64,000 bases of DNA. It comes from Mariniphaga sp. (GTDB lineage: Bacteria > Bacteroidota > Bacteroidia > Bacteroidales > Prolixibacteraceae). The DNA is taken from contig JAHYIT010000003.1 in NCBI GenBank assembly GCA_019429205.1, positions 22,891 to 86,890 of the forward strand, given 5' to 3'. Made by a program: the position numbers and the translations under genes. Of the stretch, positions 1-64,000 are shown piece after piece; position 1 is the stretch's first letter; each line of letters starts with the position of its first letter. Below the pieces are notes generated by a model, which saw nothing but the letters and a program-made list of their open reading frames with translations, did no database searches and was not told the DNA's origin.

Positions 1-1
1 T

Positions 2-2632
2 AGCCTCACCGATTTCAGCCTCGACACGGCAAGTGTTGAACGAACTGATAAATTCTTTTATGCCACCAACTTCGATCTTCATTTTTCAGATTACACCATG
101 CGCCTGGTGGATGATTTGCACAAGCTTGAAGTTGACAACGTGCTGATTTCGAGCATAAACCAACAGATTCAAATTCATAACCTCGAGTTGCAGCCGGTAA
201 TTGAAAACGTATCTGCCGATGACATGAAACGTTTTAACAGATCGGAACTTTTTCATGTTTCAGTGCCGGCCATAACATTAACCGGGGTAGATTTACGCAA
301 TGCTTTTTTTAATAATAAACTGCTGATTTCCAACTTCAGCATATCAAATCCTGACATCTATTTTGAAAACTTTGGCTCACTCCGTTCAGGTGAAGCAAAT
401 ATGGAACTGACTGAGTTTTATCAACTCATTTTCAATTACATTGAAGATTTTGACATCAGGCAGTTTTCAGTGCCAAACGGTAATCTGACCTGGATAAATC
501 ATACGCGCAAAGGAAGAACCACATCGTTTGACAATGCATTTTCGGCCTCACTGGAAAATTTCCGTTTAAACGAAGAAGAACTACCCAAAAAAAGGCTGCT
601 TTTTTCCGATAATTTTGAAATTTCTATTCGGGACCAGGAGTTTGAATTGTCGGACAGTGTGCATGTGCTGAAAGGAAGTGAAATACTGCTCTCTTCGGCA
701 ACAAATTCGGTGCGGGTAAAAAACGGGCTGCTTTTTCCGCTGATTACTTCCGAAAAATACCATGATCTTGCCACCACTTTCCAGGTTGCCATTCCTGAAC
801 TGAACATTGAAGGTTTTGATTTTCAGAATGCCTGGTACTCGCAGGAACCTCAAATTAACAAGCTGGAACTTGTTTCTCCCCGGTTTCAGATTTATAATCA
901 AAAAGGAAAAACAAAATCACTCGATTTAAAAAACTACACATTCCCAATGCCGGCGTTTATTGAATCGTTAAAACTTAATGAATTTAAAATTACAGACGGC
1001 CAAGCTGTCACCTACCAAAGTTCGGAAATAAGCCAAAAAGCACAGGCCAATTTCAGGTTTAATTTTTCAATGCCCGGAATTATTCTGAAAAATAACCACA
1101 ACCAAATTCAATTGCAGAACCAAAATATTCAGCTTGAGATTTCAGAATTCAAGGCGCCAATTGACGAACTGCATAATATTTCAATCGGGCAAATTGATTT
1201 CGACCGGGAACAAAAGTCAATTTCAATAACAGGTTTAAAAGTGGAACCTTTTTTCGAACGAAAAGACCAGAACCGGTTTAAAATTCTTGCACCCCAAATT
1301 CAATTTACCGGATTTGATTTGGAGACTGCATTTGACCAGAACAGTTTTGAATTCGGTCAGATTGAAATTAATAATCCGGAAATTTCCATCGAAATTAACC
1401 GGCAAATTAAAGACGATACACTGGAATTTTTACAAACCCTCGATTTATATCCACACGTGGAGCACCTGATCAATCAGATTAAAATAAATAACCTGAACCT
1501 GAATAAAGCTTACCTCCATTTTAACTGGCTCGAAAAACAATTATTCCAAAACGAGCTGCATATTTTATTTAAAGATATTTTGCTCAGCGAAAATCAGCCG
1601 CCAGCCAATTTGCTGAATTCGAGGGAATTTGAAATTTCAACCACCAATTTGGCAACAACTGATAAAAATGGCATGTATGAATTTACCGCCGATTCGTTAA
1701 TCTACAATTCGGCCAGACACAATGTATGGTTGAAAAACATCAGGGTGAACCCGCTTGCTGAAAAAAAGGCATTTCCGCGCAAAACCGGTTTTCAGACCGA
1801 TGTTGCACAAGCCGGCATCGACTACATTGAATTTCAAAAAATTAATGAAAAAAGATGGCTGCAGGATAATATTCTGGCTGCGGAAAAACTGCAAATCGGT
1901 CCATCCAGACTGGAGATTTTTCGCGACAAACGATTTCCGTTCAACCATAACCAAAGACCGCCATGGCCGCAGAATATGATGAAAAACATCAGCCAGGACT
2001 TTGTTTTTGATTCGGTAAAACTTATGCCTTCTTACCTTAAATACAGCGAACTGTTAAGCATATCAGACGAGCCCGGATTTATTGAATTTTATGATTTAAC
2101 CTTTTCTGGTGGCAGACTTTCCAATTCCGAAAAAGAAACGGGACGAAACAATATTTTTGAGTTGAATGCGCAGGCAAAATTGTTGAATCAATCGTTACTG
2201 AAGGCTAATTTCAGTTTCGACCTGGCCAGCCCCGATTATGCCCACAGAGCATCGGGATTTTTGCAACCTATGCAGCTGAAACCACTAAATTCGATCATTT
2301 CAAAATCGGCGCCACTGGCCATTGAGGAAGGGCATTTAAACAGATTAGATTTCGATATCAGTTTTACCCAAAACAAGGCAAACGGAAACTTGTATTTTGC
2401 CTACGACAACTTAAAAATTGCGGTTTTGGATTACAGTTCCGATGAAATTCAAAAAGCAAAATTTGCTTCGTTCCTGGCCAATAAAATGGTTGTTAATTCG
2501 AAAAACCCAAAAGGGAATGAGTTGGTCCCCGTAAAAATTTCTTATGTTCGCGACGAAGAACGTTCCATATTAAATTACTGGTGGAAATCCATTTATTCCG
2601 GCGCAAAAGAAGTAATAGGATTGAACCCGTGA
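2..2632 (+). CDS. Large AsmA-like/hypothetical protein, 5' end outside the window
   Basis: ORF 98..2632; the frame stays open to base 2 (SLTDFSLDTASVERTDKFFYATNFDLHFSDYT-MRLVDD), so the start lies upstream. Repetitive beta-rich sequence. Confidence 0.6.
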   Translation, partial: SLTDFSLDTASVERTDKFFYATNFDLHFSDYTMRLVDDLHKLEVDNVLISSINQQIQIHNLELQPVIENVSADDMKRFNRSELFHVSVPAITLTGVDLRNAFFNNKLLISNFSISNPDIYFENFGSLRSGEANMELTEFYQLIFNYIEDFDIRQFSVPNGNLTWINHTRKGRTTSFDNAFSASLENFRLNEEELPKKRLLFSDNFEISIRDQEFELSDSVHVLKGSEILLSSATNSVRVKNGLLFPLITSEKYHDLATTFQVAIPELNIEGFDFQNAWYSQEPQINKLELVSPRFQIYNQKGKTKSLDLKNYTFPMPAFIESLKLNEFKITDGQAVTYQSSEISQKAQANFRFNFSMPGIILKNNHNQIQLQNQNIQLEISEFKAPIDELHNISIGQIDFDREQKSISITGLKVEPFFERKDQNRFKILAPQIQFTGFDLETAFDQNSFEFGQIEINNPEISIEINRQIKDDTLEFLQTLDLYPHVEHLINQIKINNLNLNKAYLHFNWLEKQLFQNELHILFKDILLSENQPPANLLNSREFEISTTNLATTDKNGMYEFTADSLIYNSARHNVWLKNIRVNPLAEKKAFPRKTGFQTDVAQAGIDYIEFQKINEKRWLQDNILAAEKLQIGPSRLEIFRDKRFPFNHNQRPPWPQNMMKNISQDFVFDSVKLMPSYLKYSELLSISDEPGFIEFYDLTFSGGRLSNSEKETGRNNIFELNAQAKLLNQSLLKANFSFDLASPDYAHRASGFLQPMQLKPLNSIISKSAPLAIEEGHLNRLDFDISFTQNKANGNLYFAYDNLKIAVLDYSSDEIQKAKFASFLANKMVVNSKNPKGNELVPVKISYVRDEERSILNYWWKSIYSGAKEVIGLNP

Positions 2633-2695
2633 CAGGAAAAATTGTTTCACCAAAACGAAAATCCAAAATTTTTGTACATTTGAAAAAAAGTAGCC

Positions 2696-3931
2696 ATGCA
2701 ATTAAAAATTAAAGATTACACCCGGGGATTACTAATTATTTTGCTGATTTTCAGTATTTCATCGTGCCATAGTTTGTTCAACAACGACGACGATGAACCC
2801 GAAACCAATTACCTTGTAACCTACGAAATGGTACGTTCGTACCTTCCGGTTATGGTTGAAGCCATGTTTGAACAACTTGTTCGTCAATATCCTGAAATGG
2901 CATCAGTACAGGAAAGGGTAAACCATGGAATAATCATTTACAAAATAACATACAAAACAACTTTTCAAGGTGAATCTCAACTGGCCTCAGGGCTTGTTTC
3001 CGTTCCAACCGGTCAGGGTTCATTTCCGGTAATCAGTTACCAAAACGGCACAAACACCTTGCACAACAATGCACCCTCGGTTAATCCAAATTATGATATT
3101 TACGTTTTGCTCGAAGCCATTGCATCAACCGGATTTGTAATTTCCATGCCCGATTATCTCGGATTTGGTTCATCTGATAATATGTTTCATCCATACCTGC
3201 ATAAAGAATCAACTGTACAAACTGTTTTGGATATGCTAAGGGCTGTGGAAGAATTGGCCAAAGTTCGGGAATTTTCGCTGAACAATGAATTGTACCTCAC
3301 CGGATACTCACAGGGAGGATGGGCAACCATGCAGGTGCAAAAAGCTATTGAGGAAGATTTTTCCAGTGAGTTCAACCTTAAAGCGAGTGCACCGGGAGCA
3401 GGGCCCTACGATTTGAATTTCATTAAGGAATATATTTTAAGCCAGGAAACATATCCGATGCCCTATTATTTTGGGTATTTGTATAACAGCCTGATAAACC
3501 TGGATGAAGAGGCAGTTACACCAATTGAAGAAGTATTCAAATCTCCTTATAATTCGCTGATTCCCATACTTTTCGACGGTTCCATGTCGGGTGAAAAAAT
3601 TAATGCGGAACTTACAACCGGGGTGGCTGAACTTTTTACCGAAAACTTTCGTTTGAATTATAATACCGACAACCTTTTTAATTCATTGACAGAAATGCTT
3701 GATAATAATAGCATTGAAGCCTGGAATACTTCAATACCCACTAAAATAATTCATGGCAAAACCGATACTTATGTTCCGGCAATTATATCAAAAAATATTT
3801 ATGATGATTTTGTTGCAAAGGGTGCAGGAACCCGCGTACAATATATTGAAATTCCGGAAACGGATCATATTGGAGGAATTGTTCCTGCGGGACTTATTTC
3901 CATTGGCTGGTTTTTGGAATTAACGGAATAA
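2696..3931 (+). CDS. Alpha/beta hydrolase (secretory lipase-like) lipoprotein
   Basis: Lipobox-like ISSC near the N-terminus; nucleophile elbow GYSQGG; late D and H (KTDTYVP, ETDHIGG). Confidence 0.75.
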   Translation: MQLKIKDYTRGLLIILLIFSISSCHSLFNNDDDEPETNYLVTYEMVRSYLPVMVEAMFEQLVRQYPEMASVQERVNHGIIIYKITYKTTFQGESQLASGLVSVPTGQGSFPVISYQNGTNTLHNNAPSVNPNYDIYVLLEAIASTGFVISMPDYLGFGSSDNMFHPYLHKESTVQTVLDMLRAVEELAKVREFSLNNELYLTGYSQGGWATMQVQKAIEEDFSSEFNLKASAPGAGPYDLNFIKEYILSQETYPMPYYFGYLYNSLINLDEEAVTPIEEVFKSPYNSLIPILFDGSMSGEKINAELTTGVAELFTENFRLNYNTDNLFNSLTEMLDNNSIEAWNTSIPTKIIHGKTDTYVPAIISKNIYDDFVAKGAGTRVQYIEIPETDHIGGIVPAGLISIGWFLELTE

Positions 3932-3963
3932 ATTCCAGAAAAATAATCAGATGAAGTTTAAAC

Positions 3964-5382
3964 TTACAAATTGTTTTCTTCCCTGAAATCGTCAACCAAT
4001 TTCTGCAAGCGTTTGTTCTTTAATGCTTTCGGATAAATATCGAACAGATAGTTGATTTGAATGAATTCCTGTTTCATTGCCTTCTGCAACATTGCAAAAG
4101 CGTCTTTTTCGTGTTTGCTTTCGAGCAGCAGGCTTACCATCCGGTATTTAAGCAGGGAATCATCATTCTTTTCGAGCCCTGATTTTAAGACCCGGAGTGC
4201 ATTTTTTAACTCCCCAAATTTCAGAAAAATATCGACCCAGGTCAGCCAGATTTCAGCATTGTCAGCTTCAAGTTCAGCAGCTTTTGCCAGCGCATCTTCA
4301 GCATCTTTTGGACGGTTACCATCATTATAAACCTTTGCAAGCGTAATCCAGTATTCGGAATTGGAATTATCAATTTCAAGCGCTTTTTTGATAAAAATAA
4401 TACTTTCTGTCCACTTTTTTTCCACCCACATAACCAGTCCGACACCAAACCAGGCGCTATCATTTTCCTTGTTTAACTTTATGGCTTTCTGGTAATAATA
4501 TTCTGCCTGGGTATGTTCATCAAGGTTTAAGTAACATTCGCCAATGTAACACCAGCCATCATCATTTTCCGGATCGAATTCCAGGTATTCGGTATATTTC
4601 GAAATGGCTTCGCGGTATTTACCTAAATTGGCGTAGGCGTTTCCAATATTGAACAGCGACTGGTCGAACTCTTCATTTAACACCAGCGCAAATTCAAAAG
4701 CTTCAATGGCTTTTTCGAAATTACCTGCTTTATTATATGAAATACCAAGATTAAACCAAATGGAAAAATTAAACGGGTCAATATCGAGATAGCGATTGTA
4801 ATAATCTATACTTTTCAGGTAATCCCCTTCCTGGTCGCTAAAAAATCCCAGGTCATAAAGTGCCATTTCATTTTCGGGATTAAGCTGAAGCGATTGTTCA
4901 AAGTAATTAATGGCTATTTTTATTTCACTGGCCTGAACATAGGCAGAACCAATGTGATAAAGAATATCATCTTTTTCACTTCCGGCGTGTTCCAATGCTT
5001 TGCCGAATGCTTTTTCAGCCTCATATTCGTCGCCAAGCATCAGCCAGGCCGAACCCTTCATTAAATGAACATCAGGATTGGCAATTTCTACCTGTTCTGC
5101 CAAATGGAGATATTTCAGTGCATTTTGATATTTTTCTTTACTCAGCAGAACCTGTGCGTATTTGAGTTGAAGCGGCACAGCACCCGGGTGAATCTGTATT
5201 CCCTGGCGTGCAGCAATTTCAGAAGCATTAATGTCTCCTTCATCGAGCAAAAACTCTACAATTCCCTCAAATTCAGAAACATCGAAATAACTTTTCCTCC
5301 CCAGGGCAAGCGACCGTTTAAAGCGGCTCAGCGCTTCGCCCATGTTATCTTCACTTAAATAACCTCGTTCTTCTTTGTTCAT
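3964..5382 (-). CDS. Tetratricopeptide repeat protein
   Basis: Many 34-aa TPR units, e.g. ALYDLGFFSDQEGDYLKSIDYYNRYLDIDP. Confidence 0.9.
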   Translation of the reverse strand: MNKEERGYLSEDNMGEALSRFKRSLALGRKSYFDVSEFEGIVEFLLDEGDINASEIAARQGIQIHPGAVPLQLKYAQVLLSKEKYQNALKYLHLAEQVEIANPDVHLMKGSAWLMLGDEYEAEKAFGKALEHAGSEKDDILYHIGSAYVQASEIKIAINYFEQSLQLNPENEMALYDLGFFSDQEGDYLKSIDYYNRYLDIDPFNFSIWFNLGISYNKAGNFEKAIEAFEFALVLNEEFDQSLFNIGNAYANLGKYREAISKYTEYLEFDPENDDGWCYIGECYLNLDEHTQAEYYYQKAIKLNKENDSAWFGVGLVMWVEKKWTESIIFIKKALEIDNSNSEYWITLAKVYNDGNRPKDAEDALAKAAELEADNAEIWLTWVDIFLKFGELKNALRVLKSGLEKNDDSLLKYRMVSLLLESKHEKDAFAMLQKAMKQEFIQINYLFDIYPKALKNKRLQKLVDDFREENNL

Positions 5383-5445
5383 TCAACCTCCAAAAATGAA
5401 ACTGCAAAATTAACAATTCACATCGAATAAAGAAGCACACTTCAA

Positions 5446-6996
5446 TTAATGGTGTTGTTCCCTTAACAAATCGTTCACGGTTTTTACCGGATTAAATGTT
5501 TCAATGGGAACCTCGACAAAAAGCGTGTTCCAGTTGCTCATAGCCCCGTTCCAAAGACCAGGTAATTCCTGTGCCTTTAAATCTTTCCCCTCTTTCGATT
5601 TTTTTGAAATAAAACCTGTTGACGGATCTGTAAATTCAGTCAGGTTATACTTTTCCCCTTTGTAATTTTTTGTTCCGCAAACCAAATCAACCGGATTAAA
5701 ATGAGTGGCATGTTTGGCAATGGTTTGCTGCTGTACACTATCCGGATCAATCTGGGAACTTTCAACCACCTGAAGAGATACAGTACCATCCGGATTTTTT
5801 GCCCAAAACGGACCTCCGCCAGGTTCTCCTTCATTTTTCACCATTCCGCAAACCCTCAGCGGACGGTTGTATTTTTCCCTCAGGTAATGGTATAAATCTT
5901 CTTTTTCTGTATAGTACTGGTTTTCCGGCGGTTTTGTATTTAATGTATTTTCAAGGAAATTGGAAGCCTCGGCCAAAAATGCACTTTCGAGAGTAATGGG
6001 GTGTTTTTCATTTAAAGTTTTCTGGTACCTGAAAACCTTTTCCTGGTATTTCAATAAAACTCCGGCCAATGCTTTTTTGTATGCAATTGTTGGTTTTTTC
6101 AGTCGATCGGGAACCACATTGTCAATATTCTTAATAAAAATCAAATCGGCATCCAAATCGTTCAGGTTTTCAATGAGAGCACCGTGGCCGGCGGGCCTGA
6201 ACAATAAACTTCCGTCAGGTTCACGGAAAGGTTCATTTTTCAAATCAACTGCTATGGTGTCGGTTGATGGTTTCTGCAAACTGAAAGAAACCCCGAAAGT
6301 AACACCAAGCAATTTTTCATATTGTTTTTTCACTTTTGCAAGGAGTTCCTCAAAAATCTGTTTATGCTCGGGCGAAACGGTAAAATGCAACCTGGTCACA
6401 TTATTTTTATCTTTTGCATAACTGGCGCCTTCCACCAAATGCTCTTCAAAAGGTGTGCGTTCACCGTCGGCATATTTATGAAATTTGAGTAACCCTTTGG
6501 GAAGTGAACCATAATTCAATCCTTTTTCAAGCAAAAGAAATTCTATCCAGTTTCTGCATCCTTCTTCAGCTCCCATATCTGCAATTGCTTTTTTCAGCGA
6601 TTTGAAAAAAGCAAATTTTTCTTTATTAACAAGAAATTGGCGTGCTGCAGCATTTTTCGCCAGTGAAATCTCAGTATCTTCATCGTCAACACAATCATCA
6701 AAAGCTTCAAATAAGGTTTTAAACATGCGGCTGGCTGCTCCCGATGCAGGTACAAATTTTAGAGGAACTATACCGGAAGAAACCAGTTTATCAAACCGTT
6801 CATTGTTCTCTTCAACACCCTTATTGTCAAGCCTGATAATTCCGTTACCAACTGTGGCAGCTTCAATAACCTCCAAAAAAGGAAAACCTTTTTTAAATTT
6901 TTCAATCTGTTTTTGAACTACCTCAAGCTGGCTGCCACGTTCTTTTATCTGAATTTTATCTTTTCGTGAAAACATAGTTTTCTTTTTAATTTCCAA
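5446..6996 (-). CDS. DUF4301-family protein
   Basis: 516 aa ORF; resembles DUF4301 proteins (PASGAASRMFK, RPAGHGALIENLNDLDADLIFIKNIDNVVPD). Confidence 0.75.
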   Translation of the reverse strand: MEIKKKTMFSRKDKIQIKERGSQLEVVQKQIEKFKKGFPFLEVIEAATVGNGIIRLDNKGVEENNERFDKLVSSGIVPLKFVPASGAASRMFKTLFEAFDDCVDDEDTEISLAKNAAARQFLVNKEKFAFFKSLKKAIADMGAEEGCRNWIEFLLLEKGLNYGSLPKGLLKFHKYADGERTPFEEHLVEGASYAKDKNNVTRLHFTVSPEHKQIFEELLAKVKKQYEKLLGVTFGVSFSLQKPSTDTIAVDLKNEPFREPDGSLLFRPAGHGALIENLNDLDADLIFIKNIDNVVPDRLKKPTIAYKKALAGVLLKYQEKVFRYQKTLNEKHPITLESAFLAEASNFLENTLNTKPPENQYYTEKEDLYHYLREKYNRPLRVCGMVKNEGEPGGGPFWAKNPDGTVSLQVVESSQIDPDSVQQQTIAKHATHFNPVDLVCGTKNYKGEKYNLTEFTDPSTGFISKKSKEGKDLKAQELPGLWNGAMSNWNTLFVEVPIETFNPVKTVNDLLREQHH

Positions 6997-7090
6997 ATCT
7001 AAAAATAGAAATAAGATTTAGTTTTGAAAACAATTACGAAGTGAGTTTAAACAAAGTTTTCAATTATTTTTTAACAGGTGTAAAAAGAAA

Positions 7091-7312
7091 ATGGTAAATT
7101 GCCTCGAAAATCTGCAAAAAAAAATGGACATGCTTACAAAAACAAAAATAAAAGAAGTTATTGAGAATTTTCCTGAAGAAATCTCTATCGACGATTTTAT
7201 TGACAAATTAGTTCTAATTGAAAAAGCAGAACGAGGAAATATACAATCAGAAAATGGAGAGGTATTTTCGGAAGAGGAATTGGAAAAAGAAATGGAAAAA
7301 TGGTTCAAATAA
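7091..7312 (+). CDS. Small putative antitoxin, upstream of a RelE/ParE-like toxin remnant
   Basis: 73 aa acidic protein ending in EEELEKEMEKWFK, immediately followed by a toxin-like fragment. Confidence 0.5.
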   Translation: MVNCLENLQKKMDMLTKTKIKEVIENFPEEISIDDFIDKLVLIEKAERGNIQSENGEVFSEEELEKEMEKWFK

Positions 7313-7426
7313 TAAATAAATTATCGAATTCTGTATAAAATTGTTTCACCTTCACAAATAGATATTTTAACTGTACATCACTCTGCCAGAGATTTATTCA
7401 GGAGAGAAATTAATTCCGACAGGTAA
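7313..7426 (+). pseudogene. C-terminal remnant of a RelE/ParE-family toxin
   Basis: After the taa at 7313-7315 the frame reads INYRILYKIVSPSQIDILTVHHSARDLFRREINSDR*, a typical C-terminal RelE/ParE segment (YRILYKI...I.ILTVHHSAR) with no N-terminal half. Confidence 0.65.
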
Positions 7427-7427
7427 A

Positions 7428-8369
7428 ATGACACAACAAAAGCTTTGGTGGGGGCACACAAAGCGCTACAATGATTTTCCGACATACTTCCGTAACCTGT
7501 TTTCGGAACGGGTACAGAAGGTTTCGGTTGATGCGGGTTTTACCTGTCCCAACCGCGACGGAACCAAAGGTTACGGCGGTTGTACTTACTGCAACAATAA
7601 AACCTTCAAACCCACCTACTGCAATCTCGAAAATTCAGTAAGTTACCAGGTGCATCATGGCATTCGCTTTTTCGAAAAAAAATACAAATCCATGCGGTTT
7701 CTGGCCTATTTTCAGGCATATACCAGCACCTGGGCGCCGCTCGAAAATTTGATTCCATTATACGAAGAAGCCCTCCGACATCCAAAAATAATTGGTCTGG
7801 TCATTTCTACCCGGCCCGATGCTGTAAATGACGAACTACTTGACTACCTGGCTGAACTCAGCAAAAAAGTTTATGTGATGGTAGAATTCGGATTGGAATC
7901 GCACCTCGATGCATCACTTGAAAAAATGAACCGCGGCCACACGTTTGCCGAATCAGTTTGGGCGCTGGAACAAACCACAAAAAGAGGAATCAAAAACTGC
8001 GCTCATCTGATTTTAGGGCTTCCTGGCGAAACCAGGAGCGACTGGCTGGAACAAGCCCGGGTTATTTCACAACTGCCTGTTAATAATTTAAAACTGCACC
8101 AGTTGCAAATTCACAAGGGAACGGTAATGGAAACCCAGTTTAGAAAAAGCCCGGAAAATTTTTACCTGTTTTCAGCCGAGGATTACATTGAACTGGTTGT
8201 AGATTACCTCGAATTGCTCAATCCAAAAATCATTATAGAAAGGTTTATCAGTCAGGCGCCACCTGAAATGCTCATTGCCCCGAAATGGGGATTAAAAAAT
8301 TTTGAATTTGTAGCAAAAGTGGAAAAAAAATTAAAAGAAAGAGATACCTGGCAAGGTCGGCTTTTCTAA
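7428..8369 (+). CDS. TIGR01212-type radical SAM protein (YhcC-like)
   Basis: CPNRDGTKGYGGCTYCNN cluster motif; 313 aa. Confidence 0.88.
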   Translation: MTQQKLWWGHTKRYNDFPTYFRNLFSERVQKVSVDAGFTCPNRDGTKGYGGCTYCNNKTFKPTYCNLENSVSYQVHHGIRFFEKKYKSMRFLAYFQAYTSTWAPLENLIPLYEEALRHPKIIGLVISTRPDAVNDELLDYLAELSKKVYVMVEFGLESHLDASLEKMNRGHTFAESVWALEQTTKRGIKNCAHLILGLPGETRSDWLEQARVISQLPVNNLKLHQLQIHKGTVMETQFRKSPENFYLFSAEDYIELVVDYLELLNPKIIIERFISQAPPEMLIAPKWGLKNFEFVAKVEKKLKERDTWQGRLF

Positions 8370-8782
8370 TGTTTTTGCGTCCGATCGTCCATTACCACCA
8401 GCCGGTATTTCTGGCCCTGCATAACTACCCGGTGCGCATCGATGTGCAAATGTTTGGTTACAATTTTATTATGAATGTAAAAATCGCGAATCAAAACGAG
8501 TTCCGAGAGATTGGAACCTGAAAGCAAATCCCTTATCTGACAATGTTTGCAAAAACTGTTATCTGATTCGATGATTTTATCGCGTTGCGTGCAACCCATA
8601 ATTTCGCAAAACTCGTGTTCCAGAATGTCACCTTTGTCGCTTTTGGTCAAATTCTGAAAAGCCTTGTTAAAATATTTCACCTTAAAATTATGATCGGCGA
8701 GAAAAATCGCCTGCGGATGGTGTTCAATAATTTGGTTCACCAAATCATTGGCTTCCTCAATACGTTGAAATTCAAGTCTCAT
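8366..8782 (-). CDS. Stand-alone PAS domain protein
   Basis: HHPQAIFLADHNFKVKYFNKAFQNLT is PAS-like; start moved to MRLEFQRIEE (8782). Confidence 0.65.
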   Translation of the reverse strand: MRLEFQRIEEANDLVNQIIEHHPQAIFLADHNFKVKYFNKAFQNLTKSDKGDILEHEFCEIMGCTQRDKIIESDNSFCKHCQIRDLLSGSNLSELVLIRDFYIHNKIVTKHLHIDAHRVVMQGQKYRLVVMDDRTQKH

Positions 8783-8930
8783 GACAATCAATTTTAATGG
8801 GTTAGAAACTTTTGGCCAATTTTCTTTTATACAGAAATCTATTAAAATTCGCAAAAACCAAAGTAGCAATTAAAATTTATAATACAACCTATCATGCTTA
8901 AGAATATTAAAAAAAATTCAACCGGTGTTT

Positions 8931-9686
8931 TCATGAATCAGCAGAGCCAAAAACACGTTTCAGTAAAGCAGTTGTTCTTGCAGCCGGGTCTTTTCTTATC
9001 AGCTTTTCTTCATCTTCAATTTTAAGAAACAATCCATCGAGGGCTTTTCCGGTAAGGTACTCATCCAGGTTTGTTTCCACCGGTTTAAGCCCGGCAACCT
9101 GTCCCACAAGCGAATTGGCCAGTTCATTCCATCTTGAGGTTAATGTATTCCAGCTTTGCGATGTTGAAACATTTCCAACCAGCTTCTTATCAAGGGAAGT
9201 CTGGATTTTTGGCCGGTAAAGATTATATAAACCATCGTAGGTTGTTCGGTGCAAATACATGGTTGCTGCGTTGTTTTCGCCTCTCAGTATTCCAACGGCA
9301 TCGTTTATGGTCATGCTTTTAATGCTGTTCACGAAAATGGGTTTGGCTTCTGAAACCGCATCTTCGGCAGCCCTGTTTATTCGCAGCAAAACATCGTCGA
9401 GCAGTTGCTTACCACCGGGCACCCGGCCAATATTATCCACAATAATATCAGCTTCGGGTGGAAGAAGGATTTTAACCATTTCATCTTTATAATATCCGTC
9501 TGTAACTCCCAAAATATCAACAGATTTATTGGTTCCAACAATGAGCGCTTCTTTTAGGCCGCCAATAATTTCTGATTGGGTAAGCGGTTTGTTCTCTTCG
9601 AGAGTTTGCCTGGCAAGTTGCTCAAGTTCTGCACAGGAAAAGAAAATAAAAGCCAGTAAAAAAATTGCGGAATAGCGTGTTTTCAT
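8931..9686 (-). CDS. DUF4197 domain-containing protein
   Basis: Signal peptide/lipobox FFSCAEL; GLKEALIVGTNKSV...DGYYKDEMVKILLPPEA motifs. Confidence 0.85.
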   Translation of the reverse strand: MKTRYSAIFLLAFIFFSCAELEQLARQTLEENKPLTQSEIIGGLKEALIVGTNKSVDILGVTDGYYKDEMVKILLPPEADIIVDNIGRVPGGKQLLDDVLLRINRAAEDAVSEAKPIFVNSIKSMTINDAVGILRGENNAATMYLHRTTYDGLYNLYRPKIQTSLDKKLVGNVSTSQSWNTLTSRWNELANSLVGQVAGLKPVETNLDEYLTGKALDGLFLKIEDEEKLIRKDPAARTTALLKRVFGSADS

Positions 9687-9712
9687 ATCATTGATTTTTC
9701 CGGTAAAGATAA

Positions 9713-11572
9713 TTATTTAAAAAGCTGTTTAACCATATCTTCCTTTCCTTTTGCTTTCAACTCCTGCATAATCGACTTTCGGTATTCGCGTTTGTACCAG
9801 AAGAAAAACTTGCGCTGCTCCCGTTTGTCCTTTTGATTTCGGGCCGTATAAACTTTCTCCATGGTGTAAGGATGATAACCGGAATAGTAAATTACCGTGG
9901 CCAGTGTCATTGGAGTTGGTGTAAAATCCTGCACCTGTTCCAGCCTGAAATCCATGTTTTTAGTTTGAATGGCCAGATTTGCCATATCTTCCGATCTACT
10001 GCCCGGGTGGCTCGAAATGAAATACGGAATGAGTTGTTGGTCCAGTTTTTCTTCCTTGTTTATTTTTTTAAACTCCCGGTTTAATTCCTCAAACAGTTTA
10101 AACGAAGGTTTCCGCATAAATTTCAGCACTTCGTCAGAAGTATGTTCCGGCGCAACTTTCAACCTGCCCGAAACATGATTTTTAATCACCTCGCGTAAAT
10201 ATTGACGGTTTATGTTATCGGTTTCTTCGTTACCGGTTTTTTCCAGAATCATGTCGTAACGAATGCCGCTTCCCACAAAGGCCTTTTTCACTTTCGGGTT
10301 TTCCCTGACTTTCTTATACAAATCCAGCATGGGTTTATGGCTGGTATCCAAATTTTTACATATCGAAGGAAAAATACAGGAGGCACGTTTGCACTTCCGG
10401 CAAATTTCTTCATGAATACCTTTCATTTTATACATGTTGGCAGACGGGCCGCCCAAATCGGAAATATAGCCTTTGAAATCGGGCATTTGCGTAACCTTTT
10501 CAACTTCTTTTAAGACTGATTTTTCGGAACGGCTGACAATAAATTTTCCCTGGTGAGCCGAAATGGTGCAAAATGTACACCCGCCAAAACAGCCCCGGTG
10601 AATATTTATGGAATGACGAATCATTTCGTAAGCGGGAATGGTCCCTTTGCCATTGTATCGCGGATGCGGAAGCCTGGTATAGGGCAAATCGTAAACCCGG
10701 TCAATTTCCTGCTCGGTAAAAACCGGCCAGGGCGGATTCACCACAACCATTCTATCTCCAACCCGCTGCACAAGCTTTTTGGCTTCCATTTTATTCGATT
10801 CTTCTTCGATATGCATAAAGTTGCGGGCGTATTTTTTCTTGTCCTCCAAACAATCCTCATGTGAGGAGAGTTCAAATTCATTCCATTCCTTTTTAGAGGC
10901 GTATTTTTCATCCTGGTCAACCATAAAAGCAATTTGCGGAATGGTGGTAAGGTTTGAAACCGGAACTCCACGCTGAACCAAACGGGCAAATTCCACAATC
11001 GATTTTTCACCCATTCCGTAAAAAAGAATATCAGCGCCCGAATCAATCAAAATGGAAGGCATTAACCGATCCGACCAGTAATCGTAATGTGTCAAACGTC
11101 GCAAAGAAGCTTCGATTCCGCCAATAATTAAAGGAATATCAGGATAAAGTTTTTTCAGAATATTGGAATAAACAATGGTAGCATAATCAGGTCGCTGATC
11201 TGTTCTGCCACCGGGTGTGTAAGCATCATTTGAGCGTTTGCGTTTATTTGCTGTGTAATGATTTACCATGGAATCCATGTTGCCTCCGGTTACGGTAAAA
11301 AACAAACGTGGCTGGCCCAGCTTTTTAAAATCACGCAAATCGTCCTGCCAGTTGGGTTGCGGAACGATGGCCACTTTCAATCCTTCAGCCTCCAGAATTC
11401 GTCCGATAACCGCCGCTCCAAACGATGGATGATCGATATATGCATCCCCCGTAAACAGAATAACATCGGGCTGTTCCCACCCCAAAGACTTCATTTCTTT
11501 TCGCGAGGTTGGCAACCATTTTTCTGTATTTTCAAAACTATTCTTCATAATAACTCTTGCCAAGATTAACAA
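9713..11572 (-). CDS. YgiQ-family radical SAM protein
   Basis: RGCFGGCTFCTISAHQGKFIVSRS and SHPGS motifs; 619 aa. Confidence 0.92.
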   Translation of the reverse strand: MLILARVIMKNSFENTEKWLPTSRKEMKSLGWEQPDVILFTGDAYIDHPSFGAAVIGRILEAEGLKVAIVPQPNWQDDLRDFKKLGQPRLFFTVTGGNMDSMVNHYTANKRKRSNDAYTPGGRTDQRPDYATIVYSNILKKLYPDIPLIIGGIEASLRRLTHYDYWSDRLMPSILIDSGADILFYGMGEKSIVEFARLVQRGVPVSNLTTIPQIAFMVDQDEKYASKKEWNEFELSSHEDCLEDKKKYARNFMHIEEESNKMEAKKLVQRVGDRMVVVNPPWPVFTEQEIDRVYDLPYTRLPHPRYNGKGTIPAYEMIRHSINIHRGCFGGCTFCTISAHQGKFIVSRSEKSVLKEVEKVTQMPDFKGYISDLGGPSANMYKMKGIHEEICRKCKRASCIFPSICKNLDTSHKPMLDLYKKVRENPKVKKAFVGSGIRYDMILEKTGNEETDNINRQYLREVIKNHVSGRLKVAPEHTSDEVLKFMRKPSFKLFEELNREFKKINKEEKLDQQLIPYFISSHPGSRSEDMANLAIQTKNMDFRLEQVQDFTPTPMTLATVIYYSGYHPYTMEKVYTARNQKDKREQRKFFFWYKREYRKSIMQELKAKGKEDMVKQLFK

Positions 11573-11656
11573 TTTATTTCCGGTTTTGATGAAAATACTG
11601 TTATTTTTGTTTTCGTATTTCTATTGGTTTTCCTTAGAAAATCTAAAAAATATTTA

Positions 11657-13456
11657 ATGGAATTATTAAAATTGAAGGACATTTTTAAGGCTCCACCTGC
11701 CCTTTCGCTTTTCGGTGGTGAGTATTTCGCCAAATTTCTGATGTACATTCTCCGGTTCAATAAACTGAACAAAATTTACGAGCAGATTGCCTCAAAAGAA
11801 GGAATTGATTTTATTGATGAAATTATAAGGGTACTTGAATTTAAGATTGAATTTGACGAAAACGAACTAAAAAAAGTTCCGGCAACCGGACCGCTGATTG
11901 TGGTTGCCAACCATCCTTTTGGCGGTTTTGATGGCTTGCTTCTCATTAAATATCTTTCGCAGGTAAGGCCGGATGTAAAAGTTATCGGTAATTTTCTGAT
12001 GCAGAAAGTAGAACCGGTTTCGGAATATTTTATCTCTGAAAATCCCTTCAACAATATTGACCCGGACAAACAGGAAAAAGAATGTAAAGGAACCAGGGAA
12101 GCTGTCCATCATTTGCAAAACGGGGGTGTTTTATGTTTGTTCCCGGCCGGTGATTTGAGCACCTACGGAACTTTCGACAGCATTACCGACCAGGTTTGGC
12201 AATTCCCGATGGTGAAATTTGTAAAAAAAGCCAGAGTACCAGTTGTTCCGGCATATTTCCAGGGAACAAACAGCCGGCTGTTCCATTTTTTTGCCAAAAT
12301 TCATCCCTCTTTACGCCAGGTGAGACTGCCTTCGGAGTTACTGAGTAAAAAACACAAAACCATTAAATTGCGGATTGGAACGCCAATTAAAGTTGAAGAC
12401 CAGGATAAATTTTTCGATGTTTATCAGTTTGGGCGTTTTCTCAGGGCCAAAACCTACAGTATGGAGTCGCCCATAGAAGTAAAACGATTTTTTAATTATA
12501 ATCTGAAACCGCAACACAAACCCGAATCGGTTATTGAACCGGTAGTTGAAGAAAAGATTCTGGCAGAAATCCAAAAAATCAAAACCGATTATACCCTGTT
12601 CAACCTGAAAAACTATACGGCATTTTGTGCACCATCAGAAGAAATACCAAATATTCTGACTGAAATAGGACGGTTACGTGAAATCACATTCAGAGAAGTT
12701 GGAGAAGGAACTAACCGAAGCATTGACATCGATGAGTTTGATTTGTATTACCACCAGATGTTTATATGGGATGAAGAGGAAGAAAAAATTGTTGGAGCCT
12801 ACCGAATTGGAAAGGGAAAGGACATCTTGGAACAATACGGAAAGCGGGGCTTTTACCTGCAATCACTGTTTAAAATAAGCGACGATTTTAAACCCGTGCT
12901 GAATGAAAGCCTTGAGCTGGGCCGTTCGTTTGTTATAAAAGAATACCAAAGAAAACCAATGCCGCTTTTTCTGCTTTGGAAAGGGATTTTGTATTTTCTG
13001 CTTAAAAACCCTGAATACCGCTACCTGATTGGCCCGGTAAGTATCAGCAACAACTATTCAAAAATATCGAAAGACCTCATCATCCGGTTTATCATGCAAA
13101 ATCACCTGAACTGGAAAATGGCACAATTTGTTAAACCGCGCAACAGCTACAAATTTAAAAGCGACAATGCAGATATTAACATTCTGATGGAAAATATGGA
13201 ACGCGACATCAACCGGCTCGACAAAGCCATTGGCGATTTGGATGAATTGAATTCAGGACTTCCGGTTTTGCTGAAAAAATATATTAAACTGAATGCCAAA
13301 ATTATTGCATTTAATGTCGATCCCAAATTTAACAACTGCCTCGACGGGCTGATTATGCTTGATGTGAACGATGTACCCAAAAACACCATTGAATCATTAT
13401 CGAAAGAAGCCAACGACGGATCAATCCTGGAACGGTTTTATACGCACCGCGAATAA
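11657..13456 (+). CDS. Bifunctional acyltransferase: PlsC-like N-terminus plus GNAT/OlsB-like C-terminus (aminolipid synthesis type)
   Basis: ANHPFGGFDG is the acyltransferase HX4D variant, with a downstream LFPAGDLS block; the C-terminal half resembles the N-acyltransferase domain (DEFDLYYHQMFIWDEEEEKIVGAYRIGKG...LELGRSFV). Confidence 0.8.
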   Translation: MELLKLKDIFKAPPALSLFGGEYFAKFLMYILRFNKLNKIYEQIASKEGIDFIDEIIRVLEFKIEFDENELKKVPATGPLIVVANHPFGGFDGLLLIKYLSQVRPDVKVIGNFLMQKVEPVSEYFISENPFNNIDPDKQEKECKGTREAVHHLQNGGVLCLFPAGDLSTYGTFDSITDQVWQFPMVKFVKKARVPVVPAYFQGTNSRLFHFFAKIHPSLRQVRLPSELLSKKHKTIKLRIGTPIKVEDQDKFFDVYQFGRFLRAKTYSMESPIEVKRFFNYNLKPQHKPESVIEPVVEEKILAEIQKIKTDYTLFNLKNYTAFCAPSEEIPNILTEIGRLREITFREVGEGTNRSIDIDEFDLYYHQMFIWDEEEEKIVGAYRIGKGKDILEQYGKRGFYLQSLFKISDDFKPVLNESLELGRSFVIKEYQRKPMPLFLLWKGILYFLLKNPEYRYLIGPVSISNNYSKISKDLIIRFIMQNHLNWKMAQFVKPRNSYKFKSDNADINILMENMERDINRLDKAIGDLDELNSGLPVLLKKYIKLNAKIIAFNVDPKFNNCLDGLIMLDVNDVPKNTIESLSKEANDGSILERFYTHRE

Positions 13457-13460
13457 CTGG

Positions 13461-14063
13461 TCATTTCCAAAATTCAAACATTTTTCCTTTTGCACCGAAA
13501 ACAGGATCATTTTTTGGCAGCGAAACCCGGGAAATGTTTTGTTTCGCTTTTTCCATCTCAGGGTCTTTTCCGTAATTCATATCCCAGTTCTGGCCGTCGG
13601 GATAGGCGCCAACCACGGCAAATCCGTCGCCGGAATCGATGCGTTTGTGAGAAGTGCCGGCAGGTAAAACCACCAAATCACCCTTTTCAATTTTAACCGG
13701 ATCGTTTTCCGGTCCTCCCAGTTGAACAACTGCCCAGCCCGAATAAACACCAAGTGCTTCATGCGCGGTTGAATGGTAATGCTGAAAATTGTAAATGCCA
13801 TTTCGCCACGAGCCACCCCAATTGTTTTGTGATAAAATTCTTTCAATTTCTGAAGCCGGATCGGAACCTGAAAAATCAAATACACTTTTATAGAGCAAAA
13901 CCGGCAAATCCGGATTGTTGGGAAAATTCCCGTTTTCAGAAAGAAGTAAAGTTTTTATTTCTGCTGATGGATTAATTTGTGCATGCATATCATAAACAAT
14001 TATTATTAAAACAGCGAATAAAACGTTTCTTAATTTCATTTCATTAAAAATTACATGAGCCAA
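13461..14063 (-). CDS. Cupin domain protein (YjlB-like), possibly exported
   Basis: YHSTAHEALGVYSGWAVVQLGG...GDLVVLPAGTSHKRI; hydrophobic N-terminus. Confidence 0.75.
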   Translation of the reverse strand: MAHVIFNEMKLRNVLFAVLIIIVYDMHAQINPSAEIKTLLLSENGNFPNNPDLPVLLYKSVFDFSGSDPASEIERILSQNNWGGSWRNGIYNFQHYHSTAHEALGVYSGWAVVQLGGPENDPVKIEKGDLVVLPAGTSHKRIDSGDGFAVVGAYPDGQNWDMNYGKDPEMEKAKQNISRVSLPKNDPVFGAKGKMFEFWK

Positions 14064-14114
14064 AATTTACAACAAGTTAAGGATACTTTTTGTTATTTTT
14101 GGCGACTTTAAAAT

Positions 14115-14263
14115 GGTCAATATCCAATGTTCAATAATGAATTTTTAATCAAAAAACGAAGTAATATATAACTTGAAAATAGGATATTGAATATTCGTTA
14201 TTGGTTATTCTCTAAAAAGAATCAAAATTTCCAAGATCCAATACTCAATATTGAATATCCAAA
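14115..14263. repeat. AT-rich repeat units (left flank of the four-helix-bundle gene)
   Basis: Units such as TCAATATCCAATGTTCAATAATGAAT, inverted unit GGATATTGAATATTCGTTATTGGTTATTC, and TTTCCAAGATCCAATACTCAATATTGAATATCCAAAT. Confidence 0.75.
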
Positions 14264-14302
14264 TGAAAGAAAGATAATAACTTATCATTAAAATTTAAAT
14301 TT

Positions 14303-14659
14303 ATGGAAAGAAAATATGATTTGGAAGAACGGCTAATTGATTTTGTTCTTCAAATTGATGAAATTATAGAACAGTTACCTAACACAAGACTTGCAAATCA
14401 CATTGCAGGACAACTGGTTAGAAGTGGTACTTCTCCTGCACTAAACTACGGAGAAGCACAATCTGCAGAATCTCAAAAAGATTTTGTGCATAAAATGCAG
14501 GTAATTTTAAAAGAATTGAGGGAAACAAGAATATGTCTGAAAATTATTATCAGAAAACCCCTGCTTGAAAACCATGTTGTAATGCCAGTGCTGGTTGAAA
14601 ATGAAGAATTAATTGCCATATTTGCCAAAAGTGTAAAAACAGCAAAATTGAAATTATAA
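14303..14659 (+). CDS. Four-helix-bundle protein (IVS / S23-like family)
   Basis: 118 aa; LIDFVLQIDEIIEQLPNTRLANHIAGQLVRSGTSPALNYGEAQSAES is diagnostic. Confidence 0.9.
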   Translation: MERKYDLEERLIDFVLQIDEIIEQLPNTRLANHIAGQLVRSGTSPALNYGEAQSAESQKDFVHKMQVILKELRETRICLKIIIRKPLLENHVVMPVLVENEELIAIFAKSVKTAKLKL

Positions 14660-14667
14660 TAATGGGA

Positions 14668-14825
14668 AATTTCCAATATCCAATGTTCAATATTGAATAT
14701 CCAAATAAAAACCAAAGTACGTTCCGTTTTGATTATTGGATATTGAGTATTCAATATTGGTTATTTCTTATGAAAATTAAGAATAGCCAATTTCCAATGT
14801 TCAATAAAGAATATTCAAATAAAAA
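14668..14825. repeat. AT-rich repeat units (right flank of the four-helix-bundle gene)
   Basis: AAATTTCCAATATCCAATGTTCAATATTGAATATCCAAATAAAA, inverted ATTATTGGATATTGAGTATTCAATATTGGTTATTTCTT, and CCAATTTCCAATGTTCAATAAAGAATATTCAAATAAAA. Confidence 0.85.
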
Positions 14826-14827
14826 AG

Positions 14828-15760
14828 ATGATAAGAAATACTAAAAACTACCTTTTACTTATACTCAAAGGAATGGGAATGGGAGCAGCGGACGTAGTGC
14901 CAGGCGTTTCGGGAGGAACGATTGCTTTTATAACAGGGATTTACGAGGAGTTGATTGACTCCATTAAATCAGTGAATCTGAATGCGCTGAAGCTTTTATT
15001 TTCATTCAAATTAACTGCATTTTGGAAAGCCATTAACGGCAACTTCCTGATAAGTGTTTTTCTCGGAATCGGAATCAGCATATTTTCGCTGGCCAAAGGA
15101 CTGGAGTACCTGCTTCACCATTACCCCATTCTGGTGTGGGCATTTTTCTTTGGTTTGATTATAGCCTCTGCCATTTACATTGCCCGCACCATAAAAAAAT
15201 GGGATACCGGAACTGTAATTGCAGGAATAGCCGGCATTGTGGTAGCATATTTTATCACAGTTATTTCACCTGCCGAGGCCAACACTACCTGGCTATTCAT
15301 TTTTATTTCGGGTTCCATTGCCATTTGTGCCATGATTTTACCCGGAATTTCAGGTAGTTTTATTCTGGTATTGCTGGGAATGTACAAATTTATTTTATCG
15401 GCAGTAGGCGATTTAAACATTCCCGTACTGCTTGTTTTTATAGCCGGCGCAGCTATCGGAATCATAGCATTTTCCAATTTGCTTTCGTGGTTGCTCAAAA
15501 AATTTCACAACCTCACCATTACTGTGTTGTCTGGTTTTATGGTTGGTTCGCTGAATAAAATCTGGCCATGGAAACAGGTGACCGAAACCTTTATTGATCG
15601 GCATGGTGAAATAAGACCTCTGGCTGAAAAAAATATTTTGCCCGGAACTTACGAAAACTTAACAGGTAACGAATCCTGGTTGTTTGGTGCCGTTCTTTTG
15701 GCTATTGTTGGTTTTGCGCTTATTTTTGTGATTGAAGGATTGACAAAACAGAAAAAATGA
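14828..15760 (+). CDS. DUF368 membrane protein (PopT-like polyprenyl-phosphate translocase family)
   Basis: MGMGAADVVPGVSGGTIAFITGIYEELI and LPGISGSFILVLLGMY motifs. Confidence 0.9.
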   Translation: MIRNTKNYLLLILKGMGMGAADVVPGVSGGTIAFITGIYEELIDSIKSVNLNALKLLFSFKLTAFWKAINGNFLISVFLGIGISIFSLAKGLEYLLHHYPILVWAFFFGLIIASAIYIARTIKKWDTGTVIAGIAGIVVAYFITVISPAEANTTWLFIFISGSIAICAMILPGISGSFILVLLGMYKFILSAVGDLNIPVLLVFIAGAAIGIIAFSNLLSWLLKKFHNLTITVLSGFMVGSLNKIWPWKQVTETFIDRHGEIRPLAEKNILPGTYENLTGNESWLFGAVLLAIVGFALIFVIEGLTKQKK

Positions 15761-16503
15761 AAAAAAAATACGGATTGATTGGCTACCCACTAACCCACTC
15801 TTTTTCAAAACAGTTTTTTACCGAAAAATTTGAAAAGGAAAAAGTGGATGCAACGTATGAGAATTTCGAAATTGAAGATATTTCATGGTTTCCGGATGTG
15901 GTGAGAAACAATCCGGAGTTAATTGGCCTGAATGTGACCATACCATATAAACAACTGATAATTAATTTTTTAAACGAATTGGATAAAGCCGCGGATGATG
16001 TGGGCGCTGTGAACACAATAAAAATTAAACGTATAGGAGAACGAATTCATTTAAAAGGATTTAACACAGATACTTGGGGATTTGAAGCTTCACTGAAACC
16101 GTTATTAAAAAAATACCACGATAAAGCTTTGATTTTGGGAACGGGCGGGGCTTCAAAAGCCATTAAATATGTGCTGAACAAACTGGGCATTGATTTTATT
16201 TCAGCATCAATTGAAGAGTTGCAGAAAAAGGAAATCCGGTACGAAGATATTGGTAAAAAAATTCTGGAAGAACGTCTTCTCATAATAAACGCCACACCGC
16301 TTGGAACCTACCCGAAAGTAGAAACTTTTCCACCAATTCCTTATAAATTTTTAACAGGGAAACATTTACTTTTCGATTTGGTCTATAATCCTGAAGTAAC
16401 CCAGTTTATGAAAAAAGGGAAAGAAAAAGGAGCAGTGGTTAAAAACGGATTTGAAATGCTGGTGCAACAAGCTTTAAAATCTTATGAAATCTGGAATGCC
16501 TGA
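15757..16503 (+). CDS. aroE: Shikimate dehydrogenase
   Basis: GYPLTHSFSKQFF, GLNVTIPYKQ, NTDTWGFEASL, LGTGGASKAIKYVL. Confidence 0.93.
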   Translation: MKKKYGLIGYPLTHSFSKQFFTEKFEKEKVDATYENFEIEDISWFPDVVRNNPELIGLNVTIPYKQLIINFLNELDKAADDVGAVNTIKIKRIGERIHLKGFNTDTWGFEASLKPLLKKYHDKALILGTGGASKAIKYVLNKLGIDFISASIEELQKKEIRYEDIGKKILEERLLIINATPLGTYPKVETFPPIPYKFLTGKHLLFDLVYNPEVTQFMKKGKEKGAVVKNGFEMLVQQALKSYEIWNA

Positions 16504-16587
16504 AATGGGTTTTATAGGTGATATGGCGCTTTTCAAACGGAAATAAGAAAACCTGCTGAATTACTATCTTTGTAAAAAAGAAATTAA

Positions 16588-16827
16588 ATGAAAGCGATTG
16601 AATTGAATTCACGAACTGATAAAAAAGGGTATTTAAAAATAAAATACCCACTTGAAAGGTCAGAAAAAAATGTTCGTATTTTGATACTTGTGGATGAGGA
16701 CAATAATGAGACAGAAGAAGAAGAATTGTGGCTAAAAGCAATTTCTCAAAATCCAGCCTTCGACTTTTTAAAAGATGAATCGGAAGATATTTATTCCTTA
16801 ACTGATGGAGAACCCTTCAATGATTAA
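16588..16827 (+). CDS. Putative antitoxin partner of a PemK/MazF-like toxin
   Basis: 79 aa acidic protein whose 3' end overlaps the toxin start (ATG at 16820). Confidence 0.65.
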   Translation: MKAIELNSRTDKKGYLKIKYPLERSEKNVRILILVDEDNNETEEEELWLKAISQNPAFDFLKDESEDIYSLTDGEPFND

Positions 16828-17164
16828 AAACTCCGTTGTTCTTGTCCCTTTTCCGTTTGATGACTTTTCTGAGCTGAAAGTCAGGCCTGCACTATGTCTT
16901 ACCCGGGAAATTGGAAAACATAAACATGTTGTTATTGCTTTCATCTCAAGTAAGATTCCAAATGAAATCCTGAAAAGTGATCTCATTTTGGAAAAGAATT
17001 CAAAGTTATTTCAGGGAACCGGTCTGGCGGTGGATTCTATTATTCGCTTGCACAAACTTGTCACAATACCAAGACTACTCATTAAGAGAAAATTAGGAAT
17101 AATTGGTGTTCAAACAGAAAATGAAGTAAAAGAAAAAATTACAGAACTCTTTTTTGAAAAATAA
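16820..17164 (+). CDS. Type II toxin, PemK/MazF family
   Basis: VVLVPFPFDDFSELKVRPALCL...HVVIAFISS...TGLAVDSIIRLHKLVTI; start revised to MIKNSVV. Confidence 0.85.
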   Translation: MIKNSVVLVPFPFDDFSELKVRPALCLTREIGKHKHVVIAFISSKIPNEILKSDLILEKNSKLFQGTGLAVDSIIRLHKLVTIPRLLIKRKLGIIGVQTENEVKEKITELFFEK

Positions 17165-17170
17165 GATTAC

Positions 17171-17644
17171 ATGCAGGAAAAGAAAAAAATATTATTTGTC
17201 TGTATGGGAAATATTTGTCGGTCGCCAAGTGCCGAAGCGGTTTTTACAGGAATGGCCACAAAAGAAGGAATAATTGAGAAATTTGAAATTGATTCAGCCG
17301 GGACCGGCGCCTGGCATGCTGGCGAACCAGCCGACAAACGCATGCAAAAACATGCCATAAAACGGGGTTACAATCTGACAAGTATAGCCCGGAAATTCGA
17401 TCCGGATACTGATTTCGACCGTTTCGATTTAATTGTGGCCATGGACGATGACAATGTACAGTCGCTGAAAAGTATGGCAAGGAACGAAAGCGATTTGAAA
17501 AAAATTCATAAAATGACCGATTTCAGCAAGGAGTGGAATTACGATGAAGTTCCCGATCCGTATTACGGTGGCGATGAAGGTTTTGAGCTCGTGCTCGACC
17601 TGCTGGAAGACGCCTGCGAAGGATTGCTTGAAAAACAGCATTAA
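17171..17644 (+). CDS. Low-molecular-weight protein-tyrosine phosphatase
   Basis: VCMGNICRSPSAEAVF P-loop and VPDPYYGG. Confidence 0.93.
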   Translation: MQEKKKILFVCMGNICRSPSAEAVFTGMATKEGIIEKFEIDSAGTGAWHAGEPADKRMQKHAIKRGYNLTSIARKFDPDTDFDRFDLIVAMDDDNVQSLKSMARNESDLKKIHKMTDFSKEWNYDEVPDPYYGGDEGFELVLDLLEDACEGLLEKQH

Positions 17645-18108
17645 TTTTCGAAATGATAAAGAAAAGTGACCAATGCATCGTATGCAGGCTTTTTCTGACC
17701 TTCAATTTCTACCACAATTTTCACCTGAATCCTGGCAATCCCACGTAAATTCTTTATGTCGTGCAACGAAACCATGGCCCTGATTTTATCGTTTACCAAA
17801 ACAGGTTGCTGAAATTTTAGTTTTTCAATGCCATAGTTTACAATCATTTTCACATTACGCACATCAACAATGGAATACCAAAGGTAAGTAAGCATGGAAA
17901 CGGTTAAATACCCATGAGCAATGGTTGTTTTAAAAGGCGATTCTTTGGCAGCTCGTTCAGGGTCGGTGTGAATCCACTGGTAATCGAGTGTAGCGTCGGC
18001 AAATTTATCGATTTGTTCCTGGGTAATCTGTATAAACTCTGATGTCCCAATTTCTTTTCCGAGAAATGATTCAAATTCTTCGTAACTATTAATGATTGTT
18101 TTTCCCAT
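17641..18108 (-). CDS. MaoC-family (R)-hydratase
   Basis: FADATLDYQWIHTDPERA...FKTTIAHGYLTVSML hot-dog hydratase motif. Confidence 0.9.
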   Translation of the reverse strand: MGKTIINSYEEFESFLGKEIGTSEFIQITQEQIDKFADATLDYQWIHTDPERAAKESPFKTTIAHGYLTVSMLTYLWYSIVDVRNVKMIVNYGIEKLKFQQPVLVNDKIRAMVSLHDIKNLRGIARIQVKIVVEIEGQKKPAYDALVTFLYHFEN

Positions 18109-18297
18109 ATTGAGTTAATATTTTTATGGCTGCAAAGAAAACCATTTTCCACCTTTTACAGAAGAAAAAAGCTCCGGCAACTGAAAATTCATACAGCTTT
18201 CGGAAAACTTTTCCGAATATTAAGCCTGACTGTTCCAAACTTAAACAAGACTGATTTGTTTGATAAATTTCTCACCTTTGCAGTTACGCATTTCAAT

Positions 18298-19233
18298 ATG
18301 AAAAAATTAGTAAGCAGCACAACATTTCTGGCACTCGTTGCCACCTGGCTCTGGTCCACTGCATTTGTGGGTGTCAAAATCGGATTGGAATACCACACAC
18401 CACTACAGTTTGCAGGTATTCGATTTTTTATTTCCGGAATTCTGATTTTCATTCTGTTTGGAAATTACAGCAGGTTCTTCCGTGAAATTAAAGCGAACCT
18501 TAAACTGGTGTTATGGCTTTCACTCATTCAGATTTTTGCACAATATGCACTTTTTTATAGCGGATTAAATCTGGTTCCGGGAGCACTCGGCGCCATGATA
18601 ATCGGTTCGTCTCCCCTTTTTATTGCCATTGTAGCCCACTTTGCTTTCCAAAACGACAAAATGACCTCAATGAAAACCTTTAGTATTCTGATTGGTGTGG
18701 CCGGAATTGCAGTTATCACCCTTGGACGAACAAAAGTTGAGATGCGCGGAGAACTTGAATTTTTGGGCATTGGACTGCTTTTAGTAAACAACCTGGTTGC
18801 CGGGTACGCCAATGTACTGGTTTCCAAATCGCCCAAAGGAATTTCGCCACTCGTACTCAGTTCATCAACCCTGATTATTGGGGGACTTTTGCTTTCTTTA
18901 GTTTCCATTCCGGTTGAAGGGATCAACACCGGTCCATTCCCTTCTAAATACTATATTGCGCTGGCCTGGCTTAGTTTTTTATCGGCAGCAGCTATTTCTA
19001 TCTGGTTTGTTTTATTGAAACGCCCGGGAGTAAAAGTGTCTATATTAAATGTTTGGAAATTTATGATTCCGGTTTCAGGCGCTATTTTGAGTTGGATTAT
19101 TCTGGAAAATGAAAAACCCGATTTACCTTCCATCATAGGAATGATGGGCATTGCAGGTTCGCTACTTGCCCTGAATTATGCAAACCGAAAGTCCATGAAA
19201 AAGGCCGAACTCCAAAAAGCCCGGCCTGAATAA
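18298..19233 (+). CDS. EamA/DMT-superfamily transporter
   Basis: About 10 TM segments; FLALVATWLWSTAFVGVKIGLEY; start revised. Confidence 0.85.
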   Translation: MKKLVSSTTFLALVATWLWSTAFVGVKIGLEYHTPLQFAGIRFFISGILIFILFGNYSRFFREIKANLKLVLWLSLIQIFAQYALFYSGLNLVPGALGAMIIGSSPLFIAIVAHFAFQNDKMTSMKTFSILIGVAGIAVITLGRTKVEMRGELEFLGIGLLLVNNLVAGYANVLVSKSPKGISPLVLSSSTLIIGGLLLSLVSIPVEGINTGPFPSKYYIALAWLSFLSAAAISIWFVLLKRPGVKVSILNVWKFMIPVSGAILSWIILENEKPDLPSIIGMMGIAGSLLALNYANRKSMKKAELQKARPE

Positions 19234-19250
19234 ATGAAATATTTTAGCTG

Positions 19251-20084
19251 TTAATTTTCATCCAGTACCAGTAATTCAATTTTCCTGAAATCTGTCGGAT
19301 GGCTTTCGGCCTGAATGGATATTGATCCGGAGGTAATTATTTTATCTCCAAATTCTGAAAGCATTTTATCGTAATATTGGTCCCGGGGATCGAGTTGTGG
19401 CTGTTCGTAGCTCATTACTTCTTCACCTTCCACAAAATGGCGGATTATTTCACTGCCCCTGACTTCAACTTCAACAGTTACCCACTGGTCGCCATGAAAA
19501 GTTTTTGAATCTGATGTAGTACAATGTTGTTCAACCAAAACGCCATCCATAACCACATTGGTTCCCGGCGTACAAAGATTCATAGTTGAACGTTCATCGG
19601 TTCCGTTTCCGCCCAGTAACTGAACTTCAATTGAAGTTGGAAAATCCTGGTCAATTTCCATCGATTCAGCGCTTTGCCCGTGCAACATTAATCCGTTGTT
19701 TCGGAATGCCCAGCCGGGACCACCTTTTACTTGTTCGCCTACAAAGCGATATTCCACCCTCAACCGGTAATGCGAAAATTCACCGTTATAAAACATGTGG
19801 CCAAACTGACTTCCCCATTCTTCCCATTCGTCGTAACTGACACGCAGCAAACCGTCTTCTACCCTGAAAGTATTATTAAAATTATCCCCCAATTCATAAC
19901 CTGTAAACTTAATTTGCCAGTCGTTCAGATCTTTTCCATTAAATAACTGTATCCAGTTCTCTCCGGATTCAACCTGAGCCGATTTTTCACTTCCCTGCTG
20001 GGATTTTTGTCCTGAGCCACAGGAAGCAAATAAAAACACTGTGCCAATAACGACAGATATAATACTTAAAGTTAAAACTCGCAT
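19251..20084 (-). CDS. DUF1080 (3-keto-disaccharide hydrolase-like) lipoprotein
   Basis: Lipobox FASCGS; WIQLFNGKDLNDWQIKF...LRVSYDEWE. Confidence 0.85.
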   Translation of the reverse strand: MRVLTLSIISVVIGTVFLFASCGSGQKSQQGSEKSAQVESGENWIQLFNGKDLNDWQIKFTGYELGDNFNNTFRVEDGLLRVSYDEWEEWGSQFGHMFYNGEFSHYRLRVEYRFVGEQVKGGPGWAFRNNGLMLHGQSAESMEIDQDFPTSIEVQLLGGNGTDERSTMNLCTPGTNVVMDGVLVEQHCTTSDSKTFHGDQWVTVEVEVRGSEIIRHFVEGEEVMSYEQPQLDPRDQYYDKMLSEFGDKIITSGSISIQAESHPTDFRKIELLVLDEN

Positions 20085-20452
20085 AGAATTACGTTTAAAT
20101 CATTTAACATTAAAAGAAAGGTAAAGGTAAATAAAATACATCATGTTTTTCTAAATGTGCTGTAAAATTCATTAAAAGAAAGGGTGTTTGAATCCAATAA
20201 ATGGGAAAATAAATAGCAGAAAATTCAATTTCTGAATAAATGATAATTTATTGTTAACAAAAAAAATGTAAAATACTGTTAGGATATGTAAAAAAATTCC
20301 TATTCATTTTATTTACAGGAATTACATTCTCTTTTATACCATCATACCTATTAAAAATCAAACTGACCAAAAGCAACCGAAAATTTAATTTGGTGAAACA
20401 GTCCCGATAAAATCTTATTGCAGATACGTATTTCTCCCTTTGCTAATTTTTT

Positions 20453-22231
20453 TTACAACTGAATTATCAAAACAGTTTCTTGTTCATCGCGAAGAATATC
20501 TACGGAAATAGTTTGCCCGGCTTCCAGGGTTTGCAACCGGCTCATATAGTCGTAAATATTTCCCACTTTTTTCCCGTTAATTGCGGTAATGATATCACCC
20601 TTTTTCATTCCGCCCAAATCAGCAGGTTTACCTTTTGTTACTGCATCAATGCGAAGGCCCCTTTCTTCCAGTCCGGCGTAATCGGGCATAATTCCCAGAG
20701 AAACTTTAAAACGTCCTCCCCTGCTCCTTTGAAATTTAGCCCCGGATTCCTGAAAAGTTAGTGCACTGGCACGCGTAGCCAATTCATGTACCAGCAAATG
20801 GGCAAATTCCGTTACTCTTTTTGTTCCTTCGTAATTTATGGAACCGGTTTCGTCTAAAGGAGTGTGGTAATCAGAATGAGCTCCCGTAGAAATAAAAAAC
20901 ACCGGAATATCCTGTAAATAAAAAGAAGCATGGTCAGATGGGCCAATGCCTTCGCCGGAAAGTGCCAGCTTAAACCCCGGATTCAACCGGTTGATTATTT
21001 CTTCGGTTTCCTTTGCGGTTTGAGTTCCTCCAATACTTAAAGCATTGCTCATGGAATCGAGCCTGCCAACCATATCGAAATTGAACATAGCAACCATATT
21101 TTCTGTATTAACAGGTGGATTTACAGTAAAAGCTTTTGAACCTATTAAGCCCATTTCTTCGGCGCCAAACGCAGCGAAGATAATACTTCTCCGGTTTTTC
21201 TTTTCTCCGGCCAGTTTTTCTGCCAGTTCAATAACTGCTGCAACTCCTGAAGCATTGTCATCTGCGCCATAATGAACTGCCAAAGTATCTACTGCTCTTG
21301 ACCCCGAGCCCTGCCCGCCCATTCCCAAATGGTCGTAATGCGCTCCAACAATAATATATTCGTCCTTCAATTCAGAATCGGTTCCCGGCAAAAGGGCAAC
21401 AATATTCTGTGATTCTGCCATTTCGAGCACCATATTTATATTTGCAGAAACAGCAGCTTTTGTTTCAATAGTAATGGAGGTGTTTTTTTCTTTGATTTCT
21501 GATTCGAGGGTTTCAATGGTATATCCTGTTTCGTGTAACATTACATTGGCGACTGAGCGGGTAACCTGAATTACCGGAATCGGATACCTGCTGACATTTT
21601 TATCGAAAAAAAGCGGAGATAATTCATCTTTCTCATTGAATGCAGTGCCCGCAACCAAAATTAATCCGGCAGCATTTTTATCGGAAGCTTTTAATGCCTT
21701 GGCCCGTTCTGTGGAAAACTCGACAAACGCACTTTGCGGATTTTCCAGGTCAGGATCTCCCTGTAGCGCCAGTATCCATTTCCCCGAAACATTCAGATTT
21801 TTAAAGTCATTCCATTGAATTGGATCCTGGTCAATTTCCAGTCCGTAGCCGGCGAAAACAACCTTAGCCTCTACATTCGTATTGGCAGAAAATGCATAAG
21901 GCAAAAAATCCGATTCAACCTGAAAGTTTTCATCATCGACTTCGAGTAAATTATTCCCTCCCAACCGGGCCGAAGTAACCAGCTCAAATTTCTGAAAACC
22001 ATTTTCAAAAAGCAATTGAAGCCCGGCATTTTCAAATTTTTCCCGAATAAAAACTGCCGCCAGACTATCGCCCGGTTCTCCGGTTTTTCTTCCTTTAAGT
22101 GAATCAGAAGCAAGGTAATAAATCGTTTTTTGCAGATCTTCAACAGTAATATCCGGATTGAACTTTGCAGAACAAGAAGCTGCAATAATTAAAACAAGTG
22201 CGTAAAAAATATTTCTCATTTGTTGTATCAA
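20453..22231 (-). CDS. M28-family aminopeptidase with C-terminal PDZ domain
   Basis: VGAHYDHLGMGG, HYGADDNASGVAAVIELA, AFGAEEMGLIGS; C-terminal PDZ-like GKPADLGGMKKGDIITAINGKKV. Confidence 0.92.
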   Translation of the reverse strand: MIQQMRNIFYALVLIIAASCSAKFNPDITVEDLQKTIYYLASDSLKGRKTGEPGDSLAAVFIREKFENAGLQLLFENGFQKFELVTSARLGGNNLLEVDDENFQVESDFLPYAFSANTNVEAKVVFAGYGLEIDQDPIQWNDFKNLNVSGKWILALQGDPDLENPQSAFVEFSTERAKALKASDKNAAGLILVAGTAFNEKDELSPLFFDKNVSRYPIPVIQVTRSVANVMLHETGYTIETLESEIKEKNTSITIETKAAVSANINMVLEMAESQNIVALLPGTDSELKDEYIIVGAHYDHLGMGGQGSGSRAVDTLAVHYGADDNASGVAAVIELAEKLAGEKKNRRSIIFAAFGAEEMGLIGSKAFTVNPPVNTENMVAMFNFDMVGRLDSMSNALSIGGTQTAKETEEIINRLNPGFKLALSGEGIGPSDHASFYLQDIPVFFISTGAHSDYHTPLDETGSINYEGTKRVTEFAHLLVHELATRASALTFQESGAKFQRSRGGRFKVSLGIMPDYAGLEERGLRIDAVTKGKPADLGGMKKGDIITAINGKKVGNIYDYMSRLQTLEAGQTISVDILRDEQETVLIIQL

Positions 22232-22357
22232 TTTATGAATTCTGAATTAGTTTCCGGTTTCTCTACACTTTTAAATTTAGGGTAATAATACGCAATATTC
22301 GCCGTATTAAAAAGGAGTTATGTATATTTACAACCGCTAATTAAAAAGGGATATCCA

Positions 22358-24445
22358 TTGATTTCATTCGGAATAAAATATTGGTTTGTTATTTTACTTA
22401 TATTGCTGATTGCTGCTGCCGGCATTGTACTTTTGCTCTATTTCAGAAATAAAGACAACCGGGAATTGACTAAAAATCAGAGAACCATTTTAATGATATT
22501 TAGGTTTTTTTCATTTTCCCTAATCGCTTTTTTGTTGTTGTCTCCGTTTATAAAAAGCCTGAAAAAAATGGTGCAAAATCCGCTGATTATTGCTGCATGG
22601 GACAACTCAGGATCGATTGCTTCAACCGGCGATTCACTGCAGCTAACCAGCGAAATGATTCAGTTAAAAAACAAAATTTCTGATGAATTGGGAAGTAATT
22701 ACAATTTGGTTCATTACACTTTTGGACAGGAAACGAAATTTGATGGTGAAATTAATTTTTCAGACAAGAAATCGGACTACAGCAACCTGATTAACACATT
22801 GAACAACAACCATTTTAATGAAAATATCGGGGCCTTGTTGCTTGCGGGGGATGGCATTTACAATCAGGGAAAAAATCCGGTGAATATGCTGGAAAATATT
22901 AATTTCCCGGTTTATTCTATTGGACTCGGCGACACCACCGAAATAACCGATGCACGCATCCAGGGCATCAAAGCAAACCGAACCTCCTTTTCCGGGAATC
23001 GTTTCCCGATTGAAATTGATACCCGCTTTTTAAAACTAAAAAACAGTTCGCTAAGACTAACCGTGTATGAAGGTGAAAAAGAGGTTGCCCAAACTGTAAT
23101 TACGCCTTCAAACAACGACTATTTTTATTCCCAACAATTTATTCTTGATGCCGGAGATCCCGGACTTAAGCGATTTACTGCAACCATTGAAGTTGCTGAA
23201 AATGAAAAAAATACCAGAAACAACACCGACCATTTTGTTGTAAATGTGCTCGAAAACAAGCAAAAAATACTCATCCTTTCCGATGGAGCTCATCCCGACA
23301 TTGGCGCTATAAAAAACACACTTGAACAACAAAAATCTTACGATGTTTCTGTTTTTACCGAAGAACCTTATCCGTCCAATTTTTCCGATTTTAACCTGGT
23401 AATTTTGAATCAGTTGCCAACTTCAGGAAAATCAATGGCCAATATCGTTGAAAGTGAAGTGAACCAAAAAGTTCCGTTGCTTTTTATTGTTGGCGGCAAA
23501 ACTTTTCTGCCCCAATTAAATGCACTGGCGCAAGGTTCAACAGTGCAACCAAGGGCAGGCACGGCAGAAGAAGCGCAGGCGTTTATAAATCCGGCTTATG
23601 CAAATTTCACCTTAAGTGAAAACTTCCGGGAAGTCCTTGGAAAATTTCCGCCTCTGATGGTACCTTTTGCCAATTATCAGCTTGAGCCGGAATTTAATAC
23701 GTTGTTTTTTCAAAAAATTAAAAATATTGAAACTGGCAAACCTTTAATTTCAACAGGAATTTTTAAAGGGAAAAAAGTTGGTTTTGTTTTTGGCGAAGGA
23801 ATCTGGCGCTGGCGGCTGAATAATTATTTTCAAAACCAAACCCATGCACAATTTAATGAACTTTTAAATCAGCTTGTTCAATACCTTTCATTACGTGAAA
23901 ATGAAGATAATTTCATTGTAAATTATGAATTGGTTTATACTGAAATTGACCCGGTAATATTTAGTGCAGAAGTTTATAACGATGTTTTTGAACGCATTAC
24001 GAATGAAGAAGTTACAATTGTGCTGAGTAACGAAAACGGTAATGAACTGGATTTTACTTTTGATGTGCGTAATAACGGCTATTTTCTGAATGCCGGAAAT
24101 CTGCCCGTCGGCAATTATACATTGAATGCAAAAGTTACAGTTGGAAATCAAACCTTCTCAGAAACAGGTAATTTTGCTGTAACAGCAGTAAACATTGAAA
24201 ATATTGTAACCCAGGCTAACCACCGCATGTTGTACCAGTTATCGGCACAAACAGGTGGTGCATTTTTTTCACAAAACGAAGTTAGTCAGGCAATTGAAGA
24301 TATAAAAAACAGCGACAAACTGAAACCGGTAAGTTACTTCCAGGAAATGATTACTGAATTGTTGAACCTGCGATGGCTGTTTTTCGTTGTGCTGTTATTG
24401 TTAAGTGTGGAATGGTTTTTGAGAAAGTACTGGGGAATTTACTAA
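22358..24445 (+). CDS. Membrane protein with VWA/glutamine-amidotransferase-like architecture (Bacteroidota)
   Basis: N- and C-terminal TM segments; LIIAAWDNSGSI VWA-like; TTG start. Confidence 0.6.
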   Translation: MISFGIKYWFVILLILLIAAAGIVLLLYFRNKDNRELTKNQRTILMIFRFFSFSLIAFLLLSPFIKSLKKMVQNPLIIAAWDNSGSIASTGDSLQLTSEMIQLKNKISDELGSNYNLVHYTFGQETKFDGEINFSDKKSDYSNLINTLNNNHFNENIGALLLAGDGIYNQGKNPVNMLENINFPVYSIGLGDTTEITDARIQGIKANRTSFSGNRFPIEIDTRFLKLKNSSLRLTVYEGEKEVAQTVITPSNNDYFYSQQFILDAGDPGLKRFTATIEVAENEKNTRNNTDHFVVNVLENKQKILILSDGAHPDIGAIKNTLEQQKSYDVSVFTEEPYPSNFSDFNLVILNQLPTSGKSMANIVESEVNQKVPLLFIVGGKTFLPQLNALAQGSTVQPRAGTAEEAQAFINPAYANFTLSENFREVLGKFPPLMVPFANYQLEPEFNTLFFQKIKNIETGKPLISTGIFKGKKVGFVFGEGIWRWRLNNYFQNQTHAQFNELLNQLVQYLSLRENEDNFIVNYELVYTEIDPVIFSAEVYNDVFERITNEEVTIVLSNENGNELDFTFDVRNNGYFLNAGNLPVGNYTLNAKVTVGNQTFSETGNFAVTAVNIENIVTQANHRMLYQLSAQTGGAFFSQNEVSQAIEDIKNSDKLKPVSYFQEMITELLNLRWLFFVVLLLLSVEWFLRKYWGIY

Positions 24446-24461
24446 AGGAGACTTTCAATTC

Positions 24462-25517
24462 ATGAAAAAATATATCAGAAACAGTATAAAACCGGGAATG
24501 TTACTTCTCTTAGCATTGCTGGCCTTTTCGTGTATTTCAACCCGCACCCTGGTAATCGACATTCCTCAGCCTGCTGCCAGTGAATTGCCGGCAACAATTC
24601 AAAGCCTCACCCTGGTTTCGCAAACTGTTGATGAAAAATATACAAACCTGGAATCAGATTCGCTTCAAAAATTTTTTTACGAACAGCGGTTCAATCTTGA
24701 TACTTTGATATACGATTTTCAGGTAGCCGACACTACTCTAAAAGCCTTAGGCGAACTACTATTTGAATCGGGCCGTTACGATTATGTCATTCCCGAAGAC
24801 CGTTTTTTGGATGCACCCGGCACTTCGCTTTTAGCCCATGAAATTCCCTGGGAAATGGTGAACCATTTGTGTGAAACGTTTCAAACAGATGCCGTACTTT
24901 CACTCGATCATTTAAAAACCAGGGTAATAACCAGTTTTAATAATGAAACATTTTTCGACCCGTTTCAGGGTGGATTTAACTCGGCAGCAAGAGCCGGCAT
25001 GAAAATTCAGTACGAAGCGTTGTTTCGGGTATATGACCCTTCGCAGGAAAAAATACTGCTTCGCCAGTTTATTACCGATACATTGTACTGGGAAGATGCC
25101 GATGTTTCGGCGCGCAGTTTATTCAGCCGGTTTACTCCGGTAAAACAGGCACTTACAGAAACAGGAATTGTAATAGCACTCGAACTAACTGATAAAATTG
25201 CCATTCGCTGGCGGCCGGAAAGAAGAACTTATTTTGTAAAAGGAAATTCTGAATTCCGTCAGGCCAACCAGAATGCCAATGAGGGCGACTGGCTGACGGC
25301 TGTTGAAAAGTGGAAGGAAATTGCAGAAAAAGCAGGATCAAAAACACTAAGAAGCAAGGCAGAGCTAAATACTGCACTGGGATACGAAATTCTGGGCAAT
25401 ATTGATTTGGCTATTGAGTGGGCATTAAATTCCTATAACACCATGTACCGCCCGCTTACCCACGAGTATCTCGAAACCCTAAGACGAAGGAAAACCGAAT
25501 TAAAAGCAGCGGAATGA
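24462..25517 (+). CDS. DUF6340-family lipoprotein, copy 1
   Basis: Lipobox FSCIST; shared paralogue pattern (FVKGNSEFRQANQNANEGDWLTAVEKWKEIA) with the next two genes. Confidence 0.75.
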   Translation: MKKYIRNSIKPGMLLLLALLAFSCISTRTLVIDIPQPAASELPATIQSLTLVSQTVDEKYTNLESDSLQKFFYEQRFNLDTLIYDFQVADTTLKALGELLFESGRYDYVIPEDRFLDAPGTSLLAHEIPWEMVNHLCETFQTDAVLSLDHLKTRVITSFNNETFFDPFQGGFNSAARAGMKIQYEALFRVYDPSQEKILLRQFITDTLYWEDADVSARSLFSRFTPVKQALTETGIVIALELTDKIAIRWRPERRTYFVKGNSEFRQANQNANEGDWLTAVEKWKEIAEKAGSKTLRSKAELNTALGYEILGNIDLAIEWALNSYNTMYRPLTHEYLETLRRRKTELKAAE

Positions 25518-26557
25518 AAGCAAAAGTTTATCCTGTATTTTTCATTGCACTGTGGCTTGCATCGTGTACTGTTTATAAGGAATACCCCATAGAAATTTAC
25601 AAACCGGGTGAGGCAAATATTCCTCCTTCAGCAAAAAATGCAGCCGTTGTTTACCGCAATTTCAAATACCAGGAGGATACACTTCAACACTATTACAAAA
25701 ATGATTTCCTGCTTGTAAAAGCAAAAAACGACCCCGAAAATCTGGACAGTATTCTGGCAACCGTCTGCATTAACGAACTGGCAACCGATTTGAAAAACAA
25801 CAATGCATACGAAGATATCTATATTTTCCCCACAAATATTTTTGAAAGGCACACGGGTGAACATTTAAACAATCTTCCGCCCGACGTGATACAGCATGTT
25901 TCCCAGGCATCTGAGGCTGATTTGTTAATCGTATTGGAAACATTTTCCTCGTTTTTTTCATCCTATCCACAAACGTTCGACACCCCGAAAACCAACGAAG
26001 TAATAACCGTTGCCGTGTGGGGAATTTACGACCCGGCAAAAAAGGCGAATATTGAACGGAAAACCATGATTGACACCGTTTTTTGGAACGGATACGACGA
26101 TGAAGGGAATTACCGGAAAGGCTATACACCACCACCCCGACTTACGGCTTTGGAATTGGCTTCAGCTTTGGCCGGTAAAAATTATGCCAAACGATTTTAT
26201 GCCACCTGGCAAACCGTTAACCGGATGTATTCCGTTCCACCACTGCCGGATTTTTCTGATGCCGCGTTTTATTTTGAAGAAGGAAAATGGGAACAGGCTA
26301 TTGCGCTTTGGCAAAAATATGCCGACGACAGTAATGGAAAAATGGCCATTAATGCCCGGTACAACCTGGCACTGGCGTATGAATTAAAAGACGATTTGGA
26401 AACCGCACAAAAATGGCTGACGGCTGCGCTTGATCTTGCTTCGCGGTATAAAAGCCGAAACGACATTAAAACAATTCTAACCTACCAGAAAATTCTGGAT
26501 ACCCGGAGGAAAGAGCTTATTAAACTCAGCAGAAACCATAATGAAAATCTTCCCTAA
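25514..26557 (+). CDS. DUF6340-family lipoprotein, copy 2
   Basis: LASCTVYKEYPIEIYKPGEANIP; AAFYFEEGKWEQAIALWQKYADDSNGKMAINARYNLALAYELKDDLETA. Confidence 0.75.
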   Translation: MKAKVYPVFFIALWLASCTVYKEYPIEIYKPGEANIPPSAKNAAVVYRNFKYQEDTLQHYYKNDFLLVKAKNDPENLDSILATVCINELATDLKNNNAYEDIYIFPTNIFERHTGEHLNNLPPDVIQHVSQASEADLLIVLETFSSFFSSYPQTFDTPKTNEVITVAVWGIYDPAKKANIERKTMIDTVFWNGYDDEGNYRKGYTPPPRLTALELASALAGKNYAKRFYATWQTVNRMYSVPPLPDFSDAAFYFEEGKWEQAIALWQKYADDSNGKMAINARYNLALAYELKDDLETAQKWLTAALDLASRYKSRNDIKTILTYQKILDTRRKELIKLSRNHNENLP

Positions 26558-27529
26558 AATTAAAATTCTGGTTTTTGCCGGAATAATTTTATCAGGATGT
26601 AACACACTTTACAACTCCAAAGCAATTAGCATTGAAATTTTTGTGCCTGCCAAAGCGATTTTTCCGGAAAAAATTGACACCATTGACATACGTTTCAACA
26701 ATTTCAATGCAACATATAACCCTAATTTCGCAGCCTACATTGAAAATGGAAAACAACTGGTTGATACAATAAATACAGATAGTGCTGCAGCAGAAGTATA
26801 TTACCGCAAAAAGAAAACAGCGCAGTAAGATACCTGAACCCTTTGCTGGGGTTGTATTCCAGAGAAGAGTTGGCTCAACTGGCCGATTCAACAAATTCAA
26901 AAATGCTGTTGTCGTTAGATTATTTTGCAACTGTTGACAGAAAATATGCATTCGACAAACAAAAGACAGCAGAATTTTTTGATGTATTTGTAATTGCATA
27001 CTGGAATTTTTATGACCTGAAGAATTTACGATTATCTTATTATTACGATAGGGTTGACACAGTCACCTGGGATTTTCATGAAAGAATAGAAATCTTCCCG
27101 CCAAGAGAGGAGGCCATTCAAAAAGCATCCGAAATTTCAGCTGTTCAGTTTGCCGGGTTTCTTATTCCACATTGGATTGCCGTAGAACGTTTGTATTACC
27201 GGTCGGGCCAAATTGACCTGAAAAAAACTGATGCATTGGTTGCAGAAGAAAAATGGCTGGAAGCAGCAGAAATCTGGCGGAAACATGTTGAAAGCCCGAA
27301 CAAAAAGATAGCAGCAAAAAGCAGGTTCAATATGGCGCTGGCGTGCGAAATGCTGGGCCGGTTAGATGCGGCAGTTGATTGGGCAGTGCAGTCGTACCTC
27401 GTTTTTGGACAGAAAAACCCGGTGCATGAACAAAATAGCCTGGAATATATCAATATTTTAAATCAGCGAAAAATGGATATCAAACGAGTTGAATATCAGT
27501 TTAACCCGAAGTCCCTACCCCTGCAATGA
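26541..27529 (+). pseudogene. DUF6340-family lipoprotein, copy 3, interrupted by a -1 frameshift
   Basis: ORFs 26541..26828 and 26843..27529 join through a -1 shift near CGCAAAAAGAAAACAGC (about 26803-26820), giving ...YYRKKENSAVRYLNPLLGLYSREELAQL.... Confidence 0.7.
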
Positions 27530-27604
27530 AAACAGCCGGCCCAAACCGGACCAGCTGTTTTTTCAAAATTTTCTATAACTCCTAACGTCATGTCAAACGT
27601 GTTT

Positions 27605-27686
27605 TGTCATTTCGAATCCGCCGGCTGGCGGATGAGAAATCTGTTTTAACAAATAGAGATTTCTCCTCATTCTTCGTCGAAATGAC
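27605..27686. repeat. Nested inverted repeat in intergenic DNA
   Basis: Outer arms GTCATTTCGA / TCGAAATGAC; inner arms GAGAAATCT / AGATTTCTC. Confidence 0.75.
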
Positions 27687-27706
27687 ATTTCAAAGTTGAC
27701 ACAGCA

Positions 27707-29251
27707 TTAGTTCAATTCCAGCAGTACAATTGATTTTGAAGGAAGATTAACGGTCAGTGAGTTCCCATTTACTTTTACATCACTGAAATTTTTTGAATAA
27801 ACTTCCTCCGGTTTCCCGAAATCGTTAAAGGAATTCACCTTTTCGGCAGTAACTATTTCACCTTTGTTGAAAGTAACTTTGTCGAGTCCGCGCAATTCAC
27901 ACGAGATGCTCACTGCCTTATTGGGATTCAGGTTGCTGATGGTAATATGAATTTTTCCGTCTTCCGATTTTGATGCAGAGGTTGAAATAGCCGGAATGCT
28001 TTTGCCATCCAGCTCATAATTCTCAGATACCAAATCGGTTGGTAATAATATTGCATCGTGGTGCACCTTATACATTTTAAACACATAAAAGGTGGGTGTT
28101 TTAACAATTTCAGCATCTTTTGTTAAAAGCATAGACTGAAGCACATTTACGGTTTGGGCAATATTAGCCATTTTCACCCTGTGGCAGTATTTGTTGAACA
28201 GGTCGAGGTTAACCGCAGCCACCATAGCGTCGCGCAGGGTGTTTTGCTGGTAAAGAAATCCGGGATTGGTGCCGGGCTCCACATCGTGCCATACTCCCCA
28301 CTCGTCAACCAACAGTCCTACGCGGTTGCGTGGATCATACCTGTCCATAATATTGATGTGGTTTCTCAGCAATTCATCCATAAAAAGTGTTTTACTCATG
28401 GTCTGGAAATATTCGCCCTCGGTGAACTGCGTGGCAGATCCTTTTTGGCTCCAGTTGTGTGTAATGGTGTAATAATGCAGCGAAATGCCCTGGAAACTTC
28501 TGCCGGGATTTCCGTATTTCATCACGGTTTCCATCCAGTGGTAATCGGAATCGCTGGGCCCGCAGGCTATTTTGTATAACCGGTTGTCGCCGTAGTCTTT
28601 GGTGTAGGTGGAATAGCGTTTCATTTCGTTGGTGTAGTATTCGGCCGTCATGTTGCCGCCGCACCCCCAGTTTTCGTTGCCCAGGTTCCAGTATTTTACG
28701 CCCCACGGCTCTTCCTGTCCGTTGGCCTTGCGCAGGTCTGTCATCGGGCTGATGTTGCCCGAGTTGAGGTATTCCACCCACTGCGACATTTCCTGAACCG
28801 TTCCGCTGCCCAGGTTTCCGTTAATCACCGGCTCGGCATCCAGTTGCCGGCACAGTTCCATAAATTCGTGCGTGCCAAAGTGGTTGTTTTCTGTCACGCC
28901 GCCCCAGTGCGTGTTTATCATGGTTGGCCGCTGGTCGCGCGGACCAATGCCATCCATCCAGTGGTATTCGTCGGCAAAACAACCGCCGGGCCAGCGCAGG
29001 TTGGGAATGCCCATTTCGCGCAATGCGTCCACCACATCGTTGCGGATTCCGCTGGTGTTGGAAATGTCGGAATCTTCGCCTACCCAATAACCGCCGTAAA
29101 TACAGCGGCCGAGGTGTTCAGAAAAATGGCCGTAAATGTGCCGGCTGATTTTTTCCTTGCCGAGGTCGGTGTTCACTACAATTTTGTTTTGTGCCGTTGA
29201 AAAGAGCACGGAAAAAACAAAAACAATGCTGAAAAATCTTTTTAAATTCAT
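27707..29251 (-). CDS. Alpha-L-arabinofuranosidase, GH51-like
   Basis: [59 protein letters not shown]; start revised to MNLKRFF. Confidence 0.93.
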
Positions 29252-29383
29252 TTTACTGGCTTTTGGTTTATACTCATTTATTTTGAAAATAAAGATAGAA
29301 AAAAAGTAATAAATACTTTCATTATTTTGAAATTTTTTAAAAATGAACGTATCAGATATTTTCATGCAAGGTTTTATGTTTAA

Positions 29384-29575
29384 CGACCTCAGCGAGGTTA
29401 AGTGTTTATAGCCAGGTCGGAACAACATGGGGAACCGAGCCCAGCGAGGTCAAATGTTTATAGCAGAGGCGCAACAACAAAGGCAAACGACCTCAGCGAG
29501 GTCAAATGTTTATAGCAGAGGCGCAACAACGAAGGCAAACGACCTCAGCGAGGTCGAATGTGTATAGAAAAAAGG
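29384..29575. repeat. Four-unit tandem repeat, 52-bp period, each unit with a palindromic core
   Basis: Unit starts at 29384, 29436, 29488, 29540 (CGACCTCAGCGAGGTCAAATGTTTATAGCAGAGGCGCAACAACAAAGGCAAA); unit 2 is degenerate in the left palindrome arm and unit 4 is incomplete. Confidence 0.92.
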
Positions 29576-29803
29576 CATTCATCATTGAGAAAATACGACT
29601 CCAGCCGGTTGAAACGAAGTGAAAATCCCGAATTTTCGGGGAGTCGCATGGTCAACGTACCAATTATTTTCTATAAACATGTGAACCCTCTGGGTTCCGG
29701 CGCTGCAAACAATCTTCGATGAACATGCAATCCCCGACTGGTCAGTCGGTCAGGCCTTACGATTAGTCCAAACAATCAACCATTAAACTTTTATTGCCAG
29801 GCT

Positions 29804-30640
29804 CTATTTCCCTGTCAACTTAATCCCGTCAGATTTAAAATCAATAAGCTTTTTCTTATAAAGATTCCCAACCGCCTTTTTAAAATTCTTCTTACTGATT
29901 CCCAGCAACGACTGAATAATTTCGGGTGAAGTTTTGTCATTTAACGCAAGGAAGCCGTTATTTTCCTGCAACGTTTCCAAAAGTTTTTGAGAAATGGGGT
30001 CAATTTTTTCGTAACCCGGTTTTTCCAGCAGTAAATCAATTTTATCGTCGTCCCTGATTTTATTGATAAAACCTACGAGCTTTTCGCCTGGTGACAGCGT
30101 TCTGAAAACCTGATTTTTATACAAAATCCCCCAGTGCTGGTTGTTCACAATGGCTTTGTAACCGATTTCCGTTTCCTCGGCAATGAACAGGTCCACTTTT
30201 TCGCCGGGCTGATAATCGGGAGGAACATTGTCCAGATACTTATCGATTTTTGCAGATGCAGCAATGCGGTTGGTTAACTTATCCAGAAAAACATAAACCA
30301 GGTAGGTTTTGCCTTCCGTCATTTTTGCTTTCTGTTCGCTCATGGGCACCAGCAAATCTTTTGGCAGGCCCCAGTCGAGAAAAGCCCCGAACCGGTTGGT
30401 TTCAATCACTTCAAGAAAGGCAAATTCGCCTACCATGGCCAGCGGATTTTCGGTGGTTGCCACCAGCCGGTCTTCCGAATCGGAATAGATAAAAACCGTA
30501 GCCAGTTGACTTGCTTTTACCTCGTCGGTTACAAACTTACGAGGCATTAAAATTTCACCCAGGTTTTCGCCATCGAGGTAAACCCCGTTTTCCGTTTCCC
30601 GAACTACGTTCAGGGTATTTATTTTTCCAATTTCTGCCAA
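29804..30640 (-). CDS. CvfB-like S1 RNA-binding protein
   Basis: GVYLDGENLGEILMPRKF...FLEVIETNRFGAFLDWGLPKDLLVPMSEQ...KIRDDDKIDLLLEKPGYEKI; likely TTG start at 30640. Confidence 0.82.
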   Translation of the reverse strand: MAEIGKINTLNVVRETENGVYLDGENLGEILMPRKFVTDEVKASQLATVFIYSDSEDRLVATTENPLAMVGEFAFLEVIETNRFGAFLDWGLPKDLLVPMSEQKAKMTEGKTYLVYVFLDKLTNRIAASAKIDKYLDNVPPDYQPGEKVDLFIAEETEIGYKAIVNNQHWGILYKNQVFRTLSPGEKLVGFINKIRDDDKIDLLLEKPGYEKIDPISQKLLETLQENNGFLALNDKTSPEIIQSLLGISKKNFKKAVGNLYKKKLIDFKSDGIKLTGK

Positions 30641-31036
30641 GGTATTTTTATTTATAAAACTGTTTTTATTTTTCGACACACTTAATTTGGTGTTATTCAA
30701 CACAAATGAGAAATATTCTTTTTTGAAAGGTGAAAAATTTTTACTTTCACAAAAATAGGACAGAATTTTAGAAACCAATAAAAAAAAACAGAAGGCACGC
30801 AACCAAAATTTAACTTTCAGCATCTTAACAGACAAAGCATTAACTTTTAAAACCAATACTATGATGAAACACGGTCCATAAATACTATTTAAACCCACAT
30901 TCCCCGGGAAATCAAAAGGAGGACAACCTCGAAAGACCGCCTGAAAAAGGCGGAGGAATTGATCCAAATTTGCGCTCAATAAAGGAAACTGCAGTTATGT
31001 AGAAAATAAAAAGTAACCTGGTGAATAAAAAAATAA

Positions 31037-31492
31037 TTGAATAAAAAACTCAAAATTGATAAAAATATGAAATGCTGTTTTAAACAAATAACGAAAATAT
31101 TGGTGAAGGTGGTATTGCTCGCAGTTTTCCTTATTCCTGTACTGTTATCTTCCTGCCTGGACCCATATTATCTTGATAGCAAATCAAATATAGTTAAAAG
31201 GAGTACAGATACGGCGCTTAATGATTCTGCCCTGATTTACGGGACTGTTTTTGATGGACCAGATACCACAAGTTTCCCTTTTCCTGGCGCAAATATATGG
31301 TTAGAAGAAACTGATATTAAAACAACCAGCAACATACAAGGAAGTTTTAATCTCAAAGTATTACCTGATACATATTCAGTAAAATGTTTACACCCTAACA
31401 GTGAAGAGAGGTTTACGATGACCTTAGATATTTCATTATCACCAAATGAAAAAGTTGAAATACAATTTTTTCATGGGAGTGTTAGTGAGTAA
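31037..31492 (+). CDS. Lipoprotein with carboxypeptidase-regulatory-like domain
   Basis: Lipobox LLSSCLD; IYGTVFDGPDTTSFPFPGANIWLEETDIKTTSNIQGSFNLKVLPDTYSVKC. Confidence 0.65.
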   Translation: MNKKLKIDKNMKCCFKQITKILVKVVLLAVFLIPVLLSSCLDPYYLDSKSNIVKRSTDTALNDSALIYGTVFDGPDTTSFPFPGANIWLEETDIKTTSNIQGSFNLKVLPDTYSVKCLHPNSEERFTMTLDISLSPNEKVEIQFFHGSVSE

Positions 31493-31516
31493 AAATTGTA
31501 AAAATTAAAATCTATC

Positions 31517-34165
31517 ATGAAAAGAATAATTTACATTTTAACAACTACACTTATGTGTATTATTGCTGGTTATTTTTTGATTAGCCGATTTAATACCGAG
31601 AATAAATCTGAAGAAATAAGGATAATTGGCCATTTTAATAAAGATGTCATTTCAGGCAATGTATTGACAACACAGGTGAATGTTATTAAAGATAAGAACA
31701 TTCGTAAACTGTTTGCCCGGTTTGATGTTGTTGAATTACAGGCCGCTTTTACGAACCGCTATAATGATAAAGGTTTTTTAAAACCGGACATCAAAACCTC
31801 TGCAACGGGAACCTGGCAGAAAATTATCTTAAAAGATAACAGCAGGGCAGAAAAACTGGTTGCTAAACTAAAAAATGAAAAAGGTGTTATTACCACCTAT
31901 ATTGAAAAACCCATAGTATTGAAACCAAGTATTGCCCCCACCGACCCGCAATATGGTAGTCAATGGCATTTGCATTCTACAATATCTCCATTAGCAGATA
32001 TAGATGCAGAAGAGGCCTGGGATATTAATACAGGAAGGAACGATGTAATAATTGCTGTATGTGATGGTGGAGTAGATTACACGCATCCTGATCTGGACCC
32101 GGGAAACAGGAGCCGTGTTATAACGGGTTATGATTTTGGGAATAACGATAATGATCCAATGGACGATTTGCCCGATGGATCAGGTCGCTACGGTGGGCAT
32201 GGCACACACATTGCCGGTATTATAGGGGCAATTCCGAACAACGGCCAGGTGGCCGGTGTTATGTGGAACTGTAAAATTATGCCCGTTAAGATGGTTGGAA
32301 CCGGAAGTCTCGAAATTCGTTACCCGTTTGGAGCTTATAACTGGGATTTTTCTACAACGGCATTTCCTTCTGATGTTGCAGATGCGATAGACTATGCTGT
32401 AAACAATGGCGCTCATGTAATTAATTTGAGTTATGGATTTCCTGACATGGGTGAACCAATCAATCAAGTGATATTAAGGGTACCATTATTACATAGCGCA
32501 ATTTCGAATGCATATCATAATAATGTGGTAATTGTTGCTTCTATGGGGAATGAATATCAGCAAGGAAACCCTACTAATTACCCGGCCGCATTCCCTGAAG
32601 TCATTGCAGTTGGGAATACCCAAAATACTAATCCTCCAACAAGATGGGAAACTTCAAGTACCGGTTCACATATAAGTATTTCCGCACCGGGGAGAAGCAT
32701 CTTATCCACAGAACGTGGAGGAGGAACAGGTTATAAGACCGGTACATCTATGTCTGCACCTGTAGTTTCGGGGGTGGCAGGCTTAATTATATCGCAGGGA
32801 ATGGACAGGAGCTTCAATCTTACCAATGACGATGTCCGACATATAATAGAGCGGACAGCAGTTGATATTGGTTCGGCCGGATTTGATAATGAAACCGGAA
32901 ATGGTTTAGTCAATGCCGGAAACGCCCTTCAGTTACTTGACGAGCCTAATGAGCTGTTTCATTATAATTCTGTGGGAGGGACATCGCAAATGATACAAAA
33001 CTATCAACAATGGTTTCTACTTGAGAATCATTATGGCCTAGCGGCCGGGACATATTATGACGTAGATCAGTATAAAATTACGAAGCATGTTACGTTTGAT
33101 GTGCCTTTTTGCGAAACACCACAAGTTTGGATGAGGGAAAGGGAAAGCCAATGTTTAAGTTACGGTAATCCAAATAGCGGACGCCCATTTTCAATTATTA
33201 CCAATGTTACAACTACAGGTTTCGATCTTGAATATGTCACCTATTATGTCCGTACCAATACTTTAGGGCAAACCATAAATCAGTGGATACCAGCATCACC
33301 TGCTTCTACAAACGTTGCATATACAGCAATTGGAGTGCCAGATTTTGCCGCTGCTGCAGGTCCGATTTCAGGGCCTGATTTGGTTTGTTCCTCTGGCGCC
33401 ACCTTTTCTATCAATATACAATACTCTGTTGATTCCATTATTTGGGAAACCGGGCCTTATCTTACTGTTGATTCAGGGCAATATACAGATTCACCGGTAA
33501 TAAAAGCCACCGGGAATGGCAGCAGTTGGGTAACCGCCAGGCTTGTTACCGATTGTGGGAGTATAACTTCACCGCAGCAGGAAGTTTGGGCAGGTGCACC
33601 AAAAATTGCAAATATCGATGGTCCTACAACAACTCCCAATAACCAGTGGGCCTATTACACAGCGCAGTTAGAAAGCACCTTGGCGTCGCCAACCGATTAT
33701 AACTGGATACTCAATCCATTAAATGGCAACTCTGTGTACGATTATGGGCAATATTGCGACATTGCTTTTTATAATTCCGGTTCTTACCAATTGGTCGTCC
33801 AGGCAAAAAACACCTGTTCCGATCCCAATTATGGTCCGTATTACGTTACTGGAATTTATGTCTATGATACCAGAAGTCTGTCTTTTTCGCCAAACCCCAC
33901 CACCGGCGAAACAACATTAACCATTGAATCCGGGGCAGAAACGGAAGCATTAAAATTGGCTTCGGTTGGCGAAGATACATTTGATGATAACGCCGAGTGG
34001 GACATGGAAATCTACAGCCCCATGCAGGCATTACAAACAAAGAAAACCAAGTTGAAAGGAAAGAGCACAACGATTCAAACTTACGGATGGACCGAAGGGA
34101 TTTATACCGTTCGTATAAAATACAAGGATGAAATTTTAACCGGAAAACTTATTGTGAAAAGATAG
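31517..34165 (+). CDS. S8 (subtilisin) family secreted protease with T9SS C-terminal sorting domain
   Basis: Catalytic motifs VCDGGVDYTHPDLDP, GGHGTHIAGI, GTSMSAPVVSGVAG; C-terminus SFSPNPTTGETTLTIES...GIYTVRIKYKDEILTGKLIVKR. Confidence 0.93.
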   Translation: MKRIIYILTTTLMCIIAGYFLISRFNTENKSEEIRIIGHFNKDVISGNVLTTQVNVIKDKNIRKLFARFDVVELQAAFTNRYNDKGFLKPDIKTSATGTWQKIILKDNSRAEKLVAKLKNEKGVITTYIEKPIVLKPSIAPTDPQYGSQWHLHSTISPLADIDAEEAWDINTGRNDVIIAVCDGGVDYTHPDLDPGNRSRVITGYDFGNNDNDPMDDLPDGSGRYGGHGTHIAGIIGAIPNNGQVAGVMWNCKIMPVKMVGTGSLEIRYPFGAYNWDFSTTAFPSDVADAIDYAVNNGAHVINLSYGFPDMGEPINQVILRVPLLHSAISNAYHNNVVIVASMGNEYQQGNPTNYPAAFPEVIAVGNTQNTNPPTRWETSSTGSHISISAPGRSILSTERGGGTGYKTGTSMSAPVVSGVAGLIISQGMDRSFNLTNDDVRHIIERTAVDIGSAGFDNETGNGLVNAGNALQLLDEPNELFHYNSVGGTSQMIQNYQQWFLLENHYGLAAGTYYDVDQYKITKHVTFDVPFCETPQVWMRERESQCLSYGNPNSGRPFSIITNVTTTGFDLEYVTYYVRTNTLGQTINQWIPASPASTNVAYTAIGVPDFAAAAGPISGPDLVCSSGATFSINIQYSVDSIIWETGPYLTVDSGQYTDSPVIKATGNGSSWVTARLVTDCGSITSPQQEVWAGAPKIANIDGPTTTPNNQWAYYTAQLESTLASPTDYNWILNPLNGNSVYDYGQYCDIAFYNSGSYQLVVQAKNTCSDPNYGPYYVTGIYVYDTRSLSFSPNPTTGETTLTIESGAETEALKLASVGEDTFDDNAEWDMEIYSPMQALQTKKTKLKGKSTTIQTYGWTEGIYTVRIKYKDEILTGKLIVKR

Positions 34166-34261
34166 AATTTTAACGAGTAATAAATTAAACCTTCAGGATT
34201 GCATCCAAAAGTCCGAAGGCCTCCAATGGAGAACTGCAGCTAAAAAAATAAAAATTAAACG

Positions 34262-34627
34262 CTTATGAACTTAAAACTTTCTAAAATGAAAACACCAATT
34301 TTAACCCTACTAACTTTTTTGCTGCTTTTTGCAGCCTGCGAAAAAGACCCGTTTGAAGCCAGCTCCGGTACCTTTACCGACGAGCGCGACGGCCGCGAAT
34401 ACAAATGGGTAAAAATTGGCGACCAGATTTGGATGGCCGAAAACCTGGCCTATGTGCCCTATGTGTGCGCTCCCGACTCGCAGTGCGGAATCTGGATATA
34501 CGGTTACAACGGCGAAGGTTCTTATGGCACCAACTACCACACCTACGGCGCCCTGTACGACTGGGAAACTGCCATGGAAGTGTGCCCCGAAGGCTGGCAC
34601 CTCCCCTCCGACGAGGAGTGGATGGAA
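34262..34627 (+). repeat. 366-bp exact direct repeat, copy 1
   Basis: Identical by eye to 36857..37222; antisense ORFs 34310..34600 and 36905..37195 give identical 96-aa translations. Confidence 0.95.
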
Positions 34628-34978
34628 CTCGAACGTTACCTTGGAATGAAAGAAAAAGAAATTGATCTTTGGGCATGCAGAGGATCAGATGTAAACATTG
34701 GAGGGAAACTTGCTGCAACAGGTAATAATTACTGGAGTGAATCATTTGTAAGGACAAATGAAACTGGCTTTACTGCTTTACCTGGAGGAGAAAGAAATAT
34801 CTGGAATGTTGAAGATATGTTTCATTTCAAATCAATAAATAGCATTTCAACATTTTGGACTAGTTCTGACTTTGATGAAAAACATGCTATTAACAGAACA
34901 ATTGTAAATGGTGATTGCATAGATAGGATGATAGAATTCAAAAATGCTGGCTTTTCAATAAGATGTATTAAAAACTAA
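34265..34978 (+). CDS. FISUMP-domain lipoprotein, copy 1 (intact)
   Basis: Lipobox LFAACEKD; VKIGDQIWMAENLAY, YGALYDWETAMEVCPEGWHLPSDEEWMELE, NETGFTALPGG, FWTSS, FSIRCIKN. Confidence 0.92.
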   Translation: MNLKLSKMKTPILTLLTFLLLFAACEKDPFEASSGTFTDERDGREYKWVKIGDQIWMAENLAYVPYVCAPDSQCGIWIYGYNGEGSYGTNYHTYGALYDWETAMEVCPEGWHLPSDEEWMELERYLGMKEKEIDLWACRGSDVNIGGKLAATGNNYWSESFVRTNETGFTALPGGERNIWNVEDMFHFKSINSISTFWTSSDFDEKHAINRTIVNGDCIDRMIEFKNAGFSIRCIKN

Positions 34979-34996
34979 TTTTAAAAAAATAAACCA

Positions 34997-36718
34997 ATGA
35001 AATTTTTACTAACATTTTTCTTTATTGTTACTGTCATTAATTCCTACTCTCAACCGACAGCATTCTCGTGGTATAATAGTAACAATTCAACTCAAAATTA
35101 CATTTCTCCTGCTAAAGATCAAGGTGAACAAAGTCCTTGTCATATTTTTGCAACCGTGGCAGCCGTTGAGGCAATGAGCCATATTTACCATAATAAACCA
35201 TTTCATCATTTAAATAATGGGATAGACCTTGCAGAAAGGGAGATTTATTCATGGTGTTCGGGTTATGGAGGCCCCCAGGGTTCTGCAAATATTGAAGAAT
35301 CATTAAAGTACATCGACACTACAGGAATAATAAACGAAAGTTGTTTTTCTTATCCCAATGATACACCTTTCTACACCGATTGTTCAACCATGTGTTCTAA
35401 TCCCGACTTTGAGGTAAATATACCCGGATATTCAGAAATTCAAATAAGCTCAAATGAAAATTTTAAAAAAGCTATTATCGATTATGGGCCAATCGCAGTT
35501 ACGTTGATGCATGTCGGATATGAGTTACATGGGGCTATAAATGACAATACCCATTCAGTTTTAATTATAGGATGGAACGATTCAGGACAATGGCACATAA
35601 AAGACAGTTGGCCGGGAAATCCTTCAATTGCTTATAAAACGATTAATGTTTTTAACCCGGAATTTGATGCAAAGTTTTATAAAGTAAATTATGAAGAGAA
35701 CGGAAACACAATTTCCTGTTCCGGCAGTGGCTGCAGTCCTGTATTTTCAAGCCGGAGCTGTACAGACGATGACGAGGATGGTTTTTATAACTGGGGAATC
35801 GGCCCAAAGCCGACCGGCTGCCCCGGTCCTTGTAAAATGGATTTTAACGATGCCGACCCGACAACAATATTTTTGGATAATAATTATAACCTGGTTTCAA
35901 CTCCTTACGTTTCTGGATCGGATTTGGTATGTTCATCCGGTAGTACTTTTGTTTTAAATAACCTCCCCTCCGGTTTTTCAGTCTCATGGAGTCTTTCACA
36001 TCCTTCGCTGTTTAATTCGCCAACCAGTGGCACGGGTGCTTCGGCAACTATTTATCCCAAATCGCAATACTCCGGGGATGAATGTTCCATTACCTTTACT
36101 ATTTCCGATGGGTGCGGCTCTGCGCAGTACACCAAAAACTTTGCTATTAACGGCCCAGCCGATAGCGAAATTGATATCGATGTAGTGCCATCGAACGCTC
36201 CCACACCAGTCAGGGTAAGCGGAATTTGGCTGCTCTGTCCAAATTCTACCTATTACATTTATTGTGAAAATTCTTCCGATTGCTCAACCTCGAATTACCA
36301 ATGGACAATTCCTTCAGGCTGGACCAAATATGAGCAAACCAGTAACTATATCCGGATCAATACCAACAGTACGCCTTTTGGAACAATTGAGGTTGAGGCA
36401 ACTACCTGTTGCGGGACCGACCACCTGGTTGTCACACAAAATTTCAGTCAGGGCGGAGCATGCTCCTATTTTTCAGTGTATCCGAACCCGGCTACCACTG
36501 AATTTAAAATTGAATTCGAAGAAACATTCGATTTAAAAACAGTGGATGAATCAACATCATTGGAGATTTATGATTCGGGATTTTCAAAAAGTTACAAAGC
36601 GGAAAAAATTGAAAAACAAATTAAAATACAAACCGCGGGATGGAAGCGTGGAATCTACTATATCGTTTTAACCCACAAAGGGCAAAAGTATTACGAAAAA
36701 GTAACAGTTGAAAAATAG
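34997..36718 (+). CDS. C1 (papain-like) cysteine protease with T9SS sorting domain
   Basis: DQGEQSPCHIFATVAAVEA (catalytic Cys), DNTHSVLIIGWNDSGQWHIKDSW (catalytic His/Asx region); C-terminus FSVYPNPATTEFKIEF...GIYYIVLTHKGQKYYEKVTVEK. Confidence 0.85.
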   Translation: MKFLLTFFFIVTVINSYSQPTAFSWYNSNNSTQNYISPAKDQGEQSPCHIFATVAAVEAMSHIYHNKPFHHLNNGIDLAEREIYSWCSGYGGPQGSANIEESLKYIDTTGIINESCFSYPNDTPFYTDCSTMCSNPDFEVNIPGYSEIQISSNENFKKAIIDYGPIAVTLMHVGYELHGAINDNTHSVLIIGWNDSGQWHIKDSWPGNPSIAYKTINVFNPEFDAKFYKVNYEENGNTISCSGSGCSPVFSSRSCTDDDEDGFYNWGIGPKPTGCPGPCKMDFNDADPTTIFLDNNYNLVSTPYVSGSDLVCSSGSTFVLNNLPSGFSVSWSLSHPSLFNSPTSGTGASATIYPKSQYSGDECSITFTISDGCGSAQYTKNFAINGPADSEIDIDVVPSNAPTPVRVSGIWLLCPNSTYYIYCENSSDCSTSNYQWTIPSGWTKYEQTSNYIRINTNSTPFGTIEVEATTCCGTDHLVVTQNFSQGGACSYFSVYPNPATTEFKIEFEETFDLKTVDESTSLEIYDSGFSKSYKAEKIEKQIKIQTAGWKRGIYYIVLTHKGQKYYEKVTVEK

Positions 36719-36856
36719 AATTTAAGTAAAAGTATCCGGCATTTTTTTTTGGGGGGTGCTTTTTGACTTTAATAAGCATCAAAGTTTAATTATAGCCTCA
36801 CTCAGAGCGAGGTTATGACTGAGAACAACAATGGATAATCCAATATAAATTAAACA

Positions 36857-37222
36857 CTTATGAACTTAAAACTTTCTAAAATGAAAACACCAATTTTAAC
36901 CCTACTAACTTTTTTGCTGCTTTTTGCAGCCTGCGAAAAAGACCCGTTTGAAGCCAGCTCCGGTACCTTTACCGACGAGCGCGACGGCCGCGAATACAAA
37001 TGGGTAAAAATTGGCGACCAGATTTGGATGGCCGAAAACCTGGCCTATGTGCCCTATGTGTGCGCTCCCGACTCGCAGTGCGGAATCTGGATATACGGTT
37101 ACAACGGCGAAGGTTCTTATGGCACCAACTACCACACCTACGGCGCCCTGTACGACTGGGAAACTGCCATGGAAGTGTGCCCCGAAGGCTGGCACCTCCC
37201 CTCCGACGAGGAGTGGATGGAA
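36857..37222 (+). repeat. 366-bp exact direct repeat, copy 2
   Basis: See 34262..34627; flanks differ immediately outside. Confidence 0.95.
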
Positions 37223-37454
37223 TTGGAACGTTTCCTGGGAATACCCGAGGATGAACTTTATGATGAGAATGTAGATAGGGGAGAAGGAGTAAATGCGGCA
37301 GGAAAACTTGTCGCGGGCTCACAATTATGGGATGAAAAAATTAACTACTCAACAAATGAGACAGGTTTCTCTGCAAAACCTGGAGGGATGAGAGTCTCTG
37401 ATGGATGGTTTCGTTCAATTAACGATGGATCTTATTTTTGAACATCTTCTTATT

Positions 37455-38813
37455 CAATACTCCGTTAAAAATGTTGATAACTATTTGAAAATGAGCAAAA
37501 TAAGTGTTTAAAATATTTGGTTAAACCCCTGATAATCAGTATCTTAATGGATTTTACCACAAATCTGTTATAGAATGACTACCAGGGGATATAATAATTA
37601 TAATTCATTAATTATCAGAACGTTAAATAAAATATCAGTTTTTAACAAATGCAGGAAAGACTTTTTCTGCGAAGTTGTTATCCTTTTGCTTTCCATCAAA
37701 GGGCGTGTTAACTTTTTACAGCTCGGCCGTTTCGGAAATTTCAAAGAACAAAGATACCGACAACAATTCGAAAAACCTTTTCCCTGGCTCGATTTTAACA
37801 AAGAGCTTACCCTTTCGCATGGAGGCAGCCGTTTTGTAATAGCATTTGACCCGAGCTACATCAATAAATCAGGGAAGAAAACACCAGGAGTGGGCTGGTA
37901 CTGGTCTGGTTGTGCAGGACAGGCAAAATGGGGACTTGAAATTGGCGGCCTTGCAGCCATCGATTTGGACAATCACACTGCGTTCCATCTTGAAGCCGTT
38001 CAAACACTGATTGAAGACAAGCAGGCAACCACTCTGACCGATTGGTATGTAAACGTTATAAAAGAACGAAAAGAAACGCTTAGCCTCATTTCAAAATACC
38101 TCGTTGCCGATGCCTGGTTCTCAAAAAAGCCGTTTGTGGACCAAATTATAGAAATGGACATGCACTTGATAAGCCGTTTGCGCGATGATGCCGATCTGAA
38201 GTATTTGTACCTGGGCACCCCAACCGGCAAGAGGGGAAGGCCAAGTAAATATGCCGGCAAAGTTATTACCGAAAACATTGATACAAATTACTTCGAACTT
38301 ATCGAACAAAACCAGGAGGCCACCGTGTATTCAGCTGTTGTCTATTCCAAAGCGCTGAAACGGAATATCCGGTTGGTACATGTCACCTATGCAAGCAACA
38401 AAGGGAAACTAATCCGTAAACTTTACTTTAGTACCGATACCCAAATGGCAGCACTTGAAATCCTGGATTGTTACCAAAGCAGGTTCCAGATTGAGTTTCT
38501 TTACCGCGACGCAAAACAATACACCGGTTTAAACGATTCACAAGCACGCAGCGAAAATAAATTGAATTTTCAGTTCAATGCTGCCCTTACTACAATCAAT
38601 ATTGCTAAAGTGGAACATTGGTTGAGCCAACCAAAAGAGGCACGTAAACCTTTTTCAATGGCTGATATTAAAACCATGAACCACAATAGGTTACTACTGC
38701 AACGATTTATTGACGTGTTCGGTGTTAATGCATACTCTGCTAAAAATCGAAACCATGTCAATGAACTTATATATTATGGCACTATTGCCGCTTAATTTTT
38801 TAACGAAGTATTG
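37455..38813 (+). mobile_element. Insertion sequence (IS4-like DDE), 1359 bp
   Basis: TIRs CAATACTCCGTTAAAAA (37455-37471) and CAATACTTCGTTAAAAA (reverse complement of 38797-38813), 16/17 matching; TSD TTATT at 37450-37454 and 38814-38818. Confidence 0.88.
37575..38795 (+). CDS. IS4-like DDE transposase
   Basis: FVIAFDPSYINKSGKKTPGVGWYWSGC, YLVADAWFSKKPF, YQSRFQIEFLYRDAKQYTGLNDSQAR (Y..R...E region). Confidence 0.85.
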   Translation: MTTRGYNNYNSLIIRTLNKISVFNKCRKDFFCEVVILLLSIKGRVNFLQLGRFGNFKEQRYRQQFEKPFPWLDFNKELTLSHGGSRFVIAFDPSYINKSGKKTPGVGWYWSGCAGQAKWGLEIGGLAAIDLDNHTAFHLEAVQTLIEDKQATTLTDWYVNVIKERKETLSLISKYLVADAWFSKKPFVDQIIEMDMHLISRLRDDADLKYLYLGTPTGKRGRPSKYAGKVITENIDTNYFELIEQNQEATVYSAVVYSKALKRNIRLVHVTYASNKGKLIRKLYFSTDTQMAALEILDCYQSRFQIEFLYRDAKQYTGLNDSQARSENKLNFQFNAALTTINIAKVEHWLSQPKEARKPFSMADIKTMNHNRLLLQRFIDVFGVNAYSAKNRNHVNELIYYGTIAA

Positions 38814-38971
38814 TTATTATAATGAAAACAATTATGGAATTATCCACAGAACCATTGGCCCTAGTGGGATATTAAGATTTTTCCTTTTTAAAGAAGATGG
38901 TCTTTCTGTGCGTTGCATTAAAGATTAACTACGATATTCAAAAAATTCAACCAATTTCTAAACTAAATAAA

Positions 38972-39265
38972 ATGAAACAAAAATTACTTATTTTATTGAT
39001 GCTGATAACAATGATAAAAAGTTATTCTCAGACACCAAGTTTTCCCGATTATTTTTCATGGAAGGATCGTTTCGGAAACGAAGCTGAATATGATAATTAT
39101 ATTTCTCCTGCTAAAGATCAGCTGGTACAAGGTCCATGTGCTGCCTTTGCAGCTACTGCACTTTTAGAAGCAGCAATACAAATTTATTTTAATACGCCTA
39201 TTTCTGCCATTGTATTTTTTAATGATCTGATTTCAGGTTATCCAAAACACTTTTCTTTACTTTAA
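38972..39265 (+). pseudogene. N-terminal fragment of a second C1 papain-like peptidase
   Basis: YDNYISPAKDQLVQGPCAAFAATALLEAAIQIYFNTP aligns with YISPAKDQGEQSPCHIFATVAAVEAMSHIYHNKP of 34997..36718; homology ends about 39200 and the ORF runs into the opposite-strand gene. Confidence 0.82.
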
Positions 39266-40154
39266 ACACCGTTCCGTGCCGGGTTCCTTCCGGGAAATGA
39301 ATCTGGTCGGAAATGTCTTCCCAGTTTTCGAGGTCAGAAGAACGCACAGCTCCCATTTGGGGTTCAGTATATTTATCGAAATAGACCACCCAGTGTTCAC
39401 TGATTTTTATCGGAGTAGGTCCTTCTGCCCAGTAATCGCCGGTAATGGGCTGCGAAGGTTTGCTGTAACCTTCGGTAAGCCGGTCGCTGGTAGCCACCCT
39501 GATGTTTTTCTCGGCCGGATGCCGCGTTTCATCTTTCAGGAATAGGATGTATTTCCCGCCTTCTTTCACCAGCGTGCCGTCAATCACGTTGAATCCCCGG
39601 TCGTAAAAAAGTTGGGTTTCGCTGAAGGTTTCAAAATTTTTGGTGGTTACATAATACATGCGGTGGTTGTAACTGTCATCGCCGGTGGATGCGGTTTCCG
39701 GAAACCGGCCGGGAATGGTGGTTGACCAGAAAATGATGAACTTTTCCGATACGTCATCGTAAAAAACTTCGGGCGCCCAGCAGTTGCGGGCCGTGGGTTC
39801 GTGCTCCATCACCGGAATGTATTGTTGCTCCACCCAGTTGATCAAATCTTCCGAACTGGCGTATCCAATCCCTTTTTCGTACCAGCTCACGGTCCACACC
39901 ATGTGAAATTTGCCGTCGGGACCGGAAATGATGCACGGGTCGCGCATAAGTTTGTCGTTGCCCACCTGCGGCGTTAAAAACGATTGATTATTGTTCAGCG
40001 CCTCCCAGGTCAGTCCGTCGTAACTGTATGCCAGGTGCAAACCATCCTCGCCGTTTCCCTGGAAAAAGGAAAACATATACACTTCATTTTCTTTCTGCCC
40101 GCATCCTGCCATCAAAAAAAGTAATATCCCCGCAATCCAAATTATTCTGTTCAT
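39219..40154 (-). CDS. GH43-like glycosidase lipoprotein
   Basis: Lipobox LMAGCGQ; DPCIISGPDGKFHMVWT, WAPEVFYDDVSEKFIIFWSTT, HWVVYFDKYTEPQMGAVRSSDLENWEDIS. Confidence 0.75.
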   Translation of the reverse strand: MNRIIWIAGILLFLMAGCGQKENEVYMFSFFQGNGEDGLHLAYSYDGLTWEALNNNQSFLTPQVGNDKLMRDPCIISGPDGKFHMVWTVSWYEKGIGYASSEDLINWVEQQYIPVMEHEPTARNCWAPEVFYDDVSEKFIIFWSTTIPGRFPETASTGDDSYNHRMYYVTTKNFETFSETQLFYDRGFNVIDGTLVKEGGKYILFLKDETRHPAEKNIRVATSDRLTEGYSKPSQPITGDYWAEGPTPIKISEHWVVYFDKYTEPQMGAVRSSDLENWEDISDQIHFPEGTRHGTVFKVKKSVLDNLKSDH

Positions 40155-40239
40155 ATTCATTTCAAAACATTCCTGCAACTCCAAACAATAAATCTCTACT
40201 AATCACAACTTAATCACCATAAATCTCCTTCTCCTTCTT

Positions 40240-40584
40240 TCATCCTCCAGACCTCTTCACCTTATACCCTTCTGCTTTCAGCAACTCCATCACCCGTTCT
40301 CGAAAATCGCCCTGAATGAGAATTTCACCCTCTTTCACAGAACCACCAACCCCGCATTTGGTTTTCAGCATTTTCCCCAGTTCTTTTAAATCGTCTTCAT
40401 CGCCCACAAAACCGGTAACCAGCGTAACACTTTTGCCTTTCCGTTTTTTGCGGTCGAGGCTTACAATCAACTTTTGTTGTTGAGGCGGCAGAGTTTTCTC
40501 ATCTTCACCATTTTCTGTTTCATAATTAAAATCCGGATTGGTGGAATACACCGTACCCAGCCTGTCTTTCCAGTCGCTTGCCAT
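40240..40584 (-). CDS. SUI1/YciH-family translation initiation factor
   Basis: [50 protein letters not shown]. Confidence 0.93.
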
Positions 40585-40673
40585 GTTTTAATCCTTACTA
40601 TTCAGATGAACAAAGTTAGTTTTCTATACCATTTTTTTGTAACTTTTGGCTCGAATTTAAAAATGAAACAGAT

Positions 40674-41525
40674 ATGAAAGCTATAATCATTCAAATCTTT
40701 CTGGCAGTAATGCTGCCGTTTGCCGCATTCAGCCAGCAACAGGAAACACCGCCCATTATCATTGAAAAAATATCAGACAATTTATTTCAGCTTCTGGGTG
40801 GCCGCGGAGCGAACGGAGGTTTTTACATTGGTGAAAATGAAGTTCTGGTCATTGACTCAAAAATGGATAAAGAGTCGGTGGAAGGCATTTTCACAGCCAT
40901 TCAGGGTTTTACCAAAAAGCCGGTCAGGTATCTGATAAACACCCATGCCGATGGCGACCATGTAAACGGAAATGAATTTTTCCCGAAAAACGTAACCATC
41001 ATCGCCCATGAAAACTGCCGGAATGAATTTTTCCTTCCCGGGCGTGACGGTTCACCTTCGCGATGGAACAACGAAGAACTTTTACCTTTTGTTCCGCAGG
41101 TAACATTTAACGACAAAATGCAGTTGCACATGGGAAATCAAACCATTGAAATGTATTACTTCGGGGTTGGCCACACCACCGGCGATATTGTGGTGTATTT
41201 TCCAAAAGAAAGAACCGCTTTTATCGGCGACCAGGTTTTTAAGGGCCGTCCGCAACTCATTCATTCATACAAAGGGGGAAACTCATTTGAACATGTAAAG
41301 ACTGTGGAAAAAATGCTGGAAGCAATCGACGCTTTTCAGTTTTGTAGCGGGCACGCCGATATCATGTCCCGCGAAGACATTGAACAGCATCTGGTTGAAA
41401 TGAAAAAATTTCAGCAGAAAGTAAAAAAGCTTGTTAACGAAGGAAAAACACTGGCTGAAGTTCAGGCTGAATTTAAACCAGAAGAAAGCCGGCTCGTGGA
41501 ATCGGTGTTTGGGGAATTGCAGTAA
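40674..41525 (+). CDS. MBL-fold metallohydrolase, exported
   Basis: INTHADGDHVNGNEFF, GVGHTTGDIVVYFP, SGHADIM; N-terminal signal peptide. Confidence 0.9.
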   Translation: MKAIIIQIFLAVMLPFAAFSQQQETPPIIIEKISDNLFQLLGGRGANGGFYIGENEVLVIDSKMDKESVEGIFTAIQGFTKKPVRYLINTHADGDHVNGNEFFPKNVTIIAHENCRNEFFLPGRDGSPSRWNNEELLPFVPQVTFNDKMQLHMGNQTIEMYYFGVGHTTGDIVVYFPKERTAFIGDQVFKGRPQLIHSYKGGNSFEHVKTVEKMLEAIDAFQFCSGHADIMSREDIEQHLVEMKKFQQKVKKLVNEGKTLAEVQAEFKPEESRLVESVFGELQ

Positions 41526-41707
41526 AAATATTTCAGCCATTTCAAGGCAGCCGGTTAGCTGGCCGAAACAAAATTCTTTCCCGAAATGGTTTCAACCTTT
41601 AATTTTAATCGTTGGTCGAATTTGTTTTAAGTTTGGTCAATGTTTCGATACATTTGCCTAAACTATTATCTTTGTCGCTTATTTTAAAACCGAAAAGAGA
41701 ATTTTAC

Positions 41708-42424
41708 ATGAAGTTAGCGTTGATTGGTTACGGGAAAATGGGGAAAGAGATTGAAAAAATAGCTGTATCCCGCGGCCATAAAATAAAACTTATTATTGAC
41801 ATCAACAACCCGCAGGATTTAACCATAGAAAATCTAAAAAAATGTGATGTTGCCATTGAATTTACCATTCCGAAATCGGCGGTTGATAATTATTATACGT
41901 GCTTCGAAGCAGGTATTCCGGTTGTAAGCGGAACCACCGGCTGGCTTGAACGGAAAGCCGAGGTTCATCAAAAATGCAGGGAAACCAGCGGAACTTTTTT
42001 TTACGGCAGCAACTTTTCGGTTGGGGTAAATCTGTTTTTTGAACTGAACCGGCAACTGGCAAAACTTATGGCGCCGCATAACGAATACAAAGCTGAAATG
42101 ACCGAAGTGCACCACACCCAAAAACTGGATGCTCCCAGCGGAACCGCCATCAGCCTGGCCGAAGATCTGGTTGAACTTTTGCCAACGGTAAAAAGTTGGG
42201 CCGATGCCGCAGATACAACTGAAAACCAACTCCCCATAAAATCGGAACGCGAAGGCGAAGTACCCGGTATTCATACCATAAAATACGATTCGGATGTGGA
42301 TTTCATTGAAATTACCCACAGCGCCAAAAGCCGCAAAGGATTTGCCCTTGGAGCAGTTTTGGCAGCCGAATACAGCCTGGAAAAAAAAGGCATTCTCACC
42401 ATGAAAGACATGTTAAAAATTTAA
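41708..42424 (+). CDS. dapB: 4-hydroxy-tetrahydrodipicolinate reductase
   Basis: LIGYGKMGKEIE, VSGTTGW, SNFSVGVNLFF, EVHHTQKLDAPSGTA; start revised to 41708. Confidence 0.93.
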   Translation: MKLALIGYGKMGKEIEKIAVSRGHKIKLIIDINNPQDLTIENLKKCDVAIEFTIPKSAVDNYYTCFEAGIPVVSGTTGWLERKAEVHQKCRETSGTFFYGSNFSVGVNLFFELNRQLAKLMAPHNEYKAEMTEVHHTQKLDAPSGTAISLAEDLVELLPTVKSWADAADTTENQLPIKSEREGEVPGIHTIKYDSDVDFIEITHSAKSRKGFALGAVLAAEYSLEKKGILTMKDMLKI

Positions 42425-42436
42425 TGATAATTACGA

Positions 42437-43780
42437 ATGATTAGAGAAATCCTTATCAACAAGTGGTTCAAATTTATCACCGTTGGTACGCTTTACACCC
42501 TTTGGGTAATCTGGCTCGGTAACTTTTGGTGGCTCATTGGGTTGGGCATTATTTTCGATATCTATATTACCGAAAAAGTACACTGGGCTTTCTGGAAAAA
42601 GAAAAATCCACCCGACGGAAAACAAACCAAAGTGGTGGAATGGGTTGATGCCATTATTTTTGCAGTGATTGCCGCCACATTTATCCGGATGTTTTTTATT
42701 GAAGCTTACACCATTCCTACCTCCTCAATGGAAAAATCTTTGCTGGTGGGCGATTACCTGTTTGTGAGCAAAGTTGCATACGGGCCCAAAACACCCAACA
42801 CCCCTATTTCATTCCCGTTTGTACACAACACCATGCCGCTTACCCGCACTACCAAATCGTATGCAGAATGGATTAAACGCCCCTATAACCGGCTTAAGGG
42901 TTTTGGCGATATTAAAAACAACGACGTAGTGGTTTTTCACTTCCCGGAAGGAGATACCGTAGCGCTTTTCCTGCAAAATCAAAGTTATTACCAGTTGGAA
43001 CGGACTTATGGACGCGAGCGTATATGGAATGACACGCGTAACTTTGGTGATGTGGTAGCCAGGCCGGTGGATAAACGTGAAAATTACATCAAGCGGTGCA
43101 TTGGCATTCCGGGTGATGTGATTGAAATAGTACGCGGACAGGTAATGGTTAACGGCCAGTCGCAAAAACCTTTTGAAGGCATACAACACAATTACGTAGT
43201 CAGAACCAATGGCACCTCCATTAATCCCAGGGCGCTCGACCGGCTGAATATTGCCGAAGACGACCGGACCGTGTTCTCAAGCGAACGGTACGTATTTCCG
43301 CTAACCAGCGAAAACGCCGAAAAACTGAAAGAATTTGCCAATGTTAGCGGAGTTGAAAAACTAGAGGAACAGCCCGGAGAATGGGATCCGCACGTTTTTC
43401 CGCAGGATAAAAACTTCCCCTGGAACGTGGACAACTTTGGCCCGCTGACAATTCCCGCCAAAGGAGAAACCGTGCAACTTTCGATGGATAACCTGCCGCT
43501 TTATCAACGCATCGTTCAGGTTTACGAAAACAATGAGCTTGAAGTAAAAGACAACACCATATACATTAACGGCGAGCCTGCAACCAGTTACACATTTGAA
43601 ATGGATTATTACTGGATGATGGGCGACAACCGCCATAATTCGGCCGACTCGCGCATGTGGGGATTTGTGCCCGAAGACCACGTGGTGGGCAAAGCAAGCT
43701 TCATCTGGCTCTCGCTTGACAAAGACAAATCGCTGCTACAAAAAATAAGATTGAAAAGAATGTTCCGGTTTATCCGGTAA
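42437..43780 (+). CDS. lepB: Signal peptidase I
   Basis: YTIPTSSMEKSLLVGDYLFVSK, NYIKRCIGIPGD, MMGDNRHNSADSRMWGFVPEDHVVGKA. Confidence 0.93.
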   Translation: MIREILINKWFKFITVGTLYTLWVIWLGNFWWLIGLGIIFDIYITEKVHWAFWKKKNPPDGKQTKVVEWVDAIIFAVIAATFIRMFFIEAYTIPTSSMEKSLLVGDYLFVSKVAYGPKTPNTPISFPFVHNTMPLTRTTKSYAEWIKRPYNRLKGFGDIKNNDVVVFHFPEGDTVALFLQNQSYYQLERTYGRERIWNDTRNFGDVVARPVDKRENYIKRCIGIPGDVIEIVRGQVMVNGQSQKPFEGIQHNYVVRTNGTSINPRALDRLNIAEDDRTVFSSERYVFPLTSENAEKLKEFANVSGVEKLEEQPGEWDPHVFPQDKNFPWNVDNFGPLTIPAKGETVQLSMDNLPLYQRIVQVYENNELEVKDNTIYINGEPATSYTFEMDYYWMMGDNRHNSADSRMWGFVPEDHVVGKASFIWLSLDKDKSLLQKIRLKRMFRFIR

Positions 43781-43801
43781 ACTAAACCCAACTTTTTTAG
43801 T

Positions 43802-43832
43802 AAAGGATAGCAGATTTCTGTTATCCTTTTTT
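43802..43832. terminator. Probable rho-independent terminator downstream of lepB
   Basis: AAAGGATAGCAGATTTCTGTTATCCTTTTTTT stem with T-tract. Confidence 0.65.
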
Positions 43833-43857
43833 TATCTTCGGAATAAATTTGAATACC

Positions 43858-44199
43858 ATGAGTGCAGTTATCATCATCCTTTTAATACTGGCTATTTTAC
43901 TGGTTATCTTCACTTTGCAAAATTCGTTTGAAATAAGCATTAGTGTTTTTTTCTGGGAAATTGCCGATGTGCCGCTGGTTTTGCTTATTCTCTGCTGTAT
44001 TTTACTGGGCTACATTCTGGCAGCCGTTTATTTTTATCCCCGCATCTGGAAACTGAAACGTGAGTACAAACAGGCCGTAAAATCAAGTAAAAAACTGGAA
44101 GAAAAGCTTGAAAGCCAGGAATTGGAAAAGCCAGGCCCGGAGGGTATTGAACTGGAAATTGATGATGAAGATAACGACAATGGATTTTTTAAAGAGTAG
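43858..44199 (+). CDS. LapA-family small membrane protein
   Basis: ILLVIFTLQNSFEISISVFFWEIADVPLVLLILCCILLGYIL. Confidence 0.75.
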   Translation: MSAVIIILLILAILLVIFTLQNSFEISISVFFWEIADVPLVLLILCCILLGYILAAVYFYPRIWKLKREYKQAVKSSKKLEEKLESQELEKPGPEGIELEIDDEDNDNGFFKE

Positions 44200-44201
44200 C
44201 A

Positions 44202-44855
44202 ATGCCTCTAAATAAAAACATCCTCCTTAGCACGGCCTGTTTTCCACCGGTGCAGTATTTTTCGAAACTGGTGCAGTTTGAAAACATTTACCTGGAACAA
44301 TTTGAAAACTTCACCAAACAAACCTACCGCAACCGCTACGAAATTCTGGGGGCAAACGGCATTGTTTCACTCATTGTGCCTGTTGTGAAAGGGCGCAGCC
44401 GGAAAATAAAAATCAGGGACCTGAAAATTTCGTACGATACCGATTGGCAACGCAACCACTGGCGAACCATTTTTTCAACTTACAACTCCTCCCCTTTTTT
44501 CGAGTTTTACAAAGACGATATTCAGCCATTTTTTGAAAAACCATGGAAATTTTTGTTCGACTTTAACCTCGAAATTATGGAAACCCTTTGCGAATTGCTG
44601 GAACTTGAACCCAACCTGGTTTTAACCGAAGATTTTGAACAGGTGCCGGAAGGCACATTGAATTTCCGCGAAGCCATTTCACCTAAAAAACACCGGACAG
44701 AAAAAGACCCGCAATTTTCGGTGCAACCTTACACCCAGGTTTTTCACGAAAAAACCGGGTTTGTGCCCAACCTCAGCATCCTGGATTTGCTGTTTAACGA
44801 GGGGCCAAACAGTTTGAATGTAATTGAGGAGACGATTCAGGCGAACAAATCCTGA
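44202..44855 (+). CDS. WbqC-family protein
   Basis: CFPPVQYFSKL...NGIVSLIVPVVKGR...IRDLKISYDTDWQRNHWRTI. Confidence 0.9.
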   Translation: MPLNKNILLSTACFPPVQYFSKLVQFENIYLEQFENFTKQTYRNRYEILGANGIVSLIVPVVKGRSRKIKIRDLKISYDTDWQRNHWRTIFSTYNSSPFFEFYKDDIQPFFEKPWKFLFDFNLEIMETLCELLELEPNLVLTEDFEQVPEGTLNFREAISPKKHRTEKDPQFSVQPYTQVFHEKTGFVPNLSILDLLFNEGPNSLNVIEETIQANKS

Positions 44856-44880
44856 CAGGGTTCGAAACCCTGTCAGGATT
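44848..44880. terminator. Perfect long palindrome between convergent genes, probable bidirectional terminator
   Basis: AATCCTGACAGGGTT-CGA-AACCCTGTCAGGATT, 15-bp stem; includes the WbqC-family stop codon (44853-44855). Confidence 0.75.
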
Positions 44881-44889
44881 ATTGTTGTA

Positions 44890-46611
44890 CTACCTTTTCA
44901 CCACGAGTTTGCCGGTTAAAACTTCGCCCTTGTAGTTTACACGCACCATATAAACTCCTTCTTTCCAACCCGAAGTATTTATTTTATACTTTTTGCCTTT
45001 TATCCTGGTTTTCTTCTCTTTCAGGATTTGATTTTGATCAAAAATTTCTAATCCCCATTCTGTATTAATTTCTGTATCCCCTTCAACATTTGACTCAATT
45101 GATACAATTGTTTCTCCTGTCGATGGGTTTGGAGAAAGAATTATACTCAACGGTGTTGCGCCGGTACAGTCAATAGTTATATACTTTGTAGCGATTGGTG
45201 AAAGCTGTTGACATAAATTTTCTGTTTGAAGACGAACATAAATTTCGTAGCAATTACAATTCGGTTCAACAAATATACATGATGTCCCCTGTCCATTTAA
45301 GATTGTACCACACGAAACAGTCCAATGATAGTCGGTTACAGGAGAAGATGTTCTGGCATTAATTTCGATCATGGTATTGCCGCAAACATCGAGGGAAAGA
45401 ATAATCGGTTTCGATGGCACTCCAATCCAGACATTCTTCCGGGCAAGAGGGGCCACACCACCGCAAGGCGTACGAACAATGGCTTCAATAAAAGCGCTAC
45501 CAGTACCAACAGGAGAAACGATAACCCGATTATTTTCTTCCACAACAGGTTCAAGATTAGAGTAATGCCACTCTGTTGTATAACCAGGTTGAATCTGTGC
45601 TATGGTATATTCTTCCTGCGAACCACAGATATTGGGTTCTCCTTCAATAACCGGATAGCTGCCGGCAAATGTTTTAACAGGAATGGTAATTTGTTTTGTC
45701 ACTTCTTTGTCCCCGTAAACAACTTTAACCGTAACAATTTCATCTGATAATCCGGGCACTTTTTGGAATGTATTGCTTGTAGTTGCAGTAGGGCTGTTGT
45801 TCCAGTAATAAACGGCACAAGGCAGTGCGGGGGTTGCAGTAACAGTATAGGTTATCGGATTTGTGTCCCCACAAAAAAAATAAGTTTTATTTGCTGAAAG
45901 GGTTAAAGTAACATTTCGGTCTATTGTTGCTGTTGCATACTTGCTCGATTGTACCGTTGCATCGCAACCGTTTATAGTCTGGTAACCTTTAACTTTAATA
46001 GTGCCGCCAGTTGAAGAAGCAGGATAAGAAGCGGTTATATAACTGTCACCGGGAATCTCGTTACTGCCTGTACTTGTTATACCATTTGCCGACCAGCCAG
46101 CCGGCAGGGTCCACATATAATAATATACTTTGTCAGGATTTAAAGTTCCTGTTCCCGGAATATTAAGTTTAGTTACCTCAAGCAACACCTGGCCTGAACT
46201 ACATGGAGCTATGGTATAGGTATTTCCATTTGTATAGGGTGTTAGATTGGGCTCAAGGTGCAAAATGGATTTGATAGTAACTGTAATAGTATTGGAAGTG
46301 GCTAATACAGTACCGCTGCTATTTTTTATCTGCGCTTTTAATGTCCCGATATATCCATCCGCATTTGCGGTAGCCTTCCACTTTACTTCAGCTTCGCTCG
46401 TGCTTTGTGAAGGAATATCTGCATTTGTTTGAAGCCAGACAAATTGATACCCACTTTGCCATCCAGATATAGAAGCAACATACCGATAGGTTGAATTGTT
46501 ACATACCTCAGATGGGTCGGTCGAATTTTTCTTTGAAATTGTTACAGTAACCGAATTTGCACTGAGATAGGCAATTACAGCAAAAATTGTAATAATGATT
46601 TGAGTTTTCAT
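44890..46611 (-). CDS. T9SS-sorted cell-surface protein with Ig/PKD-like domains
   Basis: Signal peptide; C-terminus LSPNPSTGETIVSIES...GWKEGVYMVRVNYKGEVLTGKLVVKR. Confidence 0.8.
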   Translation of the reverse strand: MKTQIIITIFAVIAYLSANSVTVTISKKNSTDPSEVCNNSTYRYVASISGWQSGYQFVWLQTNADIPSQSTSEAEVKWKATANADGYIGTLKAQIKNSSGTVLATSNTITVTIKSILHLEPNLTPYTNGNTYTIAPCSSGQVLLEVTKLNIPGTGTLNPDKVYYYMWTLPAGWSANGITSTGSNEIPGDSYITASYPASSTGGTIKVKGYQTINGCDATVQSSKYATATIDRNVTLTLSANKTYFFCGDTNPITYTVTATPALPCAVYYWNNSPTATTSNTFQKVPGLSDEIVTVKVVYGDKEVTKQITIPVKTFAGSYPVIEGEPNICGSQEEYTIAQIQPGYTTEWHYSNLEPVVEENNRVIVSPVGTGSAFIEAIVRTPCGGVAPLARKNVWIGVPSKPIILSLDVCGNTMIEINARTSSPVTDYHWTVSCGTILNGQGTSCIFVEPNCNCYEIYVRLQTENLCQQLSPIATKYITIDCTGATPLSIILSPNPSTGETIVSIESNVEGDTEINTEWGLEIFDQNQILKEKKTRIKGKKYKINTSGWKEGVYMVRVNYKGEVLTGKLVVKR

Positions 46612-47258
46612 TAGAAGTTAAAATTAAAGGTTAAACTATAAGGGAATTCAAGTTTTGTTTGATAAAAGCTATGGTATTGGCGGTTGTCCGGACTAACATT
46701 ACTCCCCTCCGATTTAGACCATACTAAAAAGTTTTCTATCCCGGCTTCAAAAGCAATTGCTAAATTATCAGTAAGGAAAACCTTTACTCCGGCAAAGGGG
46801 ACAAGGAATAGATTATATGTTTCATTAACATTTGGGTAATCCATGTCGTCCAAAATCCCTAATAAAGCTCCTGCATCAGCGCCGTAATAAAACACGGCTC
46901 TGTTAAGCCTTTTTTGAAATTCGTACCCCAATGACAGCGAAAAATTGCCTTGTTGCTTTTTAGCAGTTAAATCATAATTTTTATTATCCTGGGTAATTTT
47001 ATATTTATCTACCCAATAAAATGCACCTAAACCAAACCGGTATGCCCCAATTATTTGGTTTTGTTTAATGTTGTTGATTTTAAACAATACTTTTTCTGGG
47101 TACCCATCGGAGAAGAAATTTTGCAAATCTATTGCAATTTCATATTTTGATTTGTCGTATTTTGAATCAATTATCTGCGCCTTTAAAAAGGGGTGTTGAA
47201 GAAATAAAAGCACGATACACAGGAATGTAATTAAAATAAACTTTTTTTGATTTTTCAT
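46611..47258 (-). CDS. Putative outer-membrane beta-barrel protein
   Basis: Signal peptide; alternating beta pattern; C-terminal LEFPYSLTFNFNF; stop/start overlap (TAATG) with the downstream T9SS gene. Confidence 0.6.
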   Translation of the reverse strand: MKNQKKFILITFLCIVLLFLQHPFLKAQIIDSKYDKSKYEIAIDLQNFFSDGYPEKVLFKINNIKQNQIIGAYRFGLGAFYWVDKYKITQDNKNYDLTAKKQQGNFSLSLGYEFQKRLNRAVFYYGADAGALLGILDDMDYPNVNETYNLFLVPFAGVKVFLTDNLAIAFEAGIENFLVWSKSEGSNVSPDNRQYHSFYQTKLEFPYSLTFNFNF

Positions 47259-47445
47259 TTTTTAATAATTTTTGATTTTTATTTGACGAATTAATGGATT
47301 TTATAGCATTAAAGCTATTCAGCTAATTATAAAAATAATTTGTGTTTTCATGGTTCTCTAATCATGATTTTCCGATTTAAATGGTTTGTAAACTTTGCTT
47401 TCATTTTTCGGGGTCAATGAATGAACTATTTTTCTATTAAATACG

Positions 47446-47506
47446 CGTAGAATTACGCATAGGCAACACGTAGAACTACGCATAAAACTTTACGTAGTTC
47501 TACGTA
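47446..47506. promoter_or_regulatory. Cluster of ACGTAG-type palindromes with a 12-bp perfect hairpin
   Basis: CGTAGAATTACGCA, CGTAGAACTACGCA, then ACGTAGTTCTACGTA; arms CGTAGAACTACG (47469-47480) and CGTAGTTCTACG (47493-47504). Confidence 0.7.
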
Positions 47507-47556
47507 AATTATAAACTCAGGGAGAAAATTTTAGAATTATTAACAGCAGTTTCGGC

Positions 47557-47970
47557 TTAAAAAAACTCCTCCAGAATCTCCCGGTGGTCAAATGCCATTT
47601 CGGGCAGGTTATTTATTGAAAACCATTTTGCATGGGCGGCGTCGTCGTTTCCTTTCACTTCTGCTTTTTCGGGCAGTAGCGCTGAAAAAACCACAGAAAT
47701 GGTCCTGTGGCGCGGGTCGCGGTCAATCGCATCGAAGGTTTTAAACTGCGTCATTTGTTCCACCGACAGGCCGGTTTCTTCCTCCAACTCGCGTTTGCAG
47801 GCGGTTTCCAGCAGTTCGTCCATATTTACAAAACCGCCGGGCAACGCCCATTTTCCTTTAAACGGTTCAATACCACGCTGAATAAGCAGCACCGAAAAAC
47901 CACTGTTTCCTTTTACATAAACCAAAGCATCAACCGTTAACGCCGGTCGCGGATATTTATAGGTGTACAT
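47557..47970 (-). CDS. NUDIX hydrolase
   Basis: GGFVNMDELLETACKRELEEETGL Nudix box. Confidence 0.93.
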   Translation of the reverse strand: MYTYKYPRPALTVDALVYVKGNSGFSVLLIQRGIEPFKGKWALPGGFVNMDELLETACKRELEEETGLSVEQMTQFKTFDAIDRDPRHRTISVVFSALLPEKAEVKGNDDAAHAKWFSINNLPEMAFDHREILEEFF

Positions 47971-48059
47971 AACAAATCACAAAAAATAAATAATCAAATA
48001 ACAAAAAATCAAACAAATCTCAAACTTATCAAACCTTTCAAACCTTCAAACTCTTCGAA

Positions 48060-48320
48060 CAATGTCGAACCATTTCAAACTCTTCGAACAACGTCGAACC
48101 ATTTCAAACTCTTCGAACAACGTCGAACCATTTCAAACTCTTCGAACAATGTCGAACCATTTCAAACTCTTCGAACAACGTCGAACAATTTCGAACTCTT
48201 CGAACAACGTCGAACCATTTCAAACTCTTCGAACAACGTCGAACAATTTCGAACTCTTCGAACAACGTCGAACCATTTCAAACTCTTCGAACAACGTCGA
48301 ACAATTTCAAACCATTTTAT
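48060..48320. repeat. 29-bp minisatellite, about 9 units
   Basis: CAACGTCGAACCATTTCAAACTCTTCGAA with units at 48060, 48089, 48118, 48147, 48176 and onward. Confidence 0.92.
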
Positions 48321-48479
48321 ACCTTTTAATTTCGCCTTAAAATTAGGAAAATGAAAAACTTAAAAGTATCAGTTTACTTTTTTCTTACCTGAAGACATCA
48401 AAATTGAAACTTTAAGCGCTGATCTTTCAACTCCCAACTTCTTTGCTAATTTTGCAACCGCAAAAACAAAAGGAAACGA

Positions 48480-50054
48480 ATGACATTTCAAAAAGAGATA
48501 GACCGCCGGAGAACCTTCGGAATTGTGAGCCATCCCGATGCCGGGAAAACCACGCTCACCGAAAAGCTGCTGCTGTTTGGCGGCGCCATTCATGTGGCCG
48601 GCGCGGTAAAAAGCAACAAAATAAAAAAGGGGGCTACTTCCGACTTTATGGAAATTGAACGGCAGCGCGGGATTTCGGTGGCCACGTCGGTCATGGGGTT
48701 CGAATACAACGGCTACAAGGTGAATATCCTGGACACCCCCGGCCACCAGGATTTCCAGGAAGATACTTTTCGTACGCTTACGGCGGTTGACAGCGTAATT
48801 ATTGTAATTGATGCTGCCAAAGGCGTGGAGCCGCAAACCGAAAAACTGATGAACGTTTGCCGTATGCGAAACACACCGGTTATTGTGTTCATCAACAAAA
48901 TGGATCGTCCGGCACAAGATTCCTTTTCACTGCTCGACGAAATTGAAGACCAGCTGAAAATAAAGGTGCGACCGCTGAGTTGGCCCATCAACAGCGGCCC
49001 AGATTTTAAAGGTGTTTACAGCATTTACAACCGCAGTCTGAAACTGTTCGACTTCAACATTCAGGGAATTGAGGAAGGTATCGACTTTAAAGATATTTCC
49101 AGCCCGGAGCTTGAAACTCACATAAGCGACGATGCCCAAACCCTGCGCAATGAGCTGGAACTGGTGGAAGGTGTTTATTCTGAATTCAACCGCGACGACT
49201 ACTTGAAAGGAAACCTGGCGCCGGTATTTTTCGGAAGTGCTTTGTACAATTTTGGCGTGCAGGAACTGCTTCATGCTTTCCTTGAAATTGCGCCGTCGCC
49301 GCAGCCTTCCAAAGCGGAAGAACGTGAAATTCAACCCAACGAAAATAATTTTACAGGATTTGTGTTTAAAATTCACGCCAACATCGATCCCAACCACCGC
49401 AGCCGCATCGCTTTTGTAAAAATCTGTTCGGGCAAGTTTGAAAGGAATAAAGTTTACACACATATCCGGTCGGGCAAAACCATGCGGATTTCGAGTCCTA
49501 CTGCATTTATGGCCGAACAAAAAGAAATTGTAGAAGTGGCGTACCCGGGCGATATTATTGGTGTTCCCGACAATGGCAGCTTTATTATCGGCGACACCCT
49601 GACAGATGGGGAAAATATTCACTATAAAGGACTTCCCAGTTTTTCGCCGGAGCTTTTTCGGTATATTGAAAATGCCGACCCCATGAAATCGAAACAACTG
49701 AATAAAGGCATCGACCACCTGACCGACGAAGGAGTTGCGCAATTATTCACCAGCCAGTTTAACGGACGGAAAATTGTTGGCACAGTTGGCCAGCTTCAGT
49801 TTGAAGTAATTCAGTTCAGGTTGGAACATGAATATAACGCCAAATGCCGTTTTGAACCGCTTCAAATGTACAAGGCGTGCTGGATTGAATCGGACAATTC
49901 CAAAATGCTGGAAGAGTTCAAAAAACGAAAACACCAAAAAATGGCCAAAGACAAACTGGGCCGCGATGTGTTCCTGGCCGATTCGCAATTTATTTTGCAA
50001 ATGGCACAAGATGAATTCAAAGACATCAGCTTCCATTTTACCTCGGAATTTTAA
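48480..50054 (+). CDS. prfC: Peptide chain release factor 3
   Basis: [70 protein letters not shown]. Confidence 0.95.
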
Positions 50055-50081
50055 TGTATTTTTATTGCAAATTTTGAAAAA

Positions 50082-50663
50082 ATGATTTTGGCTGATAATT
50101 TTTTCGACACAAACTTTTTCACCTATTTTCTGCTTCCGTTCCTGATTTTTCTATCCAGGATATTGGATGTAACCATTGGTACCATTCGTATTGTAATGGT
50201 TTCGAAAGGGCAAAAAATATGGGCTCCGATGCTTGGTTTTTTTGAAATACTGATATGGCTGCTGGCCATTTCCCGCATATTTGAAAACCTCAACAACTGG
50301 AGCTGCTATTTTGCTTATGCGGCAGGTTTTGCCACAGGAAATTACATTGGATTAATTATTGAAGAACGTCTGGCCATGGGTATTGTAAAAATTCAGATTA
50401 TAACCCGCAGAAGCGCAACAGAACTGATTCAGAACCTTAAAAATGCGGGTTATGGAATCACACATCACGACGCCAAAGGCAGCAGCGAGGATGTGAGTAT
50501 CATCTACACCATTATTAAACGAAACGAGATACAAAAAGTGGAAAATCTTGTAAAATTTACTAACCCAAAGGCGTTTTATTCCATAGAGGATGTAAAGTCA
50601 GTAAGTCACGGAGTATTTCCGGTTAAGGCTGCAGAGCGCTGGGGTTGGAGAAAAGGAAAATAG
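50082..50663 (+). CDS. DUF2179/UPF0316 membrane protein
   Basis: SRILDVTIGTIRIVMVSKGQKIWAPMLGFFEILIWLLAISRI. Confidence 0.88.
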   Translation: MILADNFFDTNFFTYFLLPFLIFLSRILDVTIGTIRIVMVSKGQKIWAPMLGFFEILIWLLAISRIFENLNNWSCYFAYAAGFATGNYIGLIIEERLAMGIVKIQIITRRSATELIQNLKNAGYGITHHDAKGSSEDVSIIYTIIKRNEIQKVENLVKFTNPKAFYSIEDVKSVSHGVFPVKAAERWGWRKGK

Positions 50664-50760
50664 AAATGGGGGCAACCCGGAAAATTTTCGTATTACAGAA
50701 ATTGTAAACTTGTATTTAATAAACCTGATATTAACTGCTTAATAAAGCAAAAAATTAAAA

Positions 50761-51495
50761 ATGATGAAAAAAAATTATTTACTGGCTGTAATAGCCCTGG
50801 CAATGTTAACTGTCCCTGCTTTTGCACAAAAAGCAAACAAACTTACAAAAGAAGAAAAAAAGGCAGGCTGGGAACTGCTTTTCAACGGTAAAAATTTCAA
50901 AGGGTGGCGCCAGTATGCCGGCGAAACCATGCCTGCCAACTGGACCATCGAAGACGGCGCCATGAAGGTTTTTCTGGGTGAAGGGAAAAAACCGGGCCAG
51001 GGCGCCGGAGGCGACATCATTTTCAGTGACAGGGAATTTAAAAATTTTGAGTTATCCATCGACTGGCAAGCAGGAAACATGGCCAATTCCGGAATTTTCT
51101 ATTACGTAAAGGAAGAACCGGGTAAACCCATTTACTATGCAGCACCCGAAATTCAGGTGCTCGACAACGAAAATGCCACCGACAATAAAATCGACACCCA
51201 TTTGGCCGGTTCACTGTACGACATGATTCCTGCCGACCCAAAAACCGTTAATCCCGCCGGGCAATGGAATACCTGTGTAATAAAGGTAAAAGACGGAAAA
51301 GCATCGGTAAGCATGAACGGCACTGAAGTGGTTACCTACACGCACTGGACACCCGAGTGGGAAGAGCTTGTTGAAAACAGCAAATTCAAAAATTTTCCCG
51401 GGTTTACTAAAGGCATTGCAAAAGAAGGCTACATCGGGCTGCAGGACCACGGTTATACGGTTTGGTTCAGGAATATTAAAATTCGTGAACTGTAG
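50761..51495 (+). CDS. DUF1080 (3-keto-disaccharide hydrolase-like) exported protein
   Basis: GWELLFNGKNFKGWRQY...GDIIFSDREFKNFELSIDWQ; signal peptide. Confidence 0.88.
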   Translation: MMKKNYLLAVIALAMLTVPAFAQKANKLTKEEKKAGWELLFNGKNFKGWRQYAGETMPANWTIEDGAMKVFLGEGKKPGQGAGGDIIFSDREFKNFELSIDWQAGNMANSGIFYYVKEEPGKPIYYAAPEIQVLDNENATDNKIDTHLAGSLYDMIPADPKTVNPAGQWNTCVIKVKDGKASVSMNGTEVVTYTHWTPEWEELVENSKFKNFPGFTKGIAKEGYIGLQDHGYTVWFRNIKIREL

Positions 51496-51532
51496 CACCT
51501 GTCTTTTTTTCTGGTGAATCAATATTTCAAAC

Positions 51533-51575
51533 TTCGACTACGCTCAGTTTGACAGTCACAGTGAGCGTAGTCGAA
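51533..51575. repeat. Inverted repeat / putative terminator
   Basis: TTCGACTACGCTCA ... TGAGCGTAGTCGAA perfect 14-bp arms. Confidence 0.8.
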
Positions 51576-51640
51576 CTGTGTTTACAACCACGTATTAATA
51601 CAACATAATACAATCCATGCAATTTGTAAAACAAATTTCA

Positions 51641-53875
51641 ATGAATTCATTCAAAACAATTCTCTCTGTAACAATCCTCCTTTTTGCATTTTCATGCCAG
51701 GTGCAGGAAAAAACGGTTCAGGAAACAGATTACGCCCAATTTGTGGATCCTTACATTGGCAGCGATTACCACGGCCATGTGTTTGTGGGTGCAAACGTAC
51801 CTTTTGGAGCCGTTCAACTGGGCCCCAATAACGAAACCCAGGGCTGGGACTGGTGCTCGGGCTATCATTACTCCGATTCCCTTCTTATCGGTTTTGCACA
51901 CACCCACCTCAGCGGCACAGGCATTGGCGATTTGGGCGATATCGTTTTCATGCCGGTTTCAGATGCTTATAATCCGGAGGTTGACAAGGATTCGGCCTAC
52001 AACTGGAAATCGACCTATTCGCACGACCGCGAAGCTGTTGAACCCGGTTACTATTACGTTCATGTGGAACGTTACAACATCGATGCAGAACTAACAACCA
52101 CCGAACGTGTGGGATTTCATAAATACAAGTACAATTCCGGGGAAAATTCGTTTGTGATTGTTGATTTGAAATACGGAACCGGTTGGGATATGCTCACCGA
52201 TGGACTGGTTGAACAGGTGGACAACAGCAGCATTCAAGGCCATAGGATGTCGCGCGGTTGGGCCAGAGACCAGCGGGTGTTTTTCCACACCGAATTTTCA
52301 AAAGAAATCGAACAATTTAAAATTTTGGTTTCCAATGAACAGCAGGGCGTGGTTACTGTGCTTATCGAATTTAAGGGTGCCGGTGAATTGCTGGCCAAAA
52401 CGGCCATTTCTCCGGTAAGTTCCGAAGGTGCAAAAGCCAATCTTTCAGCAGAACTGAACCACTGGAACTTCGATGGCGTGCACGCTGATGCCAAAGAAAA
52501 ATGGAACTACGAGCTGGCTAAAATCAGAATTGAAACGGAAAGTCTGGCCGATAAGCGGACGTTTTACACGGCGCTTTACCATACCATGATAGCCCCTTCG
52601 CTGTTTAACGATGTTACCGGCGAATACCGAGGCGCCAATCGTGAGGTAAAACCCGACCCGGGCTACGAAACCTACACCACTTTTTCGCTGTGGGACACTT
52701 ACCGGGCAGCGCATCCGCTCTTTACGCTGGTGCAGCAGGAACGGGTAAATGACTTTATCAACTCCATGCTGGCCATTTATCATCAGCAGGGCAAACTGCC
52801 CATCTGGCACTTGCACGGCAATGAAACCAACACCATGGTGGGCTATTCCGCCGTTCCGGTTATTGCCGATGCCTACCTGAAAGGTTTTAGCGGGTTTGAT
52901 GCCGAACTGGCTTTTGAAGCCATGAAAACCTCGGCTATGCTGGACGAACGCGGGCTGGATTACGTGAAATCGCAGGGATTTATTCCGGCCGATTCGCAAG
53001 TGGAATCGGTGGCCCGGGCCATGGAATATGCCATCGACGACTGGGCCATTGCAGCCATGGCCGGCGCTATGGGAAAAACTGAAGATGCAGAATACTTTTC
53101 AAAACGGGCAAATTATTACCGAAATTATTTCGACGAAACGAGCGGTTTTATGCGGGGAAAATTGAGCGACGAATCATGGCGCACTCCGTTCAGCCCCATT
53201 TTTTCGCAACACCGCGAAGATGACTTCTGCGAAGGCAATGCCTGGCAATACACCTGGCTGGTGCCACACGATGTGGAAGGTTTAACCGAACTTTTTGGTA
53301 GCGAAGAAGCGTTTGTTACCAAACTCGACAGTCTGTTCACCATTCCATCAACGCAGGTGGAAGGCGCCTCGTCCGATATTACCGGCCTGATTGGTCAGTA
53401 TGCCCACGGCAATGAGCCAAGCCACCACACCACTTACCTGTATGCCTGGGTGGGTCAGCAATGGAAATCGGCCGAAAAAGTGCGCGAAATTTGCACCACC
53501 ATGTACACCGACCAGCCCGACGGACTGTGCGGAAACGAAGACTGCGGCCAGATGTCGGCGTGGTATGTTTTTTCATCCATGGGCTTTTACCCGGTAAACC
53601 CGGCCAACGGTGCGTATGTTTTTGGAAGTCCGCTGTTCGATGAGGCAGAGATTCAGTTGCCGGAAGGAAAAACCTTCAAAGTTGCTGCTGAGAACAACAG
53701 CAAAGCGAACATTTATATCCAGTCGGCAAAACTGAACGGACAGCCTTATGAAAAAACGTTCATCACCCATAAAGACATTGAACAGGGTGGCGAACTGGTT
53801 TTTGTTATGGGAAATGAGCCGAACCCGGAGTTTGGAAAAGCAAAGGAGAACCGGCCAAAGTCGGTGGTGTATTAA
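51641..53875 (+). CDS. GH92-like alpha-mannosidase lipoprotein
   Basis: Lipobox FAFSCQ; VDPYIGSDYHGHVFVGANVPFGAVQLGPN, FSLWDTYRAAHPL, GNEPSHHTTYLY, GNEDCGQMSAWYVFSSMGFYPV. Confidence 0.93.
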   Translation: MNSFKTILSVTILLFAFSCQVQEKTVQETDYAQFVDPYIGSDYHGHVFVGANVPFGAVQLGPNNETQGWDWCSGYHYSDSLLIGFAHTHLSGTGIGDLGDIVFMPVSDAYNPEVDKDSAYNWKSTYSHDREAVEPGYYYVHVERYNIDAELTTTERVGFHKYKYNSGENSFVIVDLKYGTGWDMLTDGLVEQVDNSSIQGHRMSRGWARDQRVFFHTEFSKEIEQFKILVSNEQQGVVTVLIEFKGAGELLAKTAISPVSSEGAKANLSAELNHWNFDGVHADAKEKWNYELAKIRIETESLADKRTFYTALYHTMIAPSLFNDVTGEYRGANREVKPDPGYETYTTFSLWDTYRAAHPLFTLVQQERVNDFINSMLAIYHQQGKLPIWHLHGNETNTMVGYSAVPVIADAYLKGFSGFDAELAFEAMKTSAMLDERGLDYVKSQGFIPADSQVESVARAMEYAIDDWAIAAMAGAMGKTEDAEYFSKRANYYRNYFDETSGFMRGKLSDESWRTPFSPIFSQHREDDFCEGNAWQYTWLVPHDVEGLTELFGSEEAFVTKLDSLFTIPSTQVEGASSDITGLIGQYAHGNEPSHHTTYLYAWVGQQWKSAEKVREICTTMYTDQPDGLCGNEDCGQMSAWYVFSSMGFYPVNPANGAYVFGSPLFDEAEIQLPEGKTFKVAAENNSKANIYIQSAKLNGQPYEKTFITHKDIEQGGELVFVMGNEPNPEFGKAKENRPKSVVY

Positions 53876-53886
53876 ATTTTAAGATT

Positions 53887-54084
53887 ATGGAATCAAAAAA
53901 AAGAAGCCTGCTGAAAGCCATCTCTTACCGGATAATTTGTGTTATATCGATGTTGGTTATAACCTACCTGTTCACAAAAAATGCGAATCAATCTCTTTAT
54001 ATCACAATTGTTTTTCAGACAATTCAAACGGTAATCTATTACCTTCATGAACGAATTTGGGTGAGAATACCAGTAAAGAGCTGA
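53887..54084 (+). CDS. DUF2061 small membrane protein
   Basis: KRSLLKAISYRIICVISMLVITYLFT...YYLHERIWVRI. Confidence 0.88.
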   Translation: MESKKRSLLKAISYRIICVISMLVITYLFTKNANQSLYITIVFQTIQTVIYYLHERIWVRIPVKS

Positions 54085-54140
54085 TTTTGTCGGTTAATTT
54101 TTGATGAATTTAGTTTACATGAAAAAATAAAACAGTTGCC

Positions 54141-54764
54141 GTGTTAAAATATGCCTTACTTTTTTCGATGTTAATCCAACTGGCGGCTACTGTTTATGCC
54201 ATTAGTCTTATCAAGCGAACGCGTTTTAACGTATCGTGGATTCTGATTTCACTGGCATTTGTGCTGATGGCCATCCGGCGGTTATTCGATTTTTCGGCAT
54301 TATTCTGGGATACGAAACTATTTCCACAGGATGAGATAAACGCCTGGATTGCAGTATTTATTTCAGTTTTAATGCTGATTGGAGTTATATTTATCCGGGA
54401 AATATTTAACCTTCAAAATCAAATCGAAAAAATCAGGAATGAAAACGAACAACAAATCCTTTCTGCTGTCATAAAGGCAGAAGACAAGGCCAGGGAAAAT
54501 TTTGCCCGCGAATTACACGACGGGCTCGGACCTGTTTTGTCTTCCATTAAAATGTCGCTAACCTCCATTAAACCAGACTCCCACAATCCTTTTAACCAAA
54601 AAATTATTGAAAATGCATACCGGGCAACCAACGATTCGATTATTGCCTTAAAAGAAATTTCCAATAACCTGAGCCCTCATATATTAATGAATTACGGGTT
54701 GAAAACCGCTATAGAAAATTTCTCAGAAAAGCTCTTTTCTCCTTTCAAATCTCGACTACATTGA
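54141..54764 (+). pseudogene. Truncated histidine kinase (HisKA_3) lacking the HATPase domain
   Basis: ARENFARELHDGLGPVLSSIKMSLTSI present; the ORF stops at 54764 before any ATP-binding motif and the sequence changes into a response regulator. Confidence 0.8.
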
Positions 54765-55314
54765 AAATGTTTATGAAGCGGAAAATGGCCTGCAGTTTAT
54801 CGAAAACTTAAAGAACAACAAAGTTGACATTGCCCTGCTTGATATTGAAATGCCTGAGATGAACGGGATTGAAGCGGCAAAAAAAGCGATTGAAATATAC
54901 CCTGGTATAAAAATCGTTGCTTTATCTATGTATTCGAATAAAAACTATTACCTGAGCATGATTGAGGCAGGTGCATGTGGGTTTCTGTTGAAAAATTCAA
55001 GTTTTCAGGAAGTGGAAAAAGCCATTGTCGATGTGTATAACGACAAAAGCTACATTTCAATTGAGATTTTAAATGAAATTCTGAAAAACCCACCCAAAAG
55101 CAATGAATCCTACCCGGAAACATTAACAGAGCGTGAAACAGAAGTACTACTGTTAATTTGCAAAGGACTCACCAACAATGAAATAGTAGACCAGTTCAGG
55201 GTGAGTAAACGAACTATTGATAAACACCGGGAAAACCTGCTGTTAAAAACCCAATCGAAAAACACAGCCAATCTCGTGGTCTTTGCCATCAAAAACGGTT
55301 TCCTGAATTTTTAA
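54745..55314 (+). pseudogene. 5'-truncated NarL/LuxR-type response regulator
   Basis: In frame with ORF 54850..55314: SNLDYIENVYEAENGLQFIENLKNNKVDIALLDIEMPEMNG...LTERETEVLLLICKGLTNNEIVDQFRVSKRTIDKHRENLL; receiver start (MI.ILIADDH type) absent. Confidence 0.8.
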
Positions 55315-55441
55315 ATACAGCACAATACGTTTTTAAACGTAGTACATTAATTACGTTTTTAAGCTGTTGCCCACCTTGTTACTCCAAAATAATTTTGCCA
55401 TCGGTTCATGATGGTATTTATTTCATTTAAAACATTTTATA

Positions 55442-55831
55442 ATGAGAACAATTTTTCTTTTCCTAATGATTCTTTCCACACTGATTGTTGCCCCCAGCTT
55501 TGGCATAGGCAGTTCTTTTTTTGATAAAAAAATAGTTCAAAACACAGGAAAAGAAATTGTTTTGTTCGGAAAATTTGAAGCAGTAATTATAGGTGTTGTA
55601 TCTGCCAGTCTGCTTCTTATGGCTTCTATCATTAAAGGAATTCCCACATCGCTGGTACAATTGAATGTAGCTGCCATTCTGGGCATTGGCGTAGCCAAAC
55701 TTGGCCCGAAAAATATTTTCAGAAAAACTGAAGTGAAAAAGTTTTTCCTGATGTGGATTATTGCCCCTTGTATCGCGTTTTGTCTTTCGTTGCTGCTTAT
55801 TTTTTTGGCAGATTGTTACAATTTGCTGTAA
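55442..55831 (+). CDS. Hypothetical membrane protein
   Basis: 129 aa with several hydrophobic segments. Confidence 0.45.
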   Translation: MRTIFLFLMILSTLIVAPSFGIGSSFFDKKIVQNTGKEIVLFGKFEAVIIGVVSASLLLMASIIKGIPTSLVQLNVAAILGIGVAKLGPKNIFRKTEVKKFFLMWIIAPCIAFCLSLLLIFLADCYNLL

Positions 55832-56004
55832 CTAAAAGAAAAGGGATAAATCTAAAGGCCCTGATTGAAAAATCGCTGGACGAACTGGCTGAAAATATCC
55901 AGGAATCGCAGTTGTATTCTTATTTAATAAGAACATATCCTGAAGGGAAAGAGATAGTTGGCAACAAAGAAAAAGAAGAATTTGAAAACTGGCCTGGATT
56001 ATGA
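55753..56004 (+). CDS. Possible antitoxin-like ORF (true start uncertain)
   Basis: C-terminal portion LKALIEKSLDELAENIQESQLYSYLIRTYPEGKEIVGNKEKEEFENWPGL; stop overlaps the ATG of the toxin fragment (ATGA at 56001). Confidence 0.45.
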   Translation: MDYCPLYRVLSFVAAYFFGRLLQFAVTKRKGINLKALIEKSLDELAENIQESQLYSYLIRTYPEGKEIVGNKEKEEFENWPGL

Positions 56005-56129
56005 AAGTTGAATACTCCAAAACATTTATAAAGGCAGTTAAGAAATTAACGGGAAAAATGCTTGATTCGGTAAAAAGAACTATCCTCGAAGTAAAAAAAG
56101 CAGAACTTTATCTGGAAAAACTTCTCTGA
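56001..56129 (+). pseudogene. N-terminal remnant of a RelE/ParE-like toxin
   Basis: MKVEYSKTFIKAVKKLTGKMLDSVKRTILEVKKAELYLEKLL*; the usual LxG...YRIRIG.YR C-terminal half is missing. Confidence 0.65.
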
Positions 56130-56185
56130 ACAATTTGATTGAAACCCGAAAGTTATTTCTCAAAAATGGTTATTTTTAACGCGCA

Positions 56186-56419
56186 ATGACGAACAAAAAA
56201 CCAAATATCGTTCAACAAATCTGGCGTTTCTATATAAACGGTTTCAGGAACATGAGCGGCTGGGGACGGCAGGTGTGGCTGATTATCTTCATCAAACTTT
56301 TTATCATGTTTGCCATTCTGAAAGTATTTTTCTTTCCCAATTTTCTGAAAACCAATTTTGAAACCGACCAGGAACGCAGTAATTATGTGTTGGAAATATT
56401 AACCGAACCAAAAGAATAA
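56186..56419 (+). CDS. DUF4492 protein, cydA-linked
   Basis: IWRFYINGFRNMSGWGRQVWLIIFIKLFIMFAILKVFFFPNFL directly upstream of cydA. Confidence 0.88.
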   Translation: MTNKKPNIVQQIWRFYINGFRNMSGWGRQVWLIIFIKLFIMFAILKVFFFPNFLKTNFETDQERSNYVLEILTEPKE

Positions 56420-56421
56420 TT

Positions 56422-57978
56422 ATGATAGAATATGCAGATTTAGCGTTAGTGAACTGGTCGAGGGCGCAATTTGCCCTGACGGCCATGTATCACTGGTTAT
56501 TTGTGCCGCTTACGCTGGGCATCACATTCATTATTGCGTTTATGGAAACGCTGTATGTAAAAACCGGCAACGAAGAGTGGAAACGAATTACCAAATTCTG
56601 GATGACCCTTTTCGGGATTAATTTTGCCATTGGGGTGGCTACCGGAATTATCCTCGAATTTGAATTCGGCACCAACTGGTCGGCCTACTCCTGGTTTGTC
56701 GGTGATATTTTTGGCGCTCCACTGGCTATTGAAGGCATTTTGGCCTTTTTTATGGAATCCACATTTATCGCCATTATGTTTTTCGGGTGGAACAAAGTGA
56801 GTAAAAAAACGCACCTTCTGGCCACCTGGCTTACGGCAATCGGCGCCAACCTTTCGGCGCTGTGGATTCTGGTGGCCAATGGCTGGATGCAGAAACCTGT
56901 GGGTATGGTTTTCAATCCGGATACCGCCCGCAACGAAATGCAAAATTTCTGGGATGTACTTTTTTCGCAGGTAGCGGTGGATAAATGGCTGCATGCCACC
57001 TCGTCGGGTTTTGTATTGGCTTCCGTTTTCGTCATTGGCGTTTCAGCATGGTTTATTCTGAAAAAGCGGGAATTACTGCTGGCGAAAAAAAGTATTCTCA
57101 TTGCCAGCGTTTTCGGGCTTATTTCGTCGTTTTACCTCATTCTGACCGGCGACAATTCCACCCGCACCATTGCCCACGACCAGCCCATGAAATTTGCTGC
57201 AATTGAAGGTTTGTACAACGGCAGCGAAGGTGCTGGCCTGGTTGCACTTGGACTTTTCTCAACCTCGGAAACCGACCCCAACAACGAAAACCTTAAGGAT
57301 TTCACCATGAAGATTGAAATTCCCAACTTTCTTTCCTACATGGCTTTTCTCGATTGGAATGCCTTTGTTCCCGGGGTAAACGACCTTATTAACGGGAACG
57401 AAAAATACGGTTATATGTCGGCCCAAGAAAAAATTGAAAGGGGGAAAATAGCCATTGGAAAGCTGTTCGAATTCAAGGAAGCAAAAAAAGCCGGGAATGA
57501 GTCGCTGGCAGGCAGTTTACGGGCTGAACTTACCAGTGACGGTTTTCAGCAAAATTACTTCAAGTACTTTGGCTATGGCTATTTTGAAGATGTAAATGAT
57601 TTGGTTCCAAACGTACCCATTACCTTTTACAGCTTCCACATCATGGTAGGATTGGGATTTATGTTTGTGCTGTTATTTATTTTGTCGCTCATGTTTCTGC
57701 TGAGAGGAACGCTTACCGAAAAACGCTGGTTTTTGCGTTTGGCCATCATTTCCATTCCGCTGGCATACCTGGCAAGTCAGGCCGGATGGATTGTAGCCGA
57801 AATGGGCCGTCAGCCCTGGGTTGTGCAGGATTTGATGCCAACCATGGCAGGTGTGACCCGAATCAGCGCCGGGACAGTTCAAACCACATTCTGGTTGTTC
57901 GCTGCACTGTTTACCATTTTGCTGATTGCAGAACTGAAAATCATGTTCAGGCAAATTAAAATCGGACCGAAACACTAA
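56422..57978 (+). CDS. cydA: Cytochrome bd ubiquinol oxidase subunit I
   Basis: LVNWSRAQFALTAMYHWLFVPLTLG, TGIILEFEFGTNWSAYSWFVGDIFGAPLAIEG, GWIVAEMGRQPWVVQDLMPT. Confidence 0.95.
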   Translation: MIEYADLALVNWSRAQFALTAMYHWLFVPLTLGITFIIAFMETLYVKTGNEEWKRITKFWMTLFGINFAIGVATGIILEFEFGTNWSAYSWFVGDIFGAPLAIEGILAFFMESTFIAIMFFGWNKVSKKTHLLATWLTAIGANLSALWILVANGWMQKPVGMVFNPDTARNEMQNFWDVLFSQVAVDKWLHATSSGFVLASVFVIGVSAWFILKKRELLLAKKSILIASVFGLISSFYLILTGDNSTRTIAHDQPMKFAAIEGLYNGSEGAGLVALGLFSTSETDPNNENLKDFTMKIEIPNFLSYMAFLDWNAFVPGVNDLINGNEKYGYMSAQEKIERGKIAIGKLFEFKEAKKAGNESLAGSLRAELTSDGFQQNYFKYFGYGYFEDVNDLVPNVPITFYSFHIMVGLGFMFVLLFILSLMFLLRGTLTEKRWFLRLAIISIPLAYLASQAGWIVAEMGRQPWVVQDLMPTMAGVTRISAGTVQTTFWLFAALFTILLIAELKIMFRQIKIGPKH

Positions 57979-57995
57979 AAAGGAGGAACCAAATT

Positions 57996-59126
57996 ATGTT
58001 TGAAAATTTATCGCATTTGGCATTGCAACAATACTGGTGGGTAATCATTTCGTTACTGGCCGCACTTTTTGTTTTTCTTATGTTTGTGCAGGGCGGACAA
58101 ACGCTTCTCTATTCCATTGGAAAAACAGAAGGAGAAAAAACCATTATTCTGAATACCCTTGGCCGGAAGTGGGAATTTACGTTTACCACTCTGGTTACAT
58201 TTGGCGGGGCATTTTTTGCTTCATTCCCACTGTTTTATGCCACCAGTTTCGGAGGCGCATACTGGGTTTGGCTGCTTATACTGGCGGCTTTTATCATTCA
58301 GGCGGTGGCTTACGAGTTCCGAAAAAAACCAGCCAATTTCCTGGGTGCAAAAACCTACGAGGTTTTCCTTGTGTTGAATGGTTTGCTGGGCACCATTTTA
58401 ATTGGAACGGCGGTTGGTACCTTTTTCAACGGCGCTCAATTTGAATTGAACGATTTGAACCAGGTGCTCTGGCAAAATCCGGCTCGCGGACTGGAAGCCG
58501 TGCTTACATTTCACAATGTGGCGCTTGGCCTGGCTGTATTTTTTCTGGCACGGGTTTTAGGATTGCTGTACTTTATTTACACCATCGATAATGACCTGAT
58601 TGTAGCCCGTTCGCAAAAACATCTGTTTTTCACAACAGTATTATTCCTTCTTTTTTTTCTGTATTTTCTGGTTTGGTTACTGTTAAAAGACGGTTTTGCT
58701 GTAAATCCAGATTCGGGTGAAGTATTTATGGAAAAATATAAATATCTGAATAACCTGTTGCAAATGCCGGTTGTTTTAATCATTATGCTGATTGGTATTG
58801 TAGGAGTATTGTGGGGAATCATTTCAACCCTATTTTTTCACGGCAGCAAAGGCTTTTTATTTGCCGGGCCGGGAACGGTTCTCACCGTTTTTGCACTCTT
58901 TCTGGTTGCCGGTTTTAATAACACGGCATTTTATCCGTCTGTAGCCGATTTGCAGTCATCGCTGACCATACAAAATGCCTCATCGAGTCATTTTACGCTG
59001 GTGGTCATGAGTTATGCCTCGCTAATGATTCCATTTGTGTTTGCTTACATATACTATTTCTGGAAAGTGATGAACCGGAAAAAAATTACAGATGAAGAAA
59101 TGAATGAAGAATCACATGTATATTAA
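57996..59126 (+). CDS. cydB: Cytochrome bd ubiquinol oxidase subunit II
   Basis: Multi-TM protein downstream of cydA; NTLGRKWEFTFTTLVTFGGAFFASFPLFYATSFGGAYWVWLLILAAFIIQAVAYEFR. Confidence 0.93.
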   Translation: MFENLSHLALQQYWWVIISLLAALFVFLMFVQGGQTLLYSIGKTEGEKTIILNTLGRKWEFTFTTLVTFGGAFFASFPLFYATSFGGAYWVWLLILAAFIIQAVAYEFRKKPANFLGAKTYEVFLVLNGLLGTILIGTAVGTFFNGAQFELNDLNQVLWQNPARGLEAVLTFHNVALGLAVFFLARVLGLLYFIYTIDNDLIVARSQKHLFFTTVLFLLFFLYFLVWLLLKDGFAVNPDSGEVFMEKYKYLNNLLQMPVVLIIMLIGIVGVLWGIISTLFFHGSKGFLFAGPGTVLTVFALFLVAGFNNTAFYPSVADLQSSLTIQNASSSHFTLVVMSYASLMIPFVFAYIYYFWKVMNRKKITDEEMNEESHVY

Positions 59127-59137
59127 ATTTTTAGAAT

Positions 59138-59263
59138 ATGTACACCACACCAATATTATGGATGTTAAGCTGGCCGGTTGTTGTTATTGTTTCGTATTAT
59201 GCCGTGAAATGGGCAGTAAAAAAATACGAAGCTAAGCTGGAAGCGGAAGAAAAGGAAGAGTAA
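59138..59263 (+). CDS. Small single-TM protein, CydX-like candidate
   Basis: 41-aa ORF: MYTTPILWMLSWPVVVIVSYYAVKWAVKKYEAKLEAEEKEE*; starts 11 bp after cydB; below the length cutoff of the supplied ORF track. Confidence 0.65.
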   Translation: MYTTPILWMLSWPVVVIVSYYAVKWAVKKYEAKLEAEEKEE

Positions 59264-59374
59264 AAAATAATTTCTGTGAGGGAATTGCAGTGTATTTAGC
59301 GCTTGCAATAAATTATAAAGATACTGTATGGCCGGACTCTTTCCGAATCAGTTTAAAATCCCAGGGCAAACCAG

Positions 59375-59530
59375 TTTCACTTCTATTGTTAATTCCTTCA
59401 AATAAACCGTTTGGTTTTCAATCGTGTTTAATACAATTACAGCATTTGATATATGAAACTTTTTGCAGAAATGAAACAATTAATTCAAATCGCCGTTTCT
59501 GATTTTGGTTTTTCACTTTACTTCCACAAG
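59375..59530 (-). pseudogene. C-terminal remnant of an AAA/DUF4143-type ATPase
   Basis: Minus strand reads VEVK*KTKIRNGDLN*LFHFCKKFHISNAVIVLNTIENQTVYLKELTIEVK, matching VEVKYKTKIRNSDLNNLYLFCKKFHVYRAVILINSVETQTTEFKGLTIEMK of 60861..62132. Confidence 0.85.
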
Positions 59531-59589
59531 GAGTACATGATCTTAAATTGTTTATCTTTATAATTGAAAAAAATTAAATTTCAGAAATT

Positions 59590-60774
59590 ATGACGGATAA
59601 CTTCAATATCAACCGCAGAAAATTTATTTCAACAGGTGCCGCCTTAAGTTTGGGCATTCCTTTTCTGGGAAAAGTCAAAGCAATTAACACACCGGCTCCA
59701 AACCTGCCACCGAATATTCAACCGGAATGGCGGAACAAACAGGCAGGTATGGCCTATCGACAATTAGGAAATACCGGACTGATGATCTCTGAAGTTGTCA
59801 ATGGTGGCGACCCAGTTAGGCTGAATAACCTGCGTACAACTGAAATTGCCATGGAGCGCGGATTGAATTACCTGGATATGGCGCCTGCTTACGGACGAGG
59901 TGAATGTGAAGAAAGTTACAGTAAGATTATCGACAACAGTGCCAAACGCGAAAAGGTGTTCATGACCACCAAAGTAAGTGGATACACCTCTGTAAGAGAT
60001 AGATTATACCGTGAAATTTATGACAGTCTGCCAGCCGGAAAACAGGAACATTATCAAAAGAAAGCGGCAGAATTGCGTGCTTCCCGTAATGTGGACAAGC
60101 CCGGCTATTTTATTACCTACTGGCCCGGACAGCCGCGCTCCTTTGAAGGAACTTACCTGAGCAACGCCATGGCTGCCGATTATGCGCATAAAGTGGAAGG
60201 AAGTCCGAAGTTTAAGGAATTCATTGTGCAATCGGTTGAAGAGAGTCTGAAAAGGGTGGGAACCGACTATTTCGATATTCTGATGTGTCCACACGGGGCC
60301 GGTTCCTATGAAGAAGTAAAAATTGAAGAAACGTTTACAACTTTTGAACAGCTCAAAAAAGACGGAAAAGTGCGTTTCCTGGGCGTATCCACCCACAACG
60401 ACCCGGCCGGCGTTTTAAGAGCCGCCCGTGAAACCGGACTTTACCAGGTGGCCATGGTAGCCTATAACATCATCAACGGCGGATACATGGAAAGGGAGAT
60501 TGAACTGGCCAAAGAAAGCGGCATGGGCATCATCGCCATGAAAGCGGCCATGGCTGTGGCTACTCACCATAAAGCGCTGCAACCCATACCCGAGTGGCGG
60601 ATTCAAAAAGTAGAACGAATTGTGCCGGGTGATGATAAACCTCCTGTAAAAGCTTATTTGTGGGCGTTGCAAAATCCAAACATATCAGCCGTAATTTCCA
60701 ATCTCTGGGATGAACAACATGTGAACGAAAACCTTTCGGTAGCGGGAAAAAAGGTGGAATTGCTGCCGGGGTGA
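59590..60774 (+). CDS. Aldo/keto reductase with Tat-like signal
   Basis: NINRRKFISTGAALSLGIPFLG; YRQLGNTGLMISEVVNGGDPV...GLNYLDMAPAYGRGECEE...VGTDYFDILMCPHG. Confidence 0.88.
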   Translation: MTDNFNINRRKFISTGAALSLGIPFLGKVKAINTPAPNLPPNIQPEWRNKQAGMAYRQLGNTGLMISEVVNGGDPVRLNNLRTTEIAMERGLNYLDMAPAYGRGECEESYSKIIDNSAKREKVFMTTKVSGYTSVRDRLYREIYDSLPAGKQEHYQKKAAELRASRNVDKPGYFITYWPGQPRSFEGTYLSNAMAADYAHKVEGSPKFKEFIVQSVEESLKRVGTDYFDILMCPHGAGSYEEVKIEETFTTFEQLKKDGKVRFLGVSTHNDPAGVLRAARETGLYQVAMVAYNIINGGYMEREIELAKESGMGIIAMKAAMAVATHHKALQPIPEWRIQKVERIVPGDDKPPVKAYLWALQNPNISAVISNLWDEQHVNENLSVAGKKVELLPG

Positions 60775-60860
60775 TTTGTCAGCCGTTTCAAGCGGTATCT
60801 TATGCCCTAAATAACGAATGTAAGTGGGTTTTGAAGCTGTAAAACTGTAACCGTTCTGAA

Positions 60861-62132
60861 TCAGTCAATCATCGCACTGAAAACCGGTTTCATTTCTATC
60901 GTTAATCCTTTGAATTCGGTTGTTTGGGTTTCAACCGAGTTTATCAGGATTACGGCCCTATACACATGAAACTTTTTGCAAAAAAGATAGAGGTTATTCA
61001 AATCGCTGTTTCTGATTTTGGTTTTATACTTCACTTCCACGGGAAAGACTTGTTTATTTTTTATCTCAACAAAATCAACTTTATGATTGTATGCATCGCG
61101 CCAAAAAAACTGCCAGGGCTTTAACGCAAGTAAAGCATTTTCAACAAGTAATCCTGTTTTCTGAAAATCATACATGCTTCCGCTGACTGCGGGGCAGAAA
61201 GAGGATGAAGAGAGATAAATTCGTTTCAATTTTTTTTCAGACGTAAGCTGATTGGCAGAATAGTTATAAAGGACTTTCAACACAAATGCCTGCTCAAGAA
61301 TACTTATATATTTACTCACTGTTTTTGACGTTATTTTTAAATCGTTGGCCAAATTTTCGTAATGAAGATACAATCCCGGATTTTCTGCAACTATTTTTAC
61401 AATGGCATACAAAATTTCGGGGTTTTCAACCGGAAAAATGATTGGAATGTCCTCAAAAACAATCTTTTTAATAATTCCCAGTACATATTCCTGAACAAAT
61501 GAATTATCAGTAATATTAACTGTTTCAACAAATTGTCTCGATAAATAATTTTCAAATTCAACTTTCAATTCAGAATGAAACATTTCAGGCTTTTCGAGGT
61601 AATTATCCCTGTTTCTGAAATGGAGATATTCTTCAAAATCAAGCGGTTTCAACTCAAACGAAAAAACCCTTCCTGCCAAGCTCTCCTGTGTTTTCTTCCT
61701 GATATAAAGTGATGTTGAGCCGGAAATGAAAAATTTTAGGTTGGGATATAAATCGTAGTAAATTTTCAATTGAGATTGGAACCCTTCAAGTTTCTGAATT
61801 TCATCAAAAAAAATAAATATTTTGTCCGAATTGAAATCCTTTCGGGTTTGGGTCTTAAAGGCGGTAAAAAGTTCATCCAAATCGTATTTATCCTCATCAA
61901 AAGAAAAATACCATATACTTTGCGGTTCAACATTTCGCTCAAGTAAAGTATTTATCACCTGAAGAAACAACGTAGTTTTCCCCAACCGTCTCAACCCTGT
62001 AAGCTCTATTATCTGCCTGTTATCAATATGTTGCTCAAGAGTTTCGAAGAATTTCCTCGTTTTAGGGAATTCATAACTGAATCCCACATTCCAGTGCCTG
62101 TTGAATTTTAGTAAATTGATCATTTCTCGCAA
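60861..62132 (-). CDS. ATP-binding protein (AAA_14 + DUF4143 type)
   Basis: ELTGLRRLGKTTLFLQV Walker A; IFIFFDEIQKL Walker B; C-terminal VDFVEIKNKQVFPVEVKYK (PD-(D/E)XK-like). Confidence 0.88.
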   Translation of the reverse strand: MREMINLLKFNRHWNVGFSYEFPKTRKFFETLEQHIDNRQIIELTGLRRLGKTTLFLQVINTLLERNVEPQSIWYFSFDEDKYDLDELFTAFKTQTRKDFNSDKIFIFFDEIQKLEGFQSQLKIYYDLYPNLKFFISGSTSLYIRKKTQESLAGRVFSFELKPLDFEEYLHFRNRDNYLEKPEMFHSELKVEFENYLSRQFVETVNITDNSFVQEYVLGIIKKIVFEDIPIIFPVENPEILYAIVKIVAENPGLYLHYENLANDLKITSKTVSKYISILEQAFVLKVLYNYSANQLTSEKKLKRIYLSSSSFCPAVSGSMYDFQKTGLLVENALLALKPWQFFWRDAYNHKVDFVEIKNKQVFPVEVKYKTKIRNSDLNNLYLFCKKFHVYRAVILINSVETQTTEFKGLTIEMKPVFSAMID

Positions 62133-62299
62133 TTTATTGGAACTTCAGTTCCGGTATTATATAAAAATACCAGAACTACAAATATAATATTTTCTGACAA
62201 TTTTACAAACCACCCCCGCCGATTCCTCTGAACTCCTGACTTAATCGGGATTAGTTCGTCTAACTATTTTGGGTTCGGTTTGCTTCTAAAAAAAGAGAC

Positions 62300-63502
62300 T
62301 CATTGAAATTCCGTCAGAAATTTCCGAAGAGGTAAATGCACTATTCCTTCAAAAGTTTTTCCCGAATATTCATCGAGAGTGACTACATATTTGGGATAAT
62401 TATCAGTGATTGCAAGCAGGTTGTTAAATTCCCGTTCCATCGTTTTCTTTTCTGTAATCTGCAGCGCAGCCTGGATATAAACTTTTTCTCCTTTTCGTTC
62501 AGCAATAAAATCGACCTCCCTTTCGCCATTCTTGCCCACAAGCACAGAATATCCCATTATTTTAAGATGAAGAAATATAACATTTTCAATAATTTGCCCC
62601 AAATCAAACGGAGAGAACCCTGCAACTGCATTCCTTATTCCTACATCGTTAAAATAAAACTTCTCTCCTATTTCAAAAACTTTTTTCCCCTGAATATCCA
62701 ATCTTTTTACACCGGTTATCAACATGGCGGTAGTCAGGTAATTCAAATAATTTAATACTGCGGTAATGGAGATGGACACATTCTGAGACTTCAAAAAATT
62801 TACAATGCTCCGTGCAGAGACCAGGTTGCCTGTTTTATTGGCAAGGTATGTGATCAACCGAACCAGAAAATCAACATTGCGCACTTCAAAGCGGGAAACA
62901 ACATCCCGGAAAAGAATAGACCGGTTAATGTTTTCAAGATAATCGAATACGGTTTCATCATCCATTTCAAGATGAATTAAATAAGGTAGCCCGCCATATT
63001 TAATGTATCGGGTAAGGTTTTCTGTGTTATTTTCAAGTTTATGAAAATGCAAAAACTCATTAAAACTTAATGCGTAAACAGGAATTTCAATATATCTTCC
63101 TCCCAGTTAAGTACCCAACTCACCTGACAGGATTTGTGCATTGCTTCCTGTACAATAAATATCATAGCCTCCCTCGGCCAGAAGACTTCTTAATGCTTTT
63201 TCAAATCCGGTCACTATCTGTATTTCGTCTATCAATACAAAATTTAATGCATCTTGTTTTGATTTTGATTTGATGTATTTATAAAGGGCATCAGAACTGT
63301 TCAAGGTTTCAAATTCATTGATTTCCAAATTTATGTATATTAAATTTGGATTGTTAAACTGCTTTTTAAGGGTATCCATTACCTGAAACAACAAATAACT
63401 TTTCCCCACCCGGCGCTGCCCAACAAGAACTTTTATTATTTCTTTGCCCATGTATTTTTTAAGGTGGGTTTCATAAATTTCCCTTCTTACAAACTCTTTC
63501 AT
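62300..63502 (-). pseudogene. ATP-binding protein (AAA_14 + DUF4143 type) with one in-frame stop
   Basis: ORFs 63107..63502 and 62300..63052 are in one frame: ...GSNAQILSGELGT*LGGRYIEIPVYALSFNEFLHFHKLENN...; Walker A GQRRVGKSYL. Confidence 0.88.
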
Positions 63503-63598
63503 GATAATTTTATAAGTAACAAAAAATCAAAAAATAAACATATTTGTTATTTATAACAAACAAAATATAAATGTTTTTCAATTCTGTCATTTATATTC

Positions 63599-63665
63599 GG
63601 GAAGAGCAACAAGTGAATGAAAACCTTTCGGTAGTGGGTAAAAAAGTGGAATTGCAGCCGGGGTT
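63599..63665 (+). pseudogene. Duplicated 3' tail of the aldo/keto reductase gene
   Basis: EEQQVNENLSVVGKKVELQPG vs DEQHVNENLSVAGKKVELLPG of 59590..60774; nucleotide similarity is obvious. Confidence 0.85.
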
Positions 63666-63748
63666 ATTTAAAACTAATTACCGGAATTTCCAAGGGAATC
63701 CCAATGGGGGAAGCCGCAGTGTAAAACAGTCCGTTTTCAAATGATTTT

Positions 63749-64000
63749 TTAAGCCATAAATAATGCATCCATAGTCAGACTGTTTTGCACCAGGGAAGAA
63801 TAGCTGTTGGCTTTCAGTCCATACGTTGTAATCATGGTCAGTAAAACCGATTTTCTTGTACCTGTTTCCTGTTTAAACACCGATATTTTATTTCGCAGTT
63901 CTTCCGCATATTTTTTATCGATGGCAAAGGTATTTATGGAAAACTTCATTTCGCATAAATTAATAATCTGATCACGACGGTCGATAACCAAATCAACCTG
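63749..64000 (-). CDS. C-terminal part of another ATP-binding protein (DUF234/PDDEXK-like C-terminus), truncated by the window edge
   Basis: QVDLVIDRRDQIINLCEMKFSINTFAIDKKYAEELRNKISVFKQETGTRKSVLLTMITTYGLKAN. Confidence 0.7.
   Translation of the reverse strand, partial: QVDLVIDRRDQIINLCEMKFSINTFAIDKKYAEELRNKISVFKQETGTRKSVLLTMITTYGLKANSYSSLVQNSLTMDALFMA

Follow-up and report, generated by a model that had tools for sequence, protein, structure and literature searches.

A PF05635 gene enclosed by inverted heptamer arrays in a Bacteroidota genome and its likeness to rRNA intervening sequences

The window gene and its flanking arrays

The window, a 64,000-nucleotide stretch (contig C56:22891-86890 of a 5.1-Mb Bacteroidota draft genome, labelled G000), carries at 14303-14659 on the plus strand a gene for a 118-amino-acid protein that matches PF05635 (23S_rRNA_IVP/S23/Avd-like four-helix bundle) in Pfam with 44.0 bits against a cut-off of 33.8 (E = 2.9e-11). 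Genes of this type are best known from inserts interrupting bacterial rRNA. The window copy lies not inside an rRNA gene but between two protein-coding genes, and a string search detected no 23S marker sequence in any of the loci retrieved. Upstream is a divergent gene with a cupin domain (13461-14063, minus strand; start codon uncertain, Cupin_2 match below the curated cut-off), and downstream is an undecaprenyl-phosphate translocase-like gene of family PF04018 (14828-15760, plus strand; assigned by Pfam and by synteny in the relatives G008, G052 and G029). The gene with its repeats, here called the cassette, thus occupies the 5′ leader of the PF04018 gene and is co-directional with this neighbour only, which places it among the few PF05635 loci that have a divergent upstream gene. 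Just 5′ of the cassette, at 14084-14104 on the plus strand, lies a leader-like segment, TACTTTTTGTTATTTTTGGCG, which may act as a promoter; a leader alignment places a similar sequence 5′ of the PF04018 gene in two relatives, in one of which the site is empty.

Structure prediction with AlphaFold2 from six aligned sequences gave four helices with a pLDDT of 94, compared with 47 for the poor model obtained from the single sequence. The nearest solved structures are 2RLD (TM 0.84, E = 9e-11) and 2GSC (TM approximately 0.8), each with five chains, followed by Avd (4DWL, TM 0.73-0.75) and the ribonucleoprotein of a diversity-generating retroelement (8UB7). The initial annotation, made from the sequence of the window, had proposed an IVS/S23-like four-helix bundle with an Avd-like fold, and both proposals are upheld by the profile match and the predicted structure.

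Six related units surround the gene, three on each side and alternating in orientation, as first described; their order is F-R-F, gene, F-R-F, with a macro-period of 114 bp on each side. Repeat and period analysis placed the left units at 14112-14150 (F1, plus strand), 14176-14212 (R1, inverted, minus strand) and 14225-14264 (F2, plus strand), and on the right a unit at 14668-14706 (F3, plus strand), which starts near 14670 and corresponds to the consensus of the initial annotation. Repeat search and folding located the inverted unit R3 at 14727-14769 (minus strand), and 5 nt separate the last unit, F4 (14784-14822, plus strand), from the start codon of the PF04018 gene. The repeats are real, but their basic unit is approximately 7 bp and not the 39-mer first proposed: each unit is a run of degenerate heptamers, such as TCCAATA TCCAATG TTCAATA TTGAATA TCCAAAT. 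Matches at lags of 7, 14 and 21 nt in the flanks reach 0.52, 0.44 and 0.41 over a background of approximately 0.29, and a scan of the whole window placed its top three 7-bp-periodic segments at this locus. Allowing up to three mismatches, the core sequence occurs five times at the locus and, as one weak match, once elsewhere in the genome, so that the 39-mer is private to the locus and the dispersed repeat family that a genome-wide search might have found was not recovered.

Compared with shuffled sequences, the predicted folds of the right block (z = -4.66) and of the whole cassette (z = -4.44) are unusually stable, whereas the left block by itself gives no significant excess of stability (z = -0.89). 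In the predicted whole-cassette fold, F1 pairs with R3 and the stem closes over the gene; R3 could alternatively form a hairpin with F3.

A separate array in the window, at 48010-48320, is built on TCGAACAACGTCGAACCATTTCAAACTCT with periods of approximately 10 and 29 nt; it contains no PF05635 gene, and the genes on its two sides encode a NUDIX protein and a release-factor-3-like GTPase. It has a TCGAAC motif in common with the flanks of another PF05635 gene (L004), and a 92-amino-acid ORF within it is an artefact of the repeat.

Heptamer arrays and operon position of PF05635 genes

The genome encodes 11 PF05635 genes, and reading of their flanks revealed repeats at all of them, in keeping with the suggestion in the initial annotation that gene and repeats form a dispersed cassette. 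Each gene has its own repeat sequence, mostly with a 7-bp period: TTGCAGG TTGCAGG TTTCAGG TTACAAG precedes the gene at one locus (L008) and its inverse follows, and AAAGTTT stands before and AACTTTA after the gene at another (L005). Two loci depart from this period, L006 being fitted better by 8 and L004 by 10.

To quantify this architecture, the 300 bp upstream of the gene were compared with the 300 bp downstream at 113 loci drawn from the family and from a collection of genome contigs. Inverted similarity exceeded z = 3 at 60 of the 113 loci (53%) and direct similarity at 12 (11%), and a lag of 7 scored highest in 61 of the upstream flanks and 66 of the downstream ones. Among 353 small to medium control ORFs, taken from unselected 20-kb stretches of genomes that contain PF05635 and still including about ten PF05635 genes, 7.4% passed the inverted and 7% the direct test, and PF05635 genes topped a blind ranking of these ORFs by inverted flanks. 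A lag-7 score of at least 0.55 on both flanks was reached by 33% of PF05635 loci, 2% of control ORFs and, in two genomes that lack the family, 0% of ORFs. The arrays are matched within a cassette rather than shared as one repeat family, contrary to what had first been supposed: the mean inverted score between upstream and downstream arrays was 16.9 within a locus and 10.1 between loci. Folding predicted 32.6 pairs between the flanks, closing a stem over the gene, against 18.9 when the flanks were shuffled (controls, 13.2 against 13.9), so that terminal inverted repeats around the ORF emerge from both flank comparison and predicted folding. Because the loci are not independent, the tests were also run with one locus per site, which gave 58% inverted, 74% with a 7-bp array in one or both flanks and an excess of flank pairing with p = 8e-6. 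Roughly half of the loci do not pass the inverted test, either because they have decayed or because their period is a different one (8 or 10).

Because the thresholds had been chosen after the first loci were seen, they were fixed on that set and applied to 26 held-out loci from a phylum-wide sample. Here, 12 of the 26 loci were inverted, lag 7 was best in 30 of 52 flanks, 14 loci had a lag-7 score of 0.55 or more in one or both flanks, and 22 had co-directional neighbours. PF05635 was present in 75 of the 99 Bacteroidota genomes sampled. Beyond this phylum, all 11 cyanobacterial loci, a sample of plasmid loci, have heptamer arrays (GGGAGTA, AAAGCTA, GGTGACA and GGGTGTA among them), with inverted z > 3 in eight. 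The flank tests are passed as well by loci from Ignavibacteriota (L124), Poribacteria (L168) and Clostridia (L174), but not by three further PF05635 loci (L155, L161 and L167).

The genes lie mostly inside operons, in sense with the host transcript. Both neighbours are co-directional at 115 of 125 PF05635 loci (92%) compared with 131 of 248 small control genes (53%), or at 64 of 73 with one locus per site (p = 2e-8); the median distance is 58 nt to the upstream neighbour and 46 nt to the downstream one. The occupied joints include sdhA|sdhB, leuC|leuD, korD|korA, hydB|hydA and an efflux operon, and further mutA|mutB, fadJ|fadA and a metH-like joint, these names being assigned from protein sequences. 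At hydB|hydA, a relative has TGA-C-ATG, with a 1-nt gap, where this genome has TGA-cassette-ATG. Some cassettes on cyanobacterial plasmids lie in CRISPR-Cas operons (cas6|cas4 and cas10|cmr3; L239, L241 and L245), and in three other cyanobacterial plasmid copies both adjacent genes run antisense to the PF05635 gene. Neither this sense insertion inside operons nor the 7-bp period was part of the initial annotation, nor was the match with rRNA intervening sequences considered below.

We also surveyed 7-bp arrays irrespective of the gene, measuring repeat density on 20-kb stretches. There were 24 arrays in 383 kb of this genome and 25 in 200 kb of G039, in stretches picked partly for their PF05635 genes, although most of the counted arrays lie away from those genes. 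In two genomes, 12 of 34 arrays lie no more than 500 bp from a PF05635 gene, although such regions make up approximately 3% of the sample; the repeats are thus not equally common away from the gene. The remaining approximately two-thirds lie farther off, and those of them that were read are for the most part arrays without a gene. No 7-bp arrays occurred in 200 kb from each of two related genomes that lack PF05635.

Several individual elements were noted during this survey. Gene-less inverted pairs of 7-bp arrays occur at an operon joint before a nuoE-like gene (L061, 8877-9037) and at an nqrA|nqrB-like joint in G039 (L091, 8337-8483), and on contig C179 of this genome an inverted heptamer pair surrounds an internally deleted PF05635 gene in a hydrogenase/nuoE-like operon (L062, 15744-15948); the gene-less pairs and the deleted gene look like decay products. 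Near-repeats approximately 330 bp apart, with 7-bp arrays, lie 3′ of two PF05635 genes in G039 (L090, 14331-17463). A distinct element of approximately 190 bp, with terminal repeats TATACTAAAAACGGGATAAA and TTTATCCCGTGCGAAGTATA and internal GCCAACTG-type repeats, was found at two places (L054, 7240-7400; L060, 16390-16560) and looks like a MITE. Genomes without PF05635 (G042 and G011; L067-L086) have an excess of 11-bp-periodic segments.

Occupied, decayed and empty sites

The window site differs between relatives: G008 has an intact gene with a greatly expanded array, G052 retains a decayed 3′ tail of the gene without repeats, and in G029 the site is empty, with no cassette scar beyond the level of shuffled sequences (236 of 500). 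Six other sites of this genome have no orthologous PF05635 gene in three relatives of the genus, and the five of them that were examined there are empty or hold short array scars. Across 30 genomes of the family, leuC|leuD is occupied in eight, always by an L010-like gene of the same PF05635 subfamily, and empty in 22; sdhA|sdhB is occupied in three and empty in 27. At the latter joint this genome has an intact cassette, and reading by eye found a truncated PF05635 start (MHKFKGLKVNYLRK) in G004 (L332) and, in G010 (L335), an inverted heptamer pair without a gene. Presence, decay and absence therefore occur at one and the same joint. The sdhA|sdhB and leuC|leuD cassettes are not unique recent gains, since other genera of the family carry them as well.

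A FastTree protein tree, which is weakly resolved (125 columns), required 14 site changes against 35 with shuffled labels, and the clustering of site labels argues for long persistence at a site. Pure vertical descent is nonetheless rejected: the least possible number of changes is 7, and starred branches force two or three arrivals at some joints. The same joint is held by different PF05635 clades, and one pair of close relatives occupies two joints, a Mucilaginibacter gene at sdhA|sdhB grouping with one from Pedobacter at fadJ|fadA. The mobility suspected in the initial annotation is supported only in part and indirectly, by the shared joints and this pair, and many sites are old; on the best reading, loss of a cassette is frequent and movement occasional. 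At non-orthologous sites, closer proteins hardly have more similar arrays, judged on few close pairs, which led us to reject a heptamer that is carried unchanged to new sites. The pN/pS ratio of same-site gene pairs is 0.07-0.21, a range that indicates purifying selection and, therefore, a functional protein.

Comparison with known elements and possible origins

The closest parallel is the intervening sequence (IVS) of 23S rRNA with an S23p/IVP ORF, known from Coxiella and Leptospira, which has in common with the cassettes the protein family, the sense orientation of the ORF and a stem of terminal inverted repeats. In the Coxiella IVS, RNase III cleaves a terminal stem of 28 bp, and GACAGAT heptamers in tandem, variable in number between strains, precede the S23p start (PMC4990558), so that heptamers beside the ORF are a further likeness. 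The window cassette differs in lying in an mRNA unit, in having heptamer arrays at both ends and in bearing a gene under purifying selection, and its excision is conjectural. As the proteins of the operon cassettes are under purifying selection, whereas the Coxiella protein appears not to be made, a function for the host or the element beyond that of a neutral insert is suggested.

The arrays also resemble the STRR heptamers of cyanobacteria and the TAACTGA repeats of Beggiatoaceae, which, in the portions of the sources consulted (PMC4679880, PMC4692102), are tandem, intergenic and of many sequences; those portions make no link between heptamer repeats and PF05635. Tandem 7-bp repeats of this kind are present at the window, in degenerate form, and at the cyanobacterial PF05635 loci, where, in distinction from the published repeats, inverted pairs enclose the gene. 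Avd shares the fold of the window protein; however, neither a reverse transcriptase nor a template/variable repeat was noticed at the window locus, the only RVT_1 match of the genome lies on contig C26, and PF05635 copy number does not correlate with reverse transcriptases, so that a link with them was rejected. REP/REPIN-RAYT systems likewise combine a single gene with short palindromes in the intergenic DNA around it, and have gene-less derivatives, but their protein is unrelated, and the cassettes have 7-bp arrays, private sequences and a sense bias in operons.

Taken together, these observations make it somewhat probable, in our judgement, that the locus is a free-standing cassette of the IVS type inserted in an mRNA transcription unit, whose arrays pair so that the cassette is cut out. 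What was observed directly is the arrangement of gene and arrays, its repeated occurrence between cistrons of core operons in several phyla, and the sense orientation. By analogy with rRNA, the arrays would pair in the transcript into a stem, and RNase III would cut this stem, removing or isolating the cassette and leaving the neighbouring cistrons undamaged; the Avd-like protein may bind the RNA or DNA of the arrays and promote maintenance or rare spread, and gene-less array pairs may be decayed or miniature derivatives. Such an element could tolerate any transcript in which a cut is harmless, be it at the tips of rRNA loops, at intercistronic joints or in leaders. On the other side, the sense orientation could merely reflect the need of the gene for a host promoter, the stems at the window are degenerate and AT-rich, a significant inverted match is lacking at approximately half of the loci, and some two-thirds of the 7-bp arrays in two sampled genomes lie beyond 500 bp from any PF05635 gene.

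A miniature mobile element acting at the level of DNA, in parallel with REP/REPIN elements, whose arrays would fold into hairpins in single-stranded DNA and serve as the ends for transposition, and which would be moved by the PF05635 protein or in trans by a transposase such as Y1/RAYT, accounts for the inverted ends, the gene-less miniature pairs, the presence/absence polymorphism and the independent arrivals at the same joints. PF05635 copy number correlates with that of Y1 (IS200/RAYT-type) genes across 60 genomes of the family (rho = 0.61, or 0.50 with genome size held), a lead and not evidence of mobilization. Yet no Y1 gene with REP palindromes lies at the window locus, and Y1/RAYT genes were rejected as heptamer carriers, since in the same genomes they are flanked by REPs and very few of 38 flanks (19 genes) reach the lag-7 score. 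The inverted ends are private to each cassette, with no end sequence common to all; no target-site duplication was noticed in the empty-site comparisons, which were made without statistics; the 92% sense orientation finds no explanation at the DNA level; and the same joints have stayed occupied through long divergence. We consider this reading unlikely. A regulator kept by the host, in which the protein binds the arrays as DNA or RNA and tunes the neighbouring cistrons, would fit the strong purifying selection at fixed sites, the recurrence of the same core-metabolism joints and the private sequence matched on both sides of each cassette. Decay is frequent, however, the functions of the neighbouring genes are unrelated, and most relatives have empty joints and therefore do not need the cassette, all of which makes this reading improbable.

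Polymerase slippage, to which the excess of bacterial heptamers has been ascribed (Mrazek 2007, as cited in the consulted portions of PMC4679880 and PMC4692102), could generate 7-bp arrays with which PF05635 is merely associated, and array length does differ between orthologs. It does not, though, produce two arrays that are inverted copies of each other at a distance of 350-600 bp, and the absence of arrays from genomes without PF05635 and their strong specificity for this family leave it very little probability. That the AT-rich flanks are no more than chance low complexity around an ordinary gene is scarcely credible and is refuted by the flank shuffles, which preserve dinucleotides, by the ranking of control ORFs and by the specificity for a 7-bp period in the window scan; the heptamers of cyanobacteria and Gemmatimonadota are, moreover, richer in GC.

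Extending the IVS-type reading beyond this locus, we tentatively propose that such cassettes are intervening sequences of mRNA found across phyla, which would insert in sense at operon joints, be excised from polycistronic mRNA by RNase III and spread rarely with the aid of the Avd-like protein, and which would include rRNA IVSs and many cyanobacterial STRRs as special cases or as remnants; this wider scheme is conceivable but on balance doubtful. We found no link between rRNA inserts, PF05635 and heptamer arrays in the open-access literature that we searched, and a description elsewhere is possible. ORF-bearing rRNA inserts and intergenic heptamer repeats, unexplained for decades, seem to belong to a single element. 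In that case, the rRNA inserts would be the minority case of an element that lives mostly in mRNA operons, and its function could be tested in culturable Flavobacterium, Chryseobacterium or Nostoc.
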